From contig NZ_JWJD01000002.1 in the NCBI RefSeq assembly GCF_000820505.1, forward strand, positions 49,028 through 82,126: 33,099 nt of DNA, given 5' to 3'. The stretch is from Geoalkalibacter ferrihydriticus DSM 17813 (GTDB lineage: Bacteria; Desulfobacterota; Desulfuromonadia; Desulfuromonadales; Geoalkalibacteraceae). The first letter of the stretch is position 1, and the number at the start of each line of letters is the position of its first letter. Below, piece after piece: positions 1-33,099 of the stretch. Under the pieces are notes generated by a model. The model made no database searches and was not told the origin of the DNA. It saw only the letters and a list, made by a program, of their open reading frames with translations. Made by a program: the position numbers and the translations under genes.

Positions 1-143
1 GTGTCAAATAATTCTGAGGTATTTTTGGTGCTGTCAAGGCGTCGCCAACGCAGGCAGCGCCGAAAAGAGCCAGAATTAGAAGGCAGGACTAACCGCACGG
101 GGCACCAGGCATCCGGCCTTCCTCGCCCCTCCCCCGCACGCTT
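1..143. other. Intergenic sequence downstream of spoT
   Basis: No gene is supported here. The stretch lies 3' of the minus-strand spoT gene and runs off the window edge. A weak GGGGC/GCCCC inverted repeat lies between about 98 and 128, but no T-run follows it on the minus strand, so I do not call a terminator. Confidence 0.5.
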
Positions 144-2300
144 TTAACTGCGCAGTCTCTCGACCTTGTACACGCCCTTGACCTTGAGCAGGGCATTGAC
201 CACTTTGTTGAAATGTTCAAGGTTCTGCACATCGACGACAAAGTTATTGACCCCTTTTCCGTCGATGCTGGAATGAACGCTGGCACTGATAATGTTGGCC
301 TCGCAGTTGGTAATGGCCCCGGTGATACCGGCCAGCATGCCCTTCTGATCGAAGCAGTAGACGCGCATTTTGACCGGTCGCGAGGCCTTTTTCTTCATGT
401 CCCATTCGATGTCGACACGCCGCTCAGGATCGGCTTCCAACACATGGGGGCAATCAGAGGTATGCACTGTGACACCGCGACCGCGGGTGATAAACCCGAC
501 CACGGAATCTCCGGGTAGCGGCCCGCAGCATTTGGCAAAACGCACCATGATATCTTCAATGCCCTGAATCTTGATCGCATTTGAGGGTTTTTTACGAATC
601 TTGTCAAGCACCTGGCCGATCCGACCGGGCTTCTGTGCGTCATTGGCGCGCAGCTTTTCCTCGGGAACCACCCGTGCGATGACCTGCCCGGCCGAGAGCT
701 TACCGTAACCAATGGCGGCCAGGACTTCCTCGATCTGATCAAATCCCAGCTCTTTCATGCCACGCGCCATATCCGGAGAGGTGGCAGCGCGATTAAAGCT
801 CATACCGTGCTTGCGTAATTCTTTTTCAAGTACGTCGCGCCCAATTTCGATGCTCTTTTCCCGCTGCTCCGACTTGATCCATTGGCGAATCTTGTTGCGC
901 GCCTTTGAAGTCCGGACAAATTTTATCCAATCCTTGCTCGGCGTGTGCTTGGCCGCGGTCATGACCTCAATGACATCGCCATTGTGCAACTCGGTCTTAA
1001 GAGGTACCAGGCGCCCGTTGATGCGTGCCCCGACACAGGTATGGCCGACATCCGTATGAACGCTGTAGGCAAAGTCGACGGGCGTTGAGCCCTTGGGCAA
1101 CTCTTTCACCTCGCCTTTAGGCGTAAAGACAAAGACCTCTTCGGGGAAGAGATCGATTTTGACCGTATCCATGAACTCGCGTGAGTCCTTGAGTTCCTGC
1201 TGCCATTCAAGCAACTGACGCAACCAGCCGAAACCGCGCTCCTCGCGCTCTTCCGCGGATGAGGTTCTGCCTTCTTTGTACTTCCAATGAGCGGCAATCC
1301 CCTCTTCGGCGATACGGTGCATATCCCAGGTGCGGATCTGCACCTCAATGCGCTCGCTGAAGGGTCCGATGACCGTGGTATGCAACGACTGATACATATT
1401 GGCCTTGGGCATGGCGATGTAATCTTTAAAACGACCGGGAATCGGCTTCCAGGTGGAATGAACGATACCCAGGACCTCGTAACATTCGCGCACCGATTCC
1501 ACCAGGACGCGAAATGCGATTAAATCGTAAACCTGCTCGAAATCAATGCCCTGCCGCTCCATTTTGAGATAGACGGAATAAAGGTGCTTGGAGCGACCTG
1601 ATACTTCGCCGCGAATACCCTGCTCTTCGAGCTTGCTACGGATTTTTTCCCTGACCTGATCGACATAGGCTTCGCGCTCCTTGATTCTCCTGGCAACCTT
1701 GGCGGCGAGATCGTTATAGATGGCCGGCTCAAGATACATGAAGGACAGATCCTCAAGCTCGCTCTTGATCCAACTGATACCCAGGCGGTTGGCAAGGGGG
1801 GCGTAAATATCCAGGGTTTCCCGGGCAATGCGCTGCCGGCGCTCCGCCGCCTGATAGCCCAGGGTGCGCATGTTGTGCAGTCGATCCGCCAGTTTGACGA
1901 GAATCACCCGGATATCTCGGGCCATGGCAATGAGCATCTTGCGAAAATTTTCCGCCTGACGTTCCTCACTGGAACGCAGAAACATCTTGCTGATCTTGGT
2001 CACCCCGTCGACCAGCGAAGCCACCTCGTTACCAAAAATCGTGCGGATTTCCTCCAGGGTGGTCAAGGTGTCCTCGAGGGTGTCATGCAACAATCCGGTG
2101 ACAACCGTGTCCACATCCATGCGCAATTGCGCAAGGATATAAGCCACTTCCATGGGATGGGTCAGGTAGGGCTCACCGGATAGGCGGGTTTGTCCCTGGT
2201 GAACTTTTGCACTGAAGACGTAGGCCTTGCGTACGGCATCGAGGTCCGCGGCGGGATTATAGGCAAGAATTTTTTCAAGTATGTCGTCGAGGCGAACCAT
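144..2300 (-). CDS. spoT: Bifunctional (p)ppGpp synthetase/hydrolase, RelA/SpoT family
   Basis: This 718-residue long RSH protein makes and degrades the alarmone (p)ppGpp in the cytosol. The N-terminal HD hydrolase domain is intact: HP near 48-49, HD at 72-73, ED at 76-77 and LADRLHN around 137-143. The synthetase domain keeps the family signatures RSKHLYSVYLKM, YDLIAFRV, the FKDYIA-PK-N-YQSLHT block and EVQIRT-MH-AE-G-AAHW. TGS follows (start FVFTPKGEVKELP), then a zinc-finger-like CCGPLPGD stretch and a C-terminal ACT domain. All catalytic signatures being present suggests a true bifunctional enzyme. It is the last gene of a long minus-strand run after gmk and rpoZ, an order typical of proteobacteria. 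A 277-bp spacer separates it from rpoZ, unusually long for this operon. The ATG at 2300 has only a distant GGAG as ribosome binding site. Confidence 0.97.
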   Translation of the reverse strand: MVRLDDILEKILAYNPAADLDAVRKAYVFSAKVHQGQTRLSGEPYLTHPMEVAYILAQLRMDVDTVVTGLLHDTLEDTLTTLEEIRTIFGNEVASLVDGVTKISKMFLRSSEERQAENFRKMLIAMARDIRVILVKLADRLHNMRTLGYQAAERRQRIARETLDIYAPLANRLGISWIKSELEDLSFMYLEPAIYNDLAAKVARRIKEREAYVDQVREKIRSKLEEQGIRGEVSGRSKHLYSVYLKMERQGIDFEQVYDLIAFRVLVESVRECYEVLGIVHSTWKPIPGRFKDYIAMPKANMYQSLHTTVIGPFSERIEVQIRTWDMHRIAEEGIAAHWKYKEGRTSSAEEREERGFGWLRQLLEWQQELKDSREFMDTVKIDLFPEEVFVFTPKGEVKELPKGSTPVDFAYSVHTDVGHTCVGARINGRLVPLKTELHNGDVIEVMTAAKHTPSKDWIKFVRTSKARNKIRQWIKSEQREKSIEIGRDVLEKELRKHGMSFNRAATSPDMARGMKELGFDQIEEVLAAIGYGKLSAGQVIARVVPEEKLRANDAQKPGRIGQVLDKIRKKPSNAIKIQGIEDIMVRFAKCCGPLPGDSVVGFITRGRGVTVHTSDCPHVLEADPERRVDIEWDMKKKASRPVKMRVYCFDQKGMLAGITGAITNCEANIISASVHSSIDGKGVNNFVVDVQNLEHFNKVVNALLKVKGVYKVERLRS

Positions 2301-2577
2301 GAATCATCCAAAGCTCCACACCGGTTTCGCAAGGTGCGGACAAGACGTAAAAAAGGCAGCCGGCTTTATGCCGCCCGCCGGTATGGCGTCTGTCGCCCCA
2401 AAAGATCCAGGGCAAAGAACCACAAAGGTGAAGATTATTTGCAACGGTTCAGAATGCACCGCAGGATACGGCGGCATCGCGTGCGGCAAAAAACTCACCT
2501 ACGACTCAAATATTTGCCGCACCACTCAACCGCCGCACCCTGCGGTGCTGTCGGACGTTGCGGCTGAATAGTTACGA
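2301..2577. other. rpoZ-spoT spacer without a convincing gene
   Basis: This is a 277-bp gap inside an otherwise compact operon. It holds several GC-rich inverted repeats, for example GCACC/GGTGC at 2535-2548 with a 4-nt loop, and a terminator-like hairpin near spoT. A 64-codon minus-strand frame at 2304-2498 has a composition unlike a normal protein and no clear ribosome binding site, so I treat it as chance. Confidence 0.5.
2349..2381 (-). terminator. Possible intrinsic terminator or attenuator before spoT
   Basis: Read on the minus strand, an interrupted GC-rich stem (GGCGG..GGC, loop ATAAA, GCC..CTGCC) is followed directly by six T residues. It lies about 48 nt upstream of the spoT start and could trim the rpoZ transcript or attenuate spoT. 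The stem has an internal loop, so the call is tentative. Confidence 0.35.
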
Positions 2578-2784
2578 TTATTTTTTACGGCCCGGCAGAT
2601 CGTATTCGATCCTTCCGGCCGCGACCTCACGCAGCGCCAGCACGGTTTTTTTATTGTTCTGTTTATTTTCGATCAGCGGCGAGCCGCCCTTGTAGAGTTG
2701 CTTGGTGCGCTTGGCTGCGACCATGGTCAAAAGGAACCGGTTGGGAATCTGCACCAGACAGTCTTCAACGGTAACACGTGCCAT
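2578..2784 (-). CDS. rpoZ: DNA-directed RNA polymerase subunit omega
   Basis: A 68-residue protein that begins [10 protein letters not shown] and matches the omega subunit in length, N-terminal motif and the central NRF-L---A--R--QL region. Omega helps RNA polymerase assemble around beta prime and, in proteobacteria, contributes to a ppGpp binding site, which fits its place just before spoT. The open frame continues upstream to 2895, but I chose the ATG at 2784: AGGAG sits 10 nt before it, and the residues before this Met overlap gmk in another frame and do not resemble omega. It lies 40 bp downstream of gmk on the same strand. Confidence 0.96.
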
Positions 2785-2824
2785 ATCGGAAAATCTCCTG
2801 TAAAAGATACGACAAAAACGCCGA

Positions 2825-3463
2825 TCAGATATTGATGTCAAAGCCGGTCGCCAAGGCGGGAAGCACCCGCGAGGAGCGGCACCCCTCGGCGACAATGATG
2901 GACTTAAGCTGAGTTAATGCCATTTCGAAATCGTCGTTGATCACGATATAATCATAATCCGTGGATGCTTGGATTTCGCCACGGGCGTTACTGATGCGGC
3001 GTTCGATCACCTCGGGAGCATCCGTGCCCCGCCCTTCCAGGCGGCGCCTTAGTTCGGTCAGGTCGGGAGGGAGGATGAATATAAAAACGGCCTCGCTCTG
3101 CCCGTAACTTTTCCGCAACTGATTTGCGCCCTGAATATCGATGTCGAGCAGAACGTCATGGCCGCAATTGCGCCATTGCTCAAGAGTGTCGATCGCCGTG
3201 CCATAGCGATTGCCGTGAACCTCGGCCCATTCGGCAAAAGAACCGGCAGCGATCATTTGCGCAAAAACCTCAGGATCGACGAAAAAGTAATCGACGCCCT
3301 CGCGCTCACCTGGCCGCATTGAGCGCGTGGTAAAAGAGACAGAATGCCGCAGGTTAGGGAAAATGTCAATAATCCGCCTGCACAAGGTGGTTTTTCCGGC
3401 GCCCGAGGGTGCCGAAACGACAAACAGGGAACCACGGGTGGAGGCGGTGCGATCATTCGACAT
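2825..3463 (-). CDS. gmk: Guanylate kinase
   Basis: A 212-residue ATP:GMP phosphotransferase that converts GMP to GDP in the cytosol, supplying GTP and indirectly the precursor of ppGpp. The P-loop [10 protein letters not shown] is at about 17-26, the same form as E. coli Gmk. The GMP-binding region [13 protein letters not shown] and the YFF--FEEF-type segment (here [15 protein letters not shown]) follow. Length is normal for the family. The ATG at 3463 overlaps the 3' end of yicC by 11 bp, implying coupled translation. rpoZ and spoT follow downstream. Confidence 0.97.
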
Positions 3464-4328
3464 TCTGCACTTGCTCCCTGATCTTTTCCAGTTCGGCTTT
3501 GACTTGCACCACCATGCGGGTCAGTTCGGCATCGTTGGACTTTGACCCCATGGTGTTGGTTTCCCGATTGAGTTCCTGGGCAAGAAAATCAAGCTGACGG
3601 CCTACGGGCTCATCTTTTTGCAACAAATCCCGAAACTGCCCCAGATGGCTGGCAAAGCGAACCACTTCTTCACTGATATCGCAACGGTCGGCAAAAAGCG
3701 CCACCTCCTGGGCAAGCCTCTGGGGATCGACCTCGAGTTCGCCGCCGAATCGCTCCAGGCGCTGGTGCAGCTTCTGCCGCCACTCCTCGACAACCAGCGG
3801 AGCCCGGTCCCTGATCAGAGCGAGCATTTGCTCCACCTGCGTCAAGCGCGACTCCATGTCCTCGCGGGTCGCCCGGCCTTCAACAGCGCGCATCTGTTCC
3901 ACCGCGATCAAAGCCTGATCCAGGGCCTCGTAAAGACACTCTGCCATGCCCTGCGCGTCCGGGGCGGCTTCTTGCATCAGAATCACGTCGCGCTGTTGGG
4001 CCAGCAGAGTCAAGGGCACCCCATCGCGCAGATCAAACAAGGCTTCCATCTTGCGAAACAAATCCATATAGGATTCGGCCAAGGGCTGGTTTAGCACCGG
4101 CACGGTGGTAAGCGCTTCGGAAGCTTCCTGGGAAATAAACACATCAATCTTGCCGCGTCGCAACCGCTCGCCAACCCGCTTCTTGATATCGTTGTCGAAA
4201 GAGATAAGAAATCGCGGGGCCTTGATGCTGATATCGCCGAAGCGGTGATTGACGGTCTTGATTTCCACCGTCAGTGCTATCCCGCCGTGGCGCGCCTGAC
4301 CCTTGCCGTAGCCGGTCATACTTTTCAT
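3453..4328 (-). CDS. yicC: YicC family endoribonuclease-like protein
   Basis: A 291-residue protein of the YicC/YloC family, recognised by the N-terminal MKSMTGYGKG signature and the C-terminal EVDPQRLAQEVALFADRCDISEE and LDFLAQELNRE-NTM-SKS motifs. E. coli YicC has been linked to small-RNA turnover as an endoribonuclease; the role here is inferred from family. The frame is open further upstream to 4382, but the ATG at 4328 is preferred because it begins the family motif and has GAGG six bases upstream. It starts 7 bp after the rfbC stop and overlaps gmk, so it bridges the sugar genes and the gmk-rpoZ-spoT group. Confidence 0.94.
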   Translation of the reverse strand: MKSMTGYGKGQARHGGIALTVEIKTVNHRFGDISIKAPRFLISFDNDIKKRVGERLRRGKIDVFISQEASEALTTVPVLNQPLAESYMDLFRKMEALFDLRDGVPLTLLAQQRDVILMQEAAPDAQGMAECLYEALDQALIAVEQMRAVEGRATREDMESRLTQVEQMLALIRDRAPLVVEEWRQKLHQRLERFGGELEVDPQRLAQEVALFADRCDISEEVVRFASHLGQFRDLLQKDEPVGRQLDFLAQELNRETNTMGSKSNDAELTRMVVQVKAELEKIREQVQNVE

Positions 4329-4335
4329 CTTTGCC

Positions 4336-4902
4336 TCATTCTTGATCTGGAAGGGGTTGGGAAAACACGGGGGCATCGGCAAAGGCGATGCCCTGGCGGT
4401 CCTTGGCCGAAAGCAGCGGCGCGCCTTTCAGCGGCCAATCCACGGCTAGTTGCGGATCGTCCCAGCAGATGGTGCGTTCATGCTCGAGAGCATAGTAGTC
4501 AGTGGTTTTATAGAGAAATTCCGCCGCCTCTGACAAAACCAGAAATCCGTGGGCGAACCCGGCGGGTATCCAGAGTTGCCGCTTGTTCTGCGCCGAAAGC
4601 CGCACTCCGACCCACCGTCCGAAGGTTGGGGAGTAACGGCGCAGGTCAACCGCGACATCAAACACCTCCCCCGCGGTGCAGCGCACCAGCTTGCCCTGGG
4701 GTTGCCGAATCTGGTAATGCAGACCCCGCAGAACGCCCTGGACCGAGCGCGAATGGTTGTCCTGTACGAACACGCCGGGCAATCCGGTTGCCTGCTGCCA
4801 GGCACGCTGGTTGAAGCTTTCATAAAAAAAGCCACGGTCATCGCCGAACACCTGGGGCTCGACGATCAAGACTTCGGGAATCGCTGTTGCGCTGAGATTC
4901 AT
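4336..4902 (-). CDS. rfbC: dTDP-4-dehydrorhamnose 3,5-epimerase
   Basis: RmlC, third enzyme of dTDP-L-rhamnose synthesis, epimerising dTDP-4-keto-6-deoxyglucose at C3 and C5. The 188-residue cupin has the signature GDDRGFF (20-26), catalytic His in RGLHYQ (H62), KLVRCTAGEVFDVAVDLRR, and IPAGFAHGF with YKTTDYY following. The reading frame allows a GTG start at 4920 overlapping rfbA. I chose the ATG at 4902 because MNLSATAIPEVLIVEP aligns with the usual family start, and a GAGGT lies about 11 bases upstream. It sits 14 bp after rfbA and 7 bp before yicC. Confidence 0.95.
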   Translation of the reverse strand: MNLSATAIPEVLIVEPQVFGDDRGFFYESFNQRAWQQATGLPGVFVQDNHSRSVQGVLRGLHYQIRQPQGKLVRCTAGEVFDVAVDLRRYSPTFGRWVGVRLSAQNKRQLWIPAGFAHGFLVLSEAAEFLYKTTDYYALEHERTICWDDPQLAVDWPLKGAPLLSAKDRQGIAFADAPVFSQPLPDQE

Positions 4903-4916
4903 CGGCAATCCAGACC

Positions 4917-5786
4917 TCACAGATCCCGCAGGACCATCTCCAGATAATCCCGGTAGCTCGACTTAGGGGTTTGCTCAATAATTTGCGCCATCTGCTCAGC
5001 ATCAACAAAGTTTTTGCGCAGGGCAATCTCTTCCAGGCAGGCAATTTTCAAGCCCTGGCGGGCTTCCAAGGTACCGATGAAGTGGCTTGCTTCGAGAAGG
5101 CTCATGTGGGTTCCCGTGTCAAGCCAGGCGATGCCGCGCCCCAGCTTTTCCACGCGCAGTTCACCGCGGCTCAGATATTCCAGGTTGAGATCGGTGATCT
5201 CAAGCTCGCCCCGGGCCGAAGGTTTGAGCTGCCGCGCCAGTTCAACGACTTTTCCGTCATACAGATATAGCCCCGGCACGGCATAGTGGCTTTTGGGTTT
5301 CCGAGGTTTTTCCTCCAGGCTCAGCACCCGACCTTCACGATCGAATTCAACCACCCCGTAGCGCTCGGGATCGGCGACCGGATAACCAAAGACCGTGGCG
5401 CCGGAGGAAAACTCTGAGACCAGGCGATCCAGCCCCATCCTGCCGTAAAAAAGATTGTCGCCCAGGATCATACAGACGGATTGGTCACCGATAAACTCAG
5501 ACCCGACCAGAAAAGCCTGGGCGATACCCCGAGGTTCGGGCTGCACTACGTAGGAAAGACGAATGCCCCAACGGCTGCCGTCGCCGAGGAGCGCTTCGAA
5601 GCGGGGTGTATCCTGGGGGGTTGAAATGATCAGAATGTCGCGAATTCCGGCCATCATCAGGGTGGCCAGGGGATAATAAATCATCGGTTTGTCATAAACC
5701 GGCATCAACTGCTTGCTGGCCACCAGAGTCAGGGGGTAGAGGCGTGAACCTGCACCGCCCGCGAGAATGATGCCTTTTTTAATCAT
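4917..5786 (-). CDS. rfbA: Glucose-1-phosphate thymidylyltransferase
   Basis: RmlA, first enzyme of the dTDP-L-rhamnose pathway: dTTP plus glucose-1-phosphate gives dTDP-glucose and pyrophosphate. The 289-residue protein begins [20 protein letters not shown], containing the nucleotidyltransferase signature, then [24 protein letters not shown] and the EEKP motif in [13 protein letters not shown]. The open frame extends upstream to 5828. The ATG at 5786 is chosen since the conserved motif starts there, GAGG lies six bases upstream, and it makes an ATGA overlap with the rfbD stop. Confidence 0.97.
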
Positions 5787-6706
5787 GTGAACCTCGCTTC
5801 GAAATAGTCCTTGAGACTTTCCCGCCAATGGGACACGCGCGCCCCGGTCACCTGCCGGTACTTGGCTTTGGACAAAACCGACCAGGACGGCCGTGCCGCC
5901 GGCAGAGGATAATCCTCGGTGCGGATCGGCAGGATGCGTTTTACCGCCGGCTCGCTGCCATGCTGCCGCAGCAACGCAACGATGACTTCGGCAAATTCAA
6001 ACCAACTGCACTGCCCGTCATCGGAAAAATGATAGGTTCCATAGGGACTTTTACCAGGGACCGGATCAAGGCGTCGCGGCGCGTCGAGCAAACGATATAT
6101 CGCCAGCACCAGGTCGCGGGTATAGGTGGGACAACCGATCTGATCGGCGACAATGCGCAGTTCTTCGCGCTCCTGCGCCAGACGGATGATGGTTTCGACA
6201 AAATTCCCGCCGCCGGGGCCATAGAGCCAACTGGTCCGCACGATGAAATAGCGCTCCAGGCCGCTCTCGCGGATCGCCTGCTCGCCGCGCAGTTTACTGA
6301 GGCCGTAAACCGAAAGGGGCGCGGTGTCATCGTCCTCGACATAAGGCTGCTTTTTGCAACCGTCGAACACATAGTCGGTGGAAATATGCACCAGAACAGC
6401 GCCTGCCTCGCGCGCCGCCCGCGCCAGGATTCCCGGACCCTCGCCGTTAACAAGAAACGCCAGGTCGCGGCTTGTTTCGCACGCATCGACGCGCGCAAAG
6501 GCGGCACAGTTTACAATCACCTGCGGCCGCAGACGCAAAACCACCTCACCCACCTGCTCGGCATTGGTAATATCGAGGGCATCGTGGTCGCAGGCATGCA
6601 TGTCATAAATGCTCGGCATCCGCTGACGGAACATGGTTCCCAGCATGCCTCCGGCACCGGTGAGAAGCAGAACCGGGCGCCGTTCGGGGTGAAATGTCGA
6701 GCTCAC
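5783..6706 (-). CDS. rfbD: dTDP-4-dehydrorhamnose reductase
   Basis: RmlD, last step of dTDP-L-rhamnose synthesis, reducing dTDP-4-keto-rhamnose with NAD(P)H. The 307-residue short-chain dehydrogenase/reductase shows a GAGGMLG nucleotide loop at about 17-23, the ISTDYVFDG segment and the catalytic Y-x3-K in [10 protein letters not shown]. The frame stays open upstream to 6841, inside rfbB. A GTG at 6706 is preferred: it overlaps the rfbB stop as GTGA, has GGAG seven bases upstream, and leaves the usual short lead before the Rossmann motif. It overlaps rfbA by 4 bp, so rfbB, rfbD and rfbA are probably translationally coupled. Confidence 0.93.
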
Positions 6707-7773
6707 TCGCGCTCTCCGTACATGCGGTGATAGTAGGCCTGATATTCGCCGCTGACAACACCTTCCACCCACTCCGGATTGTCCAGATACCACTGAACGG
6801 TGCGGCGCATACCTTCCTCGAACCTGACGCGCGGCTGCCAACCCAGATCGCGCGCGATTTTACCGGCATCAATGGCGTAGCGCCGATCATGACCGGGGCG
6901 ATCCTTAACAAAGGTTATCAAGCTGCGCCGCGTGCGACCCTCAACCAACAGGCCGATCTTCTCATCGAGCAGGTCACAGATGAGATGCACGATTTCAATA
7001 TTCTGTTTCTCGTTATTGCCACCGATGTTGTAGGTTTCGCCAAGCTTTCCCCCTGCGAGAACGGCAAGAACCGCCTCGCAGTGATCCTCGACATAAAGCC
7101 AGTCACGCACGTTTTTGCCGTCGCCATAGACCGGCAAAGCCTGCCCCCTGAGGGCATTATGCACCACGAGGGGGATGAGTTTTTCCGGAAACTGAAAGGG
7201 ACCATAATTGTTGGAACAGTTGGTGATCAATACGGGCAGGCCGTAGGTGTGAAAATAGGCACTGGCCAGATGATCCGAGGCCGCCTTACTCGCCGAGTAG
7301 GGAGAACGCGGATCGTAGGGAGTCGCCTCGGTAAAATAGCCGGTTTCCCCCAGAGAGCCATAAACTTCGTCGGTGCTTACATGCAGAAAACGCGGTGCGA
7401 CAGGCGCTGAAGGATCGCTAAGCCAGTGCTTGCGCGCGGCCTCGAGCAGCGTGAAGGTGCCGACAATGTTGGCCTGAATGAAAGCCCCGGGCCCCTCGAT
7501 GCTGCGATCCACATGAGACTCGGCGGCAAAATGAACCACCGTATCAATCCCTTCCTCGGCAAACAACTCTTCGACCAGCGCCTGGTCGCAGATATCTCCC
7601 TTGACGAAGCGGTAGCGAGGATCGTCTGCGACAGCTTCGAGGTTGCGTAAATTGCCTGCATAAGTCAGCTTGTCGAGGTTCACCAGGCGCAGGTCCTCAA
7701 AACGACGCAGGACCATATGGATAAAATTTGCTCCGATAAAACCGCAGCCACCGGTCACGAGAACTTTTTTCAT
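6703..7773 (-). CDS. rfbB: dTDP-glucose 4,6-dehydratase
   Basis: RmlB, second enzyme of the dTDP-L-rhamnose pathway, an NAD-dependent dehydratase giving dTDP-4-keto-6-deoxyglucose. The 356-residue protein has the GGCGFIG NAD loop at 8-14, [19 protein letters not shown] with the catalytic Asp-Glu pair, [10 protein letters not shown] with the Y-x3-K dyad, and NCSNNYGP. Length is normal. It begins 33 bp after the tviB-like dehydrogenase and is followed by rfbD with a GTGA overlap. A GGAG lies about 12 nt upstream of the ATG. Confidence 0.98.
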
Positions 7774-7806
7774 CGATGATTACCACTCCGTAAAAAACCT
7801 AAAAAT

Positions 7807-9123
7807 CTACAGCCGCCAGTACACCATTTCTTGTTCGCGAATGGCTTGGGGCTCAAGCACCGATTTGACATCGATGATCACGCCGCGGCCATTGCCGTTG
7901 CCGGTCATCTCTTTGAGTTTTTGTGGTGTCAGATCACGGAAACACTCATGGGATACGGCCCAGATTACCGCGTCCAGGGCGCCCGCCTCACTCAGCGGGA
8001 TCAGATCCAGGCCATATTCGTGACGCGCCTCTTCCGGGGCGGCCATAGGATCGTGAATCATGACATTGATCCCATACTCCTGCAATTCACGCACGATGTC
8101 GACCACTTTGGTGTTGCGGATATCGGGAACATCTTCCTTAAAAGTCAGGCCCAGCACCAAAACCCGTGCATTTTTCACCGCCTTGTCGGCCTGGATGATC
8201 TTTTTTACCGTCATTTCCGCAACATATTTGCCCATGCCGTCATTGATACGGCGACCGGCCAGAATCACCTGGGGATGATACCCAACGGCTTCGGCCTTGT
8301 GGGTGAGATAGTAGGGGTCAACACCAATGCAGTGGCCGCCCACCAGACCGGGGGTAAATTTCAGAAAATTCCATTTGGTGCCGGCGGCTTCGAGAACATC
8401 GCGAGTGGGTATGCCGAGACGGTTGAAAATAATGGCTAGTTCGTTCATCAAGGCAATATTGAGGTCGCGTTGGGTATTCTCGATGACCTTGGCGGCTTCG
8501 GCCACCTTGATGCTGGAGGCCCGGTGCACTCCGGCGGAAATAACCATTTCATAGACCTGGGCGACGGTATCGAGGGTTTCGGCATCCTGGCCGGCAACGA
8601 CCTTGACGATTTTTTCGACGGTGTGAACTTTGTCGCCCGGGTTGATCCGCTCGGGCGAATAGCCGAGTTTAAAGTCGATTCCGCATTTAAGTCCCGACTC
8701 CTTCTCAAGAATCGGCAGACAGACTTCTTCGGTGAGACCTGGATAAACCGTTGATTCATAGACCACGATAGTACCCGGAGCCAAATGCCGGCCAATGGCC
8801 GTCGATGACGAAATCAGGGGGGTCAGGTCGGGCTTGCGATGTTCGTCGATGGGGGTGGGAACGGTGACGATGATAAAGCGCGCCTCGCTCAGCCGCGTTG
8901 GGTCATCGGTGTAATCGATGCGCGTGGCGGCGAGTTGCTCCGCCGAAAGTTCGCCGGTGGAATCGATACCGCAGCGCAGTTCCTCTATTTTCTTGCGGCT
9001 GATGTCCAAACCGATGACCTCGGCCTGACGGCCGAAGGCCGCGGCCAGCGGCAAGCCCACGTAGCCCAGGCCGACTAAGGCAATAGCGGCCTTGCGCTCC
9101 TTAATATCCTGCAATGTCACCAT
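7807..9123 (-). CDS. tviB: UDP-N-acetylhexosamine 6-dehydrogenase (TviB/WbpO type)
   Basis: A 438-residue nucleotide-sugar dehydrogenase that oxidises C6 of a UDP-HexNAc to the uronate with two NAD. Evidence includes the N-terminal GLGYVGLP Rossmann loop (18-25), the VTVPTPID segment, YSPERINPGDKVHTVEKIVK, and the catalytic cysteine in GGHCIGVDPYY (C265). The C-terminal block GLTFKEDVPDIRNTKVVDI is typical of the VipA/TviB/WbpO branch. This branch acts on UDP-GlcNAc or UDP-GalNAc rather than UDP-glucose; the exact substrate is inferred. A strong AGGAGGG lies 9 bases before the ATG. It heads the sugar block that continues into rfbBDAC, so it likely supplies surface polysaccharide precursors. 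Confidence 0.9.
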   Translation of the reverse strand: MVTLQDIKERKAAIALVGLGYVGLPLAAAFGRQAEVIGLDISRKKIEELRCGIDSTGELSAEQLAATRIDYTDDPTRLSEARFIIVTVPTPIDEHRKPDLTPLISSSTAIGRHLAPGTIVVYESTVYPGLTEEVCLPILEKESGLKCGIDFKLGYSPERINPGDKVHTVEKIVKVVAGQDAETLDTVAQVYEMVISAGVHRASSIKVAEAAKVIENTQRDLNIALMNELAIIFNRLGIPTRDVLEAAGTKWNFLKFTPGLVGGHCIGVDPYYLTHKAEAVGYHPQVILAGRRINDGMGKYVAEMTVKKIIQADKAVKNARVLVLGLTFKEDVPDIRNTKVVDIVRELQEYGINVMIHDPMAAPEEARHEYGLDLIPLSEAGALDAVIWAVSHECFRDLTPQKLKEMTGNGNGRGVIIDVKSVLEPQAIREQEMVYWRL

Positions 9124-9406
9124 GAAAAAATTCCCTCCTGAAATTCAGTTTTCTATCTATCAGTGCCACAATCAGGTCACCGCCTTCGGCGCGCTCGCGG
9201 TTCTCAACCGCCGCCATCACGACGCTTGAGTTCTTTTCGCAGATGCAGGTGCAACCTGTCAACATCTTCCTGAGCAAAATAGCCATGTGCGATTCCCGAC
9301 GTGGTGGTCACTGCCGGAAAGGGAAAGTCAGCGGCGCGGCGCCTGGAATTTAAAGACCAATGAAAAGCTCTTACCTGAATCCGTTCGGATCTCACTGATC
9401 CAGGCC
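9124..9406. other. Leader of the tviB-rfb block, possible gene relic
   Basis: This 283-bp gap lies upstream of tviB on the minus strand. Two overlapping minus-strand frames read protein-like (ending near 9204 with HGYFAQEDVDRLHLHLRKELKRRD, and continuing in another frame from about 9220), which could be a decayed gene. A TTGACA on the minus strand near 9260 has no good -10 partner. A GCGGTT/AACCGC hairpin is at 9197-9211 without a T-run. Confidence 0.35.
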
Positions 9407-10474
9407 TTACTCCGGCACATCCGGTCTGATCCAGAGAAAGCTGTACCAGTGCCAGCCGCCGGTTTTTCCAGGCGCGGTCAGGGTGTAGCTAGTGCGGCGC
9501 GCATTGAGGGGTTCATCGGCGCGCACTCGCACGACACCGGGATTTTCCTGATCGAAAACGACATCGGATTGGGCACGGCCGCGCACGAAAAAGTTGAGCT
9601 GGGAAAGATCGGCAGCGCCCTGCGGATCGATTTGCAGCGTCAGCCGGGGCGGATTTTCCCCTTCGAGAATCGGATCGTCCGGTTCGGTCAGGATGACCGG
9701 CAGGGCCTTCATGCGCATTTTATCGCCGAAACCCTCTACCGTGGCAAAGGGACCGCCCATGGGAAAACGCGGCAAAGCGAAGAGGTCGCTGTGCGAACTT
9801 ACGACCCCTGAATGCTGGGCGGCGGCGGCATGAAATCCAAGCTCACGCACGAGCTCGATCAGATCACGGCTGAATTCGCCGTAGGGATAGGCAAACAGCC
9901 GCGGCTCATCTCCAAGCTGTGCAGTCAATGCCTGCTGAGCCCGCACCAGATCGTCGCGCATGCGTTCCCGCCAGGCGCTGCGATCTTCCTTCGCCGCAGG
10001 GGCGGCCATGTGCGCGTGCGCGGCTGAATGATTGCCGATTTCAATCCCTGCATCCCGCATCCGGCGCAAATCATCCCAATCAAGATAGCCCGGACGCCCA
10101 ACGCTGTCGGTATTCACGAACAGGGTGGCCGGATAACCGAATTCGCGCAACAGGGGCAAGCCGCCCGTACCGAAACTGTCATAAGCATCGTCAATGGTTA
10201 TAACCACGGTGCGGGTGGGCAGTGAGCGGCCGGCGCGCAGGCGCCGCACCACCTCTCCCAGGGCAAGAACCGAATAATCGCCGTCGCGCAAGAGTTCGAG
10301 CTGACCGCGAAAGACCTCCAGAGAGACATTGGTCGAGGGATGGCGGTCATCGCCAAAGCGATGGTAAACAAACACATTAGCTTCATCGGCCCAAGCATCA
10401 AAGCCTCCGGCCAAGAGCGTTCCGACCATGAAAAAAGCGGCAAACAGCCGCCTAGGAAACCACTGTCTGTTCAT
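9407..10474 (-). CDS. Secreted polysaccharide deacetylase (NodB domain)
   Basis: A 355-residue exported protein. The N-terminus is basic, then hydrophobic (about 10-24), with a likely signal peptidase site after AWA (28-30). The NodB domain follows: motif 1 is TIDDAY (93-98, the usual TFDDG form changed to IDDAY), motif 2 is HSAAH at 149-153 with the two metal histidines, and FAYPYGEFS is the motif 3 region. Such enzymes remove N- or O-acetyl groups from cell-wall or exopolysaccharide chains. A C-terminal domain of about 110 residues ending HWYSFLWIRPD is not recognised. The ATG at 10474 overlaps the preceding RSH gene by 23 bp. Its neighbours suggest action on surface polysaccharide in the periplasm. 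Confidence 0.9.
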   Translation of the reverse strand: MNRQWFPRRLFAAFFMVGTLLAGGFDAWADEANVFVYHRFGDDRHPSTNVSLEVFRGQLELLRDGDYSVLALGEVVRRLRAGRSLPTRTVVITIDDAYDSFGTGGLPLLREFGYPATLFVNTDSVGRPGYLDWDDLRRMRDAGIEIGNHSAAHAHMAAPAAKEDRSAWRERMRDDLVRAQQALTAQLGDEPRLFAYPYGEFSRDLIELVRELGFHAAAAQHSGVVSSHSDLFALPRFPMGGPFATVEGFGDKMRMKALPVILTEPDDPILEGENPPRLTLQIDPQGAADLSQLNFFVRGRAQSDVVFDQENPGVVRVRADEPLNARRTSYTLTAPGKTGGWHWYSFLWIRPDVPE

Positions 10475-11909
10475 TTTTTTCTTCTCCCTTCACGCGACTG
10501 CGCAAATAACGCCGTACCGCATTGCGCGCCCGCGGGGTCACCGCCCATTCAAGCCACTTGGGCAGAACCTGCGGAGACGAACTCTGCTCGATCTCCACCT
10601 GATCACCATCCATCAATCGATAGCGCAACAGGCGGGTCTGCCCGTTCACCCGAGCACGACGCGCATGCAGGCCGAGGTCTTCGTGAATATCGAAGGCAAA
10701 ATCAAGGGCACTGCTGCCTTCAGGCAGAGTGCGCGTATCGCCTGCCGGCGTGTAAACCTGAATCGACGCCGACGCCAGACGCAGGCTTTCAGTGTCAAAC
10801 AGGGATTCACCCTCGGTCAGTGACTGCATCAGCCCTTTGAAATTGCTGACGCTGAACTCAAAACCCGGCGCCAGCACGCCGGCCTCATTGAAACGGGCCA
10901 GCTTGCGTGTGGTAATTTCGACCCGAATCCGGTGTTCACCGGCCTGGATGGTGGTTTTAATCGCCTGGTAGCCGAACTGGGAAACCAGATGCAGATGGTC
11001 ACGCAATTTGCCGGGGATGGGATGAAACAAGCCATGCAGCAACCCCAGGGCAAGGTAGGCATCCATGGTACGATCGACTTGGATTTCCAGGGTATAAAGG
11101 GTTGAGAGCCCCCGGTTTTGTACCTTGGCCGCGGAAATGGAAAAAGGTCGCCAACGATCACGGAGCAAAACCGAGAATTTTTGATGCTCACAGGCGTTGT
11201 GCATCTTTGAGCGCATCTGGCGCAGATAAGGTTCCATTTGCGCGCGCAGAGCATCCATGACGTTCTGATAACGTTGGTAACGACGTGGATAGAGAATCCT
11301 CAGCGCAAGAGCCTCAAGCTCGTTCGCGACACGCCCCATACCGAGATGCTGGGCCAGGGGGACATAGATGGAGCGGGTTTCTTCGGCGATCAGACTCTGC
11401 TTGTCGGGATGCAGAGCGCCGATCGTCTGCAAATTATCCAGGCGATCCCAGAATTTCAGGCACAAAACCCGCACATCCTCGATGGCCAGCAGAACCGTTT
11501 TACGGTAGGTGGTGGCTTTGAGGGTCTCGCGGCTGAGGCTCTCGTCGGAAGCTTTGGTCAGCCCGTTGACCAGCAGGGCCACTTCCGCACCAAAGGCTTT
11601 CTCAACTTCCGTCAGGGTGACCGGGGTATCCTCGACCACGTCATGCATCAGCGAGGCGATCACCGAGCTGAAATCCATCCAGTGCCGCGCGGCCAGATGA
11701 GCGACACGCAATGGATGGAAAAAGTAGGGCTCTCCCGATTTGCGTAATTGCCCTTCGTGGGAAACACGCGCCATTTCCAGAGCCTGTTGCAGAAAATCGA
11801 TGGACTGATCGAGTTCCTGCTCGCTCATGCCGCCACCATAATGTGTGACCAGCAACTCCATAATTTCAGAGATAAGACGTTTTTGCGTTCGTTCGTCGGC
11901 TTCGTTCAT
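10452..11909 (-). CDS. RelA/SpoT-like protein with intact HD but degenerate synthetase domain
   Basis: A 485-residue second RSH-type protein. The HD hydrolase half keeps its metal and catalytic residues: FHP near 64-66, HD at 89-90, ED at 93-94 and WDRLDN near 154-159. The synthetase half is recognisable in layout but has lost key residues. RSKH-YS-Y-KM becomes RPFSISAAKV, the YDLIAFRV block with its catalytic Asp becomes TLYTLEIQV, and EVQIRT becomes RVEITT. A TGS domain follows from about 384 (YTPAGDTRTLPEGSSALDFAF), but no ACT domain. It may therefore be a hydrolase-only or regulatory paralogue of the 718-residue enzyme. A GGAA lies 3-4 bases before the ATG. It overlaps the deacetylase and lies 83 bp after hinT. 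Confidence 0.9.
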   Translation of the reverse strand: MNEADERTQKRLISEIMELLVTHYGGGMSEQELDQSIDFLQQALEMARVSHEGQLRKSGEPYFFHPLRVAHLAARHWMDFSSVIASLMHDVVEDTPVTLTEVEKAFGAEVALLVNGLTKASDESLSRETLKATTYRKTVLLAIEDVRVLCLKFWDRLDNLQTIGALHPDKQSLIAEETRSIYVPLAQHLGMGRVANELEALALRILYPRRYQRYQNVMDALRAQMEPYLRQMRSKMHNACEHQKFSVLLRDRWRPFSISAAKVQNRGLSTLYTLEIQVDRTMDAYLALGLLHGLFHPIPGKLRDHLHLVSQFGYQAIKTTIQAGEHRIRVEITTRKLARFNEAGVLAPGFEFSVSNFKGLMQSLTEGESLFDTESLRLASASIQVYTPAGDTRTLPEGSSALDFAFDIHEDLGLHARRARVNGQTRLLRYRLMDGDQVEIEQSSSPQVLPKWLEWAVTPRARNAVRRYLRSRVKGEEKNEQTVVS

Positions 11910-11992
11910 CGGTTCCTTAAAATAAAGTTTTCCCCGCGGCCTCTGGACTTTACATAGTGAATCCCGCTACTTCCACTCAAACCAAAGCGGGC

Positions 11993-12340
11993 TCACCCCG
12001 GCGGCCAGGTCAGGTCGCGGCCGCCAAGCAGGTGAAAGTGGATATGCCAGACCGACTGCCCGGCCCCTTCGTTGCAGTTGTTGACGACGCGAAAGCCATC
12101 TTCAGCGAAGCCAAGGTCATGAGCAATTTTTCCGGCGACCTGGTAAATATGGCCGATCAACTCATTGTCGGCGGTGGTCAGGTCAAGGGTGGTGCGGATA
12201 TGTTTCCGCGGCACCAGCAGCAGATGATGAGGCGCCTGCGGATTGAGATCTTCAAAAGCCACCACCAGATCATCCTGATAGACCACGCGTGCGGGGATTT
12301 CCCCGGCCACGATTTTACAGAAGATACAGTTGTCGGACAT
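11993..12340 (-). CDS. hinT: HIT family nucleotide hydrolase (HinT-like)
   Basis: A 115-residue histidine triad protein. The triad HIHFH is at 99-103, with the family start CIFCKIVAGEIPA and DLNPQAPHHLLLVPRKH. HinT proteins hydrolyse purine nucleoside phosphoramidates and AMP-conjugates in the cytosol. An ATG at 12346 is also in frame; I chose 12340 (MSDNCIFCKI) because AAAGGA lies six bases upstream, whereas it abuts the earlier ATG. The start overlaps yhaN by 26 bp. Confidence 0.93.
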   Translation of the reverse strand: MSDNCIFCKIVAGEIPARVVYQDDLVVAFEDLNPQAPHHLLLVPRKHIRTTLDLTTADNELIGHIYQVAGKIAHDLGFAEDGFRVVNNCNEGAGQSVWHIHFHLLGGRDLTWPPG

Positions 12341-14534
12341 CTTCATTCCTTTCTTGAAGGTCTTGAGGAGAAGGCGTCTTGAATTTTTCCAAGGGTATCA
12401 CATTCCAACGTTCGCGGGCAGCCTGGCGCAACAGCCGTTCATCGTGGGCAAGCAGCACCACCTGATGTTCGGCACTGATCTTTTCCAGGATGCTCAGGGT
12501 GTCTGCGAGTCGTGTAGCGTCAAGATTCACCAGCGGATCATCGAGCAGCAGCGGCAGGCGCCGCCCCCCTGCCAAATGGCGGGTCAGCGCCAGACGCACG
12601 GCGAAATAAACCGCGTCCACGGTACCGCGGCTGAAATGTTCCACCGGTTGCCATTGGCTGCCGCGGGTACGCAGCAGGAGACGAAAATCATCCTCGAGGC
12701 GCACCTCGGAATAGCGGCCGCCGGTCACCGTTGCCAGGGATTCGCCGATGTCGCTGGAAAAACGTTCCAAATAAGTTTTGCGAAACTCATCAACCGCACC
12801 AGCAAGCATATCAAAGGCAGACCTGAAAGCCTGACTGCGGCGCCCCAGGCAGGCTTCGCGCTCACGCAGCAAAGCCCCTTCCTCTTCGATACGCTCAAGG
12901 TCGGCGAGTTCACCCTGCAGGGCTGCTTCGCGCCGGGTCAGCTCCAACAGACGATTTTCCTTTTCCCGCAGTTCTTCCCCCAGGCTCCGCAACTTTTCCT
13001 CGGCTTCAGACAACTCCTCGCGGGTAAGCATAGCTTCGCGGTGCTTGGGTCGCTCCTTTTCCAGCCGCTCTTCAAGCAGCGCCAGTTCGCGCACGCTCTC
13101 TTCCTTCTCGGCCGTGAGATGACTTTCGGCGTCCAGTACGCCAAGAGCACTTTCCACCTCGCGCAATTGATTGGCCAATTCCCGGTGTTTTTCAAGGTTG
13201 CGCAACATTTTTATCCGCTCAATAGACGAGGGACGCATGCCGACTTGGTCGAACTGCTCATCCAACCCCGCGAGCCGTGCCTGCACCTCAAGGCGACGCT
13301 CTTCGAGAACCTGTGCCTGCCCCTGCAGTCCGCTCATTTCACTACGAAAACGAAAAAGTTGGAAGACATGAGGCGCCCACAATCCAGCCAGCAGCGCCAG
13401 CGTGCCGCCGGCACACCAAATCAGCCATTCGGAATTCCAGGCCAGGGCACCCGCCGCAGCTGAAACGCCCGCCAGAGTTGCCCCCAGACGCCACTGCCAA
13501 GCCGGTTTGGGCAAGGCCAACAGCTGCTCGCGCAGGGACGCCGCTTCGGTTTGTACAGCCACCAGTTCCTGGCGCACCGTTTCGCTTTCCGTCAACAACT
13601 GGGGCAGTTTTTCAGGAAGTTTGCGCGGCAGGCCGGCAGCCTGGAGTTCCTTTTCAATCCCCGCCCGGCGTTGCTGCAGAGCTGCAATCTTGTCTCCCTG
13701 CTGATCAAGGCGCTGGAGATCGCGGCGCAACTGTGCGGCCTTTTCCTCCACTTCCAATTGCTTACGCACCCAGACCAGGTAACGTTCGCCTTTGTCGTAA
13801 TCACTGCGACCCGCCTCTATAAAGCGGGACAGCTCGGCCAGTTCGGTACGCAGGGTTTCCAGATCCTTGAGGCTACCCTGTTCCGCAAACCAGCGGCTCT
13901 CGAGTTGCTCAAGGCGCTTGCGTACTTCGTCGAGTTCGCGGTCGCGGGTCTTATCTTTGCCCCAGGGATTCTGGCGGGTGATGGCAAAATAATCATCCTG
14001 GAGCGTTTGCAGAACGCGATCATAATCCACCTCGACAAAGCCCGAGAGTAGCGTCTTGATTTTCGCGGCCATACCGCCCTGCCCGGAGACTTCCAGGCTG
14101 CCCTGGCCGAAAAACAGCGAGGCGCGAAAGATGTCTTCATCGGCAACGCCGAAGAGCCGCGCCAGTTGTTCAAGGTACTCGCTGCGCTCCGATGAGCGCC
14201 CCTGAGGCGAGACTTTCCCCTCGAACTGGTAGAGAGTGTGATAAAGGTCGTCACGCTCGACCAGGGCAACCCGATCACTGAGAATGTCGCGCTCGATGCG
14301 CACCGTGCGCTCGCGTGCCTCGAGAACCAGCGCAGCTTCGCAACTGCCCTGCCGCCCCCAGGGGCGATAGCGCTCCTTGTTGCGGACTCCGAACAAAACG
14401 GCGGGAATCGCCTCGACCAAAGTCGACTTGCCGGCCTCATTGGGGCCGACGATCAGATTCATCCCCCGTCGAAACTCAAAATTTCGCTCACCAAACTTCC
14501 CGAAATGGCGTAGTTCCAGGCTACGTAAAATCAT
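12315..14534 (-). CDS. yhaN: SMC/Rad50-like ATPase of the YhaN family with two membrane segments
   Basis: A 739-residue ABC-class ATPase of SbcC/Rad50 type. Walker A GPNEAGKST is at 30-38; the signature-like FSRGTVDAVYFAVRLAL lies about 24 residues before Walker B (LPLLLDDPLVNLDA, from about 660) with the H-loop LLAHDERL after it. Between the two halves are coiled-coil regions (about 195-340 and 395-570). At the centre, where SbcC has a zinc hook, two hydrophobic stretches (about 350-366 and 370-391) look like a membrane hairpin. The partner nuclease-like gene yhaO precedes it with an ATGA overlap. B. subtilis has a similar YhaN/YhaO pair; the cellular role is not established, but a DNA end-processing complex tethered to the membrane is a reasonable inference. 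Confidence 0.88.
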   Translation of the reverse strand: MILRSLELRHFGKFGERNFEFRRGMNLIVGPNEAGKSTLVEAIPAVLFGVRNKERYRPWGRQGSCEAALVLEARERTVRIERDILSDRVALVERDDLYHTLYQFEGKVSPQGRSSERSEYLEQLARLFGVADEDIFRASLFFGQGSLEVSGQGGMAAKIKTLLSGFVEVDYDRVLQTLQDDYFAITRQNPWGKDKTRDRELDEVRKRLEQLESRWFAEQGSLKDLETLRTELAELSRFIEAGRSDYDKGERYLVWVRKQLEVEEKAAQLRRDLQRLDQQGDKIAALQQRRAGIEKELQAAGLPRKLPEKLPQLLTESETVRQELVAVQTEAASLREQLLALPKPAWQWRLGATLAGVSAAAGALAWNSEWLIWCAGGTLALLAGLWAPHVFQLFRFRSEMSGLQGQAQVLEERRLEVQARLAGLDEQFDQVGMRPSSIERIKMLRNLEKHRELANQLREVESALGVLDAESHLTAEKEESVRELALLEERLEKERPKHREAMLTREELSEAEEKLRSLGEELREKENRLLELTRREAALQGELADLERIEEEGALLREREACLGRRSQAFRSAFDMLAGAVDEFRKTYLERFSSDIGESLATVTGGRYSEVRLEDDFRLLLRTRGSQWQPVEHFSRGTVDAVYFAVRLALTRHLAGGRRLPLLLDDPLVNLDATRLADTLSILEKISAEHQVVLLAHDERLLRQAARERWNVIPLEKFKTPSPQDLQERNEDVRQLYLL

Positions 14535-15661
14535 GGGGTTCCTCCCCCAAAGGCATGAAAGCGCACCAGCACCTCGCGAAAAGCCTCTTCCAAGACAAGA
14601 CGCTCTTCGGGATCGGCAGCACCGATACGTTCGCGGGCACGCCGCACGAACAGGCCACGCACGGTCTGCTCGTTCTCGATGCGCCGGGCAAAGCGACTGT
14701 CAAAGAGGCCGGTGCGGTCCACCAGATCCAGATGAAAAAACTCATCTGCCAGCAGAGCGCGCAGTCGCGCCAGATCAAGAGGCGCTTCCACCACACCGGT
14801 CAGCGTCAAACGCAGCAACAGATCGCCGGAGCCCAGAGCGGCAATGGCCGCCGCCGCTTCGGCATCTCCGGGACAGCCACCCAGATCCAGGGTTCGCTCC
14901 TCCAGGGTGCGCGTATTGCTGACGAGTTTCTCGACCCTGGCGTTGCGCGCCTCCACCGTGACCAAGACACAGTAGCGCGGGCCGTTCTCGCCGAATCGCT
15001 TGCCTTCGGGAGAACCCGGATAGCAGGCCCAGATGCGACCCTCGTCAGCGAGGATCTCGAATTCATGGTAATGGCCCAGAGCCACATAGTCGAGGTCCAA
15101 TCCTTTAAGCAGGGGCAGGTTGAAAGGCACATCCTTTTTGCGGTAATCCCATTCAGGGCTACCTTCGCGCGCACCGTGCAAGAGCCCGATGTGCAGGCCT
15201 TCCTCGCAGCGTCTTTGCATAGAAGCCAGGGCACCCTCTGAAACGCTCGAGCGGTACGCAAAGCCATAGAGAAAGATCTGCGTTCCCTGCACGCTGAGAC
15301 TTGCCGGCTCTTCCACCGAAGGGGCTTGCAGGACCAGGGTTCCGGGAAATTCGTGACGGCGGTAAACCGAGTCTGCCGCGATGACATTGTCATGGGTACC
15401 AGGAATCAGGACCGGCACGATGCCGCGATCGGCAAGGCGCTTGAGTCCTGCCTGCACCCGGCCGACCAAAGCCGAATCGGGCCGCGAATGATCGAAAAGA
15501 TCCCCGGCCACGACAAACAGATGCACCTCGTTTTTGATGGCCAGCGTCAAAAGCCGCTCGAAGGTTTTGAGAAAGTCGTCCTGCCGCTGTGCCACTTTGT
15601 CACCCAACTGAGTGAAGGGGGCGTCGAGATGCAGATCGGCGGTATGCAGAATGCGAATCAT
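14531..15661 (-). CDS. yhaO: Metallophosphoesterase of the YhaO/SbcD type
   Basis: A 376-residue calcineurin-like phosphoesterase. The metal-binding motifs appear in order: HTADLHLD (6-13), VVAGDLFDHSRP, IPGTHDN (the usual GNHD with Thr for Asn), GLLHGAREG and LGHYHEFE. These match the SbcD/Mre11/YhaO exonuclease family. It pairs with yhaN by an ATGA overlap, implying a two-subunit ATPase-nuclease complex. The GTHD variant replaces the Asn of GNHD and is seen as written in this sequence; its effect on activity is unknown. No strong ribosome binding site precedes the ATG at 15661. The gene lies 93 bp after the U32 gene. Confidence 0.9.
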   Translation of the reverse strand: MIRILHTADLHLDAPFTQLGDKVAQRQDDFLKTFERLLTLAIKNEVHLFVVAGDLFDHSRPDSALVGRVQAGLKRLADRGIVPVLIPGTHDNVIAADSVYRRHEFPGTLVLQAPSVEEPASLSVQGTQIFLYGFAYRSSVSEGALASMQRRCEEGLHIGLLHGAREGSPEWDYRKKDVPFNLPLLKGLDLDYVALGHYHEFEILADEGRIWACYPGSPEGKRFGENGPRYCVLVTVEARNARVEKLVSNTRTLEERTLDLGGCPGDAEAAAAIAALGSGDLLLRLTLTGVVEAPLDLARLRALLADEFFHLDLVDRTGLFDSRFARRIENEQTVRGLFVRRARERIGAADPEERLVLEEAFREVLVRFHAFGGGTP

Positions 15662-15754
15662 ATGGAAAACCGGTTGTCAGTTGTCAGTTATCGGTTGCCA
15701 CGGGCATGATTGGAAGTTATCCAGACCTTGATGACCCATGCATGGCTCCGGCAG

Positions 15755-16714
15755 TTATTCAGCTTCATAAAATTCGGGATAATAACAAACATTGGGCGAG
15801 CAGAGCGAACCGAATCGCTGGTGATGGGCCTGCCGCGCCCGACGCCGATAGGAATCGAAATCCGTCTCCTCGACAGCCAATTCCTGAAAGCTGCGAACAA
15901 GTTGAATGTTTTTGATTTTCTGCGCGGCCGGCGCCCCGCGCCCCACCAGTTTGAGTCCGAAAATTCCAGCCGCCGCCAGATGGGGAATGGCACACAAACC
16001 GCATCCATGGCGCCGATTGGTCGTGGACCAACTGCGCTGTCGCTCCATGGCCGCCTTCAGTTGCGGCGTAACCGGTTCGCTCAGAGCAGTCAGTGTATAG
16101 GGAATTTCACAGGGCCAGATCCGATCGGGGCTGGTGTGGTGAAATGTGCAGAGGCCCTCGGTATTGGGACACTTGCCCACCAGCATGAAGGCGTCGAACA
16201 ACACACCCGGCACCCGTTTGACGATTGCGGCCATCTCGGCCAGGTTCAAATGGCGTGGCAGTACCACACGACGCACACCTTGCGCCTGGTAGAATTTGAC
16301 TGCTTCGGAATTTCCCAGATGCGCCAGGGTGCTGGCGTGCAACTCCAGGTGCGGATGGCGACGCGCCAGCAAGCGCAACAGGACCAGATCCGCCAGAATA
16401 ATACCGTCGACCCCGGCCGCTACCGCCTCATCAACGTAATCCAGCAGATGGGGCAACATAGCCTCGGCATAGAAAGGTGCGTTCAGCGTCAGGGAAAAAC
16501 CTCGCCCCCGGCCGTGAGCCAAAGAGATGATCGCGGACAGCTCCTCAAAGCTGCCGATTTGGGCGGCGGCAAAGGTGCGCTGATTGATGGACGCTGGCTG
16601 ACCGAATTTCTGCTCCCAGGCAGGCGGGACATAGCCGCCGTACAGTTCATCGGCTCCTTCATTCAGCAACTCTTGGGCTTCGGCCAGATTGTCCACCGGG
16701 GAAATGATCTTCAT
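15755..16714 (-). CDS. U32 family Fe-S protein, UbiU-like cysteine pattern
   Basis: A 319-residue TIM-barrel protein of the collagenase/peptidase U32 family. It begins MKIISPVDNLAEAQELLNEGADELYGGY, a typical U32 start. The family cysteines include C182-x6-C189 (CPNTEGLC), C202, C238/C241 (CGLC) and C305/C310. The CX6C plus later Cys layout resembles the 4Fe-4S ligands of UbiU. Characterised relatives hydroxylate ubiquinone precursors or RNA (RlhA, TrhP) without oxygen, so a hydroxylase or RNA-modification role is more likely than proteolysis; the substrate is unknown. An ATG at 16732 is also in frame; 16714 is preferred for the motif and an AGGG upstream. It follows the CobM-like methylase by 31 bp. 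Confidence 0.85.
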   Translation of the reverse strand: MKIISPVDNLAEAQELLNEGADELYGGYVPPAWEQKFGQPASINQRTFAAAQIGSFEELSAIISLAHGRGRGFSLTLNAPFYAEAMLPHLLDYVDEAVAAGVDGIILADLVLLRLLARRHPHLELHASTLAHLGNSEAVKFYQAQGVRRVVLPRHLNLAEMAAIVKRVPGVLFDAFMLVGKCPNTEGLCTFHHTSPDRIWPCEIPYTLTALSEPVTPQLKAAMERQRSWSTTNRRHGCGLCAIPHLAAAGIFGLKLVGRGAPAAQKIKNIQLVRSFQELAVEETDFDSYRRRARQAHHQRFGSLCSPNVCYYPEFYEAE

Positions 16715-16745
16715 GCGCGCCGCCCTGCCCATACTCTAGACGTCC

Positions 16746-17519
16746 CTATTCCCCATCACGGTAGCGCCAGATGTTTTCGCGGCGATAATCCCACCAACTG
16801 CCATCCTCTTGAGCCGTCAGTGACTCACCAACCAGCACCAGAGTCAAGGCGGGACGCTTGGTTTTCGCCCGCAGGTTGAAAAAATCCCGGGCGCCGACCT
16901 TGGCGACAATATCGTCGAGGGTTCCTTGCACGATCTCCTCACCGGGCAGACACAAACGATGGACGATGACGATGGGCACATTGCATCCGTAACCGCGACG
17001 CAACTCATTCGCCAGGTCCGGCAGGGGAATATTGTTCATGTAGATCAGCAGCGAGGTCCCCGGACGGGCATAGTCAATAAGCTTGGGATCTTCGGGACGG
17101 TCGCCGAGAGTGCGCGGCGAAACGATCACCGTGCTTTTGCAGACACCGGGAAGATCCAGCGTTTTCTTCAGACGCGCAGACGCCGCGTTGACGGTACCGA
17201 CGCCGGGAATCACTTCGGCCGCCTCGCCCAGAGCGTCGATCAGCCCCTGGAAAGGTGAATAGAAGGTCAGATCGCCGGGCACCAGAAAAGACACAGCGCC
17301 GGTTTCAAGACTCGCGCGGATGCGCTCGAGAAGCTCCTGAAAGTAATACTCGAAGGGCACCAGGATCGTCTTACCCGCAAGCAGCTCGGCAAACGTCTGT
17401 TCATAAGGCGTCGGAGCGAAGACCAACTGAGATTGCGCCAGAGCCCGCGCCCCCTTGAGAGTAAGAAATTCGGGATCTCCCGGCCCGGCACCAATAAAAT
17501 AAACTTTGTTCTCGGTCAT
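16746..17519 (-). CDS. SAM-dependent tetrapyrrole methylase-fold protein, CobM/CbiF-like
   Basis: A 257-residue methyltransferase of the tetrapyrrole methylase superfamily. The SAM motifs are GAGPGDPEFLTLKGARAL (10-27), SFLVPGDLTFYSPF (here GDL replaces the usual GDP), and EVIPGVGTVNAASARL. The C-terminal half resembles precorrin-4 C11-methyltransferase (CobM), for example YMNNIPL..VPIVIVHR and the closing GTLDDI. No other cobalamin gene is nearby; instead it sits between tlyA (37 bp away) and a U32 gene. The same fold also includes the 16S rRNA methylase RsmI, so an RNA or other substrate is possible. Function is uncertain. Confidence 0.75.
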   Translation of the reverse strand: MTENKVYFIGAGPGDPEFLTLKGARALAQSQLVFAPTPYEQTFAELLAGKTILVPFEYYFQELLERIRASLETGAVSFLVPGDLTFYSPFQGLIDALGEAAEVIPGVGTVNAASARLKKTLDLPGVCKSTVIVSPRTLGDRPEDPKLIDYARPGTSLLIYMNNIPLPDLANELRRGYGCNVPIVIVHRLCLPGEEIVQGTLDDIVAKVGARDFFNLRAKTKRPALTLVLVGESLTAQEDGSWWDYRRENIWRYRDGE

Positions 17520-17556
17520 AAGGTTGCCTGCTCAGTTCAGAATGGACTTCAGAGGT

Positions 17557-18339
17557 TCAGGATGCAAGCGATGCGGGATTTTGCGCCTCGCCCGGTACGA
17601 CCCGCCGCTCCAGGCGTAAATGGATGAGAAACTCGCGGTTGCCCTTGGGGCCGAGCAGCGGACTGTCCGTCACCCCCAGGACCTGACAACCCAGGCTTTG
17701 CGCATGCTGAGAAATTTTTTCCACGACCGCTGCATGCTGGCCGGCATCGCGCACCACCCCCCCCTTGCCTACTTGCCCACGCCCGACTTCGAACTGCGGC
17801 TTGATCAGTGCAACGATGTCGGAGCCCTCAGCCAGCAGTGCCAGGGTTGGAGGCAGAACTTTTTCAAGAGAAATGAATGAGGCGTCGATCACGGCCAGAC
17901 GCAGCTCCTCCGGCACCTTTTCAGGAGCCAGGTCGCGGATGTTGGTCCGCTCCATATTAATGACGCGCTCATCCTGGCGCAGTTTCCAGGCAAGCTGGCC
18001 ATAGCCGACGTCCACGGCATAAACCCGCGCCGCGCCGCGCTGCAAGAGGCAATCGGTGAAACCACCCGTCGAGGCTCCCACATCGATGGCGACCAGATCC
18101 CGAACATCCAGGGCAAAAGCATCCAGACCTGCGGCCAACTTAAGCCCGCCGCGCGAGACATAGGGCATGTCCTCACCCCGCAGGCGCACCTCGGCCGCGA
18201 CTTTCACCAGGGTTCCGGCCTTGTCCATCGGCATGCCGTCGACCAGTACCTGGCCGGCAAGAATCAAGGCCTGTGCACGCTGACGCGAGGCAGCCAGCCC
18301 GCGCTCCATCAGCAGTTTATCAAGACGCTGTTTTTCCAT
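17557..18339 (-). CDS. tlyA: TlyA family rRNA (cytidine-2'-O)-methyltransferase
   Basis: A 260-residue protein with an N-terminal S4 RNA-binding domain (about 4-65; RLDKLLMERGLAASRQRAQALILAGQVLVDG) and a Rossmann FtsJ-like methyltransferase domain. SAM motif is AIDVGASTGGFTDCLLQRGA, with YVSRGGLKL before it and IKPQFEVGR near the end. TlyA methylates 2'-hydroxyls of cytidines in 16S and 23S rRNA; older records call it hemolysin. A GTG directly upstream (18342) is in frame, but I use the ATG at 18339. No good ribosome binding site is visible for either. It is the first gene of the run through CobM-like, U32 and yhaON. Confidence 0.92.
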   Translation of the reverse strand: MEKQRLDKLLMERGLAASRQRAQALILAGQVLVDGMPMDKAGTLVKVAAEVRLRGEDMPYVSRGGLKLAAGLDAFALDVRDLVAIDVGASTGGFTDCLLQRGAARVYAVDVGYGQLAWKLRQDERVINMERTNIRDLAPEKVPEELRLAVIDASFISLEKVLPPTLALLAEGSDIVALIKPQFEVGRGQVGKGGVVRDAGQHAAVVEKISQHAQSLGCQVLGVTDSPLLGPKGNREFLIHLRLERRVVPGEAQNPASLAS

Positions 18340-18606
18340 CACGATTCGGCGCCAGGGAGATTTTTGCGTTTAAGGGTGTCAAAGATTAGCACAGAGGATT
18401 TGCGGCGGGCAAAGTATTTCTGGCAAATGAAGGGAGGACGAAAACAGGGAAGAACCCAAAGCAGAACAACAGCCAAATACACCCCAGGCATGAAACTCGC
18501 TTGGCAAAAATAAACGCGGCGAGAAACAACCGCCCTTAGGGAGTGTGAACTCTGGCTGCCCCGTTCACACTCCCGGGAGCTTGTCTCCCCTGCCGACGCC
18601 GTCTCA
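18340..18606. other. Intergenic region between osmC-like gene and tlyA
   Basis: A 267-bp gap. It holds the perfect hairpin at 18539-18574 and a smaller GGGAG/CTCCC hairpin at 18575-18589. On the tlyA side I see no convincing promoter hexamers; a TTGACA near 18380 on the minus strand has no good -10 partner before the start. No gene is supported. Confidence 0.5.
18539..18574 (-). terminator. Perfect 12-bp hairpin 3' of the osmC-like gene
   Basis: GGGAGTGTGAAC and its exact complement GTTCACACTCCC enclose a 12-nt loop. It lies about 33 nt past the osmC-like stop codon. On the minus strand only a short T-poor tail follows, so it may be a terminator, a 3' stabilising stem or a protein site. Confidence 0.55.
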
Positions 18607-19167
18607 TCACTCCTTGGCCAAACTGACTTTGACCGGCACGGGTTTAGCCACCGTGTTAAAAACCGGTGAATATTTCTTTGCCATTTCGATCAGCTCCTGC
18701 TTTTCTTCAGGGGACAGATCCGCATCGATTTTGAAGGAAACCCGGATTTCCTTGTACCCGACGGGCGCAGACTCCGACAATCCAAGAAAACCATGAAGAT
18801 CAAGGTCACCCTCGAGGCGCGATTCAACCGCTCGGATCTGAATGCCGCGCGCAGCAGCGTGGGCGATCATACTGGTCGTCAGGCAGCCTGACAAGCCGAC
18901 CAGCAGGTACTCAACCGGGTTGGCTCCGTGATTTTCGCCGAGCAAAACCGGCGGTTCGTCAATTTCAAAAGTCATGGTCGCACGCGAATCATCCTGCGCA
19001 CCGGCACCATAAAAATCCTTCACATTGGCACGGTTGTGGGTACCCCCTACCCACTTGTTGGTCGCGCGAAATTTAAAATCGGCAATTTCGGGTTTTTCTT
19101 TAATCAACTCAATGGTGCTGACGAGTTGGGTGACATTGACGCCGTTAATGATTTGATTATTCGACAT
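18607..19167 (-). CDS. OsmC/Ohr family protein lacking the second cysteine
   Basis: A 186-residue OsmC-type protein. OsmC/Ohr enzymes reduce organic hydroperoxides using two active-site cysteines. The first is present in EYLLVGLSGCLTTSMIAHA. In the place of the second, usually within a CPV motif, the sequence reads KKYSPVFNTV, with Ser instead of Cys. Peroxidase activity is therefore doubtful, and the protein may act differently; similar variants are known as OsmC-like proteins. An upstream frame extends to 19314, but the ATG at 19167 is preceded by AAAGGAGGT at 9 bases. It is transcribed away from ybiT and is probably a single-gene unit. Confidence 0.88.
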   Translation of the reverse strand: MSNNQIINGVNVTQLVSTIELIKEKPEIADFKFRATNKWVGGTHNRANVKDFYGAGAQDDSRATMTFEIDEPPVLLGENHGANPVEYLLVGLSGCLTTSMIAHAAARGIQIRAVESRLEGDLDLHGFLGLSESAPVGYKEIRVSFKIDADLSPEEKQELIEMAKKYSPVFNTVAKPVPVKVSLAKE

Positions 19168-19224
19168 AGCGACGCACCTCCTTTCATTTTTCCATCTATT
19201 TGTCAATAGGTTACCACCGATTTT

Positions 19225-19252
19225 GCGGCTGTAAAGAGCCGCTTTTACAGCC
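19225..19252. repeat. Inverted repeat with two competing stems upstream of the osmC-like gene
   Basis: GGCTGTAAA at 19227-19235 pairs exactly with TTTACAGCC at 19244-19252. An alternative stem GCGGCT (19225-19230) with AGCCGC (19237-19242) uses part of the same sequence, so the two are mutually exclusive. It lies 58-85 nt upstream of the osmC-like start and may be an operator or a leader hairpin. Confidence 0.6.
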
Positions 19253-19421
19253 CTCAATCGAAAAAACATCCAATTAATTTTCCCCAATCTCCGCGATACT
19301 GCACGCTGCGCCAAGATAATCCTCCAACCCTAGGCGCCCAGCCCTTAGCGGGGGACCAAACAGGAACAAATAAGGGGATTGCCGCCAACGGGCCGAAAGT
19401 GGTACAAGTAAAGGGCATGTG

Positions 19422-19457
19422 AACCGCAGGGATCACCCCTGCGGTTTTTATTTTTTT
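19422..19457 (+). terminator. Strong intrinsic terminator in the ybiT leader
   Basis: AACCGCAGGG (19422-19431) and CCCTGCGGTT (19437-19446) form a perfect 10-bp stem with a 5-nt loop, followed by a T-rich tract through 19457. No plus-strand gene lies upstream to be terminated, and the ybiT start is only 22 nt further on. It therefore probably acts as an attenuator of ybiT, although termination of a small leader RNA is also possible. Confidence 0.8.
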
Positions 19458-19479
19458 CCGAGTAAAGGTTTTTTTGAAC

Positions 19480-21114
19480 ATGATCAGTGCATCAAACGTG
19501 GCCCTTTCCTACGGCAAAAGGGTCATTTTCAAGGACGTCAACATCAAGTTCACCCCCGGCAACTGCTACGGCCTCATCGGTGCCAACGGCGCCGGCAAGT
19601 CGACTTTTCTCAAAATCCTCGCCGGCGAAAGCGAGGCCGACAAGGGTGAGATCAGCGTTACTCCCGGCGAGCGAATCGCCATGCTGCGCCAGGATCAGTT
19701 CGCCTTCGATGAGGAAACTGTATCCAACACCGTGATCATGGGGCACAAACGCCTCTTTGAAGTCCTGACCGAACGTGAGGCGATCTACGCCAAACCCGAT
19801 TTCAGTGAAGCCGACGGCATTCGCTCGGGCGAGCTGGAGGCAGAATTCGCCGAGATGAACGGCTATGAGGCAGAAACCGAAGCGGCGGTGCTGCTGAGCG
19901 GTCTCGGCATTCCCGAGGAACTGCGCAACCGAAAGATGAAGGAGCTTGAGCCCGGCGACAAGGTACGGGTACTCCTCGCCCAGGCTCTCTTCGGCAATCC
20001 GGACATTCTGCTCCTCGACGAGCCGACCAACCACCTTGATCTTAAATCCATCGCCTGGTTGGAGGATTTCCTCTTTCGCTTTCCCAACACCGTCATCGTC
20101 GTTTCTCACGACCGTCACTTTTTAAACCAGGTTTGCACCCACGTGGCCGACATCGACTTCGGCAAGATAACCGTCTACGTCGGCAATTACGACTTCTGGT
20201 ACCAGGCAAGCCAGTTGACCCTGAAGCAAAAACAGGATGAGAACCGCAAGGTGACCGACAAAGCCAATGAGCTTAAGGAATTCATCCAGCGCTTTTCCTC
20301 CAACGCTTCAAAAGCGAAACAGGCGACCTCGCGCAAAAAACTTCTGGATAAGCTCAACGTCGAGGATCTTCCGGTCTCCTCGCGCAAGTATCCCTTCGTC
20401 GTGTTCAAACCTGAACGGCCCTGCGGCGACATCATCCTTGAAATCAAAGGGCTCTGCAAAAAGATTGACGGGGTCGAGGTGCTCGGCGGTCTTGATCTGT
20501 GCGTCAACAAGGGCGACAAAATCGCCTTCGTCGGTGGCGACGGCCTGGGCAAGACCACCCTTTTTCAGATTCTTGCAGGCGAACTTGAACCGGACGCCGG
20601 CAGCTTCCGCTGGGGGGTGACCATCACCAGCGCCTATTTCCCCAAGGAGAACAGTGCCTACTTCGACAACGATCTGAACCTGATCGAGTGGCTCTGCCAA
20701 TTTCCTCCCTGCGATGGAGAAAGCTTCGCGCGCGGCTTTCTCGGCCGGATGCTTTTCTCCGGCGACGAAGCGACCAAAAAGGCCAAGGTTCTTTCCGGCG
20801 GCGAGCGCGTACGCTGCATGTTGGCGCGCATGATGCTCGTCGGCGCCAACGCCCTGATGCTCGACGAGCCGACCAACCATCTCGACCTCGAGTCCATCAC
20901 CGCGCTCAACAACGGCCTGATCGCTTTCAATGAGGTCGTTCTCTTCGCCTCGCATGACCATCAGTTCGTTACCACCATCGCCAACCGCATCGTCGAGCTG
21001 ACCCCCGGCGGCGTCATCGACCGGGTGATGAACTTCGATGACTACTTGGAAAACGCCGATGTGGCACAACTGCGCGACCAACTCTACCAGGGGCACGGCG
21101 AATTGAAGCTGTAA
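19480..21114 (+). CDS. ybiT: ABC-F family ATPase, YbiT type
   Basis: A 544-residue soluble ABC-F protein with two ATPase domains and no membrane segments; family members act on the ribosome as translation factors. Domain 1 has Walker A GANGAGKST and LLLDEPTNHLD; the linker follows (about 250-300, with FIQRFSSNASKAKQATSR). Domain 2 has a Walker A GGDGLGKTT with Asp where Asn is usual, signature LSGGERVR and LMLDEPTNHLD. Segments such as RQDQFAFDEETV and VIMGHKRLFEV closely match E. coli YbiT. A TTG at 19474 is also in frame and sits 5 bases after AAAGG; the ATG at 19480 is used for the normal family start. The strong terminator immediately upstream suggests leader control. It opens the plus-strand translation module. 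Confidence 0.95.
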   Translation: MISASNVALSYGKRVIFKDVNIKFTPGNCYGLIGANGAGKSTFLKILAGESEADKGEISVTPGERIAMLRQDQFAFDEETVSNTVIMGHKRLFEVLTEREAIYAKPDFSEADGIRSGELEAEFAEMNGYEAETEAAVLLSGLGIPEELRNRKMKELEPGDKVRVLLAQALFGNPDILLLDEPTNHLDLKSIAWLEDFLFRFPNTVIVVSHDRHFLNQVCTHVADIDFGKITVYVGNYDFWYQASQLTLKQKQDENRKVTDKANELKEFIQRFSSNASKAKQATSRKKLLDKLNVEDLPVSSRKYPFVVFKPERPCGDIILEIKGLCKKIDGVEVLGGLDLCVNKGDKIAFVGGDGLGKTTLFQILAGELEPDAGSFRWGVTITSAYFPKENSAYFDNDLNLIEWLCQFPPCDGESFARGFLGRMLFSGDEATKKAKVLSGGERVRCMLARMMLVGANALMLDEPTNHLDLESITALNNGLIAFNEVVLFASHDHQFVTTIANRIVELTPGGVIDRVMNFDDYLENADVAQLRDQLYQGHGELKL

Positions 21115-21139
21115 GCCCTTTTGCGAAAGGATTGACACC

Positions 21140-21301
21140 ATGGCGAAAAAACCGAACTACAACTTCGAGAAACGACAGAAGGAGTTGGCCAAGAAAGCCA
21201 AAAAGGAAGAAAAGCGGCAACGCAAGCTCCAAGGACTCGACACGCCTGAAGATGCGGAGGAGACCGACGAGGCGGCCGACAACGATGAGAGCGAAACCTG
21301 A
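21140..21301 (+). CDS. Small lysine-rich protein, 53 residues
   Basis: A short gene between ybiT and rbgA on the same strand, 25 bp after ybiT. The predicted protein starts MAKKPNYNFEKRQKELAKKA, is strongly basic in the first 30 residues and acidic at the end (EDAEETDEAADNDES). It is probably helical at the N-terminus. The ATG is preceded by GAAAGGA at about 8 bases. Similar short MAKKPNYNFEKRQKE proteins are, to my knowledge, common in proteobacteria without an assigned function. Its charge pattern and neighbours suggest binding to RNA or the ribosome, but this is inference. Confidence 0.82.
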   Translation: MAKKPNYNFEKRQKELAKKAKKEEKRQRKLQGLDTPEDAEETDEAADNDESET

Positions 21302-21358
21302 ATCGGGTCGCCGGCATCTGCCTCCTCTTGCCGTGATTTTTCTTTTTGGAGCAGAGAA

Positions 21359-22237
21359 ATGATTATCGACTGGTATCCCGGTCACATGAAGAAAGCGCGG
21401 GCGCAGATCGTTGAGGTCCTGCCGACCATCGACCTGATCATCGAAGTTCTCGATGCCCGCCTGCCGGTCAGCAGCGCCAATCCTCTGCTGGAGAAATTGC
21501 GGGGCGCCAAGCCCTGCATCAAGGTGCTGAACAAGAAAGATCTGGCCGATCCGACGGTCACTAAGGCCTGGGTCGGTTTTTTTGAACAACAGCAGAGAGT
21601 GAAGGCAATCCCTCTCGAAGCCAAAGACCGGCGCGATGTCGGACTGTTGCCAAAACTCTGTCGCACAATGGCGCCCAACCGCGGCAACAAAGGGCAGAAG
21701 CCACTGCGAGTCATGGTCGTCGGCATACCCAATGTCGGCAAGTCGACCCTGATCAATACGCTGGCGGGCAAAAGGATGGCAAGAGTCGGCGACAAGCCGG
21801 CCATCACCACCTGTCCGCAAAAGATCGACCTGCGCAATGGCATCCTGCTCTCCGATACACCCGGGTTGCTGTGGCCGGCGATGGATGATCAGGCAGGCGC
21901 TTGTCGCCTGGCCGCCAGCGGCGCAATTGGCGACAACGCCTTCGATCCTCCTGATATCGCCCTGATGACCATCGAATACCTGGTCGGCAAATATCCGGCG
22001 CTGCTGCTGCAGGGCTATCAACTGACGGACCTTCCCGAAAACTCAACCGAAATCCTGATGGAAATCGGTCGCCGCCGCGGCTGCCTGGTCAAGGGCGGCG
22101 ATGTCGACCTGAACCGCGCGGCCATACAATTCCTGCGCGACCTGCGCGCCGGAAAGCTGGGACGGATCAGCCTGGAGCGACCCGGAGAAGCACCGGTTCC
22201 GCCTGGAGACTCGGACAGCGATGAATCCAGCCTTTAA
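21359..22237 (+). CDS. rbgA: Circularly permuted ribosome biogenesis GTPase, RbgA/YlqF family
   Basis: A 292-residue GTPase. The start WYPGHMKKA is diagnostic of YlqF/RbgA. G motifs are in permuted order: G4 NKKD at 58-61, G1 GIPNVGKST at 122-130, and G3 DTPG at 166-169. RbgA helps mature the large ribosomal subunit. A C-terminal domain of about 110 residues includes the RRGCLVKGGDVDLNRAA segment usual for the family. A GGAG lies 7 bases upstream of the ATG. The 3' end overlaps the next gene by 17 bp. Confidence 0.95.
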   Translation: MIIDWYPGHMKKARAQIVEVLPTIDLIIEVLDARLPVSSANPLLEKLRGAKPCIKVLNKKDLADPTVTKAWVGFFEQQQRVKAIPLEAKDRRDVGLLPKLCRTMAPNRGNKGQKPLRVMVVGIPNVGKSTLINTLAGKRMARVGDKPAITTCPQKIDLRNGILLSDTPGLLWPAMDDQAGACRLAASGAIGDNAFDPPDIALMTIEYLVGKYPALLLQGYQLTDLPENSTEILMEIGRRRGCLVKGGDVDLNRAAIQFLRDLRAGKLGRISLERPGEAPVPPGDSDSDESSL

Positions 22238-22601
22238 CTGTTGTTGCTGCGGTCACTGCTGCCTCAATTTGGTTGATGCATACAACGGCTGCGTCAGCGA
22301 TGACGACGTGGAGCGCTGGCAAAAACTGGGTCGTCATGATCTGATGGCGTGGATCAACACCCTTGATCTGGGACCCGGCAACAAACTGCATCTGGCCTGG
22401 ATTGATCCGGAATCCGGGGATGACGTCGAACGCTGTCCCTGGTTGCTTGATCGTCTCGACCGCGCCGAGAGTAAAGGCTATCTGTGCGGAATCGACGAGA
22501 TCAAACCGGACCATTGCCGGTCCTATCCTACAGATCAAAGTCATGCCACCGCCACCGGCTGCAACGGCTATCGTGCCCTTCGAGAAAGGTCATCCTCATG
22601 A
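22221..22601 (+). CDS. YkgJ-family cysteine cluster protein
   Basis: A 126-residue protein of the YkgJ/UPF0153 type, proposed to bind zinc or iron through clustered cysteines. It opens with FNCCCCGHCCLN, has a middle ERCPWL and a C-terminal YLCGIDEIKPDHCRSYP, all characteristic of the family. Biochemical function is unknown. It overlaps rbgA by 17 bp and the RRM gene by an ATGA, so it is surely co-transcribed with both. The ribosome binding site (GGAG about 13 bases upstream) is weak, which fits translational coupling. Confidence 0.85.
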   Translation: MNPAFNCCCCGHCCLNLVDAYNGCVSDDDVERWQKLGRHDLMAWINTLDLGPGNKLHLAWIDPESGDDVERCPWLLDRLDRAESKGYLCGIDEIKPDHCRSYPTDQSHATATGCNGYRALRERSSS

Positions 22602-22936
22602 AAGACAAATCAACGAACAAAGACCTCTACGTATCCGACATTTCCTCCAATGTCCAGGAGGAGGATCTGCGTAAACTTTTCGCCGTCTGCGGCAAGGTTC
22701 GCGCCGTTCACCTGATCACCGACCAGAAGACGGGTCAGTTCAAAGGCTGTGCCTTCATCAACATGGGCACAGCAGCCGAAGCCAAAGATGCGCTGAACAC
22801 CCTCGACGGCACCCGCCTGATCGATCGCTGCATCAAAGTCAGGGCAGCGCGACCAAAAAACACCATGGCACCAGCGACACCATCCGCTCCAGAAAAACCC
22901 CGGAAAGCACGAGGTGCGCGAGGTCGCCGCCAATAA
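22598..22936 (+). CDS. RRM-type RNA-binding protein
   Basis: A 112-residue protein with one RNA recognition motif. RNP2 is LYVSDI (9-14) and RNP1 is KGCAFINM, around residue 50. The C-terminus from about 85 is basic and proline-rich (APEKPRKARGARGRRQ). Bacterial RRM proteins bind single-stranded RNA; targets are rarely known. The frame is open upstream to 22484, but the ATG at 22598 is chosen: GAAAGG is about 9 bases upstream, it overlaps the YkgJ stop as ATGA, and the RRM begins right after it. It is the last gene before the terminator at 23040. Confidence 0.92.
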   Translation: MKDKSTNKDLYVSDISSNVQEEDLRKLFAVCGKVRAVHLITDQKTGQFKGCAFINMGTAAEAKDALNTLDGTRLIDRCIKVRAARPKNTMAPATPSAPEKPRKARGARGRRQ

Positions 22937-23039
22937 CAATTCAGGCCCGGCTTGATCTCGGCAGTGCCATTCACCGCAAAGGTCAGGAGTGTTTATGCTT
23001 TACCGCTATAACCGCTCTACGCCGTTCCTTACCCCTGCG

Positions 23040-23071
23040 TGCCGGCCCGGAAAACGGTCCGGCATTTTTTT
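23040..23071 (+). terminator. Intrinsic terminator of the ybiT-RRM operon
   Basis: GCCGG (23041-23045) pairs with CCGGC (23059-23063); after one mismatch the inner CCG pairs with CGG around a short A-rich loop. Seven T residues follow at 23065-23071. It lies 104 bp after the RRM stop and insulates hgcA from the upstream operon. Confidence 0.85.
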
Positions 23072-23171
23072 CGCGCAGATTCCATGCTAAACTACCACTG
23101 CGGCAACTGTTAAGCTCAAAGGGTTCGCGGTGCCCAGGGCAAAGGTGCCCTGAGCCCCCGCCGACAGGTGA

Positions 23172-23182
23172 TGAACAGTTAC
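23172..23182. promoter_or_regulatory. TGAACAGTTAC site upstream of hgcA
   Basis: This 11-bp sequence recurs exactly at 24462-24472 before hgcB. A related copy in opposite orientation (GCAACTGTTAA) lies at 23103-23113. The shared core AACAGTT suggests a regulator site, unproven. Confidence 0.4.
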
Positions 23183-23227
23183 CCATCCTGAACAATTCCC
23201 GGATCCGTGAGAGGAAAAATCATTGCC

Positions 23228-24391
23228 GTGTCCGAAGACAGTCCCTGCTGCCCACCCCCTAATTTGAAATCGCCGCAAGCTGGACCCTGCTCTCCGCCCG
23301 AGTCTGAGCCAACTAGCGTGCAGTCCTGTTGCCCGCCAGAGAAAGTGCGCGAACTACCCGGCTATCGCCTGTGGCCTTTTGTCGGCGGCTGGTTTGCCAC
23401 ATCCGTCGGCCAAGTGCCCCAGGTATGCACCCGCCTGACCTGGGGCGACCATCTGGGCCACTGGCAGATGCGCTGGGGCATCGGCCGTCTGCGCTACCGC
23501 ATCGCACCCGGACTCTACGCCGTGGGCTGTCCCGATGCTGATGCCCCGGTGGTGGTGACGGCCAACTACAAGATGAGCTTTGATGCACTACGCCGGGAAC
23601 TGGGCGGGCGGGATCTGTGGATTCTGGTGCTGGAAACCCACGGCATCAACGTCTGGTGCGCCGCCGGAAAGGGTACCTTCGGTACTGAAGAACTGGCAAG
23701 GAGGGTCAAGGCGACGGGCCTGGAAAAGCTGGTGCGACACCGCCGTCTCATCGTGCCGCAACTCGGGGCTGTCGGCGTGGCGGCCCATGAGGTGAAAAAA
23801 GCCTGCGGTTTTCAGGTCGTCTACGGGCCGGTGCGCGCCGCTGATTTGCCAGTGCTTCTCGATTGCGGCGAAAGGGCCATTACCCCTGCCATGCGCCGTG
23901 TCACTTTCACCACCCGTGAGCGCCTGGTGCTCACACCGGTGGAATTGAGCGGAATGCTCAAAATCATGCTGTGGGCGGCCCTCGCGCTGTTGGTGCTGGG
24001 CGGCATCGGTCCAGGCATCTTTTCGATCTCTGCGGCATTCACCCGTGGGGGCACAGCGGTTCTTGCCGCCCTGGCCGGTGTTTTCGCCGGCGCGGTCCTT
24101 ACGCCGGTGCTGCTGCCCTGGTTGCCGTGGCGCGCCTTTGCCGCCAAAGGCGCATTGGTCGGCGGCGCCCTCGCCCTGGTGCTGGGACTGCTTGGCGCAG
24201 CCTCCGGAACGGATCTGGCGGCGCTGGTTCTGGGTATGGCCGCAGCCAGTTCCTACTGCGCGATGAATTTTACCGGCTCGACCACCTTCACCTCGCCTTC
24301 CGGGGTGGAGAAGGAAATGCGGCGCGCCATCCCTCTGCAAGGAGCGGCCTTGCTGCTGGCCGGAAGCTTCTGGCTGTGGGGCGCCTTCTAG
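23228..24391 (+). CDS. hgcA: Corrinoid protein HgcA, mercury methylation
   Basis: HgcA transfers a methyl group from its corrinoid cofactor to Hg(II), making methylmercury together with HgcB. The decisive motif is the cap helix NVWCAAGK (residues 141-148), whose Cys (C144) is the cobalt ligand. It is followed by the conserved LIVPQLGAVGVAAHEVKKACGFQVVYGPVRA block of the corrinoid-binding domain. The C-terminal half is a membrane domain with about five hydrophobic segments (IMLWAALALLVLGGIG, ALAGVFAGAVL, ALVGGALALVLGLLG, ALVLGMAAASS, LLLAGSFWLWGAF). The N-terminus carries CCPPP, PCSPPE and SCCPPE. Start is uncertain: GTG at 23228 is used because AGAGGA lies 12 bases upstream; a GTG at 23207 is also in frame but has no ribosome binding site. 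Confidence 0.95.
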   Translation: MSEDSPCCPPPNLKSPQAGPCSPPESEPTSVQSCCPPEKVRELPGYRLWPFVGGWFATSVGQVPQVCTRLTWGDHLGHWQMRWGIGRLRYRIAPGLYAVGCPDADAPVVVTANYKMSFDALRRELGGRDLWILVLETHGINVWCAAGKGTFGTEELARRVKATGLEKLVRHRRLIVPQLGAVGVAAHEVKKACGFQVVYGPVRAADLPVLLDCGERAITPAMRRVTFTTRERLVLTPVELSGMLKIMLWAALALLVLGGIGPGIFSISAAFTRGGTAVLAALAGVFAGAVLTPVLLPWLPWRAFAAKGALVGGALALVLGLLGAASGTDLAALVLGMAAASSYCAMNFTGSTTFTSPSGVEKEMRRAIPLQGAALLLAGSFWLWGAF

Positions 24392-24461
24392 GGCATGCAC
24401 AGGACTTAATAGAAACCCAACAAGTACCTACTCAGCGGCAATACCCAATCGCGCTGCATGC

Positions 24462-24472
24462 TGAACAGTTAC
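24462..24472. promoter_or_regulatory. TGAACAGTTAC site upstream of hgcB
   Basis: An exact copy of the 11-bp sequence before hgcA, placed 13 nt before the hgcB start within the 94-bp hgcA-hgcB gap. It overlaps the region just upstream of the AAAGGA ribosome binding site, so it could affect translation or mark an internal promoter. Confidence 0.4.
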
Positions 24473-24485
24473 AAAGGAAAAAAAC

Positions 24486-24788
24486 GTGAAAGAACTGCAC
24501 TATCTGGAGAACGTCGCCACCCTGCATCTCGATGTCGAAACCTGCATCGGCTGCGGCCTCTGCGCGTCAGTTTGTCCCCACGGGGTGTTTGAAATAATTG
24601 CTCAAAAAGCCCAGATTCTCGAACGCAACCGCTGTATGGAATGCGGCGCCTGCGCCCGCAACTGCCCGGTCAACGCGCTTGCCGTGAAGGCCGGCGTCGG
24701 CTGCGCCAGTGCTATCATCCACAGCTGGATTACCGGTGAAGAACCGAGCTGTGACTGTGGTACAGGACAAAGCGGCAGCGGCTGCTGA
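24486..24788 (+). CDS. hgcB: Ferredoxin HgcB, mercury methylation
   Basis: A 100-residue dicluster ferredoxin that donates electrons to the HgcA corrinoid. Two 4Fe-4S motifs are visible: C20-x2-C23-x2-C26-x3-C30 (CIGCGLCASVCP) and C50-x2-C53-x2-C56-x3-C60 (CMECGACARNCP). The extra Cys in GVGCA (C73) matches the conserved additional cysteine of HgcB, and three more cysteines lie near the C-terminus (C89, C91, C100), where HgcB proteins usually have a cysteine pair. The start is GTG with AAAGGA about 8 bases upstream. It follows hgcA with a 94-bp gap, longer than usual for this pair. Confidence 0.95.
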   Translation: MKELHYLENVATLHLDVETCIGCGLCASVCPHGVFEIIAQKAQILERNRCMECGACARNCPVNALAVKAGVGCASAIIHSWITGEEPSCDCGTGQSGSGC

Positions 24789-25180
24789 TATTGCGACCGA
24801 TCCCAAATCTTCGATTACCAGTTCCCGTTGCAGTGTGGGAATAAGATCAGCCAAGCAACTGCTGCGTCAGCCGGGTTGCAGGGCACAAGTTGCCCTTCGA
24901 CGCCTGGTTCTGAAAAAGACGAAGATCGCGGGACAAGATTGATGAGGCGGTGGCGCCAAATTTCGTCAAACCTTCCCCACCCTGCTCTGTCCGCGTTTTG
25001 GCCGGAAGCGGCAAGTCGTCCCACGCGAACAAATCGTCCAGACATTGTGAACATCCTGGAATCTAAGGATTATTCCATGAGATCCGGACAGAAAATCAGA
25101 TCCATCCCGCTGGCATAAATTTCGCAGAGAAAAACAGCAAATTCATCCGTAACTATATTTAGTGAAAGTCGGTATTGAAG
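24789..25180. other. Intergenic region between hgcB and the HD-GYP gene
   Basis: A 392-bp gap. A hairpin AGGGCA/TGCCCT with loop CAAGT is at 24880-24896; it could end the hgcAB transcript but has no T-run. Overlapping frames on both strands (for example minus 24815-25054) look like chance. A 13-codon frame at 25078-25119 has an AGGA upstream and could be a leader peptide, but support is thin. Confidence 0.4.
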
Positions 25181-26203
25181 ATGCCACCCAGAGCGTCACC
25201 CTTGGCGATACGAAAAAGTATCCCCTCTAAAATGCTGACACACCTTACCTCGGCAACGGAAGACAAGGACTATCGTCCCATCGACCTGGGCTGCCTGCAT
25301 CCTGAGATCAGCGCCCCCTGCGACCTTTTTCTGCGGGTCGGGCCGCGACGCTACACTCTTTTTGCGCGTAAAGGCCTGGGTTTTTCCCAACACCACCGGC
25401 AAAATCTCTTGGAGACCGGTGTCCAGGAACTCTATATCGAGGAGAACGACGCCCCGGTTTTTTATCGCTATCTAAAAGATGCCCTGACCCAGGTGGTGCG
25501 CAATCCAAACTGTCCCTCGGAGACCAAGGCCCAGTTCGTTCATGCCGCCTGCCGCGACATCATCACCAGGGTCTACAGCGACCCGCGCGCGGCATTCATC
25601 GAGCAGGCACTGGAGGTGATTCGCCCTTGCGTCGATCTGGTGGTGCGCGATGATCGCGCCACCCGCTGCCTGGTGCAATTGACCGCCCATGACGTCAACA
25701 CCTATACCCATTGCACCAACGTCGGCATTTTCAGCATCGCCCTGGCGCGCATCTTTTTCGGCAGCTCATCCGAGCACGACCTGCAGAACCTCGCTTCTGG
25801 CTTTTTCCTCCACGATCTGGGGAAATGCAAAATCCCCCTGGAAATCCTCAATAAACCGGGCCGCCTCGACGCCGACGAATGGCTGGTTGTGCAGCAACAT
25901 CCCCGCAACGGCTACGATCTCCTTACCGAAACCGGGCACATGACGGATGAGGCGCGCATCATCATCCTTGAGCACCACGAAAAGGATGACGGCTCAGGTT
26001 ATCCCCATCAGATGAGCGGCAGGGACATTCACCCCTATGCTCGCATCTGTCGCATCGCCGATGTCTACGAAGCGCTTACTTCGGACCGTCCCTACCATAA
26101 TCGTCACAGCACCTATCAGGCGCTCAAGATGATGAAAGAAAAAATCCTGGTCGACATGGACCAGGATCTCTTCGAGCATTTCCTCAAGCTGTTTCGTTTC
26201 TGA
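25181..26203 (+). CDS. HD-GYP domain protein, probable c-di-GMP phosphodiesterase
   Basis: A 340-residue protein. The first ~130 residues are an unassigned N-terminal region similar to those that precede HD-GYP domains in Geobacter-type proteins (DLFLRVGPRRYTLFARKG). The HD-GYP domain is complete: HDVNTYTHCTNVGIFS, FFLHDLGKCKIP with the HD pair, QQHPRNGYDLL, HHEKDDGSGYP (the GYP motif) and ICRIADVYEALTSDRPY. These enzymes degrade c-di-GMP, and no receiver domain is attached. Start choice: ATG at 25181; a TTG at 25175 and an ATG at 25232 are also possible, and none has a strong ribosome binding site. It converges with the HDOD gene 12 bp away. Confidence 0.92.
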   Translation: MPPRASPLAIRKSIPSKMLTHLTSATEDKDYRPIDLGCLHPEISAPCDLFLRVGPRRYTLFARKGLGFSQHHRQNLLETGVQELYIEENDAPVFYRYLKDALTQVVRNPNCPSETKAQFVHAACRDIITRVYSDPRAAFIEQALEVIRPCVDLVVRDDRATRCLVQLTAHDVNTYTHCTNVGIFSIALARIFFGSSSEHDLQNLASGFFLHDLGKCKIPLEILNKPGRLDADEWLVVQQHPRNGYDLLTETGHMTDEARIIILEHHEKDDGSGYPHQMSGRDIHPYARICRIADVYEALTSDRPYHNRHSTYQALKMMKEKILVDMDQDLFEHFLKLFRF

Positions 26204-26215
26204 GCCGCGTATTTT

Positions 26216-27067
26216 TCAGCCTAGAAAATAAGACCGATTTTCGTTAAAAACGACTCGGATGGAATCCAGTGTATCGGGCAATTCACTCAGGTTAAGGCCC
26301 AGGGCCTTGACGCTGTGCAGAGCCGCGAGATCAGTGCGCGTATCCGGGATTCTCTGCCCGATGCCGAGCTTGCCGCAAATGGCCCCGGCTAAGTGAACCG
26401 TCGCCGTGAGGCGAAACAGCTTCGGTTCCTCCCTCTGGTCAATGTTCAGGTCGGCATGGTGCAGAGTGCTTTCGATCAGGCTCTCCGAAAAGTTCCATTT
26501 CTTCAGCACCGCAGCTCCCACCACGGCATGACTGAAAGGAAAGTATTTTCTTTCGAGTTCCTGAACATCGCCCTCGCCATTGTAGACCGCCTGCATCAAT
26601 TCCTGAAAAGCGTCCGGCCGGCTGTAATTGAGAACCACCTTGCCGATGTGCCGGAACAGGCCGCTAAGAAAGGCCTCCTCGGAATCGGCCGTCTCAAACC
26701 GCCGCGCCACGACCTTGGCGCCGATGGCGCAGCCAATGGCATCCTCCCACAGCATTTTTTCAAGCAGACCGAAGGATTTGTTCATGCCTTTGAGGCTGGC
26801 GGCCAACACCAGACTGCGCAGGGTTCTCTCGCCGAGCAACACGATGGCGCTCTCCAGAGTTTTAACCTGGCGCTTCATGGAATAAAAGGAGGAATTGGCG
26901 ATCTTCAGAACGCGGGCGGAGAGAGCTGGATCATGCGCCACGGTTTCCGCCAACCCGGCAGCCGAAGTGCTGGTATCCTGCAACTGCTCGATGACCTTGA
27001 CCGCAACGGCCGGCATGGTCGGCAGATCGCCCACGGAATTGACAACCGTTTGAAAGTCCACATTCAT
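26216..27067 (-). CDS. HDOD domain signalling protein
   Basis: A 283-residue HDOD protein. The start VNSVGDLPTMPAVAVKVIEQLQD is the characteristic opening, followed by IANSSFYSMKRQVKTLESAIVLLGERTLRSLVLAASLK. Residues such as LFRHIGKVVL replace the catalytic HD (here RHIG), so it is not expected to be a hydrolase; HDOD proteins act in signalling networks, often beside HD-GYP proteins and two-component systems. The ATG at 27067 has GAGG about six bases upstream. A well-formed promoter lies 40 nt upstream. It faces the HD-GYP gene tail to tail, so the two are not one operon. Confidence 0.93.
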   Translation of the reverse strand: MNVDFQTVVNSVGDLPTMPAVAVKVIEQLQDTSTSAAGLAETVAHDPALSARVLKIANSSFYSMKRQVKTLESAIVLLGERTLRSLVLAASLKGMNKSFGLLEKMLWEDAIGCAIGAKVVARRFETADSEEAFLSGLFRHIGKVVLNYSRPDAFQELMQAVYNGEGDVQELERKYFPFSHAVVGAAVLKKWNFSESLIESTLHHADLNIDQREEPKLFRLTATVHLAGAICGKLGIGQRIPDTRTDLAALHSVKALGLNLSELPDTLDSIRVVFNENRSYFLG

Positions 27068-27108
27068 GAGATGCCTCAGTAGTCACCCTGGATGGTAAGA
27101 TTTGCCTG

Positions 27109-27117
27109 ATTATAGCA
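27109..27117 (-). promoter_or_regulatory. Extended -10 promoter of the HDOD gene
   Basis: On the minus strand the sequence TGCTATAAT gives a perfect TATAAT (27109-27114) with a TG extension. No consensus -35 is present at 17 bp (TTGCTT lies 15 bp away). The transcription start would be near 27102, leaving a 35-nt leader. Confidence 0.6.
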
Positions 27118-27210
27118 AATCAATTTCCAAAGCAACAGTTGTTTGTCCCTTTTTGTTCCCTACCGCAATTATCTCTCCTTCCCGTACATATTCAACCACC
27201 AGGGAAAAAC

Positions 27211-29034
27211 TCACCCCCACAAGGCGTCACGCAGCCCCGATGAGCGCACAACGCGACGCTGGACAGCCTGCGCAATGCGTTCTTCACCACCCCATAGGGT
27301 GACGGCCTGCCGGGCGCGAGTCACGGCGGTATAAAGCAGCTCACGGGTCAGCAAAGCGGAGTCGCTATCGGGAAGCAGCAGCAGAACCTGGTCGAATTCG
27401 CTGCCCTGGCTTTTGTGCACGGTCATGGCGAACGCCGTTTCATGGGCGGGCAGACGGCTCGGAACGAATTTTCGCAGGTTGCCACCTTGAAGGAAAAAAG
27501 CACGCAATGCCCCGGCGGACTCAGGATCAGGCCAGAGCAGGCCGATATCGCCGTTGAACAGCCCGAGGCGGTAATCGTTGCCGGTGATCAGAATCGGTCG
27601 CCCGCGATAAAAAGAAGTCTTGGGGGTAAGCAGTCCGCGGCGCGCCAACACCCGTTCGACGAGGCGGTTGAGGGATTCCACCCCCCAAGGACCACGGCGC
27701 AGGGCACAGAGCAGGCGAAAGCTGTCAAAACGAACCAGGGCCTCGGCGACCTCGGTGGCCTGCAGGTAGGGGGTAAAGGCCGCAAGCAGCACCGGCTCAA
27801 GGGCGGCGTCCAGGGTTTCAGCGAGCGGTGGAAGGCGCCAGGCAACATCGGCAAGGCCCGGATCGCTCAGCAGAGCCAGACTCTGCACGCAATCTCCTTG
27901 ATTGATGGCGCGCGCCAGACGGCCGATGCCGCTGTCCGCTGCAAAGCGGTAGCTTTGACGCAGCACCATAATGCTGTCGGCCAGCAGCGCCTCCTGCCCG
28001 GATACCGCCTGCGGCACAAGATCGCCGCTTAGCTCGGCAACGGCGGCGGTGAAGGGCGCGGAGAACCCCTCGCCGTTGGCCGGCCCGCAGATATCGCCGA
28101 GCACCGCCCCGGCCTCGACAGAGGCGAGCTGGTCGCGGTCGCCGAGGAGAATGAGGCGCGCTTCGGGCGCCAGGGCGTCCAAAAGAGCCGCCATAAGGGG
28201 AAGATCGACCATCGAGGCCTCATCGACGATCACCACCTCGGCAGCCAGAGGATTGCCGCGATGATGGCGAAAACCCGGCTGACGCATGCGCCCGAGGAGC
28301 CGATGAAGAGTGAGGGCCTCGTCGGGAATGCGCCGGCGCACCTCATCGCTTAAGCTCAGTCCGTCGCGGGTCTGACGAATCGCTTCCGCCAGGCGCGCCG
28401 CCGCCTTGCCGGTGGGCGCGGCCAGGGCGATGCGCAGAGGCCGGTCCGCGGCCTGCTCGATAAGCAGAGCAAGAATCTTTACCACCGTCGAGGTCTTGCC
28501 GGTTCCCGGGCCGCCGGAAATCACGCACAGGGGATGCAGCAGAGCCGCCACCGCCGCCACCCGCTGCCAGTCGGGGCGGATACCGTCGCCGCGGCCGAAC
28601 AGGCGCGTCAGCCCGTCGCGCAGCAGCGCTCGGTCAGGGATAATGGCAGGCAGGCAGGCGCGCCGCCGGATCTCCGCAGCCAGGGTTTGTTCGTGCTGCC
28701 ACAGGCGGTAGAGATAAAGCCGTCCCTGCTCATCGAGAATCAGCGGGACATGGACGCCGGGACACCCGACCAGAGAGCAGCCGCGTAGCGCCGCCGACCA
28801 CGCCTCCGGCTCCGGCAGGGCAGCAAGTTCGGCGGCGTGTTCAGGGGAGAGCACCGTCTGCGGCGCCCTCAGATCAAGACACACATGTCCCTGCTCCGCC
28901 GCCTGGCTGACCAGCGCCGCAGCCAGTTCCAGCTCAGGACCGGCCTGCTCGGCGAGTCCCGCCATGAACCGTGCGAAGTGCCGGCTCATAGAGGACAGCG
29001 GCAAGCGCTCAAGAATTTCGGCATAGCGCGTCAT
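27211..29034 (-). CDS. recD: Exodeoxyribonuclease V subunit alpha, RecD
   Basis: A 607-residue 5'-3' SF1B helicase subunit of RecBCD, the DNA double-strand-break processing complex. Walker A is GGPGTGKTST, after an N-terminal region of about 165 residues that binds RecC/RecB in E. coli. Later motifs are VIVDEASMVDLPL, LLGDRDQLASVEAGAVLGDI, and the helicase tail AMTVHKSQGSEFDQVLLLLP and LLYTAVTRARQAV. Length nearly equals E. coli RecD (608). It overlaps recB by ATGA. The 3' side has no recognised terminator. Confidence 0.97.
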   Translation of the reverse strand: MTRYAEILERLPLSSMSRHFARFMAGLAEQAGPELELAAALVSQAAEQGHVCLDLRAPQTVLSPEHAAELAALPEPEAWSAALRGCSLVGCPGVHVPLILDEQGRLYLYRLWQHEQTLAAEIRRRACLPAIIPDRALLRDGLTRLFGRGDGIRPDWQRVAAVAALLHPLCVISGGPGTGKTSTVVKILALLIEQAADRPLRIALAAPTGKAAARLAEAIRQTRDGLSLSDEVRRRIPDEALTLHRLLGRMRQPGFRHHRGNPLAAEVVIVDEASMVDLPLMAALLDALAPEARLILLGDRDQLASVEAGAVLGDICGPANGEGFSAPFTAAVAELSGDLVPQAVSGQEALLADSIMVLRQSYRFAADSGIGRLARAINQGDCVQSLALLSDPGLADVAWRLPPLAETLDAALEPVLLAAFTPYLQATEVAEALVRFDSFRLLCALRRGPWGVESLNRLVERVLARRGLLTPKTSFYRGRPILITGNDYRLGLFNGDIGLLWPDPESAGALRAFFLQGGNLRKFVPSRLPAHETAFAMTVHKSQGSEFDQVLLLLPDSDSALLTRELLYTAVTRARQAVTLWGGEERIAQAVQRRVVRSSGLRDALWG

Positions 29035-32000
29035 GAGCGCCCCTCCAGAAAATCATCCAGCGCGCGGATCAGCCCCTGCGCCGGCCGGTCGTGATAGATT
29101 CCGCACCCCTCCCCGCCCGGAGTTCCGATGCCGCGCACAAACAGGTAAAACACCCCGCCGAAATGACTGGCGTAATCATAGCCGGGCAGCCGCGCCCGCA
29201 GCCAGCGGTGCAGGGCGAGGCAGTAGAGATGATATTGCAGCACATAATCGTCACGGACCATGGCTCTGGTCAGCAGCGCGGGCTGGTAGTCGCCGCGCTG
29301 CGCGCCGAGATGATTGGATTTCCAGTCGAGGATGTAGTAGCGGCCGCCCTGACAGAACACCAGGTCGATGTAACCCTTAACGAAGCCGCGCAGGGGTGCA
29401 AAATCAAGCCGGCCCAGGGGTTCACCCCCGGCGGCGGCCAGAGCGGGCGAAACATGACGGGAAAAAACCTCTCGCAGGCCTGGCGCCGCAAGGCGCTTGG
29501 CGGAAAAATGAAACTCCATTTCCGCCAGACGCTCCTCGGCGGCGACAGTCTCCAGATGCAGGGCGCCGAAGGTGCCGGGCAGCGGCGCCTGCATGACGCG
29601 CACCACCATGGCATGCACGGCCTCGCTCCAATCCTCGTCAAACCCGTAAAGACGCAGTTTGCGCCGCACCAGATCGTGCGCCTGGGGCGTGGCGGCGGCG
29701 GTGAAATCAAGCTCTTCGAAAATTTCGTGAAGACAAGAACCGGGTCGCGCGCCGCGCGGAAAATCGAGGATATCCGCCTTCTCGGGGCGCACTACGACAG
29801 TCGGCGGCGACGTGGGCCGCGCCAGGGAATCGCGGTCGGGCAGATCGATGCTCGCGCCACGCTCGGCGGTCAGTGACGAAAAACTGGTGATGCGCCAATC
29901 GGCGGCAATGCGCCCGTGAAATTCCCGGCAGCGCGGTTCATCCTGAAATTCAGCCGGCGGCTGCCAGAGAGTGGCGCGCGCCGGGGGAACCGGCGTCACC
30001 GACAGGCACCCGGCGCTGCTGCGCGCCAGGGTGTCGAGATCCGCGCGCAGGGCGAGGTCATCGAGTTCCTTAACATGGGCGCTGAGACGCTCCACCAGGC
30101 CGGCATCGGCAGCAGCTTTGGGCGGCTGATGAAACAGATAGGCGGGCGCGGAAGTTTCGCCTTGATTGAAGCCGCCCCACACCAGGGTGCAGAGGTTGCG
30201 GGCCCGGGTCAGGGCGACATAGAGCAGGCGCAGGTTCTCGGCCAGTAGTTCCTGCTCGGCGATAAGCTTATGTGTTTCCTTGTCGGTGGAGCCCAAATCG
30301 AGGGTCAGGGCCAGATCGGCGCGGGGATCGTGAAAGCTCACTTCCGCCTCCTTCCAGCGCGACCCGTTCCAGCTGAAGGGGCAGAACACGATGGGATATT
30401 CCAGGCCCTTGCTGCGGTGAATGGTCACCAGCTTGACGGCGTCCTCATCGGTTTCAAGACGCATCTGGTAGGCCTCGCGCGTAGGTTTCTCGCTGAGACG
30501 CGCTGCCAACCAGGTGAGCAGGCCGTCCAAGCCCAAGCGGTTTTCCACTGCCGCCTGATGCAGCACCTCGACACCGTGCAGCAGATTGGTCAGACGCCGC
30601 TCGCCGTCATCATAAGCCAGCAGCCGGGGCCGCACCTGCTCGCGGCGCAGCAGGGCGCCGGCCATGACGATGAAGCCGCGCCGCGCCCAGAGTTCGGAAT
30701 ACCCGGCGAAACGTTCACATAAGTTGTCCCATTGCGCCTCATCGAGCGCCGCACGTTCCAAGGCGGCGCCGTCAAAGCCGAGCATTTCCGTAGCCAAAGC
30801 ACCGCGCAGGGCTGCATCGCTTGACGGATCGGCCACCGCCGTGAGTACCAGATGCAGTTCTTCCAGCTCGCGAGCATCAAAAAGGCTCTCGCTGCTGTAG
30901 AGCACGCTGGGCACGCGACGCGCCCGCAGCGCCTTCTGCATGAGCCGCGCCTGGAAATTGGCGCGCACCAGCACCGCCATATCCCCCGGCGCCACCGCGC
31001 GGCCGTGAAGCGTCAGCCGCCCCTGCCCGGCCAGTTCAAGAAGGGCGACGATTTCATCAGCCACCGCCTCGGCCAGCTGAGGCACGGCGCGCTGCGCGGC
31101 CAGGCTTTTTTCGGCGCCGCGCTCCATGAACCAGAGGCGCAGGGGTGCGCCCGCGGGCTGTCCGTCGAGGAGCAATTCGGGGATTTCCCGCGTGGCGGCG
31201 GGACGCACTTCGACAAAGGGAATGGCGTCAAACACAAAGGGCCTGGCACTGCCGCTGAAGATCCGGTTGACCGCCCGCACCAGAGGGGCGTCGGAGCGCC
31301 AGTTGGTGTTGAGGGTGAAGCGCCGCTCCACCTCGCCCGCCGCTGCCAGATAAGCGAAGATGTCGGCGCCGCGAAAGCTGTAGATGGCTTGTTTGGGATC
31401 GCCGATGAGAAACAACAGATGGTCGGCGCTTGGGTAGATGGCGCGGAATATGGCGTATTGAACGGGGTCCGTATCCTGAAATTCATCGATCAGCGCCGCG
31501 GGAAAACGTCGCCGCAGCTCTGCCGCCAGTTCCGCGCCGCCATCCCGCAGCAGAGCGCTGCGCAAATCGAGGAGCAGATCGTCAAAGGCGCGCACATTTT
31601 GCCGTCGCTTGCGGCGCGGTAGTTCGCTGCGCAACCAGGCGAGCAGATCGCCCTTGAGGGCGAGAAGACGCTGCTGCCAGGCTTCTTCAACGGCATGGAT
31701 GGCGGCGGCCAGGGCATCGCAGAGGGCAAAAAAAGGATGCTCGGGCGCACTGTGGTTTTTCTTCAGCGAAGCGGCGAGCCTGGCCGCGGTGAAGCGCTCG
31801 AATTTGTCGGGGGGCGACAGGGCCTGGCCGGCGACAAACCAGCGCGATAAATCCTGTCCCCACAGGGGAAGACTGCTCACCCGATAAGATGTGCGGTTAA
31901 GGGCCGGGCTGTGCTGCAACAGGGCCAGGATTTCCGCGCTGCTGCTTGCCCAAAGGGCTGCGGCGGCGGCAAAGGCATCGTCAAGCCGACGCAGCAGGAG

Positions 32001-32630
32001 CTCGTCCGCAACCGGCGCCGCCTGGGGGATCAGGCGCAGCTCGGCGGCCTTGCCGTGGCGGCGCACGAAGTTCCACAGTCCGGCAGGATTGGCCCCCCTG
32101 CCCTGCGACCAGCGCAGCCAGCGGGGCTCGGCCTGGATAAAGCGCTTGCGCCAAAAATCATCGATGATCTCACGCAACAGATCGTCCTGCTCGGTCACCA
32201 GTTCGGTGTCGAACAGGCCGCCGCTTTCAAAAGCCTTCTCTTGCAGGGTGCGCTGACAGAAGCCGTGAATGGTGAAGATGGCGGCCTCGTCGAAACAGGT
32301 CAGGGCGACGCGCAAGCGCTCGCGATCGCGCTCAAGATTGTCGCTGGCGGCATACAACCCGCAAAGCAGCGGATCTTCGGACACCGCCCCGCAGAACACG
32401 TCAAAGGCGCCGCGCAGCCGTTCGCGCAGTCGCTCACGCAGTTCCTCGGTGGCCGCTTCGGTAAAAGTAACGACCAGGATCTGATCGACGCTCATTCCCT
32501 GTTCGACCACCAGCCGCAGATAAATAGCGGCAATGGTGAAAGTTTTTCCGGTGCCGGCGCTGGCCTCGATGAGGTTGCGTCCGCGCAGGGGGCTGGCGAG
32601 CAGGTCAAATTCCACCGCATCCCGGGTCAC
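29031..32630 (-). CDS. recB: Exodeoxyribonuclease V subunit beta, RecB
   Basis: A 1199-residue 3'-5' SF1A helicase and nuclease subunit. Walker A is EASAGTGKTFT at about 23-33; ALIDEFQDTDPVQYAIF, LIGDPKQAIYSFRGAD, VTIHRSKGLEYPIVF and LLYVALTRARNL are the other helicase motifs. The C-terminal nuclease domain has the D-x-K catalytic core in YYILDWKSNHLG. Similar length to E. coli RecB. It begins with GTG, overlapping the recC stop as GTGA, with an unusually strong AGGAGGAGGAG about 5 bases upstream. It ends with an ATGA overlap to recD. Confidence 0.97.
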   Translation of the reverse strand: MTRDAVEFDLLASPLRGRNLIEASAGTGKTFTIAAIYLRLVVEQGMSVDQILVVTFTEAATEELRERLRERLRGAFDVFCGAVSEDPLLCGLYAASDNLERDRERLRVALTCFDEAAIFTIHGFCQRTLQEKAFESGGLFDTELVTEQDDLLREIIDDFWRKRFIQAEPRWLRWSQGRGANPAGLWNFVRRHGKAAELRLIPQAAPVADELLLRRLDDAFAAAAALWASSSAEILALLQHSPALNRTSYRVSSLPLWGQDLSRWFVAGQALSPPDKFERFTAARLAASLKKNHSAPEHPFFALCDALAAAIHAVEEAWQQRLLALKGDLLAWLRSELPRRKRRQNVRAFDDLLLDLRSALLRDGGAELAAELRRRFPAALIDEFQDTDPVQYAIFRAIYPSADHLLFLIGDPKQAIYSFRGADIFAYLAAAGEVERRFTLNTNWRSDAPLVRAVNRIFSGSARPFVFDAIPFVEVRPAATREIPELLLDGQPAGAPLRLWFMERGAEKSLAAQRAVPQLAEAVADEIVALLELAGQGRLTLHGRAVAPGDMAVLVRANFQARLMQKALRARRVPSVLYSSESLFDARELEELHLVLTAVADPSSDAALRGALATEMLGFDGAALERAALDEAQWDNLCERFAGYSELWARRGFIVMAGALLRREQVRPRLLAYDDGERRLTNLLHGVEVLHQAAVENRLGLDGLLTWLAARLSEKPTREAYQMRLETDEDAVKLVTIHRSKGLEYPIVFCPFSWNGSRWKEAEVSFHDPRADLALTLDLGSTDKETHKLIAEQELLAENLRLLYVALTRARNLCTLVWGGFNQGETSAPAYLFHQPPKAAADAGLVERLSAHVKELDDLALRADLDTLARSSAGCLSVTPVPPARATLWQPPAEFQDEPRCREFHGRIAADWRITSFSSLTAERGASIDLPDRDSLARPTSPPTVVVRPEKADILDFPRGARPGSCLHEIFEELDFTAAATPQAHDLVRRKLRLYGFDEDWSEAVHAMVVRVMQAPLPGTFGALHLETVAAEERLAEMEFHFSAKRLAAPGLREVFSRHVSPALAAAGGEPLGRLDFAPLRGFVKGYIDLVFCQGGRYYILDWKSNHLGAQRGDYQPALLTRAMVRDDYVLQYHLYCLALHRWLRARLPGYDYASHFGGVFYLFVRGIGTPGGEGCGIYHDRPAQGLIRALDDFLEGRS

Positions 32631-33099
32631 AGGGTCTCCTCCTCCTGGGCGTCAAGCAGCGGGCCGTATATCCGCAGGGCCAGGTCGCGGAATTCGGGAG
32701 TAAAAGGTTCGGCGCCGCGCAGGCTGTAACGCAACCAGGCGTCCGCGCCTTCGCCGCGGCTGTGGTCACTGCCCTCCCAGATTTTGCGTGCTTTCTCCAG
32801 GGCCACCTCCAAGGGCTTTGGCGCCAGCACTCCCGCGGCAAAGGCCGCGCTGGATTCAGGGAAGAAAGGCAGCACCCGGCACAGGCCCTCACGATAAAGC
32901 TCCAGCAGCTCAGACAGCCAGATGCGCGCCTGCTCCGGCGGCACAACCCCGAAGCGGCAAAGCTGCTCGCTGCCCACCAGCAGGGTTTCGCAGCCCGCCT
33001 CCTCGCGGTGGGCACAGGCAACGAGATGGGCCACCCAGGCCTCGAGACGATCGCGGGCCTTGAGGCGCGCATAGCGATAACGTAAGGGACCGTTGACCC
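32627..33099 (-). CDS. recC: Exodeoxyribonuclease V subunit gamma, RecC (C-terminal part)
   Basis: Only the last ~156 codons lie in the window; the gene continues beyond position 33099. The frame reads VNGPLRYRYARLKARDRLEAWVAHLVACAHR, then LLGSEQ-type sequence (LLVGSEQLCRFG), LLELYREGLCRVLPFFPESSAAFAAG, and ends GPLLDAQEEETL. This matches the C-terminal region of RecC, where a conserved arrangement of PLPFFP-type residues (here VLPFFPESS) is expected. RecC holds the complex together and recognises Chi in E. coli. It is the first gene of recC-recB-recD and is open at its 5' end only because of the window edge. Confidence 0.93.
   Translation of the reverse strand, partial: VNGPLRYRYARLKARDRLEAWVAHLVACAHREEAGCETLLVGSEQLCRFGVVPPEQARIWLSELLELYREGLCRVLPFFPESSAAFAAGVLAPKPLEVALEKARKIWEGSDHSRGEGADAWLRYSLRGAEPFTPEFRDLALRIYGPLLDAQEEETL

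What the first reader, a model, noticed from the sequence alone, without database searches (positions are those of the whole stretch)
23228..24788. hgcAB mercury methylation pair
The cap-helix motif NVWCAAGK, the five-segment membrane tail and the adjacent dicluster ferredoxin with an extra Cys (GVGCA) identify HgcA and HgcB. The known system needs both genes, and both look complete, so this organism is predicted to make methylmercury. This is a strong, directly testable phenotype and of environmental interest.
Basis: partly seen in the sequence, partly recalled or inferred. Interest (0 to 1): 0.85.

Follow-up and report, generated by a model that had tools for sequence, protein, structure and literature searches.

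The report
Mercury-methylation gene pair with cysteine-pair tail
This bacterium carries a complete pair of genes for turning mercury into methylmercury, and the main protein begins with a flexible tail of repeated double cysteines that probably grabs the metal, a part which the best-studied version appears to lack.

Summary
The reading is right. Window 23228-24391 encodes HgcA (NF040863, 440 bits, cut-off 275) and 24486-24788 HgcB (NF040864, 127 bits, cut-off 99). The cap-helix Cys (Cys144) lies in a block invariant in 17 sequences. HgcB Cys 20-73 carry the same numbers as in ND132. No other PF03599 (CdhD) protein in the genome passes the cut-off. As an hgcAB pair it is ordinary: 62 of 136 genomes searched in its order have HgcA over cut-off.

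Of 165 distinct HgcA, 63 have an N-terminal Cys-TGA or TGA-Cys pair (probable selenocysteine), 60 two or more CC pairs, 13 one, 29 none. Hairpins tend to follow the TGA, and KPPC-X-GPP lines up with KPPC-C-GPP in nested relatives. Selenoprotein HgcA is in print; I did not find the repeated CCPP tail described. I propose a soft-metal capture arm that hands Hg(II) to the corrinoid, alongside HgcB's Cys tail. Binding is inferred. Recombinant ND132 HgcAB, without a tail by its numbering, is active, so the tail is not needed for the chemistry.

The parts
23209..23215 (+). GAGAGGA, possible ribosome-binding site for the GTG at 23228 (spacing 12, rather long)
   Evidence: sequence
23228..24391 (+). 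hgcA, 387 aa, GTG start
   Evidence: NF040863 440 bits against cut-off 275; start supported by L027/L028/L030
23228..23371 (+). N-terminal tail of HgcA, 48 residues with Cys 7, 8, 21, 34, 35, ahead of the corrinoid domain
23246..23257 (+). first CCPP unit (residues 7-10)
23288..23299 (+). CSPP unit (residues 21-24), a CC unit in several relatives
23327..23338 (+). second CCPP unit (residues 34-37)
23648..23671 (+). cap-helix motif NVWCAAGK, Cys144 = predicted Co ligand (Cys93 in ND132)
   Evidence: invariant columns; PMC7305189 passages
23963..24388 (+). C-terminal membrane domain of HgcA
   Evidence: hydropathy; the NF040863 match runs to residue 391 of the 394-aa frame
24486..24788 (+). hgcB, 100-aa dicluster ferredoxin; cluster Cys 20,23,26,30,50,53,56,60; extra Cys73 (GVGCA); tail Cys 89, 91, 100
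   Evidence: NF040864 127.4 bits against cut-off 99; numbering

Best explanation
This is a genuine hgcAB mercury-methylation operon (about 0.95) of the multi-CC HgcA type. HgcA is a membrane-anchored corrinoid methyltransferase with Cys144 as lower cobalt ligand. HgcB supplies electrons and carries extra thiols. The 48-residue N-terminal tail is probably a flexible dithiol arm (about 0.55): its CC pairs take Hg(II), or another soft metal(loid), from cytosolic thiols and pass it to the methyl-corrinoid and/or HgcB Cys73, in parallel with HgcB's own C-terminal cysteines. In many relatives the same position holds a Cys-TGA pair (probable Cys-selenocysteine), and where the pair is all-Cys it tends to be repeated. 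Shown here: gene identity, conserved motifs, tail, Cys/TGA interchange. From the literature: Cys-cobalt ligation, methyl donor SAM, need for HgcB Cys73 and at least one C-terminal Cys. Inferred: metal binding by the tail and the hand-over.
For: Family models. Invariant cap helix. HgcB Cys numbering identical to ND132 through Cys73. Tail CC pairs are frame-specific: 204 in frame against 2 and 8 in the other two forward frames and 5, 6, 12 on the other strand, over 165 distinct HgcA; residue shuffles give a mean of 44 and a maximum of 63 in 1000. In the 60 multi-CC tails the Cys and Pro codons of the pairs vary synonymously (TGC/TGT mixed; CCG/CCT/CCA/CCC 38/25/20/18), so the protein sequence is kept. 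Of 119 TGA stops directly upstream of the frame, 61 follow a Cys codon, against 1162 of 27597 TGAs on both strands of the held loci. RNA after these 61 TGAs folds better than 73 Cys-form controls (mean z -0.99 against -0.27, p 1.8e-4; z below -1 in 28 of 61 against 17 of 73). KPPC-X-GPP lines up with KPPC-C-GPP in L056, L087 and L101, inside a starred clade with 7 TGA forms of 11. In 3021 stop-to-stop frames of the window and 27 loci, the 5 with two or more CC[PGSA]P were all HgcA. HgcB's own C-terminal Cys pair is proposed to shuttle Hg, and its double mutant loses 95% of activity (PMC7305189 passages).
Against: No binding or activity data exist for the tail in what I saw. ND132 HgcAB, whose cap Cys is residue 93 and which as annotated has no room for a tail, methylates mercury when expressed in E. 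coli; the assays with purified complex seen in passages included lysate of the ND132 hgcAB deletion strain (PMC11588087). 29 of 165 HgcA show no vicinal pair by my rules. The idea that several CC pairs replace one Cys-Sec pair is very strong uncorrected (p 1.8e-22; two or more pairs in all, the TGA pair counted, in 8 of 63 TGA forms against 60 of 73 CC forms), but with phylogeny only 7 independent pairs remain: 3.5 in the expected direction, 0.1 against, 3.5 no difference, median p 0.125; with three or more pairs as the mark 1.6, 0.0 and 5.4, median p 0.5. A trade-off with the CC of HgcB's tail was tested and not supported. Absence of Sec machinery does not explain the Cys form: SelB is over cut-off in this genome. 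The window's tail has two CC pairs and one CS, fewer CC than its three genus mates (3, 4, 4).
Confidence: 0.72

Rival explanations
1. Ordinary HgcAB; the Cys-rich tail is a drifting, non-functional disordered N-terminus.
For: Tail identity to genus mates (46-67%) is below that of the core (76-78%). The ND132 enzyme works without a tail by its numbering. 29 of 165 lack a pair.
Against: CC pairs are kept far above shuffles and frame controls while linkers vary. Cys is exchanged with a TGA that tends to be followed by a hairpin at the same site. The multi-CC label changes at least 10 times on well-supported branches, gains and losses together.
Confidence: 0.2
2. The tail is a redox switch or a site for protein-protein contact (for example with HgcB or a thiol chaperone) and not a metal ligand.
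For: Vicinal Cys-Cys and Cys-Sec pairs also serve in redox chemistry (established knowledge, recalled); the review PMC13188914 gives the HgcA motif as 'CU' (passage).
Against: CCPP units repeated up to six times in one tail suit multi-site metal capture better than one disulfide switch. Substrate and partner HgcB tail are both soft-metal systems.
Confidence: 0.15
3. The native substrate of this clade's HgcA is another soft metal(loid) such as As(III), and mercury methylation is a side reaction.
For: [quoted passage not shown] CC pairs bind As(III) as well (recalled).
Against: None of the seven neighbouring proteins scanned with Pfam is an arsenic gene, though one of them matched no family. The curated models are named for mercury.
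Confidence: 0.12
4. CdhD/CFeSP-type corrinoid protein, not HgcA.
For: Weak matches to CdhD (44.5 bits) and to CFeSP gamma chains in the PDB; relatedness of HgcA to this family is known.
Against: HgcA equivalog model 440 bits against 64.5 for the gamma-subunit model; Cys at the Co-ligand site; adjacent HgcB.
Confidence: 0.01

Closest known systems
HgcAB of Pseudodesulfovibrio mercurii ND132
   Same: Corrinoid domain with cap-helix Cys, membrane domain, HgcB with the same Cys numbering 20-73
   Different: Cap Cys is residue 93 in ND132 and 144 here, so ND132 as annotated has no tail; HgcB ends with Cys94-Cys95 there, and with Cys89, Cys91 and a single last Cys100 here
Selenoprotein HgcA (Haft and Gwadz 2023, not read; listed as 'CU' in PMC13188914, passage)
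   Same: A vicinal pair ahead of the corrinoid domain in the relatives examined here
   Different: This window has all-Cys units, two CCPP and one CSPP, and no TGA; the position that the 2023 paper gives for its Sec is not checked
HgcA of Geothermobacter hydrogeniphilus HR-1 (L008) and of Desulfuromonadales MAGs (L003-L007, L010)
   Same: 59-66% identical, same multi-CC tails
   Different: Number (3 to 6) and spacing of CC units
Mercuric reductase MerA, C-terminal Cys pair (and NmerA, recalled)
   Same: Flexible Cys pair that catches Hg(II) and hands it to the active site (discussed in PMC7305189, passage)
   Different: Resemblance of working principle only; no relation was tested or is claimed

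Membership tests
HgcA (NF040863) | Passes the curated equivalog cut-off over the whole domain | tested here: met
   440 bits against 275, profile 1-321 of 325
HgcA (NF040863) | Cap-helix NVWCAAGK-type motif with the Cys at the Co-ligand position | tested here: met
   Invariant N141-T153 including Cys144 in 17 sequences
HgcA (NF040863) | C-terminal domain with five membrane helices | tested here: inconclusive
   Hydropathy shows four peaks; the last helix was below threshold; structure prediction could not be run
HgcB (NF040864) | Two CxxCxxCxxxC motifs, extra Cys in GVGC, C-terminal Cys | tested here: met
   127.4 bits against 99; Cys 20-60, 73, 89, 91, 100
Hg-methylating organism | Both genes intact and adjacent | tested here: met
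   94-nt gap, same strand, no internal stops
Hg-methylating organism | Methylmercury formed in culture | not testable with these tools
   -
CFeSP/CdhD of the Wood-Ljungdahl pathway | Passes the gamma- or delta-subunit models over full length | tested here: not met
   64.5 bits against 306 for the gamma-subunit model, positions 323-443 of 450 only; Pfam CdhD 44.5 bits, over its cut-off of 24.8 but on profile positions 269-378 of 387 only
HgcAB-like fusion (NF043039) | Single fused protein over cut-off 285 | tested here: not met
   181 and 55 bits, two separate genes
Selenoprotein HgcA | In-frame TGA beside a Cys codon in the tail | tested here: not met
   Window tail has only Cys codons from the GTG start, and L001 (the window's hgcA) is not among the Cys-TGA cases

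The most novel reading that the evidence does not exclude
An N-terminal vicinal chalcogen pair is a near-general, overlooked working part of HgcA. It is either one Cys-Sec pair, often lost from annotations that begin after the TGA, or an amplified array of CCPP units as here. It is the Hg(II)-receiving arm of the methyltransferase, and the tail-less ND132 enzyme on which the biochemistry rests is the exception. Lineages that drop selenocysteine compensate by multiplying Cys pairs.
Probability: 0.33. Interest if true: 0.72.

Novelty: new variant of a known kind. Interest (0 to 1): 0.5.

Why it matters
How Hg(II) reaches the corrinoid is an open step in methylmercury formation; in the passages seen, only HgcB's cysteines had been tested for it. 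If the HgcA tail receives the metal, it would bear on why methylation rates differ between organisms and on how thiols control the reaction. It would also mean that many HgcA reading frames may be annotated too short (the part before the TGA is missing), which affects cloning, primers and structural models.

Tried and rejected
Trade-off between the HgcA tail and the CC of HgcB's tail: in the first loci HgcB seemed to lose its terminal CC where HgcA had CCPP. Over 115 rows, HgcB lacks CC beside 26 of 57 multi-CC HgcA and 16 of 58 TGA-type HgcA, but on the tree the direction is not supported (0.4 for, 1.6 against, 3.0 ties of 5 pairs). Rejected.

Selenocysteine at the C-terminal Cys of HgcB (the window's HgcB ends TGC-TGA): TGA follows a single last Cys in 33 of 44 cases and a last CC in 60 of 87, and the DNA after it shows no shared coding pattern. 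Rejected.

Missing Sec machinery as the reason for all-Cys tails: SelB is over cut-off in the own genome and in 115 of 136 order genomes. Rejected.

A repeated 11-mer before hgcA and hgcB as a conserved operator: exact twice in the window, once more with one mismatch far away. Besides the window's own loci it is in 2 of 188 loci: in L097 shortly before hgcB, in L052 702 nt after hgcA, and in none of the genus mates' hgcA loci. Not pursued.

Structure prediction of HgcA: five attempts, machine busy each time; no model was made.

Rows dropped before counts: of 185 loci with HgcA, 168 were distinct and 165 used (L069, L092, L126 dropped: match beginning too late in the profile, or no usable start before the contig edge). 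164 show an upstream stop, 163 gave a start. Over-cut-off matches not fetched: G019, and G271, G306, G506, G414, G397, G286, G166, G154, G376, G218. Start choice is automatic; L034, L112 and L169 were reclassified by hand. Two of the 61 Cys-TGA cases (L112, L180) look like chance stops outside a tail. The phylum set is a sample (395 genomes, drawn evenly).

Full report
**Check of the observation.** The window holds HgcA at 23228-24391 (387 aa, GTG start) and HgcB at 24486-24788 (100 aa), same strand, 94 nt apart. NCBI's equivalog models name both with wide margins: HgcA 440 bits against 275, HgcB 127.4 against 99. The fusion model and the acetyl-CoA synthase gamma model stay below their cut-offs. 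In the PDB the four sequences matched are CFeSP gamma or large subunits, over the corrinoid domain only. In the whole genome (3.84 Mb, 100% complete as reported) HgcA is the only PF03599 protein over cut-off, so a Wood-Ljungdahl corrinoid protein of this family was not found. All 4 of 4 genus genomes, 5 of 6 family genomes and 62 of 136 order genomes have HgcA over cut-off. The nearest named HgcA relatives suggest Desulfuromonadales. As a gene pair it is ordinary, and hgcAB in this group is in print (Desulfuromonas soudanensis WTL, PMC4914508, passage).

**Anatomy.** The cap-helix Cys is Cys144, in a block (N141 to T153) invariant in 17 sequences. In ND132 it is Cys93 (PMC7305189, passages; PMC11588087, passages). 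The difference of 51 residues is about the length of the tail: the core begins at residue 49 here. HgcB has Cys 20, 23, 26, 30, 50, 53, 56, 60 and 73, the same numbers as ND132, then Cys 89, 91 and 100, where ND132 has 94 and 95. Mutating both ND132 terminal Cys cut activity by 95% while either alone had no effect (PMC7305189, passage). So the single last Cys here, with two more nearby, is compatible with function.

**The tail.** Residues 1-48 read MSEDSPCCPPPNLKSPQAGPCSPPESEPTSVQSCCPPEKVRELPGYRL. I gathered HgcA from the order, from a sample of the phylum (395 genomes) and from named genomes: 185 loci, 168 distinct, 165 used. In frame, the tails hold 204 CC pairs; the other two forward frames of the same DNA hold 2 and 8. 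Shuffling residues within tails gives a mean of 44, sd 5.8, maximum 63 of 1000. The residues after CC are most often PP (81), then GP (13). Both Cys codons and all four Pro codons are used. Within the genus the CCPP units persist while linkers change and units come and go (2 CC pairs here, 3 in L027, 4 in L028 and L030). Among 3021 stop-to-stop frames of the window and 27 loci, the five with two or more CC[PGSA]P were all HgcA; the whole genome was not scanned for this.

**A second form of the same pair.** Many 'tail-less' HgcA frames start right after a TGA that follows a Cys codon: 61 of the 119 TGA stops directly upstream, against 1162 of 27597 TGAs in the held loci. The text after it is mostly GP or PP, as after CC. 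An open frame with a start usually lies upstream. RNA after the TGA folds more stably than matched Cys-form RNA (mean z -0.99 of 61 against -0.27 of 73; p 1.8e-4). In the 14 examples printed there is often a GC-rich hairpin some 12-30 nt on, as expected of a bacterial SECIS, though single z-scores are modest. HgcA as a selenoprotein with motif 'CU' is in print: the table of PMC13188914 (passages) cites Haft and Gwadz 2023 among its sources, and PMC11588087 mentions it (passages). That 2023 paper is not held and was not read. On a tree of 165 cores the Sec label needs 20 changes (at least 9 on well-supported branches) and the multi-CC label 17 (at least 10) (a quick search with SH-aLRT support only). 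Three multi-CC proteins (L086, L056, L087) and one with a single CC (L101) sit in a starred clade of 11 whose other 7 are TGA forms. L056, L087 and L101 line up at KPPC-C-GPP against KPPC-X-GPP. So the pair itself looks homologous and its second chalcogen exchangeable.

**Numbers.** By class: 63 Sec-type, 60 with two or more CC, 13 with one, 29 with none of 165. In one search, before hand correction (65 TGA forms, 66 CC forms, 32 neither of 163), TGA forms average 0.22 CC pairs besides the TGA pair and CC forms 2.82, p 1.8e-22; counting the TGA pair too, 1.26 against 2.82. These rows are related. With independent pairs the direction holds (3.5 for, 0.1 against, 3.5 ties of 7), but the median p is 0.125, and 0.5 with a stricter mark. 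I state compensation only as a hypothesis. SelB is present over cut-off in the window's genome and in 115 of 136 order genomes, so the all-Cys form is not forced by lack of Sec machinery.

**Most likely working.** SAM methylates Co(I) of HgcA, and the Cys ligand may tune the methyl-cobalt bond (PMC11588087, passages). Hg(II) arrives bound to thiols (assumed). I propose that the CC units of the tail take it by thiol exchange and present it to the methyl-corrinoid or to HgcB Cys73 and the HgcB tail. Steps up to methyl-cobalt are from the literature on ND132; the tail's part is inference from position, repetition, Cys/Sec exchange and the chemistry of vicinal thiols. Against it stands that ND132 HgcAB expressed in E. 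coli is active without such a tail as numbered. At best the tail raises capture at low metal; it is not part of the catalytic core.

**What is and is not new.** The gene pair is a member of a known family on every sequence feature tested except a clear fifth membrane helix. The repeated CCPP tail is a variant that I did not find described in searches, which list papers and were followed up only in part; subscription papers are mostly missing from that library. PMC7305189, PMC11588087, PMC7573106, PMC4914508 and PMC13188914 were seen as search passages only; a term search in PMC7438021 gave no passage.

Noticed in passing
L016-L021, L024-L026, L049, L073 and others: codon just before the longest stop-free hgcA frame: In-frame Cys-TGA followed mostly by GP/PP, with an open frame upstream: probable selenoprotein HgcA whose annotations may start too late, including Geobacter sp. 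AOG1 (L020) and Geotalea toluenoxydans (L026).
   Followed up: partly
window 23172-23182 and 24462-24472: Exact 11-mer TGAACAGTTAC 45 nt before hgcA and 13 nt before hgcB (0.18 matches expected in the window with up to one mismatch, 3 found). Absent from the genus mates' hgcA loci, but L097, a distant relative, has it shortly before hgcB too.
   Followed up: partly
G000 contig C1 587014-588369 (L187): MerA-like flavoprotein, 432 bits against the MerA cut-off of 454; possible mercuric reductase relative in the same genome.
   Followed up: no
window 22484-22936: Small RRM-domain (RNA recognition motif) protein directly upstream of hgcA (PF00076). A simple RNP1 motif search found none upstream of hgcA in 24 relatives, some of which hold little upstream DNA.
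   Followed up: partly
L120, L125, L147; L116, L122, L169: Cap-helix variants NVWCAAGA or NVWCAAGG in place of NVWCAAGK (L120, L125, L147), and three strong HgcA matches in which a simple xxxCAxGx search found no cap motif at all (L116, L122, L169).
   Followed up: no
L026 7956-8696: The stop-free hgcA frame of Geotalea toluenoxydans JCM 15764 ends after 246 aa although the tblastn match runs to 8950: a broken gene or a sequencing error.
   Followed up: no
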